This document shows, in pieces, positions 1 through 64,000 of a stretch of 64,000 nucleotides of DNA. Source of the stretch: Limnohabitans sp. Rim28 (lineage in GTDB: Bacteria; Pseudomonadota; Gammaproteobacteria; Burkholderiales; Burkholderiaceae_C); the NCBI RefSeq assembly GCF_000293865.2, contig NZ_ALKN02000007.1, positions 1 through 64,000 on the forward strand. The letters are read 5' to 3'. The position numbers were made by a program, and so were the translations under genes. The notes beneath the pieces are model-generated. The model saw nothing but the letters and a program-made list of their open reading frames with translations. It ran no database searches and was not told where the DNA came from. Position 1 is the first letter of the stretch. Every line of letters starts with the position of its first letter.

Positions 1-64
1 GTTGGACCGTGCGCCAAGGTGTGGCGGGGGTGGTGCCCGGCAGTTGAAAAGACCCGCCGGTATA

Positions 65-79
65 CAAGGGTAACCCTTG
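65..79. promoter_or_regulatory. 15-bp palindrome, candidate TetR operator
   Basis: The arms CAAGGGT and ACCCTTG are perfectly inverted around one central base, about 36 bp upstream of the TetR-family gene start. TetR regulators commonly bind such dyads in their own promoter, so autoregulation is a reasonable inference. Nothing recognisable as a gene lies in positions 1-64. Confidence 0.5.
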
Positions 80-115
80 AGTCATTTTTTGGGGTTGCAC
101 GGCTAAAATGAACCG

Positions 116-739
116 ATGCAAATAGAAACCCCGTCCGCGCCCAAAAAATCATTCAAAGTTCAGATGCTCGCTGCCCGCGAGGTCGCGATCATCCAGTCGG
201 TCAACCGTTTGTTGGCTGAAAAAGGCTTTGATGCGATGACGGTGGACGAGGTCGCGGCGGAGGTGGGTATCGCCAAGGCCAGCCTGTACAAGCACTTCAC
301 CAGCAAAGAAGAGCTGGCCTGCGCCGCCATGGTCACCGCCATGCGCCGGGCGCAAGAAGTCATCCAAAGCACCGATGCCAGCTTGGCCCCGCTGGAAAAA
401 CTCAAATTCGTGACCCGCTGGACCATGACGCTCAAGCTGCAAGGCTTGATGCCCTCATTGCCCAGCCAAAACTCCAGCCTTCGCTCGACCCTCATGGGCA
501 GCAAAGATTACATGGACGGTTTGATGGAGGTCAGCGACGCTTTGGGCGGTTGGATCGAAGAGGCCCAAGCGCAGGGCCAGATCAACAAAGCCTTGCCAGC
601 CGTGGCCGTGCTCTACACCTTGTTTGCCCGCGCCTGCGACCCGGTGCTGGAATTCCTCAAGATGGGTGAGCAGCACACCGATGAGCAGATCCTCGATTTG
701 GTCATGAGCACCTGCTTTGATGGACTGAACGCCCGCTGA
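116..739 (+). CDS. TetR/AcrR family transcriptional regulator
   Basis: This 207-residue protein has the usual TetR length. The N-terminal helix-turn-helix lies at about residues 42-61 and contains the typical GIAKASLYKHF recognition segment; the rest is a ligand and dimerisation domain whose effector cannot be read from sequence. No Shine-Dalgarno sequence precedes the ATG. A TAAAAT hexamer at 104-109 would place transcription start close to the ATG, so the message could be leaderless (inference). A perfect palindrome at 65-79 is a likely operator. No divergent target gene is visible because the window begins here. The gene converges on the LysR gene that ends at 742. Confidence 0.9.
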   Translation: MQIETPSAPKKSFKVQMLAAREVAIIQSVNRLLAEKGFDAMTVDEVAAEVGIAKASLYKHFTSKEELACAAMVTAMRRAQEVIQSTDASLAPLEKLKFVTRWTMTLKLQGLMPSLPSQNSSLRSTLMGSKDYMDGLMEVSDALGGWIEEAQAQGQINKALPAVAVLYTLFARACDPVLEFLKMGEQHTDEQILDLVMSTCFDGLNAR

Positions 740-741
740 GG

Positions 742-1695
742 TCAGGCGTTGGCATTCGGGGATTTTGACAAAGCCCCAAACCGTTCATAAGCGCTTTGAC
801 GTATCTCATCCGACACCCTTTGTATGGATTCGGAAGATTGGGTGTCAACGCGGAGGGTCAAACCGACGGGTCCCTCTGTGGCGCTCGTATCGATCTGTAG
901 GCGCACCAGCGAACCTTGAAGCAAATCATTTTCTATGGCGCCCAGTGGAACAAACCACACAGCGTCGCTGTGCAGCACATAGCTGCGGCCGAATGACAGG
1001 TCTATGGTTTCAATGACTTTCAAAGGCAGCCCCGTGCCCACGGCCATGAAAAAGCGGTCTGCAGCTTCTCTGGCCCGCGTCCCTGCATCGGGCAGAACCA
1101 AACGGTAGCCGTCCAAAAGGGCGGGATCGATTTTCTGTCGCAAAGACAGATCATGCCCCGGGCGAACGACGAGCAGCAAAGGCTCGGTGTACAGGTGTTC
1201 AAAGGTCAAACCTTGCATGTCCGATGGCTCTGCGAGGCGACCAATCACCATGTCCAGAACCCCTTGTTTCAAGGCGGCAATCAGCTGTGCATTGCTGCCT
1301 GTTCGCACGGCTACGCGGGCCCGTGGCGCCGCGGCGGCAAAGCGCACCAGAGCGGGCGCCAGCACCGTGGCACCGACATTGGGCAAGGCGCCAATCACAA
1401 GGGCAGGGGCCTCGCCCTCTTCTTCGGCAGACAGGCTGGACAGCCCATCGTGGATCGCCCGCAAGCCGGATCCCGTGTGCCTGACCAAAATTTGACCCGC
1501 CCCGGTCAATGTGACGCCTTTGGGTGAGCGTTCAAAAAGTCGATGGCCTGCAATGTCTTCGAGCTCGGCCAGGGTTTTGGTGACAGCGGGTTGCGAAATG
1601 CTCAAGGCTTTGGCGGCGCGAACCAGTGAGCCGTGTTCGGCAATCGCCACCAAGGTGCGCAGGTGACGCATTTTGAGGCGGTCTTTCAATGACAT
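742..1695 (-). CDS. LysR family transcriptional regulator
   Basis: About 317 residues from the ATG at 1695, which begins MSLKDRLKMRHL; the open frame runs a little further upstream but the family start fits here. The winged HTH occupies about residues 10-68, with SISQPAVTKTLAELE as the recognition helix. The substrate-binding domain follows. The N-terminal pattern (RLKMRHLRTLVAI) resembles regulators of aromatic or acid catabolism such as the PcaQ/GbpR group, but the inducer is unknown. It lies 64 bp downstream of the amidohydrolase gene on the same strand, so it probably regulates or is co-transcribed with the dioxygenase-Bug-amidohydrolase block. Confidence 0.88.
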   Translation of the reverse strand: MSLKDRLKMRHLRTLVAIAEHGSLVRAAKALSISQPAVTKTLAELEDIAGHRLFERSPKGVTLTGAGQILVRHTGSGLRAIHDGLSSLSAEEEGEAPALVIGALPNVGATVLAPALVRFAAAAPRARVAVRTGSNAQLIAALKQGVLDMVIGRLAEPSDMQGLTFEHLYTEPLLLVVRPGHDLSLRQKIDPALLDGYRLVLPDAGTRAREAADRFFMAVGTGLPLKVIETIDLSFGRSYVLHSDAVWFVPLGAIENDLLQGSLVRLQIDTSATEGPVGLTLRVDTQSSESIQRVSDEIRQSAYERFGALSKSPNANA

Positions 1696-1759
1696 CAGAC
1701 AAGCATAACCTGCAAAAAACGCGGTCGATGTGGGCACAGACCGTATGCCCTGTTGGCAT

Positions 1760-2755
1760 TCAGGTCAGTCGTGCCAACAAACTGGCGGCGTTGCCAGACA
1801 TGACCTGGGCCTGATCGGCCGCCGACAGTCGAGATTGTTGAATGCCCGCCAGAGTTCTGGCGGTATCGAAAATGGGGCAATCCGTGCCCAGCACAACCCG
1901 ATCGGCACCGAATACCGCCACAGCTTGTTCCAAGGCCTGAGGGCCCAGCGATGCGCAATCCACCCACACGGCGCGCGCCCGGCTCGATGGCATGGCGCGG
2001 GCCGGGTCGCGCAGGGCCAGCATGTGGTCCATGCGTTCGACCACAGCAGGAAAGGTGCCACCCAGGTTGGCCACCTGAACGGTGATGTTGCGCCACGGTT
2101 GCAAAAAGTCCGACAGCAGCAGGGTCACCATGGCTTGACCGACCTCGTGCTGAACGGCCAGCGCACGGCGTGCCAGATCGTGGTCAGGAGGCGCATCGGG
2201 CAAGGCACCGCTGTCGGGCATGCGTCCGGGGTGTACAAAGAAGTGCGCCCCCAGCGCCTCGGCCGCTTCAAACAAGGGTCGGATGCGAGCGCTGGCGGCT
2301 TCGCTGCGAAAGGCGTCCACCGGCAAAATGGCCCCCAGCAGCCCCAGCTCCCGTCGCGCTCGGCGCAGTTCTGCCACGGCCGCGTCCATATCGGCCAAGG
2401 GCAGCGCGGCGAGTCCGCAAAATCGGTCGGGGTGGGTCTGGCACAACTGCCCACAAGCATCATTGAAGGCGCGCACCAGCGGCGCTGACTGGTCAAAAGG
2501 CAAACTGTCGATGCCAAACAGACCGGGCAATGACAGCATTTGTTTGGCCACGCCTTGTTGCACCATGTGCTGAAGTCGCTGTGACGGGTCGGTGTGAGCC
2601 TCGCTGAAACCCAGGGTGCCAATCGGCATGACCAAGCGCTCGGCCCCATCGGTAAGCACCTCTAGGCGTGGCACCTGACCTTGACGCTGGCGCAGCGCAT
2701 GGGCCACCTGCGGGGGCACCCAGTGCGCATGCATGTCGATGGCCTGGGCGCCCAT
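1760..2755 (-). CDS. Amidohydrolase-2 family (ACMSD-like) metal-dependent hydrolase
   Basis: A 331-residue TIM-barrel amidohydrolase. The N-terminal metal motif IDMHAHW is present, a HFFVHPGR segment lies mid-protein and a C-terminal VVLGTDCP segment supplies the conserved Asp. The family includes ACMSD and other decarboxylases or hydrolases of aromatic-derived acids, so a carboxylic-acid substrate is likely but not identified. I chose the ATG at 2755 because a GGAG lies five bases before it, inside the last codons of the upstream receptor gene. A GTG at 2761 overlapping that gene's TGA is the alternative. It is coupled to the Bug receptor upstream, which suggests uptake and cleavage of the same compound. 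Confidence 0.85.
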   Translation of the reverse strand: MGAQAIDMHAHWVPPQVAHALRQRQGQVPRLEVLTDGAERLVMPIGTLGFSEAHTDPSQRLQHMVQQGVAKQMLSLPGLFGIDSLPFDQSAPLVRAFNDACGQLCQTHPDRFCGLAALPLADMDAAVAELRRARRELGLLGAILPVDAFRSEAASARIRPLFEAAEALGAHFFVHPGRMPDSGALPDAPPDHDLARRALAVQHEVGQAMVTLLLSDFLQPWRNITVQVANLGGTFPAVVERMDHMLALRDPARAMPSSRARAVWVDCASLGPQALEQAVAVFGADRVVLGTDCPIFDTARTLAGIQQSRLSAADQAQVMSGNAASLLARLT

Positions 2756-2757
2756 GA

Positions 2758-3732
2758 TCACTCCGCTTTGGCGCCAGACGCTTTGACGACTTCAGCCCAA
2801 CGTGTGACTTCGCTGTCAATGAATTTGCCGAACTCCTGCGGTGATGAGATCGAGGGCGCAGCACCGACGCTGGCCAGCATCTCTTTGACGTCGTTTTGCT
2901 GCATGATTTTGCCGATCTCGGCGTTCAGCCGGTTGACGATGGCTGCTGGTGTGCCTGCGGGCGCCACAATGCCGAACCAAGGCTCAACGTCAAATCCGGG
3001 CAGGCCGCTCTCCGCAATGGTGGGCACATCCGGTATGGCTGCCGATCGTTTCCCGCTGGGCGTTGCCAGCATGACCAGCTTGCCGCCGGCTATATGCGGT
3101 TTCGCGACGGCGTATTGCAAAAACATGGCCGAAACTTGGCCGCCCAGAAGGTCGGAAGTGGCCGGGCCATTGCCCTTGTAGGGGACATGCGTCACGTCGA
3201 CACCAGCACGGGTTTTGAACAACTCCAATGCCAGGTGTGCACCCGTTCCGATGCCACCCGAGGCGAAGTTGATTTTGCCGGGTCGGGCCTTGGCCAGGGC
3301 CAGAAACTCACTCACGTTTTTAGCAGGGACAGAGGGGTGGGTGACCAGAACCATGGGCGACCAAGCCGCTCGGATCACAGGGCTGAAGTCCTTGCGAGCG
3401 TCATAGCTGAGCCGAGTCGCCATCAAACTTTCATTGATCGCCAAATCGGGTGCGACCAACAGCAGTGTGTAGCCATCGGCAGGCGCGCGCGCGACCAGGG
3501 CACTGCCAATGGTGCTGCCGCCACCGCCTTTGTTGTCCACGATCACGGTCTGCCCAAGTCGGGTCTGAAGTTGGGCGGAGAGCAGGCGGCCCAGAATGTC
3601 CGTGAACCCGCCGGGCGGGTACGGCACCACCAAACGGATGGGTTTGTCGGGGTAGGCGGTTTGGCTGAAAACACCTGTGCAGGCACTCAGTGCCAGCGCA
3701 GCAAAAATGGCACGTCGTGAAAAACGGAACAT
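2758..3732 (-). CDS. Tripartite tricarboxylate transporter substrate-binding protein (Bug family)
   Basis: About 324 residues. An N-terminal signal peptide (MFRFSRRAIFAALALSAC, ending near FSQ) is followed by the Bug hallmark YPDKPIRLVVPYPPGG and the later DGYTLL and HVPYKG motifs. The start at 3732 is supported by an AGGAGA ribosome binding site; the longer frame upstream is unlikely. The protein is a periplasmic receptor for a carboxylate or related ligand, normally paired with TctA/TctB, which are not in this window. It sits between the TauD-type dioxygenase and the amidohydrolase on the same strand, so it probably captures the substrate of that pathway. Confidence 0.92.
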   Translation of the reverse strand: MFRFSRRAIFAALALSACTGVFSQTAYPDKPIRLVVPYPPGGFTDILGRLLSAQLQTRLGQTVIVDNKGGGGSTIGSALVARAPADGYTLLLVAPDLAINESLMATRLSYDARKDFSPVIRAAWSPMVLVTHPSVPAKNVSEFLALAKARPGKINFASGGIGTGAHLALELFKTRAGVDVTHVPYKGNGPATSDLLGGQVSAMFLQYAVAKPHIAGGKLVMLATPSGKRSAAIPDVPTIAESGLPGFDVEPWFGIVAPAGTPAAIVNRLNAEIGKIMQQNDVKEMLASVGAAPSISSPQEFGKFIDSEVTRWAEVVKASGAKAE

Positions 3733-3805
3733 GGCAGTCTCCTCATTTGAATGGCCAACAGATTGCTTGGGGTTTATCACAAAAGGCGTTGATGCGCCAA
3801 CAAGC

Positions 3806-4786
3806 TCAAAGGTCGAGTTGTCTCTTTTGGGCGGTACCCGCCTGGCGAAATTGCGACAAAGGAGGCATCAGATACCGTCGCAGGTCTTTGGGGTCGGCGG
3901 CCGGGTCGGCAGCCACAGGGCGGGTACCGGCGATGGTCACGCGCTCCATCAGGCGACGCTGCGGGTAGTAATCGTGCAAGGCGGAATGCTGTACATGGCG
4001 GTTGTCCCAGAACACCACCATGTTCGGTTCCCAGCAGTGCCGGTACTGGTATTCATGAATCAGGGTCTTGCGGTACAGCATGTCCAGGATCATGCGGCTC
4101 TCATCTTCCGCCATGCCCTTGATGTAAAGCGTGAACTGGGGGTTGACAAAAATAACCCTTTTGCCCGTGATGGGGTGCACCGACACCACCGGATGGGTGA
4201 CGGCAGGGTAGCGGTCTTCAAAGCGGCGCAACTTTTCGATGCCATCGGCGTCGGTGGGGAAAAGGCTGCGAAAAGGCTTGAAGTCGTGGACGGCTTCCAG
4301 ACCCGATAAAAAGCGCTGCCAGCGGTCGGACAATCCTTCGTACACCGCCGACATGCTGGCAAATGCGGTGTTGCCGCCGTGTTCAGGAATGATTTTGGAG
4401 CACAGCGCCGTACCCATGGGCGGCGCCTCTCGAAAGGTTTCGTCGGTGTGCCAGATGTCTGTGGGCGCGGGGGGATTGCCCTCCTTGTTGTCATAGACGA
4501 TCAACTCGGGGGCGTCGTTGCTGCTGGTGGAAAAGGGGTGAACGCTCAGGGTCCCGAAATAGCGGCCAAACCGGCGCAGGTCTTCTGAGGAAATCACCTG
4601 ATCCGGAAAGACCAACACGCCATGCTGGGCGTGGGCCAGTTTGAGGGCCTCGACCGTGGCGTCGTCCAGCGTCTGCTTGAGGTCGATGCCGGTAATGCGG
4701 GCGCCCAGAAAAACGCCGGCACGGCGAATTTCCAATGCCGAGGAAGCCGCCGTTGCGGGGGCCTGTTGCGGGGTATCCATGTCCAT
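3806..4786 (-). CDS. TauD/TfdA family Fe(II)/2-oxoglutarate dioxygenase
   Basis: A 326-residue member of the TauD/TfdA family, which hydroxylates taurine, aryloxyacetates or similar compounds using 2-oxoglutarate and O2. The facial triad is visible: WHTDETF gives His113 and Asp115, and the distal His is about His267 in RHVQHSALHDYY, with the 2-oxoglutarate-binding Arg about 278 in QRRLMER. An AAGGAG sequence nine bases before the ATG supports the start. It is the first gene of a minus-strand block with a Bug receptor and an amidohydrolase. The substrate is undetermined; TfdA- or TauD-like activity would each be compatible. Confidence 0.9.
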   Translation of the reverse strand: MDMDTPQQAPATAASSALEIRRAGVFLGARITGIDLKQTLDDATVEALKLAHAQHGVLVFPDQVISSEDLRRFGRYFGTLSVHPFSTSSNDAPELIVYDNKEGNPPAPTDIWHTDETFREAPPMGTALCSKIIPEHGGNTAFASMSAVYEGLSDRWQRFLSGLEAVHDFKPFRSLFPTDADGIEKLRRFEDRYPAVTHPVVSVHPITGKRVIFVNPQFTLYIKGMAEDESRMILDMLYRKTLIHEYQYRHCWEPNMVVFWDNRHVQHSALHDYYPQRRLMERVTIAGTRPVAADPAADPKDLRRYLMPPLSQFRQAGTAQKRQLDL

Positions 4787-4950
4787 GACCTATAACTCCT
4801 TTGGAGCTGCGAAAGCAGCCAGATTGGACTGTATGCGCAGGAGTCGGTCAAATAAATTGAAATTCCAAGGGCAGCGGTATTCCCTAAGGTTATACCCAGA
4901 AGGGCAAGCCCATCGATACAAGGCCCGCCCAGCCGGGTAAGCAGCGGTCT

Positions 4951-5373
4951 TCAGCGCACCAGCAATACGGGCACTTTGCTGTTGGCCAGCACTTGGGTGG
5001 CGACCGAGCCCATGACCAGGTTGCCCAAGGTGCCGTGGCCGTGTGAGCCCATCACCACCAAATCAAACTTGCCGCTGTCGGCTGTTTTGGAGATGGTTTC
5101 GCCAGCGTGCCCGACTTTGCTCATGGTTTTGGCGTCGATGTTGTGGCGCAGCAAGAACTTGGTGACCGGGGCCAACACTTTTTCAGCTTCTTCGCGGTGG
5201 TAAGCATCCACCATCTCTTTGCCCACGGCGGCGCGCGCGCGGGGGGGCAATTGGGGGTTCACGGTCAGCAGTGTGTAGCTGTTTTTGGCGCTGAAGAGCT
5301 CGTCGTGCGTGGTCAGGTAAGCCAGCATTTTTTTGGTGAATTCGCTGCCGTCGATGGCCAATAAGATTTTCAT
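4951..5373 (-). CDS. Universal stress protein (UspA family)
   Basis: 140 residues from the ATG at 5373, where MKILLAIDGSEF begins the fold and AGGAGA lies just upstream; the in-frame extension to 5493 is not supported. The C-terminal GSHGHGTLGNLVMGSVA segment carries the G-x2-G-x9-G(S/T) type ATP-binding signature of nucleotide-binding UspA proteins. The protein is cytoplasmic and usually associated with stress survival. It is monocistronic, with 164 bp of non-coding DNA before the dioxygenase gene and 136 bp to the metallophosphoesterase gene. Confidence 0.92.
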   Translation of the reverse strand: MKILLAIDGSEFTKKMLAYLTTHDELFSAKNSYTLLTVNPQLPPRARAAVGKEMVDAYHREEAEKVLAPVTKFLLRHNIDAKTMSKVGHAGETISKTADSGKFDLVVMGSHGHGTLGNLVMGSVATQVLANSKVPVLLVR

Positions 5374-5509
5374 GAGGGTCTCCTGTTGCAAATCAAACAA
5401 GGCTTGACCATAAGACTTGTCTGACCGTGCGGCCTTGACTTGGGTCATGAAACGCGCTGTTTGGCAACGGGGGGCCTTGGCCCAATGTGGCAAGCCTTGT
5501 GCCGCGCTT

Positions 5510-6382
5510 TCAAAGGCTGATCAGCTCAATGGGTTTGAAGGTCTTTTGCTCGTTTTTGTGGGCATAGCCCAAAGGGTTGGCCACCACGCGGCAGCCATTC
5601 AAGGTGTAGTCGCTGGGGCAATGCAAATGCCCATGCAGCCAAAGTTGCGCCTGCGGCAGCAGTGCGTCCAGCGCATTGCAAAACCCGGCGGTGCCTGGAA
5701 CCCGGCCGTAGCGTGGATCGGCACTGTGCAAGCTGGGCGCAAAGTGTGTGATGACCACGGTGCGCCCATCAAAGGGGGTGTTCAGTGCCTGGCTTAACCA
5801 TTCTTGGCATTGCAGCGCTTGCGCGCGCAGCCCTTCGGCCAACCAAGCTTCGCCCTGACGCGTGGTCATGGCTTTGCGCAGGTAATAGTTGGCGGCCCTG
5901 AAAGCCTTGTCGCGGGCTTTGATTTGGCGAGTGAACTGGCTGTTGGGGTGGCTGAAGTGCGCCGGAATTTTGTCCACCAGTGGGTCGGGTATCTTCTGCC
6001 CCGCCAATGGCCCCAGCGCGTCAAAGTCGGTCCACAGCGTGGTGCCCACAAAACGCACTTGGCCCATTTGCACCACTTCTCGTTCTAGCCAGGTGATGCC
6101 CAGCCGGGCGCAACTGTCTTGCAGCCGGGCGTGGGCCTCGTCAAAGTCCAAGCCGTCGTACTCGTGGTTGCCCGGCACAAACAGCACCGGTGTGGGCCAG
6201 CCGTGCAGGGGTGAAAATCGCGCCAAGCCAAAGTCGGTATCGCCGGTTTTGCTCAAGGCCGAACCCGCTTGGTAGGAGCCAATGTCACCCGCCAGCACCA
6301 GCACATCCGTACCGGGTGCGGGGCTGGGCATGAAACCGGGGTTGGATTCCAGGTGCAGGTCAGAAAGCAGTTGGATCTTCAT
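5510..6382 (-). CDS. Metallophosphoesterase (calcineurin-like)
   Basis: 290 residues. All blocks of the calcineurin-like phosphoesterase fold are visible in order: SDLHLE, AGDIG, GNHEY, ITHFAPS and HGHLH, which together bind a di-metal centre. The specific phosphoester is not predictable. The start at 6382 overlaps the TGA of the upstream LysR gene in an ATGA, so the two are translationally coupled; a regulator coupled to a phosphoesterase is a slightly unusual pair. The long in-frame upstream extension merely crosses the LysR gene. Confidence 0.87.
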   Translation of the reverse strand: MKIQLLSDLHLESNPGFMPSPAPGTDVLVLAGDIGSYQAGSALSKTGDTDFGLARFSPLHGWPTPVLFVPGNHEYDGLDFDEAHARLQDSCARLGITWLEREVVQMGQVRFVGTTLWTDFDALGPLAGQKIPDPLVDKIPAHFSHPNSQFTRQIKARDKAFRAANYYLRKAMTTRQGEAWLAEGLRAQALQCQEWLSQALNTPFDGRTVVITHFAPSLHSADPRYGRVPGTAGFCNALDALLPQAQLWLHGHLHCPSDYTLNGCRVVANPLGYAHKNEQKTFKPIELISL

Positions 6383-7356
6383 GCGCAGTCCTCGGCGCGA
6401 AAGGCTTGTTGCGCCGCTTGTTGCAATTGGGCGCGCAGCCACTGGTGCGCGCTGTCGTGTTCGCGTTTCCGGTGCCACAGGGCGTGCACCTGAACGGGCG
6501 GTACGTCAAAGGGCAAGTCGTGCAATGCCAATTCTTTGGCCATGCCGGTGGTGGGCACGAAGTGGCGCGGCAGCACGGTGAGCAAGTCGGAGTTCACCAC
6601 CACCCGCCCAGCCGTGAAGAACTGATTCACCGTGAGCACGATGCGCCTTTGTTGACCGATCACAGCCAAGGCCTCGTCCACAAAGCCATAGGCTCGCCCC
6701 GAAAAGCTCACCAGCAAATGGCGTGCGTTGCAATAGTCCTGCAGGGTGATGGGGCGTTTGGCCAAAGGGTGGTCTTTGCGCATCACACACACGTATTCGC
6801 CCGAATACAGGCGTTGGTGCGCATAGGGAATGGCTTCGCCTGATTGGGCCCGGGCCGTCAAGTCAGCCAACACGGCCGGAAAGTAGCCCAGTGCGATGTC
6901 TGCGGCATCTTCGCCCAACAGTTTGCGGGGGTCTCGGGTGGTCAAAGGCACCACACGCAGTGACACGTCGGGCGCTTGCTCTTCCATTTGCTTGGCCAAG
7001 CCGCCCATGAGTTCGGCCGCGGTGGCGTCGGCCATGGCCAGCACAAAAGTGCTGTTGGCCTGCTGCGGCTCAAAAGCACTGGGCACGATGGCCGCTTGCA
7101 GCTGTCGCAAGGCTTCGCGCACGCTCGGCCACAAAGCCAAGGCCCGAGGCGTGGGTTCAATGCCGTGGCCCTGCCGGCGCACCAGTTCATCGCCCAAGGC
7201 ATCGCGCAACCGCCGCAAGGCATTGCTCACGGCGGGCTGGGTCAAAGACAGGTTGTTGGCGGCCCGGGTCAGACTGCGTTCGGCCATGACTTCGTCAAAG
7301 ACCCGCAGCAAATTCAGGTCCAGCGTGCGAAAGGCGGCAGGAATGGGGGTGTTCAT
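6379..7356 (-). CDS. LysR family transcriptional regulator (NodD-like group)
   Basis: 325 residues from the ATG at 7356. The N-terminus (DLNLLRVFDEVMAERSLT, then LTQPAVSNALRRLRD) is typical of the NodD/LinR/NahR-like branch, which usually activates aromatic or acid catabolic genes. The effector domain follows from about residue 95. An ATGA overlap couples it to the metallophosphoesterase gene downstream. The divergent promoter region (7357-7500) holds a perfect ATGATG-GG-CATCAT dyad at 7386-7399 that could be its operator. The divergent gene encodes a small membrane protein. Confidence 0.9.
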   Translation of the reverse strand: MNTPIPAAFRTLDLNLLRVFDEVMAERSLTRAANNLSLTQPAVSNALRRLRDALGDELVRRQGHGIEPTPRALALWPSVREALRQLQAAIVPSAFEPQQANSTFVLAMADATAAELMGGLAKQMEEQAPDVSLRVVPLTTRDPRKLLGEDAADIALGYFPAVLADLTARAQSGEAIPYAHQRLYSGEYVCVMRKDHPLAKRPITLQDYCNARHLLVSFSGRAYGFVDEALAVIGQQRRIVLTVNQFFTAGRVVVNSDLLTVLPRHFVPTTGMAKELALHDLPFDVPPVQVHALWHRKREHDSAHQWLRAQLQQAAQQAFRAEDCA

Positions 7357-7385
7357 GTTGGCAGACCTATCTATCACCATTATGA

Positions 7386-7399
7386 ATGATGGGCATCAT
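7386..7399. promoter_or_regulatory. 14-bp dyad in LysR/membrane-protein divergent region
   Basis: ATGATG and CATCAT are perfectly inverted around GG, 30 bp upstream of the LysR start in an AT-rich stretch. Its position between two divergent genes fits an operator for the LysR protein (inference). Confidence 0.35.
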
Positions 7400-7500
7400 G
7401 AATATAAAGTTGAACAATATACACGTAAACCCTATGATGAGTTCTGATTTTAATGATTAGCAATGCCAAATTGCACAGAATCAATTCTAGGGAAAACACA

Positions 7501-7971
7501 ATGAACACCGCCACCAAAACCATATTGGGTCAGCCAACGCTGCTGCCCACTGCCGCTGAAGCGCCTCTGGCGCTCACCCAACGCTTGGCCACGGTCTTGC
7601 TTGCCGCCGGCGTTTCCGCTTTGCTGGTGCTGACCTACCGGCTTTTGGATGGCTGGGCCGAGTCTCATCTGTTGGCCGCTTGGCTGGCTTTGTGGGCCGT
7701 GGCTGTTTTGGCCATTGTGCTGTTGCGTGGGCTGACCCGCGTTTTGGCGCAAAACTTGATGACATTCTTTGACACATGGTCAGCGCAGTTGGCCCGTCGC
7801 CGTGCAGACGAGCGTCTGTGGGCCATGGCTCAAAACGACCCGCGTCTGATGCGTGACTTGGAAGTGGCCATGGACCGCGCCCCTGAGCAGCGCAGCGCAT
7901 TGCAGGGGTTTGAAGACCGCATGTCCCGCCGTGCCGCCCGTTTGGTGCGCGATCGTCTTTATTACATCTGA
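7501..7971 (+). CDS. Small two-helix membrane protein, unknown function
   Basis: 156 residues from the ATG at 7501, preceded by AGGGAA. I do not recognise a named family. Two hydrophobic stretches at about residues 29-48 and 56-76 form a hairpin anchor, followed by a charged Arg-rich tail (ARRRADERLWAMA, DRMSRRAARLVRDR) that should face the cytoplasm. The gene is divergent from the NodD-like LysR gene and nearly abuts the convergent EamA transporter gene (12 bp). A link to the LysR regulator is possible but unproved. Confidence 0.7.
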   Translation: MNTATKTILGQPTLLPTAAEAPLALTQRLATVLLAAGVSALLVLTYRLLDGWAESHLLAAWLALWAVAVLAIVLLRGLTRVLAQNLMTFFDTWSAQLARRRADERLWAMAQNDPRLMRDLEVAMDRAPEQRSALQGFEDRMSRRAARLVRDRLYYI

Positions 7972-7983
7972 GCACCGGCGCTT

Positions 7984-8886
7984 TCAGCGCTTGGAGGCCA
8001 GGTAGATGCCCGGCAAGATCAACGCAGCGCCCATGACGTGGTGCCAGCCCATGGCTTCTCCCAAAACGACCCATCCTGCCAAACCACCATACAAAGGCCC
8101 CAGGTACAAACTGGCGGCCACACGGCTGGCGCCCAGCACCTTTTGGCAAAAGCCATAGGCCCAATAAGCCCCGAGGCCGGGCAACAGCCCAGCGGCCACA
8201 ACGAGCAGCGTGGCTTGCACTGTCCAGGCCGGGCGCTCAGGTTGAAGGAATTCCCACAGGCTGAAGGGCAGCAGCACGATCACACCACCCATGCAAATGG
8301 CGGCCAGTCGCGCCGTCGAACCCAGAGGCGTGGGCCACTTTTTTTGCAACAAGGCAAAAGCCGCCCAGGCCGCCATGGCCAGCACAATCCAGCCGTCCCC
8401 GGCCACCCATTGCACCTGAGCCAAAACCAACCACTGCCCTTTGACCACCACATGGAATACCCCGGCCATGGCCACGACAACGCCCAGTCCTTGGCGCCAT
8501 GAAAAGCGCTCGCCCAGCCACAGGACGGCGCCCAGCGCAATCAAAACGGGCGAGGCGGCATAAATCAGGGCGATGTTCATGGCCGTGGTGGTCTTGCCCC
8601 CTTGGTAGACCCAGGCCCCGCAAATCAGCATGCCCAAGGCCCCCAGCAGCAGATACCTGCCACCGTCTGCCAGAGTGCTGCGCCTTTCTCGCCACAGCTC
8701 ACTGCGTGCGATAAAGGCCAGGATCACGCCTGCCAAAGCCCAGCGGCCCAAGGCCAGCATGTGGGGCTCTACCACGCCCGGCGCTGAGCGCGCCACGATG
8801 TAGTTGACGGACCACAAGGCGGGCGTGACCCATATCAGCCATAAGGCGATGCGGGTTCGGGATTCAGCGGTTTGAAACAAAGACAT
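7984..8886 (-). CDS. DMT superfamily transporter, EamA family
   Basis: 300 residues with about ten hydrophobic helices arranged as two EamA repeats, each of five helices. The repeats begin near WLIWVTPALWSVNYIVAR and WIVLAMAAWAAFALLQKKW. These inner-membrane proteins export or exchange small metabolites such as amino acids; the substrate cannot be told from sequence. It is transcribed alone, downstream of the pckG terminator at 8912-8940. Confidence 0.88.
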   Translation of the reverse strand: MSLFQTAESRTRIALWLIWVTPALWSVNYIVARSAPGVVEPHMLALGRWALAGVILAFIARSELWRERRSTLADGGRYLLLGALGMLICGAWVYQGGKTTTAMNIALIYAASPVLIALGAVLWLGERFSWRQGLGVVVAMAGVFHVVVKGQWLVLAQVQWVAGDGWIVLAMAAWAAFALLQKKWPTPLGSTARLAAICMGGVIVLLPFSLWEFLQPERPAWTVQATLLVVAAGLLPGLGAYWAYGFCQKVLGASRVAASLYLGPLYGGLAGWVVLGEAMGWHHVMGAALILPGIYLASKR

Positions 8887-8911
8887 GACACCGATTGTGC
8901 AGGCCAGAAAA

Positions 8912-8940
8912 AACCGCCCCGGTTTGTGGCCGGGGCGGTT
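8912..8940 (-). terminator. Rho-independent terminator of pckG
   Basis: An 11-bp GC-rich stem (AACCGCCCCGG paired with CCGGGGCGGTT) with a 7-nt loop is followed, reading the minus strand, by a run of six T. It lies 37 bp beyond the pckG stop codon. The plus strand has no T-run, so the terminator acts in the minus direction. Confidence 0.88.
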
Positions 8941-8977
8941 GGAGACTCAGACGCCGAATGGGCGCAGAGCCGGAGCT

Positions 8978-10843
8978 TTAAGCCAGACGCGCTTGCAATG
9001 CGGCCTTGGTGTCCAGCAAAGCTTGGGGCAGGTGGTAGCTCAATTGCGCAAAGTGCTCGTCGTGCAGTTTGAACTCGGCCTGCCAAGAGGCCTTGTCGAT
9101 GTTGGTGACCGACTTGAACTGTTCGGCGCTGAACGCGATGCCGTTCCAGTTGATTTCAGCGTAAGTGGGCGCAATGCCAAACATGGTTTCTTCGCCCTGG
9201 GCTTTGCCCTCCAGGCGGTCGATCATCCACTTGAGGACGCGCATGTTGTCGCCATAGCCGGGCCAGACAAACGAGCCGTCTTCGCCCTTGCGGAACCAGT
9301 TGACGCAGTACATGGCGGGCAGTTTGTGGCCAGCGGCTTGGGCCTTGGCGCCGGTGTTGAGCCAGTGCTGGAAGTAGTCGCTCATGTTGTAGCCACAGAA
9401 GGGCAGCATGGCGAAGGGGTCGCGGCGCACCACGCCTTGCGCGCCAAAGGCTGCGGCAGTCGTCTCAGAGCCCATGGTCGCAGCCATGTAAACACCTTCG
9501 GCCCAGCTGCGCGCTTCGGTGACCAATGGCACAGTGCTTGAGCGGCGGCCACCGAACATGAAGGCATCGATCGGCACGCCTGCAGCGTCGTCCCAAGCGG
9601 GGTCGAGCGCGGGGTTGTTGGTCGCGGACACGGTGAAGCGGGCGTTGGGGTGGGCGGCTTTGGCGCCGGTCTCTTTGGCGATCTGGGGGGTCCAGTCCTT
9701 GCCTTGCCAGTCGATCAAATGGTCGGGCAACTTGCCGGTGTCTTTTTCCATGCCTTCCCACCACACGTCGCCGTCGTCGGTCAGGGCCACGTTGGTGAAG
9801 ATCACGTCTTTGTTCAGACTCAACATGCAGTTGGGGTTGGTTTTCATGTTGGTGCCGGGGGCCACGCCAAAGTAACCCGCTTCGGGGTTGATGGCGTACA
9901 TCTTGCCGTCGGTGTGCGGCTTGACCCAGGCAATGTCATCACCAATGGTGGTGACTTTCCAGCCGTCAAACGCAGCAGGCGGTACCAGCATCGAGAAGTT
10001 GGTTTTGCCGCAAGCGCTGGGGAAAGCCGCTGCCACGTGGTACTTCTTGCCTTCAGGATTGGTCACGCCCAAGATGAGCATGTGCTCGGCCAACCAACCT
10101 TGGTCTTTGCCCATGTTGGAGGCAATGCGCAGCGCAAAGCACTTTTTGCCCAGCAATGCGTTGCCGCCGTAGCCTGAGCCATAAGACCAGATTTCGCGGG
10201 TCTCTGGGAAGTGCACGATGTACTTGGTGCTGGGGTTGCAAGGCCAAGAGGTTTTGTCTTTTTCGCCAGCGGCCAAAGGCGCGCCCACGGTGTGCATGCA
10301 AGGCACAAACTCACCATCGGTGCCCAGCACGTCGTACACGGCTTTGCCCATGCGCGTCATGATTTTTTGGTTGACGGCCACATAAGCGCTGTCGCTCAAT
10401 TCGATGCCGATGTGGCTGATGTGCGACCCCAAGGGGCCCATCGAGAAAGGCACCACATACAGGGTGCGGCCGGCCATGCAACCGTCAAACAAGGGGTTCA
10501 GGGTGGCGCGCATTTGCGCGGGATCCATCCAGTTGTTGGTGGGGCCGGCGTCTTCTTTTTGGGCAGAGCAAATGTAGGTGCGGTCTTCCACGCGGGCCAC
10601 GTCCGACGGGTCGGACCAAGCCAAGAAAGAGTTGGTGCGCTTGGCGGGGTTGAGTTTTTTGAAGGTGCCGGCAGCCACCAGTTCGGCGCACAGGCGATCG
10701 TATTCTTCTTGGGAGCCGTCGCACCAGTAAATGTTCGCGGGTTTGCACAGGGCGGCCATTTCTGCGACCCAGGCGATCAATTTGGCGTTCTTCACATAGG
10801 CGGGCGTGTTGAGGTTCAGGCCCTGCATCGCGGGTGAATTCAT
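8978..10843 (-). CDS. pckG: Phosphoenolpyruvate carboxykinase (GTP)
   Basis: 621 residues, matching the GTP-dependent PEPCK family (about 590-620) rather than the ATP form. It decarboxylates and phosphorylates oxaloacetate to PEP at the start of gluconeogenesis. The P-loop-like kinase motif [11 protein letters not shown] is near residue 280, with EGWPLQ-type and FGGRRS-type blocks (here [12 protein letters not shown]) further on. The ATG at 10843 ([12 protein letters not shown]) has a GGAG upstream; the open frame extends to 11413 but that part lacks family similarity and overlaps modA. A 13-bp inverted repeat lies in the leader (10870-10909), and a strong terminator follows. Confidence 0.96.
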
Positions 10844-10869
10844 GGGGAAAGCTCCAAAGTTTAAAAATC

Positions 10870-10909
10870 GTTTTTCCAAAAGCCCAGGGAGGGGATTTTG
10901 GAAAAACGG
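10870..10909. promoter_or_regulatory. 13-bp inverted repeat in the pckG leader
   Basis: CGTTTTTCCAAAA (10870-10882) and TTTTGGAAAAACG (10897-10909) are perfectly inverted around a 14-nt G-rich loop, 27 bp before the pckG ATG. On the minus strand the stem is followed by ATTTTTAAA. It could be an operator or an attenuator-like structure controlling pckG; the sequence does not decide which. Confidence 0.45.
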
Positions 10910-11044
10910 CTTGCAGGCTGAGATACTGAGCGCTGGACATGGACGGGTCGCCAGCAGGGTCTCGATTTTAGGGAGACCGCCTGTTTCTTGCTTGTCAGAT
11001 TGGCCGAAAACCCCTTTATATCTATGCAAAATAATCATGAAAGT

Positions 11045-11845
11045 ATGCGAGGTGCTCGCTGGCCCATGGCGCGCCAGCGGCGGCGTTGGCTCGGCTTCAT
11101 GGGGGCCCTGTCGGGGGCTTTGCTGGGGCCATCCTGGGCTTTGGCGCCAACCCGAATCAAGGTGGCGGCCGCCAGCAATCTGAAGTTTGTACTTGCTGAC
11201 TTGACGGCTCTTTACAGGCAACAAACAGGCGTTCAAGTGGATGTTAACTTGGGCGCTTCGGGCAATTTGGCGCGGCAAATTTTGCAAGGGCTGCCCGTTG
11301 AACAGTTCATTTCGGCGGACGAAGCATGGGTGGCCGAGCTGGTCAAAGCAGGCCGGACGCTGGACGCCGGGCAGCGCTACGCCACGGGCCAATTGGCCTT
11401 GGTGGTCCCTCAAAATTCAGCATTGCCACTGAGCCAAGGCTTGGCCGCAGTGGTCCGAGCGATGAAGACGGGCGACAAATTCGCCATCGCCAACCCAGCG
11501 CTGGCCCCCTATGGCGTGGCCGCCGAGGAGGCCTTGCTGCGCGCAGGCGTTGGGCCCTTACCGGCGCCGAAAAAAGTGTTGGGCGACAACATTGGCCAAG
11601 CCACCCAGTTTGTCGCCACGGGTGCAGCGCAAGCCGGCATCACGGCTTTGGCACTGGCAAGTGCGCCCGAAATCGCCAGCGCATTGCAGGTCTTGCCCTT
11701 GCCCGTGCATCTGCATTCACCCCTGCACCAGCGCATGGTGTTGTTACAAGGCGCCAGTGCGGCCGCTGTGAATTGGCACCGGTTTTTGCTCAGCCCGCCA
11801 GCCCAGACGGTCTTGGTGCGCCACGGCTATGCCTTGCCGCAATAA
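11045..11845 (+). CDS. modA: Molybdate ABC transporter substrate-binding protein
   Basis: About 266 residues from the ATG at 11045. A basic N-region (MARQRRRW) and hydrophobic core ending near SWALA form a signal peptide, after which [14 protein letters not shown] and [10 protein letters not shown] match ModA, where Ser and backbone groups bind the oxyanion. The start is uncertain: ATGs at 11024, 11045 and 11066 are in frame and none has a good ribosome binding site. It is the first gene of modABC, 30 bp before modB, and is divergent from pckG. It would supply molybdate for molybdoenzymes such as the IorAB-type hydroxylase at 49.9-52.5 kb. Confidence 0.92.
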
Positions 11846-11875
11846 TCAGAACCCCGCATACGCCTTCTTCACCCC

Positions 11876-12553
11876 ATGGATTGGTCCGCCCTTCACGTTT
11901 CGCTGACATTGGCCGTTTTGACCACCTTGGTTTTGCTGCCCGTGGGCTTGGCGCTGGCCCGTTGGCTGGCGGTGACCGCTTGGGCAGGGCGGCCCGTGGT
12001 CGAGGCCTTGTTGTTGTTGCCTTTGCTGTTGCCGCCCACCGTCATTGGTTTTTACTTTTTGGTGGCCTTTGGCCAAGGTGGCGCTTTGGGCGCCTGGCTC
12101 GCGGCCTCGGGTGTGCGTTTGGTTTTCACGCTCGAAGGCCTGCTCTTGGTCAGTGTGTTGGTCAATTTGCCCTTCATGGTGCAACCGATTCAACGCGCGT
12201 TTGCCGCGGTGCCCCACAGCCTGCGCGAGGCGGCGTGGGTCTCGGGCCTGTCGAGCTGGCAGACCTTTTGGCGCATTGAGTTGCCGCTGGCCTGGCCCGG
12301 TTTGCTGGCGGGCATGGCCCTCACCGTGGCCCACACACTGGGTGAATTTGGCGTGGTGCTCATGGTGGGTGGCAACATCGAGGGCGAGACCCGCACCCTG
12401 TCGGTATCGCTCTACGACAAGGTGCAGGGCATGGATTTGCAGTCGGCCCATGTGATGGCGCTGGCGCTGGTGAGTGTGTCCTTGTTGGCGCTGACCGTGG
12501 TGTTGGCCTTTGACCGGGTGGGCCAACGCGGCCGCGCCCTGCAGGAGCGCTGA
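11876..12553 (+). CDS. modB: Molybdate ABC transporter permease
   Basis: 225 residues with about five membrane helices, the standard size for ModB. The cytoplasmic EAA-type loop is visible as EAAWVSGLSSWQTFWRIELP, which contacts the ATPase. The C-terminal half (HTLGEFGVVLMVGGNI) is highly characteristic of ModB. Its stop overlaps the modC start by one base (TGATG), so permease and ATPase are translationally coupled. The ATG at 11876 follows modA by 30 bp. Confidence 0.95.
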   Translation: MDWSALHVSLTLAVLTTLVLLPVGLALARWLAVTAWAGRPVVEALLLLPLLLPPTVIGFYFLVAFGQGGALGAWLAASGVRLVFTLEGLLLVSVLVNLPFMVQPIQRAFAAVPHSLREAAWVSGLSSWQTFWRIELPLAWPGLLAGMALTVAHTLGEFGVVLMVGGNIEGETRTLSVSLYDKVQGMDLQSAHVMALALVSVSLLALTVVLAFDRVGQRGRALQER

Positions 12554-13722
12554 TGACCGGCCTGCAAGTGCAATTGCGCTCGGCCAGCCCAATCCGGCTG
12601 GCCGCTGAATTTGAATGCGGCGCGGGCGAGTTGGTGGCCTTGGTTGGGCCGTCCGGCAGTGGCAAAACCAGCATGTTGCGCGCCATTGCCGGGCTGTGGA
12701 CGCCGGCCGATGTGCAAGGCCATATTCGGGTGGGGGAACAGGCTTGGCTGGACACGGCAGCGGGCGTGCAGCTCAGTCCGCAGGCGCGTCGGGCGGGCTT
12801 GGTGTTCCAGCAGTACGCTTTGTTTCCGCACATGACCGCCCACGCCAATGTCTCGCTGGCAGCTGGCGCAGGTTGGACCCGTGCGGATGTGCAGGCCTTG
12901 CTGTCGCGACTGGGCTTGGCCGAACTGAGTGCGCGCAGGCCCGCGCAACTGTCTGGCGGTCAGCAGCAGCGCGTGGCTTTGGCGCGTGCCTTGGTGCGGG
13001 TCATGCCCACGCCCATGGACGCATCGGCTTCAAGCCCCGCCCACTTGCCCGGTGTTTTGTTGTTGGACGAGCCGTTTTCTGCGGTGGATGCACCCACACG
13101 GCAGACGCTTTACCGCGAGTTGGCCGCATTGCGTCAAAAGGTGTCGGTGCCCATGGTGCTGGTCACGCACGATTTGGCCGAGGCCCGTCGCCTGGCCGAT
13201 CGGGTGGTGATTGTGGACGCGGGCCAGACCCTCCAAACCGGTGAGCCCGCCCGTGTGTTCGCCAGCCCGCGCAACGCGCGTGTGGCCGAGTTGGTCGGCA
13301 TTCAAAACCATTTTGAAGGATGCTTTTTCAAGGACAGGCCGGGTTGGGGCCGCTTGCGCTGGACCGATGCAAGCCATCCTGAATGCCATGTCGAGTTGCC
13401 AGTGCCCGATAAAAACAAGATTGACGACGGCATGCCGGTGACTTGGGTGATGAACGGCGAACAAGTCGATGTGCTGGGCGATGGCGATTTGCCCAGCCTG
13501 GAAGAGCCGGGTCACACCCGCTTGCGCTGCCAGCTGCTGGAGGTCTTGTCGCTGGGCGAAATCAGCCTGTGCACACTCATGCCCGAAGCCTTGCCCAGCC
13601 AAACCATCACCTTGAACCTGACCAGCCGCCTGCTGCAGCGTTTGCAGGTGGGTTCTGGAGGCTGGGTTCAACTCCAGATCGCGCCTGGCGCCTTGCACAT
13701 CATGCCGGTGCGCACAAACTAA
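12553..13722 (+). CDS. modC: Molybdate ABC transporter ATP-binding protein
   Basis: 389 residues. The ATPase domain has Walker A GPSGSGKTS at 32-40, the signature LSGGQQQRVALARAL at about 133, Walker B VLLLDEP at about 168 and the switch His in VTHD. The C-terminal third is a regulatory TOBE/MOP-like extension (ending around LQIAPGALHIMP) that in ModC proteins binds molybdate and can trans-inhibit transport. It is coupled to modB by a TGATG overlap with CAGGAG upstream of the ATG. The operon ends here; a Bug receptor gene starts 122 bp later. Confidence 0.95.
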   Translation: MTGLQVQLRSASPIRLAAEFECGAGELVALVGPSGSGKTSMLRAIAGLWTPADVQGHIRVGEQAWLDTAAGVQLSPQARRAGLVFQQYALFPHMTAHANVSLAAGAGWTRADVQALLSRLGLAELSARRPAQLSGGQQQRVALARALVRVMPTPMDASASSPAHLPGVLLLDEPFSAVDAPTRQTLYRELAALRQKVSVPMVLVTHDLAEARRLADRVVIVDAGQTLQTGEPARVFASPRNARVAELVGIQNHFEGCFFKDRPGWGRLRWTDASHPECHVELPVPDKNKIDDGMPVTWVMNGEQVDVLGDGDLPSLEEPGHTRLRCQLLEVLSLGEISLCTLMPEALPSQTITLNLTSRLLQRLQVGSGGWVQLQIAPGALHIMPVRTN

Positions 13723-13844
13723 CAGGTCTGGCAGCTTGCCCGGTCTGAGGTGCCAAAAAAGCAAGCCATGTTGCTCCACTTGACATGCCAGAGGGCCTGA
13801 CTCAGAGACAATGGCCTTTTGTTCCATTCATGAAAGAGCCTGCA

Positions 13845-14825
13845 ATGAATACCCACGCCGTGCGACGCATCCTCGGTCTCCTGGCCTGCGCAATGGCTGC
13901 CGTCAGCCCCTTGGCCCATGCCCAGACCGACAACTACCCCGCCAAGCCCATCACCATCGTGGTCGGTTATCCGCCGGGCGGCAGCACCGACCTGACCGGG
14001 CGCGTGGTGGCCGCAGCCCTGGCCAAAAGCCTGAACGCCACGGTCGTGGTCGAGAACATCGGGGGTGCCGGCGGCGCCATCGGTGCGCAAAAGGTGCTCG
14101 GTGCGGCGCCTGACGGTTACACCCTGTTGGTGGGCGCCAACAACGAAGTGGCCATCAACCGGCTGGTTTCGTCCACCATCAAGTACAGCTGGCAGGACTT
14201 CACCCCCATTGGGCTGATCGCCTCGCAGCCCTTGGTGCTGGTGACATCGCCCAAGATGGGCGTGAAAAACACCGATGAGTTCCTCAAGCTGGCCAAGTCC
14301 AACCCGGGTCGCTTCAGCTATGGCAGCTCGGGCGTGGGCACTTCATTGCACCTGGCCGGTGAAATGGTCAAGGAGCAAGCGGGCATCTTCATGACGCACA
14401 TTCCTTACCGCGGTGTGGCCCCGTTGGCCACCGACGTGATCGGCAACAACTTGGAGGTTGGCGTGTTCGTGCTCTCCAGTGGTCTGCCCCATATCCGCAG
14501 CGGCAAGGTGGTGGCCCTGGGCACCACCGAAAAGAACCGGTCGAAGGTCACTCCGGAGATTCCCGCATTGGCCGAGCATCCGCTCCTGAAGAACACCGAC
14601 ATCAGCACCTGGTTTGTGCTGATGGGCCCTGGCAAGCTGCCAGAGCCGATTGCCGCCAAATTGAAAAAAGGTCTGGCCGATGCCCTGCAAAACCCCGAAT
14701 TGCGCAGCAAGCTTGAAGCCTCCGGCTCGGCCGTGGCCCAAGGCGCGGTGGACATGAACAAGTTCCTGCGCGAAGAGACCGCCAAGTACCAGCGCATCGT
14801 TGACTTTGCCAAGATCCGCGAATGA
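13845..14825 (+). CDS. Tripartite tricarboxylate transporter substrate-binding protein (Bug family)
   Basis: 326 residues from the ATG at 13845. The signal peptide ends near AHAQ, then NYPAKPITIVVGYPPGGSTD, DGYTLLVG and THIPYRGVAP mark the Bug fold. The C-terminus overlaps the next gene in an ATGA, a tight coupling to an aspartoacylase/succinylglutamate-desuccinylase-like amidohydrolase. The ligand is therefore probably an N-acylated amino acid or another amide-containing carboxylate (inference). No TctA/TctB genes are near. Confidence 0.93.
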   Translation: MNTHAVRRILGLLACAMAAVSPLAHAQTDNYPAKPITIVVGYPPGGSTDLTGRVVAAALAKSLNATVVVENIGGAGGAIGAQKVLGAAPDGYTLLVGANNEVAINRLVSSTIKYSWQDFTPIGLIASQPLVLVTSPKMGVKNTDEFLKLAKSNPGRFSYGSSGVGTSLHLAGEMVKEQAGIFMTHIPYRGVAPLATDVIGNNLEVGVFVLSSGLPHIRSGKVVALGTTEKNRSKVTPEIPALAEHPLLKNTDISTWFVLMGPGKLPEPIAAKLKKGLADALQNPELRSKLEASGSAVAQGAVDMNKFLREETAKYQRIVDFAKIRE

Positions 14826-15790
14826 CACCCCTTCCATTTGATCTGCCCTGCCCCGACATCTCGATGTGGCGCCAGGGCAACACCGGCACCGAAGGCGTCT
14901 GGCATTTCGATTCGGGACAACCCGGCCGGCATGTCCTGATCAGCGCCCTCATCCACGGCAACGAACTGTGTGGCGCCTGGGCGCTCAAGGGCCTGCTGGA
15001 GGCGGGCGTTCGCCCCGCGGTGGGTCAGCTCACCTTGATGTTCGCGAACCTGAGGGCATTCGAGCGCTTTGACGAGGCGAACCACGATGCATCGCGTTTT
15101 GTCGACGAAGACATGAACCGCCAATGGATGGACGATCGCATCGCTGAACCCCGCACGCTCGAGCGCCAGCGCGTGGCCGCGCTCGCCCCTTGGGTGCAAC
15201 AGGCCGACTGGGTGCTGGACCTGCATTCCATGCACGAACCTGGCGCGCCGCTGCTGCTGACCGGTGTGCAGCCACGCAACCTGCAACTGGCACGCCAGCT
15301 GGCCAACCCGGTTCACATCGTGGTCGATGCCGGTCACAAGGACGGCGTGCGCATGCGCGACTACGGGCGCTTTGGCCTGCCCGATGACGAGGCGCCCGGG
15401 ACGCGTTCGCTGCTGATCGAATGTGGCTTCCATGGCGACCCGGCCAGCCGCGATGTGGCGCGTGACCTGAGCATCCGTTTCCTTGAGGTGTCGGGTGTGC
15501 TCTCGGCCTCCGCCTTGCAAGCGGCATTGCCCGGCTGGAGACAGGCCGACGCCCAGCAACAGTGGGCCCTCGAAGTGACCGGACCGGTGGTGGCGCGCAG
15601 CGAGAAATTCCGTTTCACCGAGCCGTTCAAGGGACTGGAATGCATCGCTCAGGCGGGTACGGTGATTGGCGACAACGATGGCGAGCCTGTCACCACGCCT
15701 TATGACGACTGCGTGCTGGTCATGCCCTCGGTGCGACAGGCCCGGGCGGGCGTGACCGTGGTGCGTTTCGCACGGCGGCGGCCCTTGTAG
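14822..15790 (+). CDS. Succinylglutamate desuccinylase/aspartoacylase family amidohydrolase
   Basis: 322 residues of the AstE/AspA zinc carboxypeptidase (M14-like) fold. The zinc motif HGNE is at 45-48, the third ligand lies in VLDLHSMHEPG near residue 136 and a conserved LIECGFHGD is near 199. AstE and AspA cleave N-succinylglutamate and N-acetylaspartate; many relatives with Bug partners are uncharacterised, so the substrate is open. No other ast genes are present, which argues against a role in the arginine succinyltransferase pathway. It is translationally coupled to the Bug receptor and followed by a bidirectional terminator. Confidence 0.87.
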   Translation: MTPLPFDLPCPDISMWRQGNTGTEGVWHFDSGQPGRHVLISALIHGNELCGAWALKGLLEAGVRPAVGQLTLMFANLRAFERFDEANHDASRFVDEDMNRQWMDDRIAEPRTLERQRVAALAPWVQQADWVLDLHSMHEPGAPLLLTGVQPRNLQLARQLANPVHIVVDAGHKDGVRMRDYGRFGLPDDEAPGTRSLLIECGFHGDPASRDVARDLSIRFLEVSGVLSASALQAALPGWRQADAQQQWALEVTGPVVARSEKFRFTEPFKGLECIAQAGTVIGDNDGEPVTTPYDDCVLVMPSVRQARAGVTVVRFARRRPL

Positions 15791-15796
15791 CCAAGC

Positions 15797-15835
15797 CACC
15801 GCCCCAGACCCGCCGCTGGCCGTGCCGGGGCGGTG
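15797..15835. repeat. GC-rich hairpin after the aspartoacylase-like gene
   Basis: CACCGCCCC and GGGGCGGTG are inverted with a 21-nt loop, seven bases after the stop codon. There is no T-run, so it may stabilise the mRNA end or act with the adjoining terminator. Confidence 0.45.
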
Positions 15836-15859
15836 TGCATCACGCCGGAGCGCACAAAG

Positions 15860-15894
15860 CAAAACCCGCAAAGCTTGCGCTGTTGCGGGTTTTG
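15860..15894. terminator. Bidirectional Rho-independent terminator
   Basis: CAAAACCCGCAA and TTGCGGGTTTTG form a perfect 12-bp stem with an 11-nt loop. T-rich tracts follow on both strands (GGGTTTTGTTG and GGGTTTTGCTTTG), so it can stop the operon ending at 15790 and the convergent small gene ending at 15945. Confidence 0.85.
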
Positions 15895-15944
15895 TTGTGA
15901 AGGGTGCGGTTGAGCGATCAGCGCACCTGCGACTTCAAGAAGCT

Positions 15945-16079
15945 TCAGGCCATGAAGATGGCAATGAAAGCCAGCAAGAAAATCAGCACCGCACCGGCGG
16001 CTGGAATGACCACGGGAATGTGCTTGACCACGTTTTCCACGGGATCGTCAGATGTATGAGAGTCGTTGTGAGCAGACAT
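15945..16079 (-). CDS. 44-residue single-helix membrane peptide
   Basis: An intact frame of 44 codons starting MSAHNDSHTSDDPVENVV and ending IFMA. A hydrophilic, His/Asp-rich N-terminus of about 20 residues precedes one strongly hydrophobic helix (about 22-44) rich in Val, Ile, Leu and Phe. It is bounded by a bidirectional terminator downstream and a 500-bp gene-free area otherwise, so it is the only candidate gene here. Small one-helix proteins with this shape often accompany cytochrome oxidases or other membrane complexes, but I cannot assign a partner. No clear Shine-Dalgarno sequence is present. Confidence 0.6.
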   Translation of the reverse strand: MSAHNDSHTSDDPVENVVKHIPVVIPAAGAVLIFLLAFIAIFMA

Positions 16080-16164
16080 GGGGTACCCCGAAACAAGAAT
16101 GCACATATTGTAGCCAAGCGCTCATGGCATTCTTTTCACAAGGCTGACGGGTTGATGGACGCAC

Positions 16165-17187
16165 TCACTCGGCCACGATCTTGCGTTCACGGATGACCCG
16201 GCCCCACATGGCCGTGTCGGCGGCCATGTAGCGTGCCAATTCATCTCGGCTGCCAGGCATGGGCGTCAATCCGTGTTTGTTGAGCTGGTCGACCACTTCG
16301 GGCGTGGTCAGAACTTTGACCAGCTCGGTGTTCCATCGGTCGAGCAGCGGCTTGGGCACTTTGGAGGAGGCCACAAACGCGTACCAGTTGGTGGCGTTAA
16401 AACCCGCTAAGCCCGACTCGGCAATCGTCGGCACCTTGGGCAAGCTGGCCACGCGTTGCGCGCCTGTGCTGGCCAGCGGAATCAACTTGCCCGCCTCAAT
16501 GTGCGGGGCTGCGGTGGCCATGGTGGCGTACCAACCGGTCACCCGGCCACCCAGTACGTCTTGAAGTGCAGCGGCACCCCCTTTGTAAGGGACGTGCACG
16601 GTGTCCAGATTGGCCATGTCATTGACCAATTCACCCGCCAGGTGCGACGCAGAGCCGGGTCCGGTGGAGGCAAAAGTGATCGTGCCTGGGTTCTTGCGGG
16701 CACTGGCCAAAAATTCTGCAAAGGTCTTGATGCCCGCACCGGCATGGACCACCAGGACGTTCGGAAAATTAACGGCCATGGTCAGAGGCGCCAGGTCCTT
16801 GACGGGGTCGTAAGGCAGTTTCATCATGTGTGGCGCAATGGCCAAGGGTCCCACCGAACCCAACAACAAAACACTGCCGTCGGCTGGGCCGCTGGCGGTG
16901 AACTGGTGCGCGATGTTGCCGCCAGCGCCGGCTTTGTTCTCCACGGTGACCGAAATGCCCAGGTTTTCGCCCAAACGTTTGGCGATGATGCGCGCACCCA
17001 TGTCGGCCGCACCGCCCGCGACAAAGCCCACGACCATGGTCACGTTCTTTTTGGGTGGAAACTCTTGGGCATGGGCTGGGTTGGCCTGCAAGCCCCAAAC
17101 ACCTGCCAGCAATCCAGCGCAGGCCAAAAGCCATGAACGCCGCGCTGTCTGCCCTGCGGCTGTGGTATCCAATCTGAGGTATTTCAT
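16165..17187 (-). CDS. Tripartite tricarboxylate transporter substrate-binding protein (Bug family)
   Basis: 340 residues from the ATG at 17187, which has TTGGAG upstream. The signal peptide (SWLLACAGLLAGVWGL, cleaved near AHAQ) precedes KNVTMVVGFVAGGAAD, a DGSVLLLG block and the HVPYKGGAAA motif of Bug receptors. It is divergent from a DadA-like FAD oxidoreductase with 205 bp between them, so an amino-acid-like ligand is conceivable. No membrane subunits are nearby. Confidence 0.93.
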   Translation of the reverse strand: MKYLRLDTTAAGQTARRSWLLACAGLLAGVWGLQANPAHAQEFPPKKNVTMVVGFVAGGAADMGARIIAKRLGENLGISVTVENKAGAGGNIAHQFTASGPADGSVLLLGSVGPLAIAPHMMKLPYDPVKDLAPLTMAVNFPNVLVVHAGAGIKTFAEFLASARKNPGTITFASTGPGSASHLAGELVNDMANLDTVHVPYKGGAAALQDVLGGRVTGWYATMATAAPHIEAGKLIPLASTGAQRVASLPKVPTIAESGLAGFNATNWYAFVASSKVPKPLLDRWNTELVKVLTTPEVVDQLNKHGLTPMPGSRDELARYMAADTAMWGRVIRERKIVAE

Positions 17188-17392
17188 GTTCAAGCTCCAA
17201 TCCATAGAGCCATAAGCCTAACAGGCCAGACCCCAGGCTGCAGTCGCTTGCGTTGCCCTTGCCTGCGGTTTTTTGAGGTCTGGTTGTTGCTAATAGACGG
17301 GGCTGTCACCGTCTCTATACTGATCCAAAGCGGCGCTTTTCGGCTCATGTCAGCGCGCTTCCAACTTCGTTGCACAAGCGGTATTCATCGGT

Positions 17393-18631
17393 ATGGCTTC
17401 ATCGGTTCTTATTTTGGGCGCGGGCATGGTCGGCATCAGCACCGCCTTGCATTTGCAGCAACGCGGGTTCGATGTGGTGCTGGTGGACCGGCGTGCGCCG
17501 GGCCAAGAAACGTCCATGGGCAATGCCGGTTTGATCCAGCGCGAAGCGGTTGAGCCCTACCCTTTCCCAAGGGAGCCCGGCTTTTTGCTGGATGTGGCTT
17601 TGGGGCGCGGTGCCAAGGTGCATTGGCACGCTCAAGGGCTGTGGCACATGGGCAAAGAGCTGATGGGCTATCTGCACCATTCGCATCCTTTGCGCCATGC
17701 CGTGGCCACTGCGGCCTACAGCCGCCTGATTGCCCATTCCAACAATGAGCATGCCCCATTGATCGCGGCCGCAGGCGCACAGGAGTTGGTGGGGCATGAA
17801 GGTTACCGCTATGTTTTTCGCACGCCCGAGGCCTTCGACAAAGCGGCACAGCGGGCCGAAGATTTGCTGACACGTTTCGGTGTGCGCTTCCAAGCAGAAA
17901 ACGCTGCCCAACTCGCGCAGGCCGAGCCTGCTTTGCACAGGCCGCTGGCGGGCGCCGTCCACTGGCTGGACACCTGGGCTGTGAATGACCCGGGTGCTTT
18001 GGTGCAGCGTTATGCCGATTTGTTGGAGGCGCGTGGCGGCTGTCTGATGGTGGGCGACGCGGCCAGTTTGCAGGCGCAAGGCGCGGGCTGGTCGGTCAAC
18101 ACCACCGATGGCCCGGTGCACGCCCAGCACGCTGTGCTGGCCCTGGGCCCTTGGTCCGATGGCTTGATCCGCACACTGGGCTACCGATTTCCTCTGTTCA
18201 TCAAGCGCGGTTATCACCAGCACTACACACCACCCGCCCCCTTGAGGCAACCCCTGCTCGATGCCGAGCGTGGCTACGTGCTGGCGCCCATGCAGCGTGG
18301 CTTGCGCCTGACCACCGGTGCCGAGTTTGCGCCCATCGATGCCCCGTCCACGCCGGTGCAACTGGCCAAGGCCGACGCCTTGGCGCGTGAATTGATGGAT
18401 TTGGGCCAGCCCCTGCCCGAGCCACCTTGGCTCGGCGCGCGTCCTTGCGTCGCCGACATGCTGCCCGTGATCGGCCCGGCGCCGCGCCACCCTGGGCTGT
18501 GGTTCAACTTTGGTCATGCGCACCAAGGCTTCACCATGGGCCCGGTGTCAGGCCGCTTGCTGGCCGAAATGGTGTGTGGCGAGCCAATTTGCGTCGACCC
18601 GACGCCCTATTCGCCCGCGCGGTTTGGGTGA
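17393..18631 (+). CDS. FAD-dependent oxidoreductase, D-amino-acid dehydrogenase (DadA)-like
   Basis: 412 residues of the DAO family. The Rossmann dinucleotide motif VLILGAGMVGISTALHL starts at residue 5, and the C-terminal FAD block HPGLWFNFGHAHQGFTMGP closes the fold. The pattern fits DadA-type dehydrogenases, which oxidise D-amino acids and pass electrons to the quinone pool; sarcosine or glycine oxidases are alternatives. The 205-bp region upstream contains a TATACT hexamer at 17316-17321 without a good -35. It is divergent from the Bug receptor gene. Confidence 0.87.
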   Translation: MASSVLILGAGMVGISTALHLQQRGFDVVLVDRRAPGQETSMGNAGLIQREAVEPYPFPREPGFLLDVALGRGAKVHWHAQGLWHMGKELMGYLHHSHPLRHAVATAAYSRLIAHSNNEHAPLIAAAGAQELVGHEGYRYVFRTPEAFDKAAQRAEDLLTRFGVRFQAENAAQLAQAEPALHRPLAGAVHWLDTWAVNDPGALVQRYADLLEARGGCLMVGDAASLQAQGAGWSVNTTDGPVHAQHAVLALGPWSDGLIRTLGYRFPLFIKRGYHQHYTPPAPLRQPLLDAERGYVLAPMQRGLRLTTGAEFAPIDAPSTPVQLAKADALARELMDLGQPLPEPPWLGARPCVADMLPVIGPAPRHPGLWFNFGHAHQGFTMGPVSGRLLAEMVCGEPICVDPTPYSPARFG

Positions 18632-18650
18632 TCAAGGCCAGCCCAAGGCC

Positions 18651-19130
18651 TCAGCACACCCGGTAAAAGCTCATGAACACCCCATCGGGTGCGCGGCGGC
18701 CAACGCCGATGAACTGGCTTTCGCTCAGCCAAGCCCACTGGGGTGTGGTGGCTTCAAGCTTGGGTTGGCAGCGGAAGTACACCTCGTCCGGGTTGACGGG
18801 TTGGCCGTTCATGATGCGTTGAGAGTTTTCCAGCGAGGCCACGCGCAAAGCGGTGTTTTGCACAAACACCCGGCTGCCGTCGTCGAGCTCGATGACATAG
18901 CGCGCATCCAGGTGTGCCTGCGTGCCGCCGCCCAAAATCAGTTGAAAGTCGGCCCCACCGGCCAACACTTTGCCGTTCACCCGGGGGCCCGTCACGGTGC
19001 CGCCCGTGATGGGGATCATGCGGCGCAAGCCGGCAGCGGTTTGACCCACTTCCACGGGGGCAGCGATGGTCACGGCCAGATCGCACAGGTGTTCAAGTGT
19101 GGGGGGTGGCAAGGTCAAGTTCATGGTCAT
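18651..19130 (-). CDS. DUF3237 domain-containing protein
   Basis: 159 residues matching DUF3237, a beta-barrel family often found in aromatic or acid catabolic clusters, with the typical opening LCDLAVTIAAPVEVGQTAAG and the LGGGTQAHLDARYVIELDDG core. The biochemical role is unknown. It lies downstream of the aldehyde dehydrogenase gene on the same strand but is separated from it by a clear terminator, so it may be read only by readthrough or from its own promoter. Confidence 0.82.
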   Translation of the reverse strand: MTMNLTLPPPTLEHLCDLAVTIAAPVEVGQTAAGLRRMIPITGGTVTGPRVNGKVLAGGADFQLILGGGTQAHLDARYVIELDDGSRVFVQNTALRVASLENSQRIMNGQPVNPDEVYFRCQPKLEATTPQWAWLSESQFIGVGRRAPDGVFMSFYRVC

Positions 19131-19140
19131 CCAAAAAATG

Positions 19141-19164
19141 GACGCCTTGAGGGTTCAAGGCGTC
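19141..19164 (-). terminator. Terminator of the liv-aldehyde dehydrogenase operon
   Basis: GACGCCTTGA and TCAAGGCGTC form a perfect 10-bp stem around GGGT. On the minus strand the stem is followed by CATTTTTTGG. It lies 22 bp after the aldehyde dehydrogenase stop codon. Confidence 0.82.
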
Positions 19165-19186
19165 ACACTGTTTTCACCGAACCCGA

Positions 19187-20641
19187 TCAGAAGGGGTAGT
19201 GGCGCGGCGTCGTCTGGATGGTGATCCAGCGCAACTCGGTGAATTCGTGGATGCCGGCTTTGCCGCCAAATCGACCGTAGCCACTGCCTTTGACACCGCC
19301 AAAAGGCATTTGTGCCTCATCGTGCACGGTGGGGCCGTTGACATGGCAAATGCCGGAGTCGATCTTTCGGGCCACGTTGAAGGCGCGGGCAATGTCTTTG
19401 CCAAACACCGATGAAGACAGGCCATATTCGTTGTCGTTGGCGCAAGCGATGGCTTCTTCAACACCTTGAACGCGCACGATCGCTTTGACGGGTGCAAAGC
19501 TCTCTTCGCGGTAGATGCGCATGGCCGGCGTCACATGATCGAGCAGCGTGGCGGGCATCAGCGTGTCGGTGGACTTGCCACCGCAGAGCAACTTGGCGCC
19601 CTTGGCCAATGCGTCGTCGATCAGGCCGTTGCAATGCTCGACCGTGCTCATGCCAATCACGCTGCCCAAGACCACAGGCTCGGGCTTGCGTGGGTCGCCC
19701 AAGGGCAGGTTGCTGGCTTTGTTGGCAAAGCGCTTGACAAATTCATCGGCAATTTTTTCGTCCACGATGATGCGCTCGGTGCTCATGCAAATTTGACCGC
19801 TGTTGGCAAAACTGCCAAAGGTCGCACCATTCACCGCGTCGTCGATGTCGGCGTCATCCAAGATCACCATGGGCGCCTTGCCCCCCAGCTCCAGGATCAC
19901 GGGCTTGAGGTATTTGGCGCAGGTTTGCGCAATGATTTTCCCCACTTTGGTCGAGCCCGTGAAATTCACACGGCGAACCGCTGGGTGAGCGACCATGGCC
20001 TCCACCACGGCACCGGCATCTGCAGGCGCGTTGGTGATGTAGTTCACCACGCCTGCAGGAAAGCCGGCCTCTTGAAAAGCTTCCACAATCAGCTGGTGTG
20101 TTTTGGGGCAATTTTCAGACCCCTTGAGGATGACCGTGTTGCCGCAAGCCAAGGGGGTGGCGATGGCACGGACGCCCAAAATGACCGGGGCATTCCAAGG
20201 TGCAATGCCCAGCACCACGCCCGCAGGTTGACGAATGCCCATGGCCAAGCTGCCCGGCACATCCGAAGGAATCACTTCACCCGAGACTTGTGTGGTCAGT
20301 GACGCGGCTTCGCGGATCATGCCCGCAGCCAAGAACACATTGAAGCCCGCCCACATGCCTGTGGCCCCCGTTTCGGCAGGAACCGCTTCGATGAAGTCCG
20401 GTGTTTTGGCTTCCAGTTTTTCGGCGGCTTTGAGCAACAGGGCTCTTCTCTCGTTGGGGCCTGTCTCACTCCAGGTTTTAAAAGCTTCGGCAGCCGCTTC
20501 GACCGCCATGATCGCGTCCGCGGTCGATGCAGCGGGGGCGCGTGTGGCCACCGTGCCATCCAAAGGGTTGCGCCTCTCAAAGGTGGCGTTGTTTTCGGCA
20601 GTGACCTTGAGGCCATTGATGAGCATGGACATGTCGGACAT
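19187..20641 (-). CDS. NAD(P)-dependent aldehyde dehydrogenase, aromatic (salicylaldehyde/vanillin) type
   Basis: 484 residues of the ALDH superfamily. The catalytic Cys is near residue 285 in NSGQICMSTER, the general-base Glu near 250 in VILELGGKAP, and the cofactor loop is GSTKVGKII. The GQICMSTER and WNAPVILGVRAIATPLACGN patterns are those of salicylaldehyde, benzaldehyde and vanillin dehydrogenases. AGGAG precedes the ATG. It is the last gene of the liv-type operon (27 bp after livF) before a terminator, which suggests that the importer brings in an aromatic or branched compound yielding an aldehyde. Confidence 0.9.
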   Translation of the reverse strand: MSDMSMLINGLKVTAENNATFERRNPLDGTVATRAPAASTADAIMAVEAAAEAFKTWSETGPNERRALLLKAAEKLEAKTPDFIEAVPAETGATGMWAGFNVFLAAGMIREAASLTTQVSGEVIPSDVPGSLAMGIRQPAGVVLGIAPWNAPVILGVRAIATPLACGNTVILKGSENCPKTHQLIVEAFQEAGFPAGVVNYITNAPADAGAVVEAMVAHPAVRRVNFTGSTKVGKIIAQTCAKYLKPVILELGGKAPMVILDDADIDDAVNGATFGSFANSGQICMSTERIIVDEKIADEFVKRFANKASNLPLGDPRKPEPVVLGSVIGMSTVEHCNGLIDDALAKGAKLLCGGKSTDTLMPATLLDHVTPAMRIYREESFAPVKAIVRVQGVEEAIACANDNEYGLSSSVFGKDIARAFNVARKIDSGICHVNGPTVHDEAQMPFGGVKGSGYGRFGGKAGIHEFTELRWITIQTTPRHYPF

Positions 20642-20668
20642 GGAATTGCACTCCTGGAAAATGAAAAA

Positions 20669-21469
20669 TCAAATGGATCGAACCGTTTTTTCTAGCGCTT
20701 GAGATGCGGAGCGTGTATCGCTGGATGCGGCGCCCAAATAAGCTTCGCGAATGACACTGGAGCGCACCAGCAACTGCGATGAACCGTGCGCCACCAAATT
20801 GCCACGCTCGATGACATAACCCCGGTCTGCGACGGCCAGTGCTTTTCTGACGTTTTGCTCCACCATCAAAACCGTGGTGCCGCTGTCGGCGATGCGCCGC
20901 GTCATTTGCAGCAATTCATCGACCATGCGAGGCGCCAAGCCCAAAGAGGGTTCGTCCAACATCAAGAGCTTGGGCGCGGACATCATGGCGCGGGCAATGG
21001 CCACCATTTGTTGTTCGCCGCCACTCATCGTGCCGGCCAGTTGGTTGAAGCGTTCACGCAGTTTGGGAAAGTCATCCATCACCGCATTCATGCGGGCCTG
21101 CCGGTCTGCAGCGGACTGCAGCCAACCGCCCAGTTCAAGATTTTCTTGAACGGTCATTTGGGGGAACAGTTGCCGACCTTCAGGGACCAAGGCCATGCCG
21201 GCCTGAACGATCTCATGGGCTTTTTCGGGCAAGTCATCGCCATTGAACAAGACCTCGCCGCGCATCGGTATTTGACCGGACAGGGCGCGCAAAAGCGTGG
21301 TTTTGCCGGCGCCATTCGGACCCAAAATGACCGTCAATCCGGGCAAAACGTCAAAGTTCAAATTGCGAACCACTTCAAAGGGCCCGTACCCTGCAGACAA
21401 ACCGCGCACCTTGAGTTGGGCTTTTCCGGATCCACCCAAAACAAAGGGCTGAGGGCGATACCACATCAT
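20669..21469 (-). CDS. livF: Branched-chain amino acid-type ABC transporter ATPase, LivF-like
   Basis: 266 residues. Walker A GPNGAGKTT is at 50-58, the signature TMSGGEQQMVAIARAM lies mid-protein, and LLMLDEPSLGLAP is the Walker B typical of LivF. The start codons ATGATG overlap the livG stop in an ATGA, so translation is coupled. An extra hydrophilic tail is present before the stop. As part of an HAAT-type importer it need not carry amino acids; aromatic acids and urea are also transported by this family. Confidence 0.9.
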   Translation of the reverse strand: MMWYRPQPFVLGGSGKAQLKVRGLSAGYGPFEVVRNLNFDVLPGLTVILGPNGAGKTTLLRALSGQIPMRGEVLFNGDDLPEKAHEIVQAGMALVPEGRQLFPQMTVQENLELGGWLQSAADRQARMNAVMDDFPKLRERFNQLAGTMSGGEQQMVAIARAMMSAPKLLMLDEPSLGLAPRMVDELLQMTRRIADSGTTVLMVEQNVRKALAVADRGYVIERGNLVAHGSSQLLVRSSVIREAYLGAASSDTRSASQALEKTVRSI

Positions 21470-22260
21470 GCCAATCCCTCCGAAGCGTTGACCATTTCGT
21501 CACCCAAATAAGCCTCGATGACGTCCTTGTCCCGAACCACCTCTGAGGGCCGGCCGTCGGCGATCTTTTTGCCCTGGTGAAGCACGATCACCCGCTCGAC
21601 ATGCTTGAGCAATATCTTCACGGCATGCTCGATCCAGATGACCGACAAATCGAGTTCGTCACGCAGCCGGCGAATCAGCCGGGCCATTTCTTCCACTTCA
21701 ATCTCGGTCAGTCCGGCGGCCACCTCGTCGAGCAGCAAAATGCGCGGACGTGTCGACAAGGCCATGCCGATCTCCAAGATGCGCTGCTGCGATGGGGTGA
21801 TGGCCGCAGCCGGCAAATCGGCCAGCTGTGACAAACCAATCACCGACAAAATGCTGCTGACGTCGCGCAGTGCCCATGGCACACCGATTTCTTCGCCCCA
21901 AAAAATGTATTTGCGCGGTCTGCGGCCTGCAAACTGCAAGCCAAAACGGATGTTTTCACTGACGCTCAAGTCGGCAAACACGCGCGGTGTCTGAAAGGTT
22001 CGGGCCAGCCCACGCGCAGCAAAGCTGTGCGGAGCGGCACCGGCCAAAGATTTGCCCTCGATGGCCAGCTGTCCGCTGGTCAGAGGCGTGACCCCCGAGA
22101 TGGCATTGAAGAACGTGGTTTTGCCAGCGCCATTGGGCCCCATGATGCCCACCAATTCACCGGCTTGGATGTCCACACTCACCGCATCCACGGCGGTCAG
22201 CCCGCCAAAACGCACGGTGATGTCTTGGGCACGCAGCAGGATGTTTTTAGGTGCCGACAC
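21466..22260 (-). CDS. livG: Branched-chain amino acid-type ABC transporter ATPase, LivG-like
   Basis: 264 residues with Walker A GPNGAGKTTF at 41-50, a signature loop reduced to ITPSQQRILEIGMAL, and Walker B ILLLDEVAAGLTEIEVEE. Most LivG proteins have LSYGxQRxLE, so the Ser-Gln variant here is a modest divergence. The C-terminal helix AYLGDE is typical. It overlaps livM by 14 bp and livF by 4 bp. Confidence 0.9.
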   Translation of the reverse strand: MSAPKNILLRAQDITVRFGGLTAVDAVSVDIQAGELVGIMGPNGAGKTTFFNAISGVTPLTSGQLAIEGKSLAGAAPHSFAARGLARTFQTPRVFADLSVSENIRFGLQFAGRRPRKYIFWGEEIGVPWALRDVSSILSVIGLSQLADLPAAAITPSQQRILEIGMALSTRPRILLLDEVAAGLTEIEVEEMARLIRRLRDELDLSVIWIEHAVKILLKHVERVIVLHQGKKIADGRPSEVVRDKDVIEAYLGDEMVNASEGLA

Positions 22261-23269
22261 TGCGTCTCTCCTTGGCGCGCTTTTTGTCGCGCGCTTTGTC
22301 CCCGCTCAGGTCGTAGCGAAGGTCTTTCCACCATTGGCGGGTGTCAGTGCGCCAGTCTTTGAAGGTTTGCCAACGCAGCGAAGCCAAGCCCCCGGGCAAA
22401 TACAGCACACTGAGGATCAGCAAAAAGCCGAGCGTCATCATGTAAATCTGAGGGGCTTGCAGGCGCAAGGTCTCGGCCAAAATGCTGAACACAATCGCCG
22501 CAATCAAGGGCCCCCAGATGGTCATGGCGCCGCCGATCAGGGCAATCAACACGGTCTGAAACCCGATGAAGGGGTTGAACGCCGTGTGCGGGTCAATGTA
22601 GGTCCAACGCACCGCCATGGCGGCCCCCACGCCCCCCGCCACCGCCGCGGTAAAGGCAAAACCGGCCACCTTGATCCACCGCGTGTTGACCCCCAAGGTT
22701 TGCGCCCGTTGCTCGTCCCCGCCAATGCCCAGCAACGCCAAACCAAAGCGGGTGCGACGCAATCCGATCGACAGGCCCACCGAGATCACGGCCAGCAACA
22801 AAACCGTGTGGTAAATCGTGCTCATGTCAGGCACGGTGGTCAGCACCCGGCCCACGGTGCCATGCACCGATTTTTCGTAATAACTGATGGCGTGGCGAAT
22901 CAACTCGGCCATGCCAAAGGTCAGCACGGCAAAGTAAGTGCCGCGCAGGTGCAACACCCCCAAACCCATGACCACCGCCACGGCCGCAGCCACGCCAGAA
23001 CCCAAGGCGATGGCACTGGCCCAAGGCAAGGTGTCCAAGTTCATGGCCGTGGTGTAAGCGCCCAGACCAAAAAAAGCCGAGGTGGCCAAGGACAAATAGC
23101 GCGAGGCACCACAGAAGAAGCCCCAGCTGGTCGACAGGGCCACGTACATCAAGCACGTCAGCGCCATCGACAGCGCAAATTCGCTCCCATACCCGGGCAG
23201 TGCCAATGCCCAGCCGGTCAGGCCAAACAGCACCAGCACGTCACGCCACAACAAGTTCTTGGAGTTCAT
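22247..23269 (-). CDS. livM: Branched-chain amino acid-type ABC transporter permease, LivM-like
   Basis: 340 residues with eight to ten membrane helices. The LivM hallmarks are GAYTTAMN in the first third and the long cytoplasmic EAA-type segment ALLGIGGDEQRAQTLGVN. The basic C-terminal tail (RDKKRAKERRSVGT) is cytoplasmic. It overlaps livH by 4 bp (ATGA), consistent with a single heterodimeric channel translated in step. Confidence 0.9.
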   Translation of the reverse strand: MNSKNLLWRDVLVLFGLTGWALALPGYGSEFALSMALTCLMYVALSTSWGFFCGASRYLSLATSAFFGLGAYTTAMNLDTLPWASAIALGSGVAAAVAVVMGLGVLHLRGTYFAVLTFGMAELIRHAISYYEKSVHGTVGRVLTTVPDMSTIYHTVLLLAVISVGLSIGLRRTRFGLALLGIGGDEQRAQTLGVNTRWIKVAGFAFTAAVAGGVGAAMAVRWTYIDPHTAFNPFIGFQTVLIALIGGAMTIWGPLIAAIVFSILAETLRLQAPQIYMMTLGFLLILSVLYLPGGLASLRWQTFKDWRTDTRQWWKDLRYDLSGDKARDKKRAKERRSVGT

Positions 23270-24141
23270 TTTGCAAAAAGCCCTCTTGGACGAAACAACA
23301 ACACGCCAATGAAGACGACATAGGACAGCAGCGCCTTGAGCGACGGGTTGGTGAAGTGCATGCCCAGTGCTTCAATCACGCCCAACATCAGGCCGCCTGC
23401 CAGTGCGCCGCCCATGCTGCCAAAACCGCCCAGGGTGATGACGATCAAAGCCGTCACGGTGTAGGGTTCGCCCATCGCTGGCGAAATGGTGTAAGCCATC
23501 GACAGCAAACACCCGGCCAAACCGGACAGGCCCAGGCCAATGCCAAACATCAAGGGGTGCAAGGTGCGCGTGTTGATGCCCACCAATTGCGCACCCACTT
23601 GCGACTGCATGAGCGCCCTGACGCCTTTGCCCAACAACGTTTTGCGCAAAACGATCATCAAGCCCAGGCTGAACACCAAGGCCATGGCAAAGACCAACAA
23701 TTTGTTGCCTGCGAACTGGGCGCCCCCCATGGCCACCGGGTCGGTCATGAAGTCGTAGCCCCGAAGCTCTCCCCCCCAAATGGCCGAGACCATGTTTTGG
23801 ATCAGGAACATCAGGCCAAAGGCCACCATCAGGCCGCGCGCCTCGAAGATGTCCAGGGTCGGCGATGTCGCATTGAGCCGCCTGAAGCACAGCCAGTGGA
23901 TCACCAAGCCCAGCAGCATCAGCACCCCAAAGGACACGGGCAGCATGAGCAGAGGCGACAAGCCAAACTGGGTCTGAACCATCCAGGTGAGGTAAGCCCC
24001 CACCATCAAAAATTCACCGTGCGCAATGTTGAGGATGCGCATGAGGCCGTATTGCAAATTCAGCCCCAGCGCCACCAATGCGTAGATACCGCCAGTGATC
24101 AAGCCACTGGCAATGAGCTCCATCCAGGCGGTGATCGACAC
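23266..24141 (-). CDS. livH: Branched-chain amino acid-type ABC transporter permease, LivH-like
   Basis: 291 residues, about eight membrane helices. GLITGGIYALVALGLNLQYG at the N-terminus and ITLGGFGSMGGALAGGLMLG near the end are diagnostic for LivH. The gene starts three bases after the end of the substrate-binding protein gene, so the two are tightly coupled. Confidence 0.92.
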   Translation of the reverse strand: MSITAWMELIASGLITGGIYALVALGLNLQYGLMRILNIAHGEFLMVGAYLTWMVQTQFGLSPLLMLPVSFGVLMLLGLVIHWLCFRRLNATSPTLDIFEARGLMVAFGLMFLIQNMVSAIWGGELRGYDFMTDPVAMGGAQFAGNKLLVFAMALVFSLGLMIVLRKTLLGKGVRALMQSQVGAQLVGINTRTLHPLMFGIGLGLSGLAGCLLSMAYTISPAMGEPYTVTALIVITLGGFGSMGGALAGGLMLGVIEALGMHFTNPSLKALLSYVVFIGVLLFRPRGLFAK

Positions 24142-24144
24142 GGC

Positions 24145-25335
24145 TTACTTCCAGACAGGTTTGTTGGTGTTGATCTTGGCCGTGGCCAATTTGGGCGGCC
24201 AGACCACTTCAAACTCACCGTTCTGCCATTGGCTGACCGTTCCTGGCGTGGCCGTGTTTTCACTGCCTGTGAACTTCACGTCACCAATGATGGTCTTGTG
24301 GTTGGTGTTGGCGATGTAATCGCGCAAGGCCTTTTTATCGAGGCCCACTTGCTTGACGCCTGCGGTCAGGATCTCCAAGCCAGCCCATGTGTGGCCGCTG
24401 GCCCAGCGATCGGGTTCTTTGCCCGCAAATTTCTTGGTGTGTGCGTCAAAGTAAGCCTTGGCACCGGGGCTGGTCTTGGCGTTCCAAGAGCCCATGCCCA
24501 TCACGCCTTCGGCGCCGGCAGGGGTCATGACGTTGCGGTACAGCTGGAAGGCCGTGCCCACCGAGGCGTAGAAAAACTTGGGGTTGAAACCCACTTCTTT
24601 GGACTGGCGGCTGGCCAAAATCGTGTCCGGTGGGTAGGTGAAGCCCACGAACGCATCTGGGTTTTTGTCCTTGATGGAGCGCAAAACAGGCGACAAGTCT
24701 TTCACACCGCCGGGGTAGCTTTTTTCTTCCACCATTTGGATGCCACTGCCTTGCAAGGCCACTTTCAAGGCGGCGTAGTTCTCAAGGCCAAACAGATCGT
24801 CCACATAAATGCAGGCAATGGTTTTGACGCCGTTGGCCTTGAACATCTCGACCAAGGCATTGGTCATGGGTGCAGGTTGCTGCAGCAGCAAGAAGAAGTA
24901 GGGCAACTTCATCTCCACCAATTTGCGACTCAAAGCTGTAGGTGCCAAGAAGGGATAACCGAAACGGTTGGCCAAAGGGGCCACGGCAAAGTTGGCATTG
25001 CTGCCCCAAGGAGGCAAGACCAGATCGACTTTGTCCGATCCCATCAGCTTTTCATAAGTTCTGACACAGGTTTCCACATCGCTGCGGTCATCCGAGCTGA
25101 TCAACTCGATGGGGCGTTTGACGCCTTTGACATCCAAACCGCCTGCCGCATTGACTTGTTCGGCCCAGAGCAGATAGTTCGGCTCTTGACTGACTTGAGC
25201 GCCCCCGGTCCATGGGCCGGTCCTGGCCATGGCGTAACCGATGCGCACAGGCTTGACCTGAGCACGCAGGGCGGGTGCCAGCGAAGCAGCACCCAAGGCT
25301 GCGGCACCTTGAATCATTTGTCGACGTGTCGTCAT
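24145..25335 (-). CDS. ABC transporter substrate-binding protein (HAAT/LivJ type)
   Basis: 396 residues. An N-terminal Tat-like or Sec leader (TTRRQMIQGAAALGAASLAPAL) is followed by VRIGYAMARTGPWTGG, the opening of periplasmic-binding type 1 receptors. Relatives bind branched-chain amino acids, amides or aromatic acids; the coupling to an aromatic-type aldehyde dehydrogenase suggests a non-amino-acid ligand here. It is the first gene of the operon and faces an AraC-family gene across a 207-bp regulatory region. Confidence 0.9.
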   Translation of the reverse strand: MTTRRQMIQGAAALGAASLAPALRAQVKPVRIGYAMARTGPWTGGAQVSQEPNYLLWAEQVNAAGGLDVKGVKRPIELISSDDRSDVETCVRTYEKLMGSDKVDLVLPPWGSNANFAVAPLANRFGYPFLAPTALSRKLVEMKLPYFFLLLQQPAPMTNALVEMFKANGVKTIACIYVDDLFGLENYAALKVALQGSGIQMVEEKSYPGGVKDLSPVLRSIKDKNPDAFVGFTYPPDTILASRQSKEVGFNPKFFYASVGTAFQLYRNVMTPAGAEGVMGMGSWNAKTSPGAKAYFDAHTKKFAGKEPDRWASGHTWAGLEILTAGVKQVGLDKKALRDYIANTNHKTIIGDVKFTGSENTATPGTVSQWQNGEFEVVWPPKLATAKINTNKPVWK

Positions 25336-25542
25336 GTTGTGTCTCCTGGTGATGGATCTGCTCAGACCCTGTTGAGTGAAAGAAAACCAACTCGTAACTT
25401 ACTAGCAAAATGCCCAGCTTGCTGTGCAATTTGTGCACTGTTTCCACCTCAACAGGCGTCTTGACATACGGGTAATCCCTCAATCTTGGCCGTTGAGGGG
25501 GATTTGGTGCTTGTCCATAATCGTTTTGTCAGCCCAACTCCC
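25336..25542. promoter_or_regulatory. Divergent liv operon / AraC regulatory region
   Basis: This 207-bp gene-free stretch separates the importer operon from the AraC gene. It contains a direct repeat TGTGCA-ATT-TGTGCA (about 25420-25440), a form suited to an AraC-type activator, and a 9-bp inverted repeat CCTGTTGAG/CTCAACAGG (25368-25376 and 25448-25456). A TTGACA at 25461 faces the AraC gene without a clear -10. Regulation of both genes from here is inference. Confidence 0.45.
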
Positions 25543-26511
25543 ATGTCCAAGACCCTGTCCCTTTCCACCGATGCACTCCCTGTCAAAGACAGGATGGGCC
25601 AGTGGTCGGAATGGATCACGCAGCAATTCGGCGGTTTGCAATCCGACCTGTACGGCGACACGGTTTTCGATGGCCACATGCAAACCTCCCGTGCGGGTCA
25701 GGTCATCTTGACCAAGCTGGAGGCTTCCAGGCACCGGGTGGTCAGAACCCCACAGATGGCCCGAACCAGCGAGGTGCCCTACCTGAAAATCGTGGCCCCC
25801 TGGCAGGGCCAAGCGCAAGTGCACCAAATGCAACGCGAAGCCAAGGCCGACGTGGGTGGCTGGGTGATTTACGACACCACCACCGCCTATGAAGTGGCCA
25901 ATCCCAGCCGCGTCGAGCATTTGATCGTCATGGTCCCCAAAGACCAAGCGGCCCAAAGAGGCTTGCGCTTGGATGGTTTGATGGCCCGGCGTTTGGGCGC
26001 GGGGGGGATCTCGCGGGTCGCCTTGGAGGCGATGCGCAACACCTACCTGGAGTTGCCTTACATGAGTGACAGCGCCGCGCAGGGTGCCGGCGACCTGATC
26101 ATTGACCTGGTCAAACTTTCTTTGTCCGAGCTGGCAGGCCAAGAAACCGCCATGACCCAGCGCGAGGCTTTGCGCGACAGGATCAGGCACCATGTTCACA
26201 AGTACCTCAGAGATCCTGACTTGAGTGTGGACGGCATCGCGCGCGCCCTCAATTGCAGCCGCAGGCATTTGTACAACGCCTTTGAGGGCGAGGGCGAGTC
26301 GGTGGCGGCTTACATCCAGCGCATGCGCCTGGAGGCTTGCATCAAAGACCTGCAAGCCAGCACACCCAAAGCCCGTCCCATCACCGACATCGCGGTCTCA
26401 TGGGGGTTTGGCAACCCCTCTCACTTCAGCCGACTGTTCAAAGAGCACACCGGTGCCAGCCCCAGCGATTTTCGCAACCAAAGCCTGGAAAAGCTGAGCG
26501 GCCATTTTTAG
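25543..26511 (+). CDS. AraC family transcriptional regulator
   Basis: 322 residues from the ATG at 25543 (MSKTLSLSTDALPVKDRMGQ). The N-terminal domain has the AraC-binding-like pattern seen in regulators of aromatic or nitrile degradation (WSEWITQQFGGLQSDL). The C-terminal ~100 residues carry two HTH motifs: LSVDGIARALNCSRRHLYNAF and ITDIAVSWGFGNPSHFSRLF. It is divergent from the liv-type importer and aldehyde dehydrogenase operon, which it most likely activates. Confidence 0.9.
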   Translation: MSKTLSLSTDALPVKDRMGQWSEWITQQFGGLQSDLYGDTVFDGHMQTSRAGQVILTKLEASRHRVVRTPQMARTSEVPYLKIVAPWQGQAQVHQMQREAKADVGGWVIYDTTTAYEVANPSRVEHLIVMVPKDQAAQRGLRLDGLMARRLGAGGISRVALEAMRNTYLELPYMSDSAAQGAGDLIIDLVKLSLSELAGQETAMTQREALRDRIRHHVHKYLRDPDLSVDGIARALNCSRRHLYNAFEGEGESVAAYIQRMRLEACIKDLQASTPKARPITDIAVSWGFGNPSHFSRLFKEHTGASPSDFRNQSLEKLSGHF

Positions 26512-26560
26512 ACCAGACCTTTATCGCTTGGATGGGGCTTGTCGGCCACAACTTCAAGCT

Positions 26561-27157
26561 TCAGTCTGAGTGGGTCGGTTTGGTGTTGCCCATCCAGGCG
26601 GTCAATGAAGAGCGCATGGCTTCTTCGACCGACATGTCCAGCACCTGCACCCATTCACGCGGCACAAACACGGTGTAGCCGCCGATCATGTAGCCCATGG
26701 GCAAATACACCGCCACGTGTTGGCGGGTGTGTGCGTCCAGTGGCAGGTCCGTCAGGTTTTGGCGTGTGACCAAACCGATGATCGAGATGTCGCTGCCGGG
26801 CTTCTTCAAAAGCACCACTTGTTGTGCATCGCGTTCGTGTGGCGAAAAATAATCCGCAAAACTCTTGAGCGAGGAGTAGATGCTTTTGACCAAGGGCAGG
26901 TTGGTGAAGGGCAGCTCCACCCAGCTGAGCATGCGGGTCATGAAGGGCTGCGAGACCACAAAACCCAGCACCAAAATCAAGCCTGTGCCCAGGACGATGC
27001 CCAAGCCGGGCAGGTAAAACTCACCCGTGAACGGGCGCAGCACCTGCATGGCCAAACCTTCGACCCAGGTCACAAACAAATACAACACATAAACCGTCAG
27101 GCCGACAGGCAAAAAGCTGATGAGGCCACGGAAAAAATAGGCGTAAAGGCGTTTCAT
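26561..27157 (-). CDS. DUF502 family membrane protein
   Basis: About 198 residues from the ATG at 27157 (MKRLYAYFFRGLISFLPVGL); an ATG three codons earlier is equally possible and the frame extends to 27223. Two N-terminal membrane helices (about 8-28 and 50-72) and a soluble domain ending TVFVPREWVQVLDMSVEEAMR are standard for DUF502. The family is widespread and of unknown function. It is convergent with the AraC gene. Confidence 0.88.
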   Translation of the reverse strand: MKRLYAYFFRGLISFLPVGLTVYVLYLFVTWVEGLAMQVLRPFTGEFYLPGLGIVLGTGLILVLGFVVSQPFMTRMLSWVELPFTNLPLVKSIYSSLKSFADYFSPHERDAQQVVLLKKPGSDISIIGLVTRQNLTDLPLDAHTRQHVAVYLPMGYMIGGYTVFVPREWVQVLDMSVEEAMRSSLTAWMGNTKPTHSD

Positions 27158-27302
27158 GCGGTCCATTGTGACCGCACGCCAATGGACCGAAATTGGCGGG
27201 GGAAAGTGGGCTTGCCGGCCCATGCGCGGCCCAGAAAGCGGGCCTGCGTTTTAATACGGGCTTGCTTTTCTGGCCCACGAAACTTTGCTTTTCATCCACC
27301 CC

Positions 27303-28376
27303 ATGCTTTCCACCCAAGACAAAACCCGCATCGACGACACCCGCATTGCCTCGGTGCGCCCCCTCATGACACCGGCCCTTTTGGAGGAGCGGCTGCCCGC
27401 TTCGCCTGCCCACTTGGCTTTGGTGGAGCGTTCGCGGCAAGACATCTCGAACGTGTTGCAGGGTCAAGACGACCGCTTGGTCGTGGTGGTTGGGCCCTGC
27501 TCGATTCACGACCACGATCAGGCCATCGCTTATGCCCGTCTGCTCAAAGCCGAGGCCGACAAGCACGCGAAGGACCTGCAGATCGTGATGCGTGTGTATT
27601 TTGAAAAGCCACGCACCACGGTGGGTTGGAAGGGCTACATCAACGACCCGCACTTGGACGGCAGTTTTGCCATGAACCAAGGGCTGGAGATGGCCCGCAA
27701 ACTGTTGCTGGACATCCTCGATGTCGGCCTGCCCGTGGCCACCGAATTCCTGGACTTGCTCAGCCCGCAGTACATCAGCGACCTGGTCACCTGGGGCGCG
27801 ATCGGCGCCCGCACGACGGAGAGCCAAAGCCACCGCCAGCTGGCCAGTGGCCTGTCGTGCCCGGTGGGCTTCAAAAACGGCACCGACGGCGGTGTCAAAG
27901 TGGCCGCAGATGCGGTGGTGGCGGCCAAAGCCGCGCACGCCTTCATGGGCATGACCAAGATGGGCCAGGCCGCGATCTTCGAGACACGCGGCAACCAAGA
28001 CGTGCACATCATCTTGCGCGGCGGCAAAGCGCCCAATTATTCGGCCGCCGATGTGGACGCCGCATGCAAAGCGCTGGAGTCTTCAGGCATTGCACCGCAG
28101 GTCATGGTGGACGTGTCGCACGCCAACAGCAGCAAACAGCACGCCAAGCAGATCGAGGTGGCGCAGGACGTGGCCGCTCAAGTGGCAGGCGGGGACCGCC
28201 GCATCATGGGCCTGATGATCGAGAGCCACTTGAACGAGGGCCGACAAGATCTGAAAGAAGGTCAGCCGCTGGCACACGGCGTGTCCATCACCGACGCCTG
28301 CATCAGCTTTGCGCAGACCACGCCGGTGCTGGACGCGCTGGCGCTGGCTGTTCAAAGGCGCCGAGGTCGCGCCTGA
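27303..28376 (+). CDS. 3-deoxy-7-phosphoheptulonate synthase, class I (DAHP synthase)
   Basis: 357 residues of the AroF/G/H type, which condenses PEP and erythrose-4-phosphate at the entry to the shikimate pathway. GPCSIHD, RVYFEKPRTTVGWKG and VDVSHANSSKQ are the key blocks, and the metal-binding Cys is in the first. I use the ATG at 27303; the open frame begins at an upstream TTG. Which aromatic amino acid inhibits it cannot be judged reliably by eye, so I give no isoform letter. It is followed by a convergent Bug receptor gene. Confidence 0.95.
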   Translation: MLSTQDKTRIDDTRIASVRPLMTPALLEERLPASPAHLALVERSRQDISNVLQGQDDRLVVVVGPCSIHDHDQAIAYARLLKAEADKHAKDLQIVMRVYFEKPRTTVGWKGYINDPHLDGSFAMNQGLEMARKLLLDILDVGLPVATEFLDLLSPQYISDLVTWGAIGARTTESQSHRQLASGLSCPVGFKNGTDGGVKVAADAVVAAKAAHAFMGMTKMGQAAIFETRGNQDVHIILRGGKAPNYSAADVDAACKALESSGIAPQVMVDVSHANSSKQHAKQIEVAQDVAAQVAGGDRRIMGLMIESHLNEGRQDLKEGQPLAHGVSITDACISFAQTTPVLDALALAVQRRRGRA

Positions 28377-28409
28377 AAGCGCCCGCGCAGTGCGCAGGTC
28401 GCCTTGGGC

Positions 28410-29408
28410 TCAGTCCAGACTCAGACCAATTTTGCGCGACACGGCGCCCCACTTGGCAAAGTCCTTGGCCACTTTGGCGACCGCCTGCTCCGGCGTGCTG
28501 CCGATCACGATCTGGTCGGAGGCCCTGAGCCGCTCGGTGGCCTCTGGGGTGCGCAGCGCGTCGACCACCGCCTGGCGGAATTTGGCCACGATGTCATCGG
28601 GCACTTGTTTGGGGGCGATCAAGATCAGGCTGAAATCGGCCTCGTAGCCTTTCACCCCGGCTTCTTCGATGGTGGGCACTTCAGGCAAGGAGGGCGCGCG
28701 CGCCTGGCCCGACACGGCCAGCGCCGTCAATTTGCCCGAGCGCACATGCGGCAGCACCGTGGGCCCGGCCAGCAAACCGCAAGGCACCTGGTTGGCCAGC
28801 ACGTCTTGCATGGCGGGCGCTGGGCCTTTGTACGGGATGTGCGTCATTTGCATGCCGGTCATGCTCAGCAGCAACTCGGTGGACAAATGCCCCGGCACAC
28901 CCGCGCCGCCCGAGGCATAGCTCAAAGGCGTGGTTTTGGATTTGGCGATCAGCTCGGACACTGTCTTGACGCCCAGCGAAGGGTTGCACACCAAGGTTTG
29001 GCTGAACGAAGACAACACGCTGATGGGCTTCAAGTCGTCGAGCTTGAAAGGGATGGTTTTGTACACATGCGGGTTGACGGTGAGCAGGGTGTCGGTCGCG
29101 AACAAAAAGGTGTAGCCATCGGGCGTGGCACGCGCCACGTTGGCGGCGCCGATGTTGCCACCCGCACCAGGCTGGTTCTCGATCACGATGGGTTGCTTGA
29201 GGTTGGCCAAAATTCTTTCGGCCACTGTGCGCATGACCAGGTCACTGGGCCCACCGGGCGGGAAGGGAATGACCACTTTGATGGGGCGCTGTGGCCAGGC
29301 TTGGGCCAGGGCGGTGCTGCTGGCACACACGACCAGCAAAGCGGCGATGAGGGACAAACCCCGGGCTCTGGGCGCAAAGGCAAGGGGGGCTGAAACAAAA
29401 AACGGCAT
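28410..29408 (-). CDS. Tripartite tricarboxylate transporter substrate-binding protein (Bug family)
   Basis: 332 residues. A long signal peptide (LSLIAALLVVCASSTALAQ) is followed by WPQRPIKVVIPFPPGGPSD, DGYTFLF and THIPYKGPAP, all Bug signatures. It stands alone on the minus strand between the DAHP synthase and yebC genes, with no catabolic gene or TctAB partner next to it, so the ligand is unknown. Confidence 0.93.
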   Translation of the reverse strand: MPFFVSAPLAFAPRARGLSLIAALLVVCASSTALAQAWPQRPIKVVIPFPPGGPSDLVMRTVAERILANLKQPIVIENQPGAGGNIGAANVARATPDGYTFLFATDTLLTVNPHVYKTIPFKLDDLKPISVLSSFSQTLVCNPSLGVKTVSELIAKSKTTPLSYASGGAGVPGHLSTELLLSMTGMQMTHIPYKGPAPAMQDVLANQVPCGLLAGPTVLPHVRSGKLTALAVSGQARAPSLPEVPTIEEAGVKGYEADFSLILIAPKQVPDDIVAKFRQAVVDALRTPEATERLRASDQIVIGSTPEQAVAKVAKDFAKWGAVSRKIGLSLD

Positions 29409-29526
29409 GTTGAACTCCTGAAGGATCAGGACATGCTATCGAAGCGCTCCCAGAACGCTCACCTTGAAAACCCTGAAGCGCGGCGTTCAGCTGTCGCCTG
29501 CAAGACCCGAAGGCCCTGCAGGGTGT

Positions 29527-30240
29527 TTAACCCGCCAGCCCCACAAACACGTTTTGCACGTCGTCGTTGTTGTCGATCGCGCCCAAAAAGGCTTCGACTT
29601 CTTCGAGCTGTTCGGCGCTCAGGTTGGCCGGGTCGACCGGGTTCTTGGGTTTGTAGCCCAGTTTGGCCGACACCACGGTGAAGCCGTGTTCGGGCAGGGC
29701 GCGGCTGACCAGGTCCAGGTCGGTCGCTTCGGTGATGAAAATCGAAACACCGTCTTCGTCGGCAGGCTCAAAGTCTTGTGCACCGGCTTCGATGGCGGCC
29801 AACTCCGGGTCGGCACCGGCCTGGGTGGGTTCGGCTTCGATGAAACCCACATGGTCAAAGTCCCACGAGACCGAGCCCGAAGTGCCTTGCTGGCCCTTGC
29901 GGAACAACACGCGCATTTCAGACGCGCTGCGGTTCACGTTGTCGGTCAGCACTTCGATCATCACCGGCACTTGGTGCGGGGCAAAACCTTCGTAAATCAC
30001 GCGTTCAAAGCTCACGGCATCGCCCAACAGGCCGGCGCCTTTCTTGATGGCGCGCTCCAGCGTTTCTTTGGGCATGGACACCTTGCGGGCCTGCTCGACC
30101 ACCAAGCGCAGGCGCGAGTTGGCGGCCGGATCGGCGCCGTTGCGGGCGGCAATCATGATGTCCTTGGCCAATCGGCCAAACAATTTGCCTCTGGCGTCTG
30201 CGGCTTGTGCTTTGCCTTTGGCTTTCCATTGCGCGCCCAT
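29527..30240 (-). CDS. YebC/PmpR family DNA-binding regulator / translation factor
   Basis: 237 residues, the normal YebC length. The N-terminus [19 protein letters not shown] corresponds to the family's MAGHSKW-type opening but in the YebC2-like variant. Later blocks [32 protein letters not shown] and the acidic C-terminus are all present. YebC proteins act as transcriptional regulators, and some have been linked to relief of ribosome stalling. The stop codon overlaps a 13-mer that recurs at 47447. Confidence 0.93.
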
Positions 30241-30377
30241 GGGGTCTTCCTTGTGTTGGGGTCAAAGCTGGAAGTTTAAGCGCTCGCTCGCCCATTGCGG
30301 GTCCAAGGCGGGTCTCACAGGTCACAGGCGTCAGGGCCTGGCAGGGCAATAATGCTCTTTCAAATTCAACACGGCCC

Positions 30378-31289
30378 ATGAACCACCCTGCTTTGCCTTT
30401 GTTTCCCAGTTTTGCCCACCACCTGGTGGCGGTCAGCCCTGGCATGTCGATTTCGGCCATGGTGGGTGGGCAGGGCCCGGCCTTGCTCTTGCTGCACGGC
30501 CATCCGCAAACCTTGGCCATCTGGCACAAGGTGGCCCCGATGCTGGCCCAACACTTCACGGTGGTGGCGGCCGATTTGCGCGGCTATGGCGATTCGTCCA
30601 AACCTGAAGGGGGACCCGACCATGCGGCCTATGCCAAACGCAACATGGCGCAAGACATGGTGGCTTTGATGCGGCATTTGGGCTTTGCGCGATTTGCGGT
30701 GTTGGCGCATGACCGCGGCGCCCGGGTGGCGCACCGACTGGGCTTGGACCATTCTCAAGCGGTCAGCCGCATGGCCCTGCTCGACATCGCGCCCACCTTG
30801 GCCATGTACGCGCAGACCACCGAGGCCTTTGCCCGCGCCTATTGGCATTGGTTCTTTTTGATCCAGCCGCAGCCCATGCCCGAGCGCCTGATCGAGGCCA
30901 ATCCGGCGGCTTATGTCACCGAGGTCATGGGCAACCGCAGCGCCGGACTGGCGCCATTCGATCCGCGCGCCCTGGCCGAATACCAGCGCTGCCTGGCCCT
31001 GCCGGGCGCAGCCCATGGCTTGTGTGAAGACTACCGGGCCTCAGCAGGCATTGACCTGGTGCATGACCGGGAGGACATCGCCCAAGGGCGACACTTGCAG
31101 ATGCCGATCCAGGTGCTGTGGGGCGCGCAGGGCGTGGTGCAACGCTGTTTTGACCCGCTCAAGGCGTGGCAAAAAGTGGCCACCCAAGTCAGCGGCCAGG
31201 CCCTGCCCTGCGGCCACTACATCGCCGAAGAAGCGCCCGACGCCTTGCTGGCGCAGGTGCTGCCCTTTTTGAAGCCAACGCCTGCATGA
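30378..31289 (+). CDS. Alpha/beta hydrolase, fluoroacetate (haloacetate) dehalogenase-like
   Basis: 303 residues of the epoxide hydrolase/haloacid dehalogenase branch. The residues known to matter in fluoroacetate dehalogenases are all visible: nucleophile Asp112 with Arg113 and Arg116 in HDRGAR, the acid Asp136 in LLDIAPT, the halide pocket His157-Trp158 in AYWHWFFLIQP, Tyr219 in CEDYRA and the catalytic His in CGHYIAEEAPD near the end. This supports hydrolysis of a short haloacid, although epoxide or ester hydrolysis remains possible. The start at 30378 replaces a longer shadow frame. It overlaps the downstream EamA transporter gene in an ATGA. Confidence 0.85.
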   Translation: MNHPALPLFPSFAHHLVAVSPGMSISAMVGGQGPALLLLHGHPQTLAIWHKVAPMLAQHFTVVAADLRGYGDSSKPEGGPDHAAYAKRNMAQDMVALMRHLGFARFAVLAHDRGARVAHRLGLDHSQAVSRMALLDIAPTLAMYAQTTEAFARAYWHWFFLIQPQPMPERLIEANPAAYVTEVMGNRSAGLAPFDPRALAEYQRCLALPGAAHGLCEDYRASAGIDLVHDREDIAQGRHLQMPIQVLWGAQGVVQRCFDPLKAWQKVATQVSGQALPCGHYIAEEAPDALLAQVLPFLKPTPA

Positions 31290-32164
31290 GCCAGCACAAC
31301 CGCCGAGGCATCGTCACCATGACCGGTGCCATGGTGTTCTTTGTCGTCAACGATGCGCTGGTCAAATGGGTCAGCGCCGACCTGTCTACACCGCAACTGA
31401 TTTTTGTGCGCGGCGTGATGACCACCACATTGCTGCTGGCCCTGGCGGGTTGGATGGGCCAGTTGGCGATGTGGCGCACCACGTTGACCCGCTCTGTGCC
31501 TGCCCGCGCCGTGCTCGACAGCCTGGCATCCTTTACCTACCTCACCGCGGTGTTTCACATCCCTTTGGGCAACGCCACGGCCATCAACCTCGCGGGGCCC
31601 TTGTTCCTGACCCTGATGGCGGTGTTCTTTTTGCACGAGCGGGTCACGCTGGGCCGCTGGGCGCTGATCTTGCTGGGCTTTGCGGGTGTGCTGTTGGTGG
31701 TGCAGCCGCGCATGGGCGACTTCAATGCCTATGCCTTGCTCTGCCTGTTCGCAGCGGTGCTGCACGCAGGGCGCGATTTTCTGACGCGCCTGGTGCCCGC
31801 GCAAGTGCCTTCGCTGTTGATCACCTTGTCGACGGCGGTGATGGTCACGGTTCTGGCCGGTGTGTGGAGTTTGTTCGAGCCCTGGAAGCCCATGGCGACG
31901 CAGCACCTGTGGCAGCTGTTTGGCGCATCGCTGTGTCTGGCGGCGGGGTACCACTTGCTCACGCTCAGCATGCGTTTGGGCGACATGAGCGTGATCGGGC
32001 CATTCCGCTACAGCGGCCTGTTGGTGGCGCTGGTGCTGGGCTACTGGATGTGGGGCGATGTACCCAACCCGCTGGCCTGGTGCGGCATTGCGCTGGTGGT
32101 GGCGGCTGGACTGGGCTTGCTGCAGGCCGAGCGCCTGCGCCGGCAGGCTGCGGGAGGTCTGTAG
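31286..32164 (+). CDS. DMT superfamily transporter, EamA family
   Basis: 292 residues from the ATG at 31286, with about ten hydrophobic helices in two EamA repeats (RGIVTMTGAMVFFVVNDALVK begins the first). The ATGA overlap couples it to the dehalogenase-like hydrolase, so it may move the hydrolase's substrate or product (inference). Convergent with metY. Confidence 0.88.
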   Translation: MSQHNRRGIVTMTGAMVFFVVNDALVKWVSADLSTPQLIFVRGVMTTTLLLALAGWMGQLAMWRTTLTRSVPARAVLDSLASFTYLTAVFHIPLGNATAINLAGPLFLTLMAVFFLHERVTLGRWALILLGFAGVLLVVQPRMGDFNAYALLCLFAAVLHAGRDFLTRLVPAQVPSLLITLSTAVMVTVLAGVWSLFEPWKPMATQHLWQLFGASLCLAAGYHLLTLSMRLGDMSVIGPFRYSGLLVALVLGYWMWGDVPNPLAWCGIALVVAAGLGLLQAERLRRQAAGGL

Positions 32165-32193
32165 GTCGGCAGCTTCAGCCCCAATGCGGAGGC

Positions 32194-33477
32194 TCAGCGG
32201 CTGGCTTTGTCCAGCGCTTGGTCGATGTCCCACAGGATGTCGTCCAGATGTTCCAGGCCCACCGAGATGCGCACCATGTCGGGTGGGACACCCGCCGCGA
32301 GTTGCTGGGCCTCGTCGAGCTGGCGGTGCGTGGTGCTGGCCGGGTGGCTGATCAGGGTGCGGGTGTCGCCGATGTTGACCAGGTGGCTCATGAATTGGGC
32401 CGACTCAATGAAGGTCACGCCCTGGGCCAGCCCGCCTTTGACGCCAAAGGACAGCAGGCCCGAGGCACCGCGCATCTGGCGCTGCATCAAGGCATGCTGC
32501 GGGTGGTCGGGCAGGCCGGGGTAGTTGACCCAGGCCACACGCGGGTCGGCCTGCAAAAACTTCGCTACGCCCAAAGCGTTGTCGCAGTGCTTGTGCATGC
32601 GCAGGGGCAGGGTTTCGACGCCTTGCAGAATTTGCCAAGCGCTCATGGGGCTGAGCGCGGCGCCGAACACGCGCAGGCTTTCCATGCGGCAGCGCATGGT
32701 GAAGCCGAAGTCGCCAAAGGTCTCGTAAAACTTCACGCCGTGGTAGCCCTTGGACGGCTCGGTCATGCCCGGGAACTTGCCGTTGTCCCAAGGGAATTTG
32801 CCGCCCTCCACCACCACGCCACCCAGCGTGGTGCCGTGGCCCGCCAGGTATTTGGTGGCCGAATGCACCACGATGTCGGCGCCCAGCGCGAGCGGGTTGC
32901 ACAGCAGCGGGCTGGGCACGGTGTTGTCGATGATGAGCGGCACGCCGTGTGCGTGGGCCACCTCGGCCACGGCGGCGATGTCCAGCACCACCATGCTCGG
33001 GTTGCCCAGACTCTCGGCATACACGGCTCGGGTATGGGGGCGCATGGCGGCGGCAAAGGCTTCGGGCTTGGTCGCGTCCACAAAGGTGGTCTCAATGCCG
33101 AACTTGGCCAGGCTCACGGCCAGCATCGTCACCGAGCCGCCGTACAAAGCCCCAGCGGTCACCACATGGTCGCCCGATTGCAAGATGGTCATGAGCGCCA
33201 TGGTTTCGGCCGCCATGCCCGAGGCGCTGGCCACCCCAGCGCGCCCGCCTTCCAGGGCCGCCACACGTTCTTCGAGCACCGCCACCGTGGGGTTGCTCAG
33301 GCGCGAATACACATTGCCAAAGGTCTGCAGGTTGAACAGCGAGGCCGCGTGCTCGGCGCTGTCAAACACAAAGCTGCTGGTTTGGTAGATGGGCAAGGCG
33401 CGTGCGCCGGTGGCCGCATCGGGAATTTGCCCGGCGTGGATGGCCAGGGTCTCGGGGTGGAATGTGCGATCGGTCAT
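32194..33477 (-). CDS. metY: O-acetylhomoserine sulfhydrylase / aminocarboxypropyltransferase
   Basis: 427 residues, the length of MetY rather than the shorter MetB/MetC. The PLP lysine is near residue 208 in HSATKYLAGHG, and PIYQTSSFVF, YSRLSNPT and EGGRAGVASASGMAAE match the Cys/Met metabolism PLP family. It makes homocysteine directly from O-acetylhomoserine and sulfide. It is the last gene of an apparent operon MFS - CoA-binding protein - metY (gaps of 18 and 7 bp). Confidence 0.93.
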   Translation of the reverse strand: MTDRTFHPETLAIHAGQIPDAATGARALPIYQTSSFVFDSAEHAASLFNLQTFGNVYSRLSNPTVAVLEERVAALEGGRAGVASASGMAAETMALMTILQSGDHVVTAGALYGGSVTMLAVSLAKFGIETTFVDATKPEAFAAAMRPHTRAVYAESLGNPSMVVLDIAAVAEVAHAHGVPLIIDNTVPSPLLCNPLALGADIVVHSATKYLAGHGTTLGGVVVEGGKFPWDNGKFPGMTEPSKGYHGVKFYETFGDFGFTMRCRMESLRVFGAALSPMSAWQILQGVETLPLRMHKHCDNALGVAKFLQADPRVAWVNYPGLPDHPQHALMQRQMRGASGLLSFGVKGGLAQGVTFIESAQFMSHLVNIGDTRTLISHPASTTHRQLDEAQQLAAGVPPDMVRISVGLEHLDDILWDIDQALDKASR

Positions 33478-33484
33478 GGTCTTT

Positions 33485-33952
33485 TTATACCAGCCGCCGC
33501 GCCGAGATGATCCCGGTGTTCACGCCCACCCAGTTCAGGCCGCCAAACAGCCGGGCGTGCTCAATCTTCACGCAGCGGTTGGTGACCGAATCCATGCCCG
33601 CCTTCTGGGCCATGGCGTCGGCTTCAGGGTTGGCGACACCCAGTTGTTGCCAAAGACACTGGGCACCGATCTGAACCGCTTGCTCGGCCATCGGCAATAC
33701 GTCTTGGCTGCGGCGAAACACATCGACCATGTCCACTTTGAAAGGGATGTCGCCCAGGTTGGCGTAACAGGTCTCACCGAGGATCTCGCCGCCCGCATAG
33801 CGCGGGTTGACCGGCACGATCTTGAAGCCATGCGACTGCATGTACTTGGCCGCGAAATAGCTGGGCCGGTGCCACTCCGCCGACAGGCCCACCACGGCGA
33901 TGGTGTGGCAAGTTTTGAGGATGCGCCGCAGCGCGTGCAAATCGTTGTGCAT
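33485..33952 (-). CDS. CoA-binding domain protein (YccU-like)
   Basis: 155 residues of a single Rossmann-type CoA-binding domain: TIAVVGLSAEWHRPSYFAAKYM at the N-terminus and VDMVDVFRRSQDVLP, LWQQLGV and VTNRCVKIEH further on. Proteins of this family bind CoA but have no proven catalytic role. It is immediately upstream of metY in the same direction, a frequent neighbour in betaproteobacteria, which hints at a link with sulfur or acyl metabolism. Confidence 0.88.
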   Translation of the reverse strand: MHNDLHALRRILKTCHTIAVVGLSAEWHRPSYFAAKYMQSHGFKIVPVNPRYAGGEILGETCYANLGDIPFKVDMVDVFRRSQDVLPMAEQAVQIGAQCLWQQLGVANPEADAMAQKAGMDSVTNRCVKIEHARLFGGLNWVGVNTGIISARRLV

Positions 33953-33970
33953 GCAAGTCCTTCTTTTTCT

Positions 33971-35164
33971 TCAATACTGCGCCAAGCCACTGCGCTTCAT
34001 TTGCCGTGATGCCCATGTGGCGCACAGCGACAGCACGCCGCACACCGCCATCACGCCCAAATAATGGCCGTTCCAATCAAATGCGGCGCCCGCCAGCACC
34101 GGGCCCAGCAAGTTGCCCAAGGCCGCGCCGCTGTAGAGCGTGCCCACCACGCTGGCCACCGATTTCCCGCCAAAGTAATCCATGCAGATGGCGGGCAAAA
34201 GCGACACGATGCTGCCGTAACTCAGGCCAAACCACAGCGCAAACACCACCAACAGCCCTTGCCCCCCGGCAGCGCCCCACAGCACATACGATGCGCCCAT
34301 GGACAGCTGCATCAGCACCAGCGTCTGCGCCCGGCCCAAGCGGTCGGCCACCAGACCAATGGCAAAGCGCCCCACCAGACTGCCCACGCCAATCAGCCCC
34401 ACCAAGCCCACGGCAAAGGCTTCACCCAGGCCCAGATCGCGTGCCGAAGCCGACACGTGCGCGAACGGGATGAACATCACCGGTGAGGCCAACACCGTGG
34501 CCAGGTACAGCCAACGAAACGTGGGGCTGCGCAAGGTCTCGCGCAAGCTCAGCCCTGTGGCCGATTCGCCTGCACCCGGGCCACCTGAAGCCGCTGCCGC
34601 AGGTGCGCGCCGCAACAAAGCCGCAGCCAGCAGGCCCAGCACCAACACGCCCAGCGCCAAAACCTGCATCGCCTCGCGCCAGGGCATGGGGCCAATGGCC
34701 ATGGCCACCAGCACGGGCACCAGCAAGGTGCCCGCCCCCACGCCCGAGCTGGCGATGCCTCCGGCCAAGCCGCGCCGGGTGGTGAACCAAGGTTGCACGC
34801 TGGCAATGGATGGCGTGTACACCAGCGCGATGCCCAGGCCCACCAACAAGCCGTAACTCACATACACCGCCAGCAAAGACGTGGCCCAGCTGGTGGCCAG
34901 CAAGCCCAGCGCAATGAGGGCCATGCCTGCCGAGCACACGATGCGCGGGCCGAAGCGGTCGGCCAGCATGCCGCCGCCTGCGCCCAACACAAAATAAACA
35001 AAGCCCGAGAGGCCAAAGATCCAGGACACATCGGCCCGCTGCGCCGAGAACTCGACGGCGAACGATTCAAAAAACGCCGCAAACGAATACGACACCCCAA
35101 AGATCACAGCCAGGCACACGAATGTGGCCCAAACCACCACCCAGGCGTAGGGGGTTTCTTTCAT
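33971..35164 (-). CDS. Major facilitator superfamily transporter (OFA/monocarboxylate-like)
   Basis: 397 residues with twelve predicted helices. The start at 35164 (MKETPYAWVVVWATFVCLAV) gives a first helix at once; the frame extends upstream without support. The interhelix motif ADRFGPRIVCSAG and its repeat ADRLGRAQTLVLM mark the two halves. Sequence character is that of oxalate/formate-antiporter-like or monocarboxylate MFS proteins, substrate unknown. It is probably the first gene of the unit with the CoA-binding protein and metY. Confidence 0.88.
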   Translation of the reverse strand: MKETPYAWVVVWATFVCLAVIFGVSYSFAAFFESFAVEFSAQRADVSWIFGLSGFVYFVLGAGGGMLADRFGPRIVCSAGMALIALGLLATSWATSLLAVYVSYGLLVGLGIALVYTPSIASVQPWFTTRRGLAGGIASSGVGAGTLLVPVLVAMAIGPMPWREAMQVLALGVLVLGLLAAALLRRAPAAAASGGPGAGESATGLSLRETLRSPTFRWLYLATVLASPVMFIPFAHVSASARDLGLGEAFAVGLVGLIGVGSLVGRFAIGLVADRLGRAQTLVLMQLSMGASYVLWGAAGGQGLLVVFALWFGLSYGSIVSLLPAICMDYFGGKSVASVVGTLYSGAALGNLLGPVLAGAAFDWNGHYLGVMAVCGVLSLCATWASRQMKRSGLAQY

Positions 35165-35257
35165 GGTGTCTCCGGTGTTCGCATGTTGCAAAGCATTGTG
35201 CCTTGCACGGGATGGGCGCACCCCTGGGGCCACAAAGCCTGTGTCACACTGGCGCGC

Positions 35258-36457
35258 ATGGACTCCTCACTCGAACAAGCCCGCCAGGCCTTTCTGGATG
35301 GCGTTGAACAGTTTGAACGCCACCAATTTGAGGCGGCGGCATCCCTCTTTGAACGGGCATTGCAGCTGGCACCGGGCAGGCCGTCGGTGTTGATGAACCT
35401 GGGCGCCAGCTGCGTGCAGCTGGGTCGCTTTGAGCAGGCCGACGCGTGCCTGCGCCAAGCCTTGGCGGCCGATGACCAGCAGAGCGATGCCTGGGTCGCT
35501 TGGGGGGTCACGCAGATGGCGTTGGGCCAATGGCCACAGGCCCTGCACAGCCATGAGAAAGCCCGTGCTTTGGGCGCGGATGGCGCCGATTTTTGTTTGC
35601 GCTGGGGCCAATGCCTGGCCCATGCAGGCCGCCTGCCCCAAGCCGTGCAGGCGTTTGACCAAGCGCTGGCGCACGACCCCAACTTGGCCGAGGCTTTTAG
35701 CCAACGTGCCCATGCCCAGCGTGACATGGGGCAAACCGCGGCAGCGATCGCGGACTACCAACGTGCGCTGGCGCTGGGGGCCGACCCGGAGCTGCACCGT
35801 TACTACTTGGCCGCCTTGAGCCCGGATCAGCCCTTGGTGAACGCGCCAGCGGCGTATGTTGAAAAACTCTTTGACCAATACGCCGACGACTTCGAGGCGC
35901 ACCTGGTCGGGCAACTGGGTTACCAAGGGCACAACGTGCTTTTGCAGCACCTGCCGGCCGAGCCGGGTGCCCGTTTTGAACGGGTATGGGACCTGGGCTG
36001 CGGCACCGGTTTGTGCGGTACGCTGATCCGTCCCCGTGCCGACCGTTTGATCGGCGTGGATTTGTCATCGGCCATGGTGGCCAAGTCGCGTGCGCTGGGG
36101 GTTTACGACAGCCTGCATGCGCAGGAGTTGGTGGCTTTCATGCAGCAAACCACCGAGCCAGCCGACTTGGTGCTGGCGGCCGATGTGTTCATTTATGTGG
36201 GTTGGCTGGAGGCGGTTTTTGCGGCCCTGAGCCCCCGCGTGCGTTCGGGCGGCTGGCTGGCCCTGACCGTTGAAGAGGCCGACCCGGGTTTTGAAGTGCA
36301 GCTGCACAGCAGCTTGCGTTACGCACACGCCCTGAGCTATTTGCAAAAACTGGCCGCAGCGCACGGCTGGCAATGGGCCAAGGTGCACCGCGCGCCCTTG
36401 CGACTGGACCAAGCCCAGCCGCTCATGGGTGCTTATGTTTATTTGCAAAAAACCTGA
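35258..36457 (+). CDS. TPR-repeat protein fused to a SAM-dependent methyltransferase
   Basis: 399 residues from the ATG at 35258; the open frame continues far upstream but that part is a shadow of the MFS gene. The first ~170 residues are TPR units (FEAAASLFERALQLAPGRPS, FEQADACLRQALAADDQ and so on). A class I methyltransferase follows with motif I VWDLGCGTGLCG at about 243 and VLAADVFIYVG as motif III. TPR-methyltransferases of this type are common in proteobacteria and act on proteins or small molecules, but targets are mostly unknown. Confidence 0.87.
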   Translation: MDSSLEQARQAFLDGVEQFERHQFEAAASLFERALQLAPGRPSVLMNLGASCVQLGRFEQADACLRQALAADDQQSDAWVAWGVTQMALGQWPQALHSHEKARALGADGADFCLRWGQCLAHAGRLPQAVQAFDQALAHDPNLAEAFSQRAHAQRDMGQTAAAIADYQRALALGADPELHRYYLAALSPDQPLVNAPAAYVEKLFDQYADDFEAHLVGQLGYQGHNVLLQHLPAEPGARFERVWDLGCGTGLCGTLIRPRADRLIGVDLSSAMVAKSRALGVYDSLHAQELVAFMQQTTEPADLVLAADVFIYVGWLEAVFAALSPRVRSGGWLALTVEEADPGFEVQLHSSLRYAHALSYLQKLAAAHGWQWAKVHRAPLRLDQAQPLMGAYVYLQKT

Positions 36458-36502
36458 CAATGGGGAATCCCCAGCCATGGCCCCGCCAGGAGAACCTCGC
36501 TC

Positions 36503-37030
36503 ATGAACGCACAGGAACGCGACCAACTTCAGCAATTCTTGGCCACCTTGCGGCAACAGCGTGTTCAGGCCAAAGACCCGGTGGCCGATGGCCTCATCCG
36601 CGATGCCTTGGCCTCGCAAGCCGATGCCACTTACCTGCTGGTGCAACGGGTCATGGCCATGGGCTTGGCACTGGAAGCCACGCAAAACCGATTGAAGCAA
36701 TTGCAAGCCTCATCGGCTGCGGCGCTGCAAGCTTCCAACCCTGACGCCAACGCTGCGCCCGCTCAGACGCCAGCGCCCATGCCGAATGGTGGCGCCCCAA
36801 CGGCGCAACCCAGCCTGTGGATGCGTGGCTTGGTGGGGCAAGTGGGCGGCACGGCGTTGGGCGTGGCTGCGGGCGTGGTGGCGGGCGGCGCTGTGTTGCA
36901 AGGTCTGCAAGCCTTGTGGGGCGATGATGCCGCTTCGCCCAATTTGGCCCAAGGCCCTGCTGGGGGCTTGTCTGCGGCTGAACCGGATGCGGGCGACGGT
37001 CTGTGGGACTTGGGCGACGACTGGACCTGA
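36503..37030 (+). CDS. DUF2076 family protein
   Basis: 175 residues. The N-terminus MNAQERDQLQQFLATLRQQR, then DATYLLVQRVMAMGLALEATQNRLKQLQ, matches DUF2076. A Gly/Ala-rich hydrophobic segment at about 109-135 and an acidic C-terminus (DAGDGLWDLGDDW) follow. The function is unknown; relatives look like small periplasmic or membrane-associated ABC-accessory-type proteins. It starts 45 bp after the methyltransferase gene and converges on the Hsp70-like gene across a short tandem repeat. Confidence 0.82.
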   Translation: MNAQERDQLQQFLATLRQQRVQAKDPVADGLIRDALASQADATYLLVQRVMAMGLALEATQNRLKQLQASSAAALQASNPDANAAPAQTPAPMPNGGAPTAQPSLWMRGLVGQVGGTALGVAAGVVAGGAVLQGLQALWGDDAASPNLAQGPAGGLSAAEPDAGDGLWDLGDDWT

Positions 37031-37044
37031 GTTCAAGCGCCTCC

Positions 37045-37092
37045 TTCAGCGGCAGATTCAGCGGCAGTTTCAGCCGGTGATTCAGCGGCTGT
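37045..37092. repeat. Four tandem 12-bp units
   Basis: Four copies of a TTCAGCGGCAGA-like unit lie head to tail at 37045, 37057, 37069 and 37081, with one to four differences between copies. The last unit contains the stop codon of the Hsp70-like gene. Copy-number change would alter only the 3' non-coding space between two convergent genes. Confidence 0.8.
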
Positions 37093-38335
37093 AGGCCAAG
37101 CCCAGCGCCACGCCGCCAAACAAATCGCCTTCCACCACGGGCACACCCGCAAAGGCGGCTTGCAGGGTCTGCTGGAACGTGCTCAAAGCCGACGACCCAC
37201 CCGTGAGGTAAATCGCATCCAGTGATGCATCGCTCAGGCCAGCGTTGTGCACGCATTCGCGCGCGCAGGCCACGGTGCGGCTCAGCAAATCGTGCAATTG
37301 CGCTTGCATGTCGTACACGCTGAGCTGCGCTTGTAAACCCTGCTCTAACACCGACAGGTCAATGCCCGTGTCAGCTCGGCTCACAGAGCAACGAATTTTT
37401 GCCTGTTCCACCTCATGGGCCATCAGGTGGCCATGCCGCTCGGTCAGCACGCGCATCAGACGCGCATGCAGGCAGGGGTCGCTGTAATTGCTGCGCAGGG
37501 TTTTGGCGTGGGCAATGGCTTTGGGTTGGTATTGCCAGTGGATCAGGTGCCAGGTGGCCAGGTCAAAAAACACGCGGCTGGGCACTTCGCGCTGTTCGGG
37601 GCCGATGTGTTTGTAGCCCAGCAAAGGCATCAACTGCGCCAAATGCAGTTGCCGGTCGTAATCGGTGCCGCCGATGTGCACACCCGTGGTGGCCAAAATG
37701 TCTCGACTGCGGTCAGCGTGCCGCACGCGTTCGGGCCCCAAGCGCACCACCGTGAAGTCTGAGGTGCCGCCTCCCAAGTCCACCACCAACACCGTGCTTT
37801 CTTTCGTCAAGCGCTGCTCGTAGTCGAGGGCTGCGGCAATGGGTTCGAGCTGAAACGACACTTCGTCAAAGCCCACCGACAACACCGCCTGGCGCAAAGA
37901 GGCTTCTGCTTGTGCATCGCGCTCAGCGTCGTCGTCCACAAAATGAACGGGCCGGCCCATCACCACGCGGCGCGGGGCGCTGCCCAAGCTTTGGGTGGCG
38001 CGCTCCCGCAGGGTCGCCAAAAAGGTGGCAATGATGTCCTGAAAGCTGATGTGCTGATGGCCGATCTGCGTGGTCTCCAGCAGCAGGGGGCTGCCCAGCA
38101 GGCTTTTGAGCGAGCGCATCAAGCGGCCTTCGGTGCCTTCCAAATAATGCCGGATGGCGTCGCGACCGAAGTGGGTGCTGTTGTCTTCAGCGTTGTAAAA
38201 CACCGCTGTGGGCATGGCCAAGGCGTCGCCCTCCAGTGCCACCAGGCGTGCGCTGCCTTGGGGTCCTCGCCAAGCCATGGCCGAGTTGGAAGTGCCGAAA
38301 TCAATGCCAAGCGTGCCGACGGGAGAAGAGTTCAT
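37082..38335 (-). CDS. Hsp70 family protein (YegD-like)
   Basis: 417 residues, much shorter than DnaK (about 640) and consisting of the actin-like ATPase domain only. GIDFGTSNSAMAW is the phosphate-1 motif, TVLVVDLGGGTSDFTVV phosphate-2 and AIYLTGGSSALSTFQ the adenosine motif. There is no substrate-binding beta domain or lid, as in YegD. The ATG at 38335 is preferred over a TTG at 38350. The role of YegD-like chaperones is not established. It is convergent with DUF2076. Confidence 0.88.
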   Translation of the reverse strand: MNSSPVGTLGIDFGTSNSAMAWRGPQGSARLVALEGDALAMPTAVFYNAEDNSTHFGRDAIRHYLEGTEGRLMRSLKSLLGSPLLLETTQIGHQHISFQDIIATFLATLRERATQSLGSAPRRVVMGRPVHFVDDDAERDAQAEASLRQAVLSVGFDEVSFQLEPIAAALDYEQRLTKESTVLVVDLGGGTSDFTVVRLGPERVRHADRSRDILATTGVHIGGTDYDRQLHLAQLMPLLGYKHIGPEQREVPSRVFFDLATWHLIHWQYQPKAIAHAKTLRSNYSDPCLHARLMRVLTERHGHLMAHEVEQAKIRCSVSRADTGIDLSVLEQGLQAQLSVYDMQAQLHDLLSRTVACARECVHNAGLSDASLDAIYLTGGSSALSTFQQTLQAAFAGVPVVEGDLFGGVALGLAYSR

Positions 38336-38528
38336 GGAGAGGGTAGACAAAAGCCGACAGTCACAGTGCAGGTGCCTGCCATAGCGGGCAGACCTTGAAG
38401 ACCGGGCATTTTGCCACCAAGCGGCACGGTGATGGCCGCAGTGCCGCGCTCAGTTTGGTATTGTTCTGAGCCGCAGTGCAAGCGTCGCACAGCTTGCAAA
38501 CTGCGCGTTCATGGAAGTCTTATCGCGC

Positions 38529-38807
38529 TCAGCGACGGTTGAAATACTGCCGCATTTCAGCGAGGGTTTGAGACTCCTTGGGTTTGACCGCAACGACTTT
38601 GGCCGCACTGCCCGGAAAAACGTCTTCTATGCTTAAGTTGTACTTTTCCATCACCGCCATGATCTGAGCGGTGCCCTGGTCCACCTCTTCTTGCCGCAAG
38701 CGTGCTTGCTCCAAATCAACGTCCATCTTTTTCAAGATTTCCAGCGACTGCGTGATTTTGAAATCAAGCTCTGCTTTTTGCTGCTCAAGCTGTTTCAGTG
38801 AAGGCAT
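38529..38807 (-). CDS. H-NS-like oligomerisation-domain protein without DNA-binding tail
   Basis: 92 residues. The first two thirds are a coiled coil (LEQQKAELDFKITQSLEILKK) leading to VMEKYNLSIEDVFPGS, which resembles the EYGLTxEDLF hinge of burkholderialean H-NS proteins. The expected C-terminal YRDPATGxTWSGRGRxPxW DNA-binding segment is missing; the protein instead ends KESQTLAEMRQYFNRR. No lost DNA-binding codons are seen in any frame just downstream. It could be a natural H-NS antagonist or simply an unrelated coiled coil; the family call is moderate. Divergent from the sensor kinase. Confidence 0.5.
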   Translation of the reverse strand: MPSLKQLEQQKAELDFKITQSLEILKKMDVDLEQARLRQEEVDQGTAQIMAVMEKYNLSIEDVFPGSAAKVVAVKPKESQTLAEMRQYFNRR

Positions 38808-38854
38808 GGTGAAGGTCCCGAAGAGTGAGTGAAGAAGATGCTTGCAATCTAACC

Positions 38855-38870
38855 GTCACGCTGGCGTGAC
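38855..38870. promoter_or_regulatory. 16-bp palindrome between H-NS-like gene and sensor kinase
   Basis: GTCACGC and GCGTGAC are perfectly inverted around TG, 48 bp upstream of the H-NS-like start and 168 bp before the kinase gene. It is a candidate operator in the 230-bp divergent region, which holds no convincing gene (see the rejected 51-codon frame). Confidence 0.4.
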
Positions 38871-39037
38871 CTCACACCAAAGATCATGAAAACACACAGA
38901 TGCTCACGCCGGAAGGCTTCAGCGTTGTGCGGGGGCTGCACATGCTCACAGTTGCTCTCACTTTCAACCACTCATTTCGCTTGTATTCACAGCCATGTGG
39001 TTTATGTCATCTCAAACTTCTATGATGGGATGCATCC

Positions 39038-40909
39038 ATGAAACGCTTGTGTTGTCTGCTGTTGCTGTTGTTGTTCCAACTGTCCTTGCATGCAGGGCAG
39101 GCACGCTATGAAGTCGATACGGCTTTTTTCCACGACGACCGGCAAACACACACGCTGGAGAGCGCCCAAGCGCAGGCATTCAAGCCCTATCAAGGGCATC
39201 TTCGCCTCGGATTCACTGGAGGTGAAACTTGGATCCGGATTCGGCTGAAGGACCACCCAGCCAGCGCACCGTCAGACCCGATACCTTCTTTGGTTTTCAG
39301 AGTGGAGTCTTACTCGCTGGACCGATTGGATTTCTACCAACAAACCGCTGGCAACTGGACGCACCAACGTGGGGGCGAGTTGCAGTTGCAAAAAAACAAT
39401 TTTTGCATCGAGCTGCAGCATTGTTTTGAATTCAATGCGTCAAATACCGGCCATCACTATGCCTATTTGAAAGTGCAAACGACCGGTGTTCGCATTGTGC
39501 GCACAGATGTGATGACGGCTGACAAGGCTTTCCAGTCATCGATTGGTGTGATCAAAAGCGTGAACACCGCTTTGAACCTTTCCATGGCATTGTGGCTTCT
39601 TTCGGTGACATTCCTGTTCTTTGAACGTTCACGCATATTGCTGGTGTTTTGTGGATTTCAAACGACGGTGGTGATGTCGATTTGTGCGTTTTCAGGTGCC
39701 CTGCAGCAGTGGTGGGGTTTCATGTCGGCGGTTCCACCCAACACCATGACCGGATTGGCGCTGGTGATGCGGATGGCGATGACGGTTCTTCTGGCATGGG
39801 TCATTCTTGCCACTTACAAGCCCCACAGGGCGTACAACAAATGGGTCGCCGCTGTTCTTGTGGTGTGCGCTGTCAATGTCCTGCTTGTTTTGTTGGGGTA
39901 CGAAACCGAGGCAGCCCTGTTGAACTACGGACTGGGTTTTATAAGCCCGTTCATCCAAATCTGGGGTGCGCGTTCGGTCAGTACAAACATGCCTGGACGA
40001 TGGATTTTCGTCGCAGGATGGTTGATCGTTTTGATTTTCTTTGTTTTAGGATTTCCTCTCAATTTGGGTGAACAAGACTGGCGGGACCAATACAACTTGG
40101 TGCAAAACAGTGGTGACTTGCGACTCAATGGCATCCCGATTGGGATCGTGGTTTTTTGGTTGGTTGCCACGGAAAAAGCCAGCCGCAATCGGAATAAATT
40201 CTTGGAGTTGCAGGCTTTGAAAATTCAGGCGGCAGCGTCCAAAGCCCATGAAGAAGGTTTGAAAGAGCGTCGCGATCTGATTGACATGCTGACCCATGAG
40301 TTGAAGACGCCTTTGAGCACCATCAAGTTTGCCATGGCTTCGCTCAAAAGAACGGCCTTGGCTCAGGGAGAGTCTTTCGACAGGATGCAGCACATCAATG
40401 CCTCGGTGGAGCGCATGGACGCCATGATTGAGCATGTCGCACTCTCCAACAAAATTGAACGCATGGAGGCGCTGGGTGCGGAAGAGAGCGTTTCGGCACT
40501 CGAACTGATGAACGTGGTGATGCAGGAGTACCGTGAGCCTGAGCGCTTTGAGCTTGACATTCAAGAGGGTGTTTTTTTCCGAGCTGCTCCCCATTTCTTG
40601 GCTTTGATCATCGAGAACTTGGTGAGCAATGCTGTTAAATATGCGCAGGACGGCAAAATCAGGATCAGCATCCAAAATGAAGATGCGAAGACCACTTGTT
40701 TTCGCATCAGCAACAAGGTGGCGGACGATCACCATCCAGACGAGGCGCGTTTGTTTGAGCGGTATTACCGCCATCCCAGTTTCCAGAACAGCCCGGGCAT
40801 GGGCATTGGCTTGAGCTTGGTTCATTCGGCCGCGCAAAAAATGGGTGCGCAGGTGCAGTACCAAAAAATAGACCAAGACGTGGTCTTTGAAGTGAGGTTT
40901 CCCCGTTGA
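39038..40909 (+). CDS. 7TMR-DISM sensor histidine kinase
   Basis: 623 residues. A signal peptide (LCCLLLLLLFQLSLHAG) leads into a periplasmic 7TMR-DISM extracellular 2-type domain (WIRIRLKDHP, VESYSLDRLDFYQQ), then about seven membrane helices (185-375). The cytoplasmic part has a HisKA box with phospho-acceptor His420 in DMLTHELKTPLSTIK and a HATPase_c domain with N box LVSNAVKYA and G box PGMGIGLSLV. The ligand is unknown; such proteins often sense carbohydrates or cell-envelope cues. Its stop overlaps the response regulator start. Confidence 0.92.
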   Translation: MKRLCCLLLLLLFQLSLHAGQARYEVDTAFFHDDRQTHTLESAQAQAFKPYQGHLRLGFTGGETWIRIRLKDHPASAPSDPIPSLVFRVESYSLDRLDFYQQTAGNWTHQRGGELQLQKNNFCIELQHCFEFNASNTGHHYAYLKVQTTGVRIVRTDVMTADKAFQSSIGVIKSVNTALNLSMALWLLSVTFLFFERSRILLVFCGFQTTVVMSICAFSGALQQWWGFMSAVPPNTMTGLALVMRMAMTVLLAWVILATYKPHRAYNKWVAAVLVVCAVNVLLVLLGYETEAALLNYGLGFISPFIQIWGARSVSTNMPGRWIFVAGWLIVLIFFVLGFPLNLGEQDWRDQYNLVQNSGDLRLNGIPIGIVVFWLVATEKASRNRNKFLELQALKIQAAASKAHEEGLKERRDLIDMLTHELKTPLSTIKFAMASLKRTALAQGESFDRMQHINASVERMDAMIEHVALSNKIERMEALGAEESVSALELMNVVMQEYREPERFELDIQEGVFFRAAPHFLALIIENLVSNAVKYAQDGKIRISIQNEDAKTTCFRISNKVADDHHPDEARLFERYYRHPSFQNSPGMGIGLSLVHSAAQKMGAQVQYQKIDQDVVFEVRFPR

Positions 40910-41646
40910 ATGATTTACAACATGGCACCAGAGACACGCCTTGGCCTTTGGTGCTGGCTTTGGTGGAAGACGATCGCTTGCTGCGTGAAGAAATCGAAGT
41001 GCATTTGAAGGCTCACGGCTTTGAGGTTCATGCGGCCAACAGTGCCATGGGTCTGGACGATCTCAATGCCCGCATTGCCTTTGACCTGTATCTGATTGAC
41101 TTGAATCTACCGGGTGAAAACGGCTTGAGCCTTTGCCGGCGCGTGCGGCAATCACGCCCCGATGCAGGCATTGTGATCATGACCGCCCGAGTGGCGCTGA
41201 ACGACCGGATTGCAGGCTACAAACAGGGCGGGGCCGATGTGTACCTGACCAAGCCGGTGGCGCCAGACGAGCTGGTGTTGGTGTTGTTGAGTTTGGGGCG
41301 ACGCCTCAAGCAGACGCAAACGGCTCAAGAGTGGTCTTTGAGTTTGCGCGATCGCACCTTGCTCCCGCCAGATCACGATAAAAAACTGAGGTTGACCAGC
41401 AAGGAAAAAACCATTTTGTTGGCGCTCGTCCAGGCCAAAGACAACACGCTGGAATCCGGCGTACTGTGCGATTTGTTTGCCGAAGAGGACAGCGACGCCT
41501 TGATGAGCAAGCATGCCTTGGAGGAGCTGATCGCCCGTTTGCGCAAAAAATTCAAAAGCGCACAGGTGGATGGCGATGAGCCGGCCATCAAATCGGTGTG
41601 GGGTGTTGGTTACCAGCTGTGTGTGCGCATCCAATTTGTCAATTGA
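40906..41646 (+). CDS. Two-component response regulator (OmpR type), TTG start
   Basis: 246 residues. The receiver domain has the acidic pocket LVEDD, phospho-acceptor Asp in YLIDLNLPGENG and the switch Lys in YLTKP. The C-terminal winged helix (LTSKEKTILLALVQ, SKHALEELIARLRKKF, IKSVWGVGYQL) is of the OmpR/PhoB class. No ATG fits: the frame opens with TTG overlapping the kinase TGA (TTGA), with AGTGAGG eight bases upstream, so a TTG start is likely. Cognate partner of the upstream kinase. Confidence 0.9.
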   Translation: MNDLQHGTRDTPWPLVLALVEDDRLLREEIEVHLKAHGFEVHAANSAMGLDDLNARIAFDLYLIDLNLPGENGLSLCRRVRQSRPDAGIVIMTARVALNDRIAGYKQGGADVYLTKPVAPDELVLVLLSLGRRLKQTQTAQEWSLSLRDRTLLPPDHDKKLRLTSKEKTILLALVQAKDNTLESGVLCDLFAEEDSDALMSKHALEELIARLRKKFKSAQVDGDEPAIKSVWGVGYQLCVRIQFVN

Positions 41647-41735
41647 AGGCGCACCTGGTGCTCCAGGAACATGAAAACAGCCATGCCCCTCGGGTTTTGG
41701 TATAGATTCGGTAGGTTTTTTACAAGTTCAAACCC

Positions 41736-41996
41736 ATGACCGAACCTTCCACTGACGCCGCATCTCGTCCAGCACTTCCTGACCGCCTGGCCATCGACAC
41801 CCGCAGCCCGCACCATGTGCGCGCCGTGTTCGAGCACGACATTGGCATCCGCTTCAATGGCAAGGACCGCAACGACGTCGAGGAATACTGCATCAGCGAA
41901 GGCTGGGTGCGCGTGCCTGCGGGCAAGACCTTGGACCGCAAAGGCCAGCCCTTGCTGATCAAGCTCAAGGGCAAGGTCGAAGCGTTTTACCGCTGA
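41736..41996 (+). CDS. DUF3297 family protein
   Basis: 86 residues that match DUF3297 over the full length: LPDRLAIDTRSPHHVRAVFE, GIRFNGKDRNDVEEYCISEG and GKTLDRKGQPLLIKLKG. This small family is common in betaproteobacteria and has no known function. It stands alone, convergent with the aconitase-family gene (15 bp apart). Confidence 0.9.
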   Translation: MTEPSTDAASRPALPDRLAIDTRSPHHVRAVFEHDIGIRFNGKDRNDVEEYCISEGWVRVPAGKTLDRKGQPLLIKLKGKVEAFYR

Positions 41997-42011
41997 CACC
42001 TCCGGTGGCGC

Positions 42012-44024
42012 TTAGCCGCCGATGCGCCGCTGCAATGCTTCAAAAGAGATCAATTCTCCGGCCAGCGCACTGGCCATCACCGTGGGCGGACTGGCCAGCC
42101 AGACTTGGCCCGGGCCTGAGCGGCCCGGAAAATTGCGGTTGATGGCGCTGACCGTGACCTGCGCCGAGTCTGTGGACGAACCCGGCCCGCAGTTGGCGCA
42201 AGCCCCGCAAGAGGGCTGCAAGATGCGCACGCCCAAAGCGGTGAATGTCTGGTCGTAACCCTGCGCCACACAGTAGTCACGCACAGCGGTCGTGCCGTAT
42301 TGCAGAAACACCTGCACCCCCACAGGCAGCTTGAGATGGTTGTTCAGACCCCAGGCCAGCACCGCGTGGTAATGGTCAAAGTCTTCGCGCTTGCCTGCTG
42401 TACAGGAGCCGCCATAGGCGATGTCGATGCGCACGCGTTCTTGCAGGTCTGACAGCGCCAGCCCCTGACCCGGGTCACCGGGCCGCGCCACCATGGGGCA
42501 GAGGGTGTTCAGATCGACCGTCATGTCGTGGGCGTAATGCGCGCCATCGTCGCTGTGCATCCAGTCGTCGATCACCGCTTCTACACCCCGTCGTTCGCGG
42601 ATAAAGCGCAGGGTTTCGGCATCGGGCGCCACGATGCCGCTGAGCCCACCCAGCTCGGCGCACATGTTTGTGAGCGTCGCGCGTTCGTCGGTGCGCAGGT
42701 GGGCGATGCCTTCACCCGCAAATTCGAACACCTTGCCCACCCCGTGCCCCTCGCGGATGTAGGGGGTGGCCAGCAGGTGCAGCATCAGGTCTTTGGCGGT
42801 CACGCCCGGCTGCAAATGGCCCTGCAGTTCGACGCGCACGCATTCGGGCCAGCGCACACGCACCGCGCCGGTCACAAAGGCATTGGCCATGTCGGTGGTG
42901 CCCACGCCAAAAGCCACGCAACCCAAAGCGCCACTGTGCGGGGTGTGCGAATCGGTGCCCACCACCACCTGGCCGGGCAGGGCGTAGTGTTCGGCCACCA
43001 TGGCGTGTGAAATGCCCGCCACATTTCGCCCGTCGTCTTGAAGCACTTCGGCATCGGTCAGGGTGCGGTGCATGCGCAGGCCGTGGCGTGCGGCAAAGTT
43101 GCGCTGTGCTTGGCTCATGGCGTGCATGTTGGCGATCAGGCCCCCCCGCACATGGGCCGGGCTTTCTTCGACGTAGGAGGTGTGGTCTTCAAACACCACA
43201 ATCTGCGCTGGGCTTTGCAAGGTGAAATCTTGCCCCAGTGCATTTTTCATCAAGGTGTCGGCCATGCCGGTGTAGTACTCGTGAATAAAGCGCCAGTCGG
43301 CCCGTACGAAAAGCCCGTCGCCGGTTTGCGGCCGATCGGGTGTGTGCGGGGCTGTCAGGCGGTGGCGCTTCAGGATTTTTTCAAACAGGGTTTGAGGGAC
43401 GGCCGCCGCAGGCAGGGGTGTGCTCCCACCGCCCAGCGCCCTGGTTTCTTTTGTGGGAGCCCACCCCGTGGGCGAATGAACCCTTGCCAGAAACCGCTGC
43501 CCCCAACGCAGCAGCCCACCCGCCGACAGGATCGAGGCCGCCAGCGCCTCGCGCCCCTGCACCAGATCGTCCAGCGTCAACGTCTCACCGCGCGCCATGC
43601 GGTCCAACAAACCAAAATCGGTCGAGGTGAACAAGCCAATGTTGTCGGCGTTTTGGCGGTAGATGCGCTCAAAACTTTCGGCAATCACCAGTTGCACGCC
43701 CGCCAGCTTTTCGGCGGTGGGGCTGTGCTCGCGCGAGGAGCCCTTGCCATAGCGGCGGCCCGCCACCAGCACCTGAAAACCGGCTTGACGCAGGGCTTGG
43801 CGAGCGATGGGGTTTTCTCCTTGGCAGCTCAGCCCGGTGTGGGCAAACTCGCCCAAGGTGTTGTCGTAATGGCTCAGGATGTGCACCGGCGTGATTTCGT
43901 CGGTCGAGACATCGTCACGCAGCGGCCCGGCCTGTGCGCGGTCCATGACCTCTCCCGACAGCTGGCGGCTGATCAGACCAGGGTCTTGGCTGAGGTAAAG
44001 GATCTTCCAGTCGGAGGTGTTCAT
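42012..44024 (-). CDS. Aconitase-family hydro-lyase with permuted domain order
   Basis: 670 residues from the ATG at 44024. The swivel (LeuD-like) domain comes first: DEITPVHILSHYD, then RYGKGSSREHSP and an AESFERIYRQN segment in about residues 1-190. The large [4Fe-4S] LeuC-like domain follows from about residue 230, with cluster cysteines in YGGSCTAGK and SCGACANCGPGSS. Canonical aconitases have the swivel at the C-terminus. The linker (about residues 173-200) is encoded by a REP-like palindrome. The substrate is probably a branched hydroxy-tri- or dicarboxylate. Divergent from an HMG-CoA-lyase-type gene. Confidence 0.85.
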   Translation of the reverse strand: MNTSDWKILYLSQDPGLISRQLSGEVMDRAQAGPLRDDVSTDEITPVHILSHYDNTLGEFAHTGLSCQGENPIARQALRQAGFQVLVAGRRYGKGSSREHSPTAEKLAGVQLVIAESFERIYRQNADNIGLFTSTDFGLLDRMARGETLTLDDLVQGREALAASILSAGGLLRWGQRFLARVHSPTGWAPTKETRALGGGSTPLPAAAVPQTLFEKILKRHRLTAPHTPDRPQTGDGLFVRADWRFIHEYYTGMADTLMKNALGQDFTLQSPAQIVVFEDHTSYVEESPAHVRGGLIANMHAMSQAQRNFAARHGLRMHRTLTDAEVLQDDGRNVAGISHAMVAEHYALPGQVVVGTDSHTPHSGALGCVAFGVGTTDMANAFVTGAVRVRWPECVRVELQGHLQPGVTAKDLMLHLLATPYIREGHGVGKVFEFAGEGIAHLRTDERATLTNMCAELGGLSGIVAPDAETLRFIRERRGVEAVIDDWMHSDDGAHYAHDMTVDLNTLCPMVARPGDPGQGLALSDLQERVRIDIAYGGSCTAGKREDFDHYHAVLAWGLNNHLKLPVGVQVFLQYGTTAVRDYCVAQGYDQTFTALGVRILQPSCGACANCGPGSSTDSAQVTVSAINRNFPGRSGPGQVWLASPPTVMASALAGELISFEALQRRIGG
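43416..43473. repeat. REP-like palindromic element inside the aconitase-family gene
   Basis: Two arms at 43416-43429 and 43453-43466 are inverted with 13 of 14 matches. The second arm begins TTGTGGGAGCCCACCCCGTG and folds into a GCCCAC-CCC-GTGGGC hairpin (43459-43473), a form very like the REP palindromes of other proteobacteria. It is in frame and encodes the Pro/Gly-rich inter-domain linker. No second copy was noticed in this window. Confidence 0.6.
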
Positions 44025-44136
44025 GTCAGGGCGTGTGCGTGGGGAATGCTTCGCCCCTTTGGCAGAGGTCAGTCTCAATTCTATGAGCGATCCGAGCCAT
44101 TAAACTCCTCGAACACCCCAGCAAAGGACACCTGAC

Positions 44137-45081
44137 GTGAGCACATTTCATTGGCCCCAGCGCGTGACGATTCGTGAAGTGGGCCTGCGTGACGGGTTGC
44201 AAAGCATCGCTCGAACCTTGCCCACTGCGCAAAAATTGCAATGGATTCAGGGCGCTTACAACGCCGGCATCCGTGAGATCGAAGTCGGCTCGTTTGTACC
44301 GCCCAAACTCTTGCCCCAGCTGGCCGACACCGCCGAACTGGTGGCCTTTGCCAAAACCCTTCCGGGCCTGGTCGTGTCGGTTTTGGTGCCCAACCTCAAG
44401 GGGGCCGAGCGCGCCATGGACAGCGGTGCCGATTGGATGCTGCTGCCCCTGTCGGCCAGCCACGCGCACAGCTTGGCCAATTTGCGCAAGACCCCCGACC
44501 AGGTGTTGACCGAGATCGCCGCCATGGTCGAGGCACGCCGCGCACGCGCTTCGACCATCCGCATCGAAGTGGGCATCAGCACCGCTTTTGGCTGCACCTT
44601 GCAAGGCCGGGTAGAAATCGGTGAAGTGCTGCGTCTGGTCAAGGCCGTGCTGGACTTGGGTGTTGACCGTGTGGGCTTGGCCGACACGGTGGGCTATGCC
44701 GACCCGCGTCAGGTGGGCGACTTGTTTGCCAAGGCCCGCGAAGTGGCGGGTGACCAACTGGGCTGCGGCCACTTTCACGACACCCGTGGTCTTGGCTTGG
44801 CCAACGTCATGGCTGCGCTGCAAGTGGGTGAGACCCGTTTTGACGCCTGCCTGGCCGGCATCGGCGGTTGCCCGCATGCCCCCGGGGCCAGCGGCAATGT
44901 GGCCACCGAAGACCTGACGTATTTGATGGCCAGCATGGGCATCAACACCGGCATCGATTTCGCTAAGCTCATGGCTTTGCGCACCCAAGCGGCGCAGTGG
45001 CTCGCAGGCGAGTGCCTGCATGGTTCGATCGCGCAAGCGGGCTTGCCTAAAATCTTGCAAATGCCAGAAATGACTGCATGA
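44137..45081 (+). CDS. Hydroxymethylglutaryl-CoA lyase family protein
   Basis: 314 residues of the DRE-TIM metallolyase family. The EVGLRDGLQ motif at the N-terminus supplies the catalytic Arg and metal-binding Asp, CGHFHDTRGLGLAN the metal-binding His pair, and AGIGGCPHAPGASGNVATED the glycine-rich loop with the mobile catalytic Cys. It starts with GTG at 44137, AAAGGA lying ten bases upstream. It overlaps the CoA-transferase gene in an ATGA. The substrate may be HMG-CoA or another 3-hydroxy-3-methyl-acyl-CoA such as a citramalyl-type CoA ester. Confidence 0.88.
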   Translation: MSTFHWPQRVTIREVGLRDGLQSIARTLPTAQKLQWIQGAYNAGIREIEVGSFVPPKLLPQLADTAELVAFAKTLPGLVVSVLVPNLKGAERAMDSGADWMLLPLSASHAHSLANLRKTPDQVLTEIAAMVEARRARASTIRIEVGISTAFGCTLQGRVEIGEVLRLVKAVLDLGVDRVGLADTVGYADPRQVGDLFAKAREVAGDQLGCGHFHDTRGLGLANVMAALQVGETRFDACLAGIGGCPHAPGASGNVATEDLTYLMASMGINTGIDFAKLMALRTQAAQWLAGECLHGSIAQAGLPKILQMPEMTA

Positions 45082-46277
45082 ACACGTCCGACAAGAAACT
45101 CCCGCTCGAAGGCCTGCGCGTCGTCGAGTTCACCCACATGGTCATGGGGCCCACTTGCGGCATGGTGCTGGCCGACATGGGGGCCGAAGTCATCAAGGTC
45201 GAGCCCATCGAGGGCGACCGCACACGGCATTTGCTCGGTTCGGGCGCGGGCTTTTTCCCGATGTTCAACCGCAACAAGAAAAGCATCCAGATCAATCTGC
45301 AAAGCCCCGAAGGTGCCGAGATGGCGCGGCGCTTGTGCGCCACGGCCGATGTGGTGGCCGAAAACTTCAAACCCGGCTCGATGGCGAAGTACGGCCTGGA
45401 CTACGCCAGCCTGTCGGCCCACAACCCCAAGATCATTTACGCCAGCCTCAAGGGTTTTTTGCCAGGGCCTTATGACCACCGCACCGCGCTCGATGAAGTG
45501 GTGCAGATGATGGGTGGCTTGGCCTACATGACGGGCCGCCCCGGCGACCCGCTGCGCGCGGGCACCAGCGTGAACGACATCATGGGCGGCATGTTCGGTG
45601 CGATTGGCGTGCTGGGCGCGCTCATCCAGCGCGGCATCACCGGGCGTGGGCAAGAGATTCAGTCGGCCTTGTTTGAGAACAACGTGTTTCTGGTGGGCCA
45701 GCACATGCTGCAGTACGCCATCACCGGCAAGGCCGCCGAGCCCATGCCCAACCGCATCTCGGCCTGGGCGGTGTACGACGTGTTCACCGTCAAGAACGGC
45801 GCGCAAATCTTTTTGGCTGCCGTGAGCGATGCGCAGTGGGCCACTTTTTGCGATGTGTTGGGTTTTGCCGACCTCAAGGCCGACGCGCGTTACAGCGACA
45901 ACAACGCCCGCGTATCGCTGCGTGCCGAGCTGATGCCTGAGTTGCGCCGCCGCTTGGAGGCCTTCACCGCCGCCGAGTTGACCGCCATTTTTGAAAAAGC
46001 CGGACTGCCCTTTGCGCCCATCGTCAAGCCCGAAGAACTGTTTGACGACCCGCACCTGAATGCCACCGGCGGTTTGGCCGATGTGCGCCTCACCGATGGC
46101 CCCAAGGCGGGGCAGACGGCCCGCGCGGCCCTGTTCCCTTTCACCATGAACGGGCAACGCCTGGGCGTGCGCCACCAGCCGCCCAAGCAAGGTGAAAATA
46201 CCGATGAATTGCTGCAAGGCTTGGGCCTGAGTGCGGCAGAGATCGCCAGTTTGCGAGCCAGCAAGGCGGTGGCCTGA
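45078..46277 (+). CDS. CaiB/BaiF (family III) CoA transferase
   Basis: 399 residues. The opening LPLEGLRVVEFTHMVMGPTCGMVLADMGAEVIKVE-type block and NKKSIQINL place it in class III CoA transferases; the catalytic Asp is expected in the segment HRTALDEVVQMMGG (family knowledge). It is coupled to the lyase gene (ATGA) and followed 58 bp later by a Bug receptor gene, giving a likely order of import, CoA activation and aldol-type cleavage. Confidence 0.92.
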   Translation: MNTSDKKLPLEGLRVVEFTHMVMGPTCGMVLADMGAEVIKVEPIEGDRTRHLLGSGAGFFPMFNRNKKSIQINLQSPEGAEMARRLCATADVVAENFKPGSMAKYGLDYASLSAHNPKIIYASLKGFLPGPYDHRTALDEVVQMMGGLAYMTGRPGDPLRAGTSVNDIMGGMFGAIGVLGALIQRGITGRGQEIQSALFENNVFLVGQHMLQYAITGKAAEPMPNRISAWAVYDVFTVKNGAQIFLAAVSDAQWATFCDVLGFADLKADARYSDNNARVSLRAELMPELRRRLEAFTAAELTAIFEKAGLPFAPIVKPEELFDDPHLNATGGLADVRLTDGPKAGQTARAALFPFTMNGQRLGVRHQPPKQGENTDELLQGLGLSAAEIASLRASKAVA

Positions 46278-46335
46278 CGTGGGCCATGGGCCTGATGCGT
46301 TTTATTTCCCATCAACTTCAAGAAAGAGACACACC

Positions 46336-47316
46336 ATGAAAACACCCATCACCCGGCGCAGCGCATTGGTCGCTTTGTCATCGGTCGCCGCCGCAACTTT
46401 GCCGGGCATGGCGCTGGCGCAAGCGGACCGTCCCGTCAAATTCATCCTGCCCAATGCCACCGGCTCGGGTGTGGACGCCATCACACGCGCAGCAGCGCCC
46501 GCCATTGGCAAGGCTTTGGGTGCCAACGTGGTGGTGGAAAACCAATCGGGTGCCAGTGGCGTGATTGGTTTGCAGGCCATGGCCAAGAACCCGCCCGATG
46601 GCTTCACCTTGTCGGTGGTGTCCAACAACGTGGTGATTTTCCCCAGCGTCATTAAAAACCTGCCGTTTGAAATGCCCGCCGATTTCACACCGATTGCGGT
46701 GCTGGGATCCACCCCCTTGGTGTTGGTGGCGAACCCCCAAAAAGTGCCCTCCAACAACAGCCGTGAATTCATTGCCGCCCTGCGTGCCAAGCCGGACGGC
46801 TACAACTTCGGCTCTGGTGGCACGGGAACGATCTTGCACCTGGCCGCCGAGATGTTTGTGGACGAAGCCGGTGTCAAGGCGCGCCATATCCCCTACAAAG
46901 GCGTAGGCCCCATGGTCACTGACTTGTTGGGGGGTCAAATTGACTTTGCCGTCTTGGCTTTGCCCAGCGTACAGCAGCACATCCGAAGTGGTGCGCTCAA
47001 GGCCGTGGGCATGTGTGGCGACAAGCGAAGCGCCGCTGCGCCAGACATTCCTACCTTTGTGGAGCAGGGCTTGCCCACTTACGTGATCGATGCCTGGTTT
47101 GGTGTGCTCGGCCCCAAGGGCATGAGCGCTGCCAATGTGAAAAGGGTCAACGATGCCTTGGTGCAGGCCTTCAACGATCCGGCCGTCAAGGAAGTCATGG
47201 CCAAGCAAGGCAACACGATCGCCATCAGCACGCCAGAGCAAGCTCAGCGCGTCTTCCGAAGCGAAATGGAGCGCTTTGCTGCGCTGGTCAAGAAAGCGGG
47301 CATCGAGCCACAATAA
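46336..47316 (+). CDS. Tripartite tricarboxylate transporter substrate-binding protein (Bug family)
   Basis: 326 residues from the ATG at 46336, after AAGAAAGAGA. The signal peptide has a twin-Arg-like start (TRRSALVALSSVAAATLPG, cleaved near ALAQ). DRPVKFILPNATGSGVD replaces the usual PPGG loop, and DGFTLSVV and HIPYKGVGP follow. It closes the lyase-CoA transferase operon. The variant loop (NATGSG) may reflect a different ligand from the other five receptors in the window (inference). Confidence 0.92.
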   Translation: MKTPITRRSALVALSSVAAATLPGMALAQADRPVKFILPNATGSGVDAITRAAAPAIGKALGANVVVENQSGASGVIGLQAMAKNPPDGFTLSVVSNNVVIFPSVIKNLPFEMPADFTPIAVLGSTPLVLVANPQKVPSNNSREFIAALRAKPDGYNFGSGGTGTILHLAAEMFVDEAGVKARHIPYKGVGPMVTDLLGGQIDFAVLALPSVQQHIRSGALKAVGMCGDKRSAAAPDIPTFVEQGLPTYVIDAWFGVLGPKGMSAANVKRVNDALVQAFNDPAVKEVMAKQGNTIAISTPEQAQRVFRSEMERFAALVKKAGIEPQ

Positions 47317-47323
47317 GGCCCAT

Positions 47324-47463
47324 CGCCCATCCCTCGTCGCTTGACATTTGGCGGTCAGGCGACGACCATGGGCGCATGTCCATCCAGGTTTTGATTTTCG
47401 GCATCCACCTCGCGCGCAGCACGCGGGGCAAGCCCTGCGCACCGCCGCAGGGTGTTTAAACAC
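47324..47463. repeat. Two hairpins and a 12-bp palindrome in the Bug-hppD gap
   Basis: Arms 47324-47340 and 47359-47374 are inverted with a small central mismatch. A second hairpin is CCCTGCG (47433-47439) with CGCAGGG (47446-47452), and it runs into the perfect palindrome GTGTTTAAACAC (47452-47463). There is no T-run after the first; the second could work as a weak terminator. No gene lies in 47317-47543. Confidence 0.5.
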
Positions 47464-47543
47464 TCCCCCTGTTTCGTTTGACCGATTTCAATTCGGGCCG
47501 CGCTCACCTTGCAGCGTGGTCCTGCTTTTCACTGGAGATTTTC

Positions 47544-48620
47544 ATGGCCGATTTGTTTGACAACCCCATGGGTTTGTGTGGTTTCGAGTTTGTCGAGTTC
47601 GCTTCCCCCACCCCCAACACCCTGGAGCCGCTGTTCGCGCAGATGGGCTTCTCGCTGGTCGCCAAACACCGCTCCAAAGACGTGGTGCTCTACCGCCAGG
47701 GCGACATCAATTTCATCGTCAACCGCGAGCCCAAAAGCCTGGCCGGTTACTTTGCTGCCGAGCACGGCCCATGTGCTTGTGCGCTGGCGTTTCGGGTGAA
47801 GGATTCGCACAAGGCTTATGCGCGGGCGCTGGAACTGGGTGCGCAGCCGGTGGATGTGCCCACTGGCCCGATGGAGCTGCGCCTGCCCGCCATCAAGGGC
47901 ATTGGCGGCGCGCCCTTGTATTTGATCGACCGCTTTGAAGATGGCAAGAGCATTTACGACATCGACTTTGAATTCATCGATGGCGCAGACCGCCACCCGC
48001 CCGGCCACGGCCTCAAGCTGATCGACCACATGACGCACAACGTCTACAAAGGGCGCATGGCTTACTGGAGCGGCTTTTATGAAAAGCTTTTCAACTTTCA
48101 GGAGATTCGCTACTTTGACATCAAGGGCGAATACACCGGCCTGACCAGCCAGGCCATGATGGCCCCGGACGGCTTGATCCGCATCCCGCTGAACGAAGAG
48201 TCGGGCAAGACCGGTGGCCAGATCGAAGAGTTTTTGATGCAGTTCAACGGCGAGGGTATCCAGCACATCGCCCTGCTCACCGACGACATCCTGAAGAGCG
48301 TGGACGCGCTCCAGATGGCCGGCATCCCGCTCATGACCGCACCCAACGACATTTATTACGAGATGCTGGAAGAGCGCTTGCCTGGCCATGGCGAGCCGGT
48401 GCCCGAGTTGCAAGCGCGCGGCATCTTGATGGACGGCTCCACGGCCAATGGCGAAAAGCGCTTGCTGCTGCAAATCTTCAGCCAAACCCTGCTGGGCCCG
48501 GTGTTCTTTGAGTTCATCCAGCGCAAAGCCGACGAGGGTTTTGGCGAAGGCAACTTCAAGGCGCTGTTTGAAAGCCTGGAGCGCGACCAGATTCGGCGGG
48601 GGGCGATTGCGGTGGAGTGA
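47544..48620 (+). CDS. hppD: 4-hydroxyphenylpyruvate dioxygenase
   Basis: 358 residues of the HPPD family, which converts 4-hydroxyphenylpyruvate to homogentisate in tyrosine catabolism. The three iron ligands lie in [22 protein letters not shown] and VFFEFIQRK, in the order His, His, Glu, and [10 protein letters not shown] is the typical C-terminal block. The ATG at 47544 has CTGGAG upstream. No homogentisate dioxygenase is adjacent. A toxin-antitoxin pair follows. Confidence 0.94.
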
Positions 48621-48686
48621 GGGTTTGGCTGTGGACGCGTGTACGCCCGACGAACCCCACAAGGTCGTGTGCTTTTTTAATTGCCC

Positions 48687-48714
48687 TTGATTTTAGTAAC
48701 ACCTTGTGTGATAC
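48687..48714 (+). promoter_or_regulatory. Candidate promoter/operator of the toxin-antitoxin pair
   Basis: TTGATT and TGATAC are separated by 16 bp and lie 23 bp before the toxin start, in an AT-rich stretch. They overlap an imperfect dyad (GTAACAC...GTGTGATAC) that could be the antitoxin's operator, as autoregulation is usual in these modules. Confidence 0.45.
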
Positions 48715-48736
48715 TTGGAAAAATAGGGAGGCGCAA

Positions 48737-49111
48737 ATGGACATCTTTAAAAGTGCGTGGTTCACGCGCTTTGCCCGAAAAGAAAAGATTTCTGTTGCTG
48801 CGCTTCACGATGCAGTCGTCCGAGCAGAACGCGGTTTGATCGATGCCGATTTGGGCGCAGGTGTGATCAAGCAACGAATCGCTCGCCCAGGCGAGAGTCG
48901 TTCAAAGGGTTATCGAACGATTCTGCTGTTTCGTCAGCAGCATCGGTGTTTCTTTGTTTATGGCTTTGCCAAGAGCGAGTTGGAAAACATCAGCGCCTTG
49001 GAAGAGGCCCAATTCAAGCAGATGGCTCGTCACGTATTGGATTTAACGGATGCCCAACTCATGGAGTTGGTGACTCAAGGACATTTTGAAAAGGTGGTGC
49101 AAGATGCCTAA
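48737..49111 (+). CDS. RelE/HigB-type toxin (type II toxin-antitoxin, PF06296-like)
   Basis: 124 residues. KQRIARPGESRSKGYRTILL and RCFFVYGFAKSELENISALE match the RelE-like toxin group of PF06296, thought to be ribosome-dependent mRNA interferases. A strong GGGAGG precedes the ATG at 48737. Its 3' end overlaps the antitoxin gene by 8 bp, the toxin-first order of higBA-type modules. The gene appears intact. Confidence 0.87.
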   Translation: MDIFKSAWFTRFARKEKISVAALHDAVVRAERGLIDADLGAGVIKQRIARPGESRSKGYRTILLFRQQHRCFFVYGFAKSELENISALEEAQFKQMARHVLDLTDAQLMELVTQGHFEKVVQDA

Positions 49112-49421
49112 AAAATACCGCAGTGATGCATTGGCTGCGATTCACGAAACGATGGAGGCTTTGCATGAAGTGGGCGCTGTGGACCGCCAGACCATGCGGG
49201 AGTTTGACGAGACTTGCCTCACGCCCATTGAGGTGATGCTGCCTGAACAAATCAAAGCACTGAGGATGCGCGAGCATATTTCGCAGCCGGTGTTTGCGCG
49301 ATACCTGAATGTGTCAAAGAACCTTGTTTCTGATTGGGAGCGCGGCATCAAAAAGCCCGGCGGCCCAGCGCTCAGATTGCTCACGGTGATTCAACACAAG
49401 GGCTTGATGTCGATCGCTTGA
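49104..49421 (+). CDS. XRE-type antitoxin (HigA-like)
   Basis: 105 residues from the ATG at 49104. The C-terminal half is an HTH of the Cro/CI type (MREHISQPVFARYLNVSKNLVSDWERG), and the N-terminal half should bind the toxin. It overlaps the toxin gene by 8 bp, so the two are coupled. It should repress the shared promoter near 48687-48714. The gene is intact, so the module is probably functional. Confidence 0.88.
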   Translation: MPKKYRSDALAAIHETMEALHEVGAVDRQTMREFDETCLTPIEVMLPEQIKALRMREHISQPVFARYLNVSKNLVSDWERGIKKPGGPALRLLTVIQHKGLMSIA

Positions 49422-49463
49422 CACAATGCTGTCGTCTCCACTACCTCACTCGTCACCCCGCAT

Positions 49464-49688
49464 ATGAAGGAAATCGATTTGAACTTGTCGCAAAAATTTT
49501 CACGGGAATCGGCAGAGACGCTGGCCGACATGAAAGCCACGGGCACAGGCCATGCGTTGGACGATGTTCGGGTTTATTTTTCTCAACTTAAAAAGCATCG
49601 CCAAGGGCAATCTGAGCGGCCAGCTATGCTGCAACCGAAAAAATGTCCTGACTCATTGGCTTTGCTGACTCGCATTCGTCACAAGTGA
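49464..49688 (+). CDS. Small protein resembling an orphan antitoxin
   Basis: 74 residues. DLNLSQKFSRESAETLADMKATGTGHALDDVRVYF resembles the central part of short antitoxins that pair with ParE-like toxins, although I cannot name the family firmly. There is no partner toxin downstream, and the C-terminus (KKCPDSLALLTRIRHK) looks non-conserved, so it may be a truncated or frameshifted leftover. It lacks a good ribosome binding site. It follows the intact toxin-antitoxin pair by 42 bp. Confidence 0.4.
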   Translation: MKEIDLNLSQKFSRESAETLADMKATGTGHALDDVRVYFSQLKKHRQGQSERPAMLQPKKCPDSLALLTRIRHK

Positions 49689-49876
49689 CAAACTGAACGG
49701 GCCTGCCGCCCTGTTCTAAAAATCAGCCAACTTCTTTCCAGACGCGCTCGAAGCAACAGTCTCGGATGTGACTTGGTAAGGGCTGTTTCGAAAACTTTGG
49801 GTTTTTACCCGATTGCACAAAAGGGGTCTTCTCGCCACAGTTGAACGCTGTTGCTTTGAACAAAGGGTCCCCCGTC

Positions 49877-50335
49877 ATGAAACTGAACGTCAACGGTAAA
49901 AACCGCAGCCTCGATGTCGAGCCCGAGATGCCCCTGTTGTGGGCCTTGCGCGATGAGCTTGGCATCCAAGGCCCCAAGTTCGGTTGCGGCATCGCCCAAT
50001 GTGGGTCGTGCACAGTGCTGCTCAATGGCGAGCCGGTGCGCTCTTGTGTTTACCCGGTCTCGGCCTCTGCGGGGCAAAAAGTCATCACCATCGAAGGCCT
50101 GGCCGACAAGGGCCGCTTGCACGCCGTGCAGCAAGCCTGGATCGACCACCAAGTGCCCCAGTGCGGTTATTGCCAAGGCGGGCAGATGCTCGCAGCCGTG
50201 GCCCTGCTCAAGAAAAAGCCCAAACCCACCGACGAAGACATCGATGCCGCCATGACCAACATTTGCCGTTGTGGCACCTATGCACGCATCCGCACCGCCA
50301 TCCACGCCGCTGCCAAGAAAGGGACCCGCGCATGA
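49877..50335 (+). CDS. iorA: 2Fe-2S subunit of an isoquinoline 1-oxidoreductase-type Mo hydroxylase
   Basis: 152 residues from the ATG at 49877. Two [2Fe-2S] centres are visible: a plant-ferredoxin motif [18 protein letters not shown] with the fourth Cys in RSCVYP, and the alpha-helical centre QCGYCQGGQ with NICRCGTY. This is the standard IorA/CoxS-type electron-transfer subunit of the xanthine dehydrogenase family. It has no leader and would be exported with its large partner. The start of a six-gene coupled operon; it overlaps the next gene in an ATGA. Confidence 0.9.
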
Positions 50336-52500
50336 GCACCCCCCATCTGACTTCCGGCATGGACCGCCGCCACTTCTTGAAGATCTCCAGCACCGCCACG
50401 GCGGGCTTGTCGATGGGCTTTTTCGTGCCACAAAGTGCGCAGGCGGCCGCAACGCCCCAGCTCAATGTCTGGGTCGAAATCGAGCCCAACGACACGATTG
50501 TCATCCGCTACGCCCGTGCAGAAATGGGCCAGGGCAGCATGACCTCTGCGCCCATGATGATTGCCGAGGAGTTGGAGGCCGATTGGAAAAAAGTGCGCGT
50601 CGAGTACGCCACGGCGCATGAAAACCTGCGCACCAAACGCGCCTATGGCGACATGGCGTCGGTGGGCAGCCGCACCATCCGCAACTCGCAAGAATATTTG
50701 CGCAAAGCAGGGGCCACCGGGCGCGAGATGCTGATTGCCGCTGCCGCGCAGCAATGGGGCGTGCCAGCCAGCGAGTGCAAAGCCGCGCTCAGCAAGGTCA
50801 CCCACCTGCCCAGCAAGCGTGTGCTCAGCTACGGCAAACTGGCCGCCGCGGCGGCCAAACTGGAAGCCCCCAAAGACGTCAAGCTCAAAGACCCCAAAGC
50901 CTGGACCCTCATCGGCAAGTCCATCCCGCGTGTGGACATCCCCGACATCGTCACCGGCCGTGTGAAGTACGGTATTGACGCACAAGTGCCCGGCATGCTG
51001 CACGCGGCCATTGCGGCTTGCCCGGTGTTCAACGGCACCATCAAAACCATGGACGCCTCCAAGGTGGAAAACCGCAGGGGCATCGTCAAGGTGTTGAACA
51101 TGGGCACCTTTGTGGCCGTGGTGGCCGACAACTGGTGGCGCGCCAAAGAAGCGCTGCGTGATGTGGCGGTGGACTGGGATGTGGGCGAGCACGGTACCTT
51201 GAGCAGCGCCGTCATCATGTCCCACTTCAAAGCCGGTATGGATCAGCCAGAACTGGCGGTGGCCCGCAACGACGGCAACACGGCCGATGCGCTGAGCAAA
51301 GCGGCCAAGGTGGTGGAGGCCGAGTACTTCACACCCTATTTGGCGCACGCCACCATGGAGCCGATGGTGTGTACCGCTTGGTTGCAGGGCGAACAACTCG
51401 ATGTGTGGTGCTCGACGCAAAATCCTGAAGCCACTTTGGCCGTGGCGGCTGCGACAGCGGGCGTGCCACAGGCCAACGTGAAAGTGCACCCCATGCAATT
51501 GGGTGGCGGTCTCGGGCGCAAAAGCCCGCAAGACTTCACACGCCAAGCCGTCGCGATCGCCAAGGCCATGCCCGGCAAGCCCGTCAAAATGCTGTGGTCT
51601 CGCGAAGAAGAAATCCAGCACGGCTTGTACCGCCCGGCCAGTCTGATGCGTTTCAAGGCGGGTTTGAGTGCCACGGGCAAAGCCGAGGCGCTGCACATCC
51701 GTGTCAGTGCCCCATCCATCTTGGCCACCTTGCTGAAACTGCCCTTGCCCAGAGGCGTGGACGGTCAGGCCGTGGCCAGCTTCAACGACCACCCCTATGA
51801 CATCCCCAACACCTTGGTGGACTATGCCCAGCGCAACACCAATGTGCCCGTGGGTTTTTGGCGCACCGTGGGGCATTCACAAAACCCGTTTGGGCGTGAG
51901 TGCTTCATCGACGAGATGGCCCAGGCGGAAGCGCAAGACCCGGTTCAATACCGCTTGGCCATGCTGCCCAACAATGAAAAAGCCAACCGCGACCGTGCCA
52001 TCTTGTTGGCCGTGACCCAAGCAGCCGGGTGGGACAAAAAACCGGCCCCCGGTGTGTTCCGGGGTGTGGCCGCCACCGACGGATATGGCAGCTGGACGGC
52101 TTGTGTGTGCGATGTCTCCATCAACGCCAAAAACGAGGTCAAGATCCACCGCATCGTGATCGGCATTGACCCCGGTTATGCCGTCAACCCCGACAACATC
52201 GTGGCCCAGTTCCAGGGCAGCGTGGTGCACGGTTTGACGGCCATCTTCTGGGGTGAAAACACCATCAAGGATGGGCGTGTGGAGCAATCCAACTTCCACG
52301 ATTACCGCATGATGCGTTTGAACGAAATGCCCAAGGTGGAGGTGGTGATTGCCCCCACGGGCGGCTTCTGGGGCGGGGTGGGCGAGCCGGCCCAAGCGCC
52401 TTTGGCACCGGCGGTGGCCAACGCCATTTCGGCGGCACTCGGCAAACGCATCCGCAGCTTGCCTTTGAAGAACCATGGTTTGACTTTGGCACGCGCATGA
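50332..52500 (+). CDS. iorB: Molybdopterin-binding subunit of an IorB-type Mo hydroxylase
   Basis: 722 residues from the ATG at 50332, a coupling overlap with the small subunit. A Tat signal ([19 protein letters not shown]) directs export of the folded enzyme. [39 protein letters not shown] and the C-terminal [18 protein letters not shown] with its putative catalytic Glu are IorB/aldehyde-oxidase-like signatures. IorAB enzymes hydroxylate N-heterocycles or aldehydes and feed electrons to c-type cytochromes. The actual substrate is unknown. It overlaps soxX (ATGA), which is remarkable. Confidence 0.9.
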
Positions 52501-52913
52501 CGGTGCTGGGCTTGGCAAGGGTGTGGGCCTTGGTGTTCAGCGCTGGCTGGGGCTGGGCCGCAGCGCAAACGCCTGTGGCCCTTCAAGCCGGCTCGCCAGA
52601 GCGGGGCAAGGCCTTGCTCTTGCAAAGGCAAGACAGCGGTTGTGTGCTGTGCCATCAAGTGCAGGGTTTGCCTGCAGGTGGTGCACTCGGCCCGTCTTTG
52701 GTCGGTTTGCCCGAGCGCAGCACCAAAGACCAAGCCCGCGAGCGCATCGCCGATGCCCGGCGCTTCAACCCGCAAACCATCATGCCCGCCTATTTGAGTA
52801 CCGAGGGTTTGAACAAGGTGGCGAGCCCTTACAAGGGGCAAACCATTTTGACGGCGCAGGGGCTTGAAGACATCTTGAGTTACTTGTTTTTGCCCAGCAA
52901 GGCCACGCCATGA
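52497..52913 (+). CDS. soxX: SoxX-like monohaem cytochrome c
   Basis: 138 residues. A signal peptide ends near WAAAQ; the haem site CVLCH is at residues 49-53, and the distal Met is in NPQTIMPAYL. GGALGPSLVGLPERS and LTAQGLEDILSYLF are SoxX signatures. In the classical Sox system SoxX pairs with SoxA to load thiosulfate on SoxY. It is translationally coupled on both sides (iorB and soxY) by ATGA overlaps. Confidence 0.9.
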   Translation: MTVLGLARVWALVFSAGWGWAAAQTPVALQAGSPERGKALLLQRQDSGCVLCHQVQGLPAGGALGPSLVGLPERSTKDQARERIADARRFNPQTIMPAYLSTEGLNKVASPYKGQTILTAQGLEDILSYLFLPSKATP

Positions 52914-53395
52914 AGTGGCCCACATTGACCCGTCGCGAGGGCTTGCGGCAGACGCTGCGGGCCGGTCTTTATGGGCTGGCAGTTCAGCTGTGGCCCAGCC
53001 GCGCCCAAGACATGGCATCGGGCCAGTTGTTGAGCTTGGCGCAGATGATGGGGCCCCTGACCCAAGGCGCTCGCTTGTTACAACAAGACGTGAAGATCGT
53101 GGCCCCTGTGTTGGCCGACAACGGGACTTTGGTGCCTGTCACGGTGCAGGTGCAAAGCCCCATGACGCCCCAAGACCATGTGACGCATCTGTACCTGTTG
53201 TCTCAGCGCAATCCGGTGACCCAAATGGCGGTCTTCCATTTGGGGCCGTGGAACGGACGCGCCGAAATCAGCACACGCCTGCGCTTGGCGGGCACCCAGC
53301 AAGTGGTCGCTTTGGCGCGCCTGTCCAGTGGCGAGTTTCGTTATGGCCAGATGGAAATCATCGTCACCGAGTCGGCTTGCGTCGACGCCTCATGA
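52910..53395 (+). CDS. soxY: SoxY-like sulfur-carrier protein with altered C-terminal arm
   Basis: 161 residues. Twin-Arg-like leader TRREGLRQTLRAGLYGLAVQ, then an Ig-like SoxY domain (VKIVAPVLADNGTLVPVTVQ, HLYLLSQRNPVTQMAVFHLG). Classical SoxY ends in Gly-Gly-Cys-Gly-Gly, whose Cys carries the sulfur substrate. Here the end is IIVTESACVDAS: one Cys remains five residues from the end but all flanking glycines are gone. It may still be a carrier with changed specificity, or a non-carrier scaffold. Coupled to soxX and soxZ. Confidence 0.82.
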   Translation: MKWPTLTRREGLRQTLRAGLYGLAVQLWPSRAQDMASGQLLSLAQMMGPLTQGARLLQQDVKIVAPVLADNGTLVPVTVQVQSPMTPQDHVTHLYLLSQRNPVTQMAVFHLGPWNGRAEISTRLRLAGTQQVVALARLSSGEFRYGQMEIIVTESACVDAS

Positions 53396-53733
53396 CCATG
53401 GCATTTGCACGCATCCAATGGCCTGAACGCGTCTTGGCGGGGGATGTGGTCAAAGTGCGTCTGCTGGTGCAACACCCCATGGATACGGGGTACTTGCAAG
53501 ACCTGTTGGGCAAATTGGTGCCGCGCAATGTGATCCGGTCATTGACATGCACCTGGGGCCAGCAAGAGGTGTTCCGTGTGGAGCCATCGTCGGGGATCTC
53601 GGCCAACCCTTTGTTTGAATTTTTTGTGCGGGCAGAACAAACGGCCGAGATGCATGTGGCGTGGATCGATGACCGGGGTGTCAAAGGCCAGTTGCGGCAA
53701 ATGTTGCCGGTTTTGCCCAAGAGCAGCCCCTGA
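53392..53733 (+). CDS. soxZ: SoxZ-like partner of SoxY
   Basis: 113 residues from the ATG at 53392 overlapping the soxY stop. VRLLVQHPMDTGY, VPRNVIRSLTCTWGQQEVFRVE, GISANPLFEFFVRAEQ and MHVAWIDDRG are SoxZ signatures. There is no signal peptide; SoxZ normally crosses with SoxY through the latter's Tat leader. It ends four bases before soxA. Confidence 0.88.
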   Translation: MTMAFARIQWPERVLAGDVVKVRLLVQHPMDTGYLQDLLGKLVPRNVIRSLTCTWGQQEVFRVEPSSGISANPLFEFFVRAEQTAEMHVAWIDDRGVKGQLRQMLPVLPKSSP

Positions 53734-53737
53734 GCGC

Positions 53738-54595
53738 ATGAGCAGCAGAGCGTTCGCATCGGAGCCCGCAGCGTGGTGTGTGCGCACCGTGCTCCAGTTG
53801 TGCTGGCTGGTTTTCATGCTGATCGCGTTGTGGTCGGTGAGTGGGTACGCCGCTTCGCAGACGGCAGCGCCACCCGCACGCAGCTTGCCTTTGTCGCAGC
53901 TCAAATCGGGCCTGCATTATTCGGGCAAGGATGTGCAAGCCTTGCAGGCCGACGAATTTGCCAACCCCGCCCAGCTGTGGCTCAGCCAAGGCGCGCAAGC
54001 TTGGGGCCAGCCCAGTGCCGCGAACGGCAAATCGTGCGTGAGTTGCCACGGCGCAGTGGCCACCAGCATGAAAGGCGTCGCCACGCGTTACCCCGCCATC
54101 GATGCCGCCAGTGGGCGCCTGTTCAACCTCGAAGACCGCATCCACCAATGCACCACGCGCCATCAGCAAGCACCCGCACTCGCGCCCGAATCGGATGCCT
54201 TGCTGGGCTTGACCTTGCTGGTGACGCAGGCCTCCAAAGGCATGCCCTTGCGGGTGGACATTGGCGGTGCGGCGCGCGGCCACTGGCAAGCGGGGGCGAC
54301 ATTGTTTTCTCAACGCCAAGGCCAAATGAATTTGTCGTGCGCCCAATGCCATGACCACAATTTTGGGCAACGCCTGTTCACCGACCTGCTGAGCCAAGGC
54401 CAGCCCAATGGCTACCCGGTGTACCGTTTGGAATGGCAAAAACCGGGATCGCTGGAGCGGCGTTTGCGCAGTTGCTATGCCGGTATTCGCGCGGAAACCC
54501 CGCCTTGGGGTGCTTTGGAGATGCGGCAACTGGCGCTGTACCTGATGTGGCGCGGTGAGGGCTTGCCCATCGAGGTGCCGGCTGTGCGCAAGTGA
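53738..54595 (+). CDS. soxA: SoxA-like dihaem cytochrome c
   Basis: 285 residues from the ATG at 53738. A hydrophobic leader (VLQLCWLVFMLIALWSVSGYA) is followed by two CxxCH sites, CVSCH near residue 100 and CAQCH near 201, plus the conserved RSCYAGIRAE Cys (near 245) that ligates the active-site haem in SoxA. LFNLEDRIHQCTTRHQQ is also typical. With SoxX it should form the SoxXA cytochrome. The last codons and stop lie in a perfect 24-bp direct repeat (54578-54601), copied at 57271-57294. No soxB or soxCD is present. Confidence 0.9.
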   Translation: MSSRAFASEPAAWCVRTVLQLCWLVFMLIALWSVSGYAASQTAAPPARSLPLSQLKSGLHYSGKDVQALQADEFANPAQLWLSQGAQAWGQPSAANGKSCVSCHGAVATSMKGVATRYPAIDAASGRLFNLEDRIHQCTTRHQQAPALAPESDALLGLTLLVTQASKGMPLRVDIGGAARGHWQAGATLFSQRQGQMNLSCAQCHDHNFGQRLFTDLLSQGQPNGYPVYRLEWQKPGSLERRLRSCYAGIRAETPPWGALEMRQLALYLMWRGEGLPIEVPAVRK

Positions 54596-54601
54596 TCAAG
54601 C
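54578..54601. repeat. 24-bp direct repeat, left copy (island boundary)
   Basis: This copy begins CCGGCTGTGC and ends TGATCAAGC. It contains the last soxA codons and stop and, on the other strand, the brnA stop. An identical copy is at 57271-57294 next to the recQ stop. The pair brackets a 2.7-kb block of accessory genes. Confidence 0.9.
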
Positions 54602-54895
54602 CGCGACGCGCTTTCGCGTTGTCGTTCTTGGACGACCCGTCAAATTTCGCTCCACCTCCATCCGCAATGCAGCATTGATGCGCGACTGATAACCAGCCCC
54701 TTTCGACTTGAAGAACTCCAAAATATCAGCATCCAAACGAAGAGAGGTGAGCACCTTCGTGGGCGCAGCTTGAGGCCCGCGTCCACGCTTGAGCACCGGC
54801 GCACCCAGCATGTCCTCAGTCCATGCGGGATTGTCAGGATCGTTGACCTTAGCCGAGGGTTTCTTTGGCAACTTGGCGGTAGTAGCGAGCTTCAT
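54596..54895 (-). CDS. brnA: BrnA-type antitoxin
   Basis: 99 residues. The N-terminal half is unstructured and basic (KLATTAKLPKKPSAKV); the conserved core DNPAWTEDMLG, TKVLTSLRLDADILEFFKSKGAGYQSRINAALR is the BrnA ribbon-helix-helix. BrnA neutralises BrnT and represses the operon. The gene is intact, while its brnT partner is broken, so it is effectively an orphan antitoxin. Its stop lies in the island-boundary repeat. Confidence 0.87.
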   Translation of the reverse strand: MKLATTAKLPKKPSAKVNDPDNPAWTEDMLGAPVLKRGRGPQAAPTKVLTSLRLDADILEFFKSKGAGYQSRINAALRMEVERNLTGRPRTTTRKRVAA

Positions 54896-55016
54896 GTTTT
54901 TCTGCCTTTCGCAGCGATATCACGTGAGCCCCTCTCGGGCGCTCGGTATAAACCAACGAAGTCAAGCCCGTGTTCTTGATGTTCAGCTTGCGCTTTGGCT
55001 CGTGCCATGTGAGCAT
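54849..55016 (-). pseudogene. brnT: brnT toxin remnant (internal deletion and frameshift)
   Basis: A 55-codon frame beginning MLTWHEPKRKLNIK and ending SLVYTERPRGAHVISLRKA... matches the start and end of BrnT, but the centre of about 40 residues is missing. The motif HGLDFV that should follow NIK is found in the neighbouring frame, pointing to a lost base at the front edge as well. BrnT is an RNase-type toxin of about 90 residues; this product cannot fold normally. A dyad (ATCTAC/GTAGAC) near 55027-55045 is a candidate old operator. Confidence 0.72.
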
Positions 55017-55057
55017 ATTAAATTGTATCTACAAAATAAGTAGACGCAAGGTGCAAT

Positions 55058-55276
55058 TTAACGTTTGACTTGATTCCAGGAATAACCAGCTTCTGGGTCT
55101 TTCTCAAAGTCGGCCAATCGAGCTTCAAGTTCGATTTTTAAATCGGGCGAGTCCTGAATGCCGTGAGGGAAGGCAGCGATGCTTTCCCAAATCACTTCAA
55201 CGCGCTGCTTGAACGCCTGTAGCGCGACCAGATCGGGCGCGGAGCGATTCAGGTGGAGTGTTGAGCGGATTTTTTT
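55058..55276 (-). pseudogene. Addiction-module component remnant without start codon
   Basis: An open frame of 73 codons that ends ...ELEARLADFEKDPEAGYSWNQVKR, with VEVIWESIAAFPHG before it. This matches the small 'putative addiction module component' antitoxins (PF09720-like). A TAG at 55277 closes the frame upstream and no ATG or good GTG/TTG precedes the conserved part, so the 5' end seems to have been replaced by the 3' end of the TfoX-N gene. No partner toxin is present. Confidence 0.6.
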
Positions 55277-55602
55277 CTAGACCGAAGCGCCGCTGCATAG
55301 GCAAGGGACGCCCAATCCTTTGCCATCTCTGGATCGTCGAATAACTCTATGGGCGCTGAGGAGTAGGACATTTTCATGGTGGTGCCATTCTTGGTGTACT
55401 CAAAGGGCACACAACCTGCTTCTGAAAACTGCGGTGCAGACAAGGCGTCCGTCTTGAGGTAGAGGGTGTCATTGGCGACGAGGCCAATCATCAAGCCTTG
55501 GTGGTAGATGCCGTACCCACCAAACATCGGTTTTGAGTTGATCGTCCCGAACAGGCGGAAGACCTCGTGCAGGTGCTCGATGAATTGATTGACTCTCTTC
55601 AT
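55249..55602 (-). CDS. TfoX N-terminal domain protein
   Basis: 117 residues from the ATG at 55602. RLFGTINSKPMFGGYGIYHQGLMIGLVANDTLYLKTD is diagnostic for the TfoX_N fold, and APIELFDDPEMAKDWASLAYAAALRSRKK closes it. Full-length TfoX/Sxy regulates competence in gammaproteobacteria and has a second domain that is absent here; stand-alone TfoX_N proteins are of unclear function. Such proteins are common in mobile cassettes. It overlaps the remnant addiction-module frame. Confidence 0.85.
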   Translation of the reverse strand: MKRVNQFIEHLHEVFRLFGTINSKPMFGGYGIYHQGLMIGLVANDTLYLKTDALSAPQFSEAGCVPFEYTKNGTTMKMSYSSAPIELFDDPEMAKDWASLAYAAALRSRKKSAQHST

Positions 55603-55652
55603 AAGGGGGCCCAAATTGTGTTTTGAATTCTTGGTGACCGAGGGGTTGGGCC

Positions 55653-56339
55653 TCACCGCGCTGGCTGACTGCTAACGGGCGTTGCTGCGGAGGGCCCGCG
55701 TGACGGAGCGCTTAGTGTTGCCGGTGTAGGTAGTTCGTTGATTGGCACTGGCCGGGTGATGTACCCCGTGAAGATTGAAAGAAACAAGCAGGCGAGATTC
55801 ATGAAGGCTGCTGGCTTCTGCGATGGTTGCTGGCGCTCCATTCCAGGGGTGAGTAGTAGGACGTAGATCACGGCGGCCATACCGGCGAACGTGAGAAAGG
55901 AACTTGGTGGAAGTCGGAGGAAGATGGCCAAAGCTGGAACAGTGAAGAGTGCTGATAGGAATGGGCTGGTTCTACTGCCGCCTGTGACGGCAACAAGGTA
56001 ACCGACGAAGCCCAAATTGAGCACGAACACGAGAAAAATCGCTTTGCGCGCAGACATAGTGTTTATTCCAACGCCCTGGAAAAGTGGGCTCCAGATGGAA
56101 TAGAGCTCGTCCGAGATCAATAGCAAGGCGAACGATCCAAGCGCAAGGAGCGTAGTGGGAGAACGCCTTAACTGAGATGGGTGCAGTAGCCTCTCGTCGA
56201 ATGCCGAGACGGGCGACATAGCCCACCGGGGCGATTGATACAGTGTAGAAGTGACTCCCAGGATCGCTACGAACATCAGCTGTATCAAGAGCGTAGCGGC
56301 AGCTACGTTCAGAGGTTGGATTGACTGTTCGGCCGCCAT
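55653..56339 (-). CDS. Unrecognised multi-helix membrane protein
   Basis: 228 residues that I do not recognise. At least five hydrophobic segments are visible: around 12-30, 66-86, 102-120, 125-145 and 150-165. The Pro/Ser/Thr-rich C-terminus (ELPTPATLSAPSRGPSAATP) should be disordered. Codon usage and base composition look less GC-rich than the neighbours, which suggests acquisition. Its stop is followed at once by GCCCAACCCCTCGGTCA, like an integron attC left arm. The start lies five bases after the stop region of the next gene. Confidence 0.6.
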   Translation of the reverse strand: MAAEQSIQPLNVAAATLLIQLMFVAILGVTSTLYQSPRWAMSPVSAFDERLLHPSQLRRSPTTLLALGSFALLLISDELYSIWSPLFQGVGINTMSARKAIFLVFVLNLGFVGYLVAVTGGSRTSPFLSALFTVPALAIFLRLPPSSFLTFAGMAAVIYVLLLTPGMERQQPSQKPAAFMNLACLFLSIFTGYITRPVPINELPTPATLSAPSRGPSAATPVSSQPAR

Positions 56340-56343
56340 GGGG

Positions 56344-56355
56344 GTTAGGCCCCAG
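56344..56355. repeat. Core-site-like 12-mer, copy at the stop of the membrane protein gene
   Basis: GTTAGGCCCCAG on the plus strand contains the TAA stop of the gene ending at 56345. It is a perfect inverted copy of 56984-56995. GTTAGGC fits the GTTRRRY core of integron attC sites. Confidence 0.7.
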
Positions 56356-56983
56356 CCGCGAAGATGAATGTACTGCCAAGGAATGCAAGGAACAGAACAA
56401 TCTGAATCAAGGCGAACATACCCTGGGCGTTTATCGTCTTGATGAGCAGCAGGTACTTAATCTGTGGATCCCCACTGTTCCTTCTCAGATGTCGGTGTGC
56501 CATCCAACGGGCCCAAGCGGGGAAGGGTTTATAAAACTCACTTAACACGCGTTCCATTCGTACGCCAGTCTGTATGGTGATGCCCCAGAACTTTGCGCCT
56601 TCTTCAATCCGTTCGGCTTCTTCCTCGTACCGCTTTAGGTGCGCAAGAAATGTCTCCTTGACCCTCGCGCTCATCTCCTTCATGACCCTCGCCCTCAGTG
56701 CAAGGGCTTTCGCGAGGATGCCGAATACGCAGGAGAGAACGAGTAGGACTCCAGCCGTTACAAACCCTTCTCTTGTGATGAGCGGAATCAACTGGTCTGC
56801 ATTCGACACTACAAAGCCACCAACTGCAGCAGTCCCAAGTAGGAGCCATGTTGAGAATGAGTCGATAGGCTCGCTCGCAACCACTGCAGCCTCGAACATT
56901 GATGAGACGATCGCGTTCTCGGTGTTTTCTTGCGCAAGGCGGTGCCATTCGCGGAGCGGCGCGGTGCGGGGATCGTCTGTCAT
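56345..56983 (-). CDS. Unrecognised membrane-anchored protein
   Basis: 212 residues from the ATG at 56983 (MTDDPRTAPLREWHRLAQ). Two helices at about 47-65 and 76-98 are followed by a charged coiled-coil-like stretch (MKEMSARVKETFLAHLKRYEEEAERIEEG) and a last helix at the C-terminus (MFALIQIVLFLAFLGSTFIF). I do not know the family. A perfect 12-bp inverted repeat with GTTAGGC cores borders the gene exactly at start and stop, which is how a gene cassette would sit. Composition is less GC-rich than core genes. Confidence 0.6.
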   Translation of the reverse strand: MTDDPRTAPLREWHRLAQENTENAIVSSMFEAAVVASEPIDSFSTWLLLGTAAVGGFVVSNADQLIPLITREGFVTAGVLLVLSCVFGILAKALALRARVMKEMSARVKETFLAHLKRYEEEAERIEEGAKFWGITIQTGVRMERVLSEFYKPFPAWARWMAHRHLRRNSGDPQIKYLLLIKTINAQGMFALIQIVLFLAFLGSTFIFAAGA

Positions 56984-57028
56984 CTGGGGCCTAACGTGAT
57001 GTAGACCGCAAAACCCGGCGGATACATC
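56984..57028. repeat. Core-site-like 12-mer plus hairpin upstream of the membrane protein
   Basis: CTGGGGCCTAAC (56984-56995) is the inverted partner of 56344-56355 and abuts the gene start. A hairpin GATGTAGACCGC (56998-57009) with GCGGATACATC (57018-57028) follows directly. A complete attC (two core sites around such a hairpin) is not demonstrated because no second core was found beyond it. Confidence 0.55.
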
Positions 57029-57270
57029 CGAACCCAGTCGATACATCCTGTGAAAGAAATTGTGACAAATGGCGTGCAGCAAGGCTTTGGGGCTTGCATG
57101 TTGTTATTCCATGAAGGTATGAATTTCCCATGAAACCCGGTGTTCCCTTTTTTATTCCACCCGCTGACTGATCCAACTGCGCGCATGGATTCTGAGTAAG
57201 CACTATATGTTGAAAACCCCAATTTTCAACTTAATCAGATTCTTTTTTATCCAATTCAATGCCCATTTGC
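57029..57270. other. Gene-poor right end of the accessory island
   Basis: About 240 bp of less GC-rich DNA. A minus-strand frame of about 80 codons crosses it, but only a TTG opens it and no family is recognised, so I do not call a gene. A hairpin GTTGAAAA/TTTTCAAC lies at 57209-57230. A TGCCCAT at 57260-57266 also occurs just before the left repeat, hinting that the duplicated soxA end was a little longer. Confidence 0.5.
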
Positions 57271-57294
57271 CCGGCTGTGCGCAAGTGATCAAGC
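57271..57294. repeat. 24-bp direct repeat, right copy (island boundary)
   Basis: Identical to 54578-54601. It carries a second copy of the last soxA codons and stop, and overlaps the recQ stop codon (57289-57291). Joining the flanks at one copy would put soxA and recQ convergent with overlapping stops. Confidence 0.9.
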
Positions 57295-59172
57295 TGCCCC
57301 GTTGCACACCCGCAGCACTTGCGGGCCATAGGCCTCGAGCTTCTTGACGCCCAGGCCGCTGATGCCTTGCAGCTGGACCAGGCTTTGGGGTGCGGCCTCG
57401 GCAATGGCGGCCAGCGTCGCATCGTGGAAGATGACATACGCGGGCAGGTTGTGTTCTTTGGCCACTTCGGCGCGCCAGGCCTTGAGGTTGATGTAGCGCA
57501 CCATCGCGTCTTGCCCCAGGTTGGCGGCGGCGGGGGATGGGGCGCTGCGGCTGCGCGTGCGTTTGTCGGCGCGTTGGCTGGTGCTCTCGCGCAGCTGCAC
57601 CGGTACATCGCCCTTCAGCACGGCGCGCGAGCCTTCGGTCAGGTGCAGGGTGCTGAAGCCTTCTTCGGTGTGCACATGCAGCGCGCCAATGGCGATCAGC
57701 TGGCGCATCACGGCGCGCAGTTGCTGCTCGCTGTACTCGGCCCCCACACCAAAGGTGCTGATGCTCTCGTGGCCGCGTTGCGCCACTTTCTCGGTTTTTT
57801 TGCCGCGCACGATGTCCATGGTGTGCGCTGCGCCAAAGCTGTGGCCGCTGGCCTGGTGGCAGCGGTACACGGTGGACAGCAGTTTGCGCGCCGCATCGGT
57901 GCCGTCCCACACTTCGGGCGGGTTCAGGCAGTTGTCGCAGTTGCCGCAATAGGGCATGTACACGCCTGCCCCGGTGTCCGTTTGTCCGGGGTAGATTTCG
58001 TCGAAATATTTCAGCAGGCGCACGCGTCGGCAGTCGGTGGCCTCGGCCAAACCCAGCAGGGCGTCGAGCTTGCCGCGCATGACCTGTTTGAACTCTTCGC
58101 CCGCCGGGCTTTCGTCGATCATGCGGCGCTGGTTCACCACATCTTGCAGGCCATAGGCCATCCACGCGTCCGACGCCAGCCCATCGCGCCCGGCGCGCCC
58201 GGTCTCTTGGTAATAGCCTTCGATGTTTTTGGGCATGTCCAAGTGCGCCACAAAGCGCACATCGGGTTTGTCGATGCCCATGCCGAACGCGATGGTGGCC
58301 ACCATCACCACGCCCTCTTCGCGCAAAAACTCGTTCTGGTGGCGCTGGCGCATCTCGGGGGGCAGCCCCGCGTGATAAGGCAGCGCATGGACGCCCGCCT
58401 CGCACAGCATGGCCGCAATCTCTTCCACCCGTTTGCGCGATTGGCAATACACCACGCCCGCGGCTTCGGGGTGGTCGCGCTCAATGAAGCGCAGCAGCTG
58501 GGTGCTGGCTTCTTTTTTCTCAACGATGGTGTAACGGATGTTGGGCCGGTCAAAGCTGCTGATGAACAGCTGGGCGCTTTGCAGTTGCAGCCGCTCGATG
58601 ATGTCGGCGCGCGTCAGCGCATCGGCCGTGGCCGTGAGCGCCACACGCGGCACGCTGGGGTAGCGCTCGTGCAGCACCGTCAGGCCCCGGTATTCGGGCC
58701 TGAAGTCGTGGCCCCACTGGCTCACGCAATGCGCTTCGTCGATGGCAAACAGGCTGAGCAGGCCGCGCTCTTGCAGCGAATCCATCTGCGCCAAAAAACG
58801 GGCATTGGTCACGCGCTCGGGTGCGGCATAGAGCAGTGTGATTTCGCCGCGCAACAAGCGTCGTTCTATGTCAGATGCTTCTTCGCTCGTCAGGGTGGAG
58901 TTCAAAAAAGCGGCGTTCACGCCCGCCTCGTGCAGCGCGCCCACCTGGTCGTGCATCAGCGCGATCAGCGGCGAGACCACCACCGTGATGCCGTGGCCAG
59001 CCCGCTGGCGTGCAATGGCCGGAATTTGGTAGCACAGCGACTTGCCCCCGCCCGTGGGCATGAGCACCAGCGCATCGCCCCCGGCGGCCACATGGTCAAT
59101 GATGGCCTGCTGCGGTCCGCGAAAGGCGTCGTAGCCAAAGACTTCGCGCAGGATGGGGAGGTGGGGGGACAC
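57289..59172 (-). CDS. recQ: ATP-dependent DNA helicase RecQ
   Basis: 627 residues, standard for RecQ. Walker [13 protein letters not shown] is near 40-50, the DExH box [20 protein letters not shown] near 145, and GRAGRDG the motif VI Arg finger. The zinc-binding RQC part is seen in [12 protein letters not shown] and YCGNCDNCL, and a C-terminal HRDC domain covers the last ~80 residues. It unwinds recombination and fork intermediates. It is convergent with soxA across the accessory island. Confidence 0.95.
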
Positions 59173-59240
59173 GGGGGATTGACGGCTTTTTGAAGGCTTG
59201 ATTGTCCGCTATTGATGGGTCGGATTTTTGCGGGTGTGGT

Positions 59241-59326
59241 GTGGGTGGGCGAGGGCGGGCACAGGGTTCCTCATGAGGCGGGGGTACGCCAAAATCGTCA
59301 CCCTCTGCCCGCCCTCACCCACCCAC
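59241..59326. repeat. 27-bp imperfect inverted repeat upstream of queC
   Basis: Arms 59241-59267 and 59300-59326 are inverted with 25 of 27 matches and a 32-nt loop that itself holds the palindrome CCTCATGAGG (59269-59278). The arms are G-rich (GTGGGTGGG start). It lies 43 bp before queC in the 196-bp recQ-queC gap. It might act as a cruciform, a leader structure for queC or a terminator without a T-run. Confidence 0.75.
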
Positions 59327-59368
59327 AGCAGACGATGGGCTTCGCGCCTGCGTTTACCATCCTTCCCC

Positions 59369-60088
59369 ATGTACACATCCGCTCTTGTTCTGTTTTCTGG
59401 TGGCCAAGACTCCACCACCTGCCTGGCCCATGCTTTGAGCCGTTACGAACGGGTCGAAACCCTGGCGTTTGATTACGGCCAGCGCCACAAGGTCGAGTTG
59501 GATGCCCGGCTGAACGTGTTGGCCGCCATCAAGGCGCGCTTTCCGGCTTGGGCCCCTAAGATGGGCGAGGACCACCTGCTGGACGCGGGCATTTTGGGGC
59601 AGATCAGCGAAACGTCTTTGACCCGCGACACCGCCATTGAGATGGAAAGCTCGGGCCTGCCTAACACCTTTGTGCCGGGGCGCAACCTGCTGTTCCTCAC
59701 GCTGGCGGCGGCTTTGGCTTATCGCCGGGGTTTGCAGGTCATCGTCACCGGCGTGTGCGAGACCGATTTTTCGGGCTATCCGGATTGCCGCGACGACACC
59801 ATGAAGGCCATGCAGGTGGCCCTGTCCCTGGGCATGGACCGCAAGCTGCTGATCGAAACGCCGCTCATGTGGATCGACAAGGCACAGACCTGGCAACTGG
59901 CGCACGATCTGGGCCAACAAGCCGACCCGGCGCAAGGTGGGCAGGCGCTGGTGGACTTGATCGTGGAGCACACCCACACCTGCTATCTGGGCGATCGTAC
60001 GCAGCGCCACGATTGGGGTTATGGCTGCGGCCAGTGCCCGGCATGCCAGTTGCGGGCAGCGGGCTTTGCGCGGTTTCAAAAAAACTGA
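59369..60088 (+). CDS. queC: 7-cyano-7-deazaguanine synthase
   Basis: 239 residues from the ATG at 59369. [13 protein letters not shown] is the PP-loop, and the zinc site is formed by Cys residues in HTCYLGD and [13 protein letters not shown]. QueC converts carboxy-deazaguanine to preQ0 for queuosine tRNA modification. [13 protein letters not shown] is another hallmark. The upstream frame extension is spurious. It is followed by the MetH N-terminal unit gene 25 bp later. Confidence 0.95.
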
Positions 60089-60113
60089 AACCCCAACTTT
60101 TACAATACAGCCC

Positions 60114-61160
60114 ATGAAGACCCCCGTTTACACCCGCGCCCAAGCGCTGCCCGAGATCCTTAAAAACCGCATCGCCATCCTCGATGGGGCCATGGGCACC
60201 ATGATTCAGCGTTTCAAACTGTCTGAGGCCGATTACCGGGGTGAGCGTTTCAAGGACTTCCCCAAAGACGTCAAGGGCAACAACGAGTTGCTGAGCCTGA
60301 CCCGGCCTGACGTGATCCGTGACATCCATGAAGGCTATTTGGCCGCCGGCGCCGACATGATCGAGACCAACACCTTTGGCGCGACCACCATCGCCCAGGC
60401 CGACTACGACATGCAGCACCTGACCCGCGAGATGAACCTGCAGTCCGCCAAATTGGCCCGCGCCGCTTGCGACAAGTTTTCTACGCCCGACAAGCCCCGC
60501 TATGTGGTGGGCGCTTTGGGCCCCACGCCCAAGACCGCCAGCATCAGCCCCGATGTGAACGACGCCGGTGCCCGCAACGTGACCTTTGAAGAACTGCGCG
60601 CCGCCTATTACGAGCAGGTCGAGGCTTTGGTCGAAGGCGGCTCGGATGTGCTGCTGGTCGAAACGATTTTTGACACGCTCAACGCCAAGGCCGCGCTGTT
60701 TGCCATTGAGGAATTTTTTGAAGCCAGTGGCGAGCGCCTGCCTCTCATCATCAGCGGCACCGTGACCGACGCATCGGGCCGGATTTTGAGTGGCCAGACC
60801 GTCACCGCCTTTTGGCACAGCGTGCGCCACGCCCAGCCCCTGGCCATTGGCCTGAACTGCGCTTTGGGTGCCACGCTGATGCGCCCCTACATCCAAGAGC
60901 TGAACAAGGTCGCAGGCGACACCTTCATCAGCTGCTACCCCAACGCCGGTTTGCCCAACCCCATGAGCGACACCGGCTTTGACGAAACCCCCGAAGTCAC
61001 CAGCCGCCTGCTGCACGAGTTTGCGGCCGAAGGCCTGGTCAACATCGTGGGTGGCTGCTGCGGCACCACGCCTGAGCACATCGGCGCGATCAGCAAAGCG
61101 GTCAGCCCGCTGGCGCCGCGTGGTGTGCACGGGGGCTTCTTTTACAAAGAAGCGGCCTGA
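60114..61160 (+). CDS. metH: Homocysteine-binding unit of methionine synthase (split MetH)
   Basis: 348 residues corresponding only to the N-terminal homocysteine S-methyltransferase domain of Met[13 protein letters not shown] opens it and the zinc cysteines are in GLNCALG and [11 protein letters not shown]. Full MetH has about 1200 residues with folate, cobalamin and activation domains; burkholderialean genomes often carry the enzyme as two genes, but the second is not next to this one. A TACAAT at 60101-60106 lies so close to the ATG that a leaderless transcript is possible. Confidence 0.9.
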
Positions 61161-61178
61161 TCGGTCACGCTCAGGCCG
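61153..61178. terminator. Possible bidirectional terminator after metH unit
   Basis: CGGCCTGA and TCAGGCCG form an 8-bp stem with a 10-nt loop overlapping the metH stop. Only short T-tracts follow, so termination would be weak. Confidence 0.4.
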
Positions 61179-61188
61179 TTCAGGTCAT

Positions 61189-62457
61189 TCAGGCCAGCGC
61201 GCCGAAAGCCTTGCTGAAAAAGTCTTCGGTGCCGAAGTTGCCCGACTTGAGGGTGATGTGCACCCCGCCAGATTCGGTGGGCGCATGGCACCACGGCACA
61301 CCCGGGTCAATTTGAGGCCCGATCTGCAGCTGCGCAATGCCCAGCGCCTGCACGCAAGCGCCCGAGGTTTCGCCGCCCGCCACCACCAATTGACGCACGC
61401 CCAAACCCACCAGGCCACGCGCCACGGCGGCCAGTGCATGTTCGACCAAAGCACCCGCTTGGGCCACGCCCAGTTGTGCCTGCACGGCTTTGACGGCATC
61501 GGGCTCGGCGGTGGAGTACACCAGCACCGGGCCGTTTTTCAAAAGCGGCGCGGCCCAGGCCAGCACCTGCTGCACCACGGCGTCGCTTTGGCCATGCATC
61601 AAGCTGGCGGGGGCGATGGCCATGGCGGGGCGCCCCGTGGCTTTGAAGTGCGCGACTTGCGCGTTGGTGGCCACCGAGCAACTTCCTGAAACCACCGCCT
61701 GCAGGCCTGAGGCCACAGGCAGCTGGCTGGCTTGCAGCGAAGGCTTGAGGCCAAAGTTGGGGGGCAGGCCAATGGCCACGCCCGAACCGGCGGTGACCAG
61801 CGGCATGCCTTTCAAGGCAGGCCCGAGCAGGTGCAGGTCGGCGTTGCTGGTCGCGTCCACGATGGCCACGCTCACGCCTTCGGCACGCAGTGCGGCGATG
61901 CGCTCGCGGATGGCCGCTTCGCCTTGCCCCACGGTTTTGTGGTCGATCAGGCCCACTTTGCGCTTCGTTTGCGCCTGCATCACGCGCACCAAGTTCGCGT
62001 CTGTCATGGGTGTGAGCGGGTGGTTTTGCATGCCCGATTCGTTGAGCAGCACGTTGCCTGCGAACAGGTAGCCCTTGAACACCGTGCGGCCGTTGTCCGG
62101 AAAGGCGGGCGTGGCGATGGTGAAGTCGGTGCCCAGCGCGTCCATCAGCGCCTCGGTCACCGGGCCAATGTTGCCTTCGGGCGTGCTGTCAAAGGTGGAG
62201 CAGTATTTGAAATAGATTTGCTCGGCGCCTTGCGCTTGCAGCCACTTCAGGGCTTCCAGCGATTGCGCAATCGCCTCGTTAGCCGGGTTGGTGCGCGACT
62301 TGAGCGCCACCACCACCGCGTCTACCTCAGCCGCCAAAGGTGCGGTGGGCACGCCAATGGTCTGCACCACCCGCATGCCCGAGCGCACCAGGTTGTTGGC
62401 CAGATCGGTCGCGCCGGTCGAGTCGTCGGCGATGCATCCGAGTTTCAGCTGGCTCAT
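61189..62457 (-). CDS. otnK: Four-carbon acid sugar kinase family protein (OtnK/DUF1537-like)
   Basis: 422 residues. The N-terminal domain begins LGCIADDSTGATDLANNLVRSG with the substrate-binding Asp-Asp-x-Thr-Gly motif, and FDSTPEGNIGPVTEAL is typical. The C-terminal nucleotide-binding domain has LVVAGGETSGACVQALG. OtnK-type enzymes phosphorylate 3-oxo-tetronates after a dehydrogenase step. It overlaps the dehydrogenase gene in an ATGA. Whether threonate or erythronate is used cannot be told. Confidence 0.9.
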   Translation of the reverse strand: MSQLKLGCIADDSTGATDLANNLVRSGMRVVQTIGVPTAPLAAEVDAVVVALKSRTNPANEAIAQSLEALKWLQAQGAEQIYFKYCSTFDSTPEGNIGPVTEALMDALGTDFTIATPAFPDNGRTVFKGYLFAGNVLLNESGMQNHPLTPMTDANLVRVMQAQTKRKVGLIDHKTVGQGEAAIRERIAALRAEGVSVAIVDATSNADLHLLGPALKGMPLVTAGSGVAIGLPPNFGLKPSLQASQLPVASGLQAVVSGSCSVATNAQVAHFKATGRPAMAIAPASLMHGQSDAVVQQVLAWAAPLLKNGPVLVYSTAEPDAVKAVQAQLGVAQAGALVEHALAAVARGLVGLGVRQLVVAGGETSGACVQALGIAQLQIGPQIDPGVPWCHAPTESGGVHITLKSGNFGTEDFFSKAFGALA

Positions 62458-63353
62458 GCTTGGCCCTTCGGCAACTCAATGCCCGGGAAAATTTTGATGA
62501 CCGCGCTGTCGTCTTCTTTGGCAAAGCCTGCGGTGCTGGCCTGCATGAACATCTGGTGCGCGGTGGAAGACAGCGGCAGCGGGAACTTGCTGGCACGCGC
62601 CATGTCCAACACCAGCCCCAAGTCCTTCACAAAAATGTCCACAGCCGAGAGGGGCGTGTAGTCGGCCGCCAGCACATGGGCCATGCGGTTTTCAAACATC
62701 CAGCTGTTGCCTGCGCTGTGGGTGATCACCTCGTACAAAGCGGCGGCGTCCACGCCTTCGCGCAAGCCCAGCGCCATGGCCTCGGCCGCAGCGGCGATGT
62801 GAACACCTGCCAACAACTGGTTGATGATCTTGACCTTGCTGCCCGCGCCCGCGCTGTCGCCCAGCTTGTAAACCTTGGCGGCCATGGCGTTCAAGAACGG
62901 CTCGGCCAGGGTATAAGCCTCGGGCTTGGCGGCGGTCATCATGGTCATCTGGCCACTGGCCGCTTTGGCCGCGCCACCCGAGATGGGCGCGTCCACATAG
63001 CGCAAGCCCATGGCTTCCAGGCGCGCTTCCAAAGCCACCGACCAGTTCGGGTCGACGGTGGAGCACATCACGAACACGCTGCCAGGCTTCATGCTGGCGG
63101 CGCAACCGGGGGTGGTGCCATCGCCAAACAGCACGGCTTCGGTCTGTGCGGCATTCACCACCACCGACACGACCACGTCACACGCCGCACCCAAAGAGGC
63201 CAGCGTGTCATGCGCTGTGCCGCCCGCGTTCGTGAACGCCTCGGCCACTTCGCGGCGCACATCAAACACCTGCACGCTGTGCCCAGCGCGTCGCAGCGAC
63301 CCGGCCATGCCCGAACCCATGGCGCCCAAACCAATCAAACCGACTGTTGTCAT
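62454..63353 (-). CDS. ltnD: NAD(P)-dependent L-threonate dehydrogenase-like oxidoreductase
   Basis: 299 residues of the beta-hydroxyacid dehydrogenase family. VGLIGLGAMGSGMAGSLRRAG is the NAD-binding motif, VDAPISGGAAKAASGQMTMM the substrate motif and GSKVKIINQLLAGVHIA contains the catalytic Lys. LtnD oxidises L-threonate to 2-oxo-tetronate; the coupling to an OtnK-like kinase supports this pathway over 3-hydroxyisobutyrate. A Bug receptor precedes it on the same strand. Confidence 0.87.
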   Translation of the reverse strand: MTTVGLIGLGAMGSGMAGSLRRAGHSVQVFDVRREVAEAFTNAGGTAHDTLASLGAACDVVVSVVVNAAQTEAVLFGDGTTPGCAASMKPGSVFVMCSTVDPNWSVALEARLEAMGLRYVDAPISGGAAKAASGQMTMMTAAKPEAYTLAEPFLNAMAAKVYKLGDSAGAGSKVKIINQLLAGVHIAAAAEAMALGLREGVDAAALYEVITHSAGNSWMFENRMAHVLAADYTPLSAVDIFVKDLGLVLDMARASKFPLPLSSTAHQMFMQASTAGFAKEDDSAVIKIFPGIELPKGQA

Positions 63354-63405
63354 CTCACGTCTCCATTGTCAATCGCTGAAATATCAATGTTGCAAACCGC
63401 TTGGG

Positions 63406-64000
63406 TCAGTCCAAAGTGATCTTGGCAAAAGCGGCCACTTTTTTCCATTGCGCTGCATCTGCCTGCATGAAGTTGCCCAGACCTTGGGCGTTGGCCCAAG
63501 CGGGTTCGGCGCCCGCTTTGAGCATGGCGGTTTTGACCTCGGGCTGACTGGCCACGCGTTCCAATGCTTGTTCCAGTTTTTGCAGCACGGGGGCAGGCAA
63601 GCCCGCTGGCGCGGCCACGCCAAACCAAGCGAACACCTGATAGCCCTTCATGCCCGCTTCTTCCATGGTGGGCACGCCCGGCAAAGCGCTGCTGCGCTGG
63701 GGCGTGGTCACGGCCAGGGCCTTGAGCTTGCCACCGTTGATGAGACCCAGCGCCGAGGGCAGGTTGTCAAACATCATGTTCACCTCGCCCGCCATCAGGC
63801 CCGTCAGGCCCGCTGCTGCACCCCGGTAAGGGATGTGGGTGACGAACGCGCCCGACTGGCTTTTGTACAGTTCGGCGCTCAGGTGCAAAGAGGTGCCCTG
63901 CCCGTTGGATGCGTAGTTGAGTTGGCCCGGCTTGGATTTGGCCAGCGCCGTGAGGTCCGCCAAGGTGTTGATGCCCGAGCTTGGATTGACCATCAGCACA
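63406..64000 (-). CDS. Tripartite tricarboxylate transporter substrate-binding protein (Bug family), partial
   Basis: The C-terminal ~198 residues of a Bug receptor; the frame is open at the window edge, so the signal peptide and first half lie outside. FVTHIPYRGAAAGLTGLMAGEVNMMFDN and the PTMEEAGMKGYQVFAWFGV segment identify it. It lies 52 bp upstream of the threonate dehydrogenase gene on the same strand and probably binds the sugar acid used by that pathway (inference). Confidence 0.92.
   Translation of the reverse strand, partial: VLMVNPSSGINTLADLTALAKSKPGQLNYASNGQGTSLHLSAELYKSQSGAFVTHIPYRGAAAGLTGLMAGEVNMMFDNLPSALGLINGGKLKALAVTTPQRSSALPGVPTMEEAGMKGYQVFAWFGVAAPAGLPAPVLQKLEQALERVASQPEVKTAMLKAGAEPAWANAQGLGNFMQADAAQWKKVAAFAKITLD

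Follow-up and report, generated by a model that had tools for sequence, protein, structure and literature searches.

A Limnohabitans operon joining an IorAB-type molybdenum hydroxylase to SoxXA and a noncanonical SoxYZ

Described Sox carriers and their relatives

Textbooks present SoxYZ as a carrier of inorganic sulfur, and in canonical Sox systems the arm of SoxY docks into the molybdenum enzyme SoxCD. The locus described here, part of a window of 64,000 nucleotides from Limnohabitans sp. Rim28, shares with canonical Sox the SoxXA haem motifs, the SoxYZ fold, the arm cysteine and a molybdenum enzyme beside the carrier. It differs in lacking the GGCGG tail of SoxY as well as SoxB and SoxCD, and its molybdenum enzyme belongs instead to the xanthine-oxidase family.

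Other described systems resemble it in part. The quinoprotein-associated SoxYZ-like carrier TIGR04557, which occurs with a SoxH-like hydrolase, likewise pairs a SoxYZ-type carrier with a non-sulfur periplasmic dehydrogenase; a maturation role has been suggested for it, and transposon screens show little phenotype (passages of PMC12997753). However, that carrier is a fused SoxYZ, its partners are a PQQ enzyme and a zinc hydrolase, and SoxXA is not mentioned in those passages; our soxY and soxZ are separate genes that score 56 and 50 of the 140 bits required by TIGR04557, below the cut-off. In SAR324, SoxYZ lies beside a flavocytochrome c, another case of a partial Sox set adjoining a redox enzyme, but the relevant passages of PMC4782131 mention no link to iorAB. 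The third 'SOX' cluster of Polynucleobacter, Pnuc_1154-1157, is a separate four-gene set from a strain reported to share SOX genes with Bradyrhizobium; the passages of PMC3308952 that treat it mention neither iorAB nor the arm, and the terms 'soxY' and 'xanthine dehydrogenase' are absent from the main text of that paper. We infer that Pnuc_1154-1157 is probably the XYZA part of the module described below.

The nearest profile family for our SoxY is TIGR04487, an uncharacterised 'SoxY-related AACIE arm' family, and a literature search on 'AACIE' returned no Sox paper among its results. Nor is a pathway of the present composition described among the papers listed and the passages covered by our literature searches, in agreement with the original prediction.

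The six genes and their chromosomal place

Six intact genes, iorA-iorB-soxX-soxY-soxZ-soxA, lie on the forward strand as an operon, as had been predicted. The four successive ATGA overlaps and the 4-base gap between soxZ and soxA proved exact on rechecking, and the same junction spacing (-4, -4, -4, -4, +4) is common to 11/11 close relatives; at the soxY/soxZ junction, 4 of these 11 start soxZ with CTG or TTG. Median dN/dS values per gene of 0.05-0.18 among close relatives indicate purifying selection. Both comparisons are drawn from loci L095-L108, with L099, L102 and L103 excluded because contig ends cut the operon there. Given the identical junctions and the low dN/dS, the gene arrangement exceeds what chance would give.

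The first two genes encode a molybdenum hydroxylase assigned to the xanthine-oxidase family by Pfam profiles: iorA (49877..50335) the [2Fe-2S] subunit (Fer2, Fer2_2) and iorB (50332..52500) the molybdopterin-binding catalytic subunit (MoCoBD_1, MoCoBD_2). The features that define an IorAB-type enzyme, the GEP glutamate in IorB and the [2Fe-2S] domains in IorA, are in place, and GEP is present in 129/132 uncut IorBs from the gathered loci. IorB, as read from its sequence, carries a twin-arginine signal (DRRHFLK). The nearest solved relative of both subunits is the aldehyde dehydrogenase 8gy3: IorB matches 8gy3_C at 215 bits over residues 10-713 (the runner-up reaches 82 bits), and IorA matches the small subunit 8gy3_B at 168 bits. 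We know of no Sox carrier for that enzyme, which has a cytochrome subunit.

The SoxXA pair is canonical in its haem motifs and in the active-site cysteine of SoxA. The product of soxX (52497..52913), a monohaem cytochrome c, has a CVLCH haem site and an MP motif, passes TIGR04485 (62.5 bits, cut-off 61) and matches 1h31_B. In the dihaem SoxA (53738..54595; TIGR04484 201.7 bits, cut-off 110), both CxxCH motifs and both further cysteines align with 1h31_A (159 bits), and the active-site region reads RRLRSC; at least two CxxCH motifs and RRxRxC occur in 82/82 uncut SoxA copies from the gathered loci. The SoxY partner, encoded by soxZ (53392..53733), passes TIGR04490 (80.7 bits, cut-off 76).

The soxY gene (52910..53395) encodes a paralogue. 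Its product has a twin-arginine-like start, the SoxY core and the arm cysteine, but it ends in SACVDAS rather than GGCGG, a loss that the earlier reading had overlooked, and its alignment with 2ox5_Y stops at the arm cysteine. TIGR04487 is its best NCBIfam match, and in both the residues after the arm cysteine are first hydrophobic, then acidic; the score, however, is under the cut-off (120.3 of 172 bits), and the tail here reads SACVDAS. The true-SoxY profile TIGR04488 gives 86 of 125 bits. Module loci include both SACxD arms, such as the SACVD of this operon, and AACxE arms, and iorB and YZ accompany all 18 places above the TIGR04487 cut-off in our survey of genomes of the order. The tail cysteine is present in all of the best 120 of 683 SoxY homologues, and the arm cysteine is also kept across 60 loci of the order and 134 loci with ior genes.

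The same genome carries a canonical soxCD-YZ-A-X-B cluster on a second contig (C13), with its own GGCGG SoxY. The genome's single SoxB match sits in that cluster and none in the operon. Thus, the predicted lack of SoxB and SoxCD stands for the operon and falls for the organism. A complete soxBCD set serving the same SoxYZ had been named as evidence against the prediction; such a set exists, but it is paired with a SoxYZ of its own.

The operon was also proposed to be a transferable cluster between toxin-antitoxin modules, and here the relatives point the other way. To its left lies an HPPD-like dioxygenase gene (47547..48620, forward strand; Pfam Glyoxalase_5) and to its right recQ (57289..59172, reverse strand; Pfam RQC, HRDC and others), both outside the system and both syntenic in relatives. 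Among L095-L108, the HPPD-like gene is on the left in 11 of the 12 loci reaching that far (the exception is L100, the operon-bearing locus of Limnohabitans planktonicus II-D5) and recQ is on the right in 12/12, as tallied by eye from a listing of 34 of the 49 compared loci. The toxin-antitoxin genes match few relatives only and are not constant. With its place fixed in close relatives, the operon is no mobile cassette in Limnohabitans.

Distribution of the iorAB-sox combination

The order has 54 carrier genomes, spanning 15 family codes, in which IorAB is again associated with SoxXYZA, and further proteobacteria share the association. This supports the prediction that the two belong together, and the adjacency is not peculiar to this strain. 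Since the same gene combination is found in many proteobacteria, it probably represents an uncharacterised machine for periplasmic oxidation rather than a chance neighbourhood. The order contributes 60 loci, of which 29 have iorAB with XYZA and 19 iorAB with YZ; in 80 named loci the corresponding counts are 34 and 26 in plain order, or 38 and 29 if extra copies are counted. In a sample across the phylum, 8/20 loci contain an IorAB-SoxYZ(-XA) module.

Because loci were collected via this SoxY type, neighbour counts are a biased draw, and most locus surveys relied on SoxY and SoxZ queries other than canonical ones. In 160 loci the type of arm matches the neighbouring genes: 134/134 with iorB are without GGCGG and without soxB, and in 10/10 with soxB, GGCGG is present and iorB is missing. 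The tallies (134, 10, 3 and 13) were unchanged on a rerun with corrected canonical SoxY and SoxZ queries. No other protein cluster occurs in more than 13 of the 60 loci of the order (antisense frames set aside by eye). The cluster found in 13 resembles a TctC-type receptor, and we treat it as background.

Among 300 genomes of the order, 54 were counted as having a noncanonical SoxY after a check of its tail, and 53 of these possess this IorB type as well; Fisher's p for this co-occurrence ignores kinship among the genomes. The tails were checked in fetched loci, and separately for G125 and G198; the count excludes G241 and G211, which have GGCGG, and G142, G299, G072 and G025, which score 75-79 bits. 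The sole miss, G169, arises because its IorB matches fall below 600 bits (one of 586, another of 508 where the contig is cut). G093, with the noncanonical tail SGCGM and no IorB match, is excluded; with it the figure is 53/55. In the other direction, 59 genomes carry this IorB type, and in 6 of them no noncanonical SoxY was counted.

The enzyme and the carrier are not strictly tied. A quick IorB tree (157 rows thinned to 87 at 86% identity within type, retaining three long-branch rows that are second iorB-like copies of L114, L116 and L169) mixes linked and unlinked copies, and sox-linked IorB does not form a single clean clade on it. The 19/87 unlinked rows are scattered among the linked ones, the label switching 13 times; the XYZA and YZ forms of the locus switch 11 times; and L086 places a linked copy outside the main sox-linked branch. 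Together with the 6/59 genomes, the unlinked copies in the sox-linked branch and L086 indicate that such an IorAB can exist without an adjoining carrier.

These data bear on whether SoxXA might merely be the cytochrome acceptor of IorAB, with SoxYZ a passenger or serving thiosulfate. The relationship to aldehyde dehydrogenase 8gy3, with its cytochrome subunit, fits this view, as does the presence of SoxA in 51/52 carriers searched, some of it at a distance from iorAB: in six named genomes with a YZ-only locus, SoxA lies in an orphan X-A pair (three) or a second set (three). SoxA detected in SoxB-bearing genomes may, however, be the canonical copy. It is XA, not YZ, that departs from the locus, as the 26/80 plain iorAB-YZ loci illustrate, and the arm cysteine persists in the best 120 homologues, the 60 loci of the order and the 134 loci with ior genes. 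We consider this explanation improbable.

Another possibility is that the operon serves as an auxiliary branch for thiosulfate or sulfide and borrows SoxB and SoxCD from the canonical cluster. SoxB is indeed more frequent in carriers (39/54) than in other genomes of the order (102/246), and SoxA keeps its RRxRxC region. On the other hand, 15/54 carriers, some of them incomplete genomes, yield no match to SoxB with an E value of 1e-100 or less; SoxB is missing from 5/18 named carriers (four MAGs and one isolate); and GGCGG is lost. Bradyrhizobium has this SoxY paralogue type, and in B. diazoefficiens thiosulfate oxidation requires soxY1, with soxY2 dispensable (passages of PMC5748708); if soxY2 is a member of this type, for which it is a candidate, this too speaks against the auxiliary branch, which we regard as very unlikely.

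Possible roles of the carrier

We tentatively favor a reading in which IorAB acts with a private SoxXA-SoxYZ carrier, separate from the thiosulfate-type Sox of the cell, on a compound held by the SoxY cysteine. In its favor are the recurrence of IorAB with SoxYZ(-XA) in many families, the agreement between arm type and neighbouring genes, the 53/54 co-occurrence, SoxA in 51/52 carriers searched, the intact haem and cysteine motifs, purifying selection and the B. diazoefficiens result on soxY1 and soxY2. Organosulfur compounds and heterocycles, named in the original prediction, are candidate substrates. SoxXA would oxidatively join a thiol-type compound to that cysteine; the arm of SoxY, ending in an acidic tail where the canonical one has glycines, would dock into IorB; IorAB would oxidize the tethered group using water; and electrons would exit via SoxXA or another cytochrome c. 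Counting against this is that no hydrolase for product release is found within the operon. The 6/59 genomes, the unlinked IorBs, L086 and G093 were likewise counted on that side.

Alternatively, the carrier may maintain the enzyme. Xanthine-oxidase-family enzymes require a Mo=S ligand whose sulfur comes from a protein persulfide and is put in place on XdhC in the cytoplasm; in E. coli expression, sulfuration dropped with aeration (passages of PMC2997495). SoxXA and SoxYZ would then bring sulfane sulfur and reinstate the sulfido ligand of an exported IorAB beyond the reach of cytoplasmic XdhC-type proteins. Such upkeep would account for SoxB and SoxCD being dispensable, for several IorABs per genome seemingly using one common Sox set, and for the flavocytochrome-c sulfide dehydrogenase added in 7/8 phylum-sample modules (with a profile match in both tested); moreover, SoxB is present in 5 of the 6 exceptional IorB genomes without the paralogue. 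However, the literature examined contains no re-sulfuration of a folded bacterial enzyme, many IorAB-type enzymes have no nearby Sox partner, and a stoichiometric operon with two cytochromes would be expensive repair. Maintenance of this kind is conceivable but on balance unlikely. We are also doubtful of its more specific form, periplasmic cofactor care in which a dedicated SoxYZ receives sulfane sulfur from SoxXA, aided in some lineages by the flavocytochrome-c sulfide dehydrogenase, and its arm enters exported IorAB to restore the ligand; if true, it would make a Sox carrier a molybdenum-cofactor sulfurase outside the cytoplasm. An XdhC gene adjoins iorAB in 1/18 unlinked IorB loci and elsewhere only in L187 and L188, a count that depends on one query (the other, from L227, is probably in the wrong frame); XdhC is so rarely beside iorAB that its neighbourhood cannot discriminate between the hypotheses.

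If a widespread SoxY branch has lost GGCGG, kept its cysteine and become linked with a molybdenum hydroxylase, then either swinging-arm chemistry extends to other compounds or there are sulfur carriers that maintain periplasmic molybdenum enzymes. In metagenomic studies, these proteins may be scored as thiosulfate oxidation in freshwater Limnohabitans and probably Polynucleobacter; in the source annotation, many of them are labelled simply 'sulfur-oxidizing protein SoxY'.

Organization and setting of the operon

The six genes iorA, iorB, soxX, soxY, soxZ and soxA are called intact on the + strand at 49877..54595, and their junctions are identical in all 11 close relatives whose contigs do not interrupt the operon. 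Among the operon genes of close relatives, median dN/dS is lowest for iorB (0.05) and highest for soxY (0.18). In profile searches, SoxX, SoxZ and SoxA score above their respective cut-offs, and IorA and IorB are assigned to the xanthine-oxidase family of Mo enzymes; for both, aldehyde dehydrogenase 8gy3 is the nearest solved structure. The GEP glutamate is found in 129/132 uncut IorBs. SoxX keeps its CxxCH. All 82 uncut copies of SoxA have RRxRxC and two or more CxxCH, which makes it a dihaem type, and the alignment of the window SoxA with 1h31 spans both haem sites. Because the N-termini of IorB and SoxY read as twin-arginine-like signals, and SoxX and SoxA resemble secreted c-type cytochromes, all six products are expected to act in the periplasm.

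The operon was also thought to be a transferable cluster between toxin-antitoxin modules. In close Limnohabitans relatives it is flanked by the same two neighbors, and among the 34 loci listed, only L095, L105 and L117 have DNA matching the HigBA-like pair (48737-49421), and only L103 has DNA matching BrnA (54596-54895). Thus, the toxin-antitoxin genes are a local feature, whereas these relatives have inherited the operon in place. At 54596-55016 (- strand), the BrnA antitoxin gene is preceded only by a short BrnT-like frame, identified by eye, that seems to lack its middle.

The SoxY arm and its gene neighbors

A feature overlooked by the original prediction is that the window SoxY lacks the GGCGG of thiosulfate-type SoxY and ends in VTESACVDAS. 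Its arm cysteine aligns with the arm cysteine of SoxY in structure 2ox5 and is present throughout the best 120 of 683 homologues. The top NCBIfam profile is TIGR04487, ‘SoxY-related AACIE arm protein’, with a score under the family cut-off.

The arm type goes with the neighboring genes in 160 loci. All 134 loci with iorB have a SoxY with a tail cysteine and no GGCGG, and none has soxB; all 10 loci with soxB have GGCGG and none has iorB. The other 16 have neither gene, 3 with GGCGG and 13 without; among these 13, two (L077, L103) are cut by contig ends and five have IorB of this type elsewhere in the genome (L063 in G131, L065 in G169, L070 in G263, L055 in G293 and L091 in G097). The pattern is strong, though not an unbiased estimate, since the loci were collected by likeness to the paralogue. 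Among 300 Burkholderiales genomes, 54 have a tail-checked noncanonical SoxY, 59 have IorB of this type (at least 600 bits) and 53 have both (Fisher p ~7e-51, uncorrected for kinship). Several IorB matches are reported with one in-frame stop (genome:contig:position G143:C29:51474, G157:C158:77232, G152:C1:3400679 and G180:C1:296036, and others), which may mark either decayed copies or the edges of a match.

SoxXA is kept without always being adjacent. SoxA was found in 18/18 named carriers searched (drawn from 80 loci) and in 33/34 further chosen carriers, the lone miss being a genome with a 4-kb module contig; its presence is expected where XYZA adjoin, and in SoxB genomes it may be the canonical SoxA. 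Six of the 18 have YZ alone beside iorAB: their other SoxA lies in an orphan X-A pair (loci L175, L176 and L178) or belongs to a second set whose iorAB is on the opposite strand (loci L177, L179 and L180). On the IorB tree, the XYZA and YZ forms switch 11 times, including within the window's near group. Therefore, the core is IorAB plus SoxYZ, with SoxXA required or useful and its adjacency dispensable. In five genomes that have YZ only and no match to SoxB, there is a SoxXYZA cluster of another kind. A further Sox variant in genomes with iorAB-YZ is the soxB-less SoxXYZA cluster of L228-L232, whose SoxY ends in GGCGT, GGCGE, GGCGVS or GGCAG in the four loci with a readable tail (L228, L229, L231 and L232).

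Spread of the module

The TIGR04487 profile (E <=0.001) matches 156/300 Burkholderiales genomes, weak matches including true and other SoxY, and its cut-off is exceeded in 17 genomes at 18 places, all with iorB and YZ. Stretches of up to 16 kb around 60 of the best matches contain iorAB+XYZA (29), iorAB+YZ (19), XYZA (7), YZA (2), and iorAB+XYZ, iorB+YZ and YZ (1 each). Conservation of the iorAB-sox order is also seen in named genomes scanned by close alignment: in the best 80 of 124 loci, mostly from Limnohabitans, other Comamonadaceae or uncultured Burkholderiales, 34 have the plain six-gene order and 26 plain iorAB-YZ, the remainder showing extra copies, missing parts or contig-end cuts. 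A record titled Akkermansia muciniphila (L096, CALQKH020000013.1) has the Limnohabitans operon with conserved flanks and is probably a mislabelled bin.

In a phylum-wide sample, 82/398 genomes matched at E <=1e-20, and 8 of the 20 places fetched have iorAB with SoxXYZA. Seven of these eight contain a flavocytochrome-c sulfide dehydrogenase-like gene; in the two modules inspected, a small cytochrome-like gene and then this gene separate iorB from soxX, and its scores against Pfam FCSD_central are 170 and 165 bits. Modules with this gene are L182-L188 and L037, and L187 and L188 have an XdhC-like gene behind soxA. Named holders of homologues of this SoxY type include Bradyrhizobium.

Thiosulfate oxidation and a proposed function

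The absence of SoxB and SoxCD holds for the operon itself and is wrong for the cell, because the source assembly (3.41 Mb, 67 contigs, 100% estimated completeness) has an ordinary soxC-soxD-soxY-soxZ-soxA-soxX-soxB cluster with GGCGG-type SoxY (contig C13, 73492-80200). All of its products exceed profile cut-offs except SoxD, a cytochrome c named from position. Its SoxA displays one CxxCH only, and the cluster is followed by a SoxH-like metallohydrolase. Elsewhere, SoxB had no match in 15/54 carriers of the 300-genome sample and in 5/18 named carriers, one an isolate. In Bradyrhizobium diazoefficiens, thiosulfate oxidation needs only soxY1 of two soxY genes (PMC5748708); soxY2 is likely this paralogue. 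The operon is probably not part of the thiosulfate pathway.

The best-supported function is that of a private carrier serving a Mo hydroxylase. In canonical Sox, SoxCD is the Mo enzyme entered by the SoxY arm; by analogy, SoxXA would load a thiol-type compound onto SoxY, whose arm would deliver it, tethered, to IorB. We infer every step beyond IorAB and the Sox proteins working together. The chief rival is that the Sox proteins supply sulfur to the Mo center of IorAB, which would account for the missing SoxB and SoxCD, for several IorABs apparently sharing one set of Sox proteins and for the presence of a sulfide dehydrogenase in modules; however, the literature consulted gave no precedent for a bacterial enzyme being re-sulfurated once folded. 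Enzymes of this family depend on a Mo=S ligand that is added in the cytoplasm, and aeration lowered the amount of this ligand (PMC2997495).

The SoxY paralogue already has a database name (TIGR04487), and a 2012 Polynucleobacter paper depicts a third SOX cluster (PMC3308952), which is probably the XYZA part of the module. No description of the IorAB link, the change in the SoxY arm or the spread of the module was found in the literature searched.
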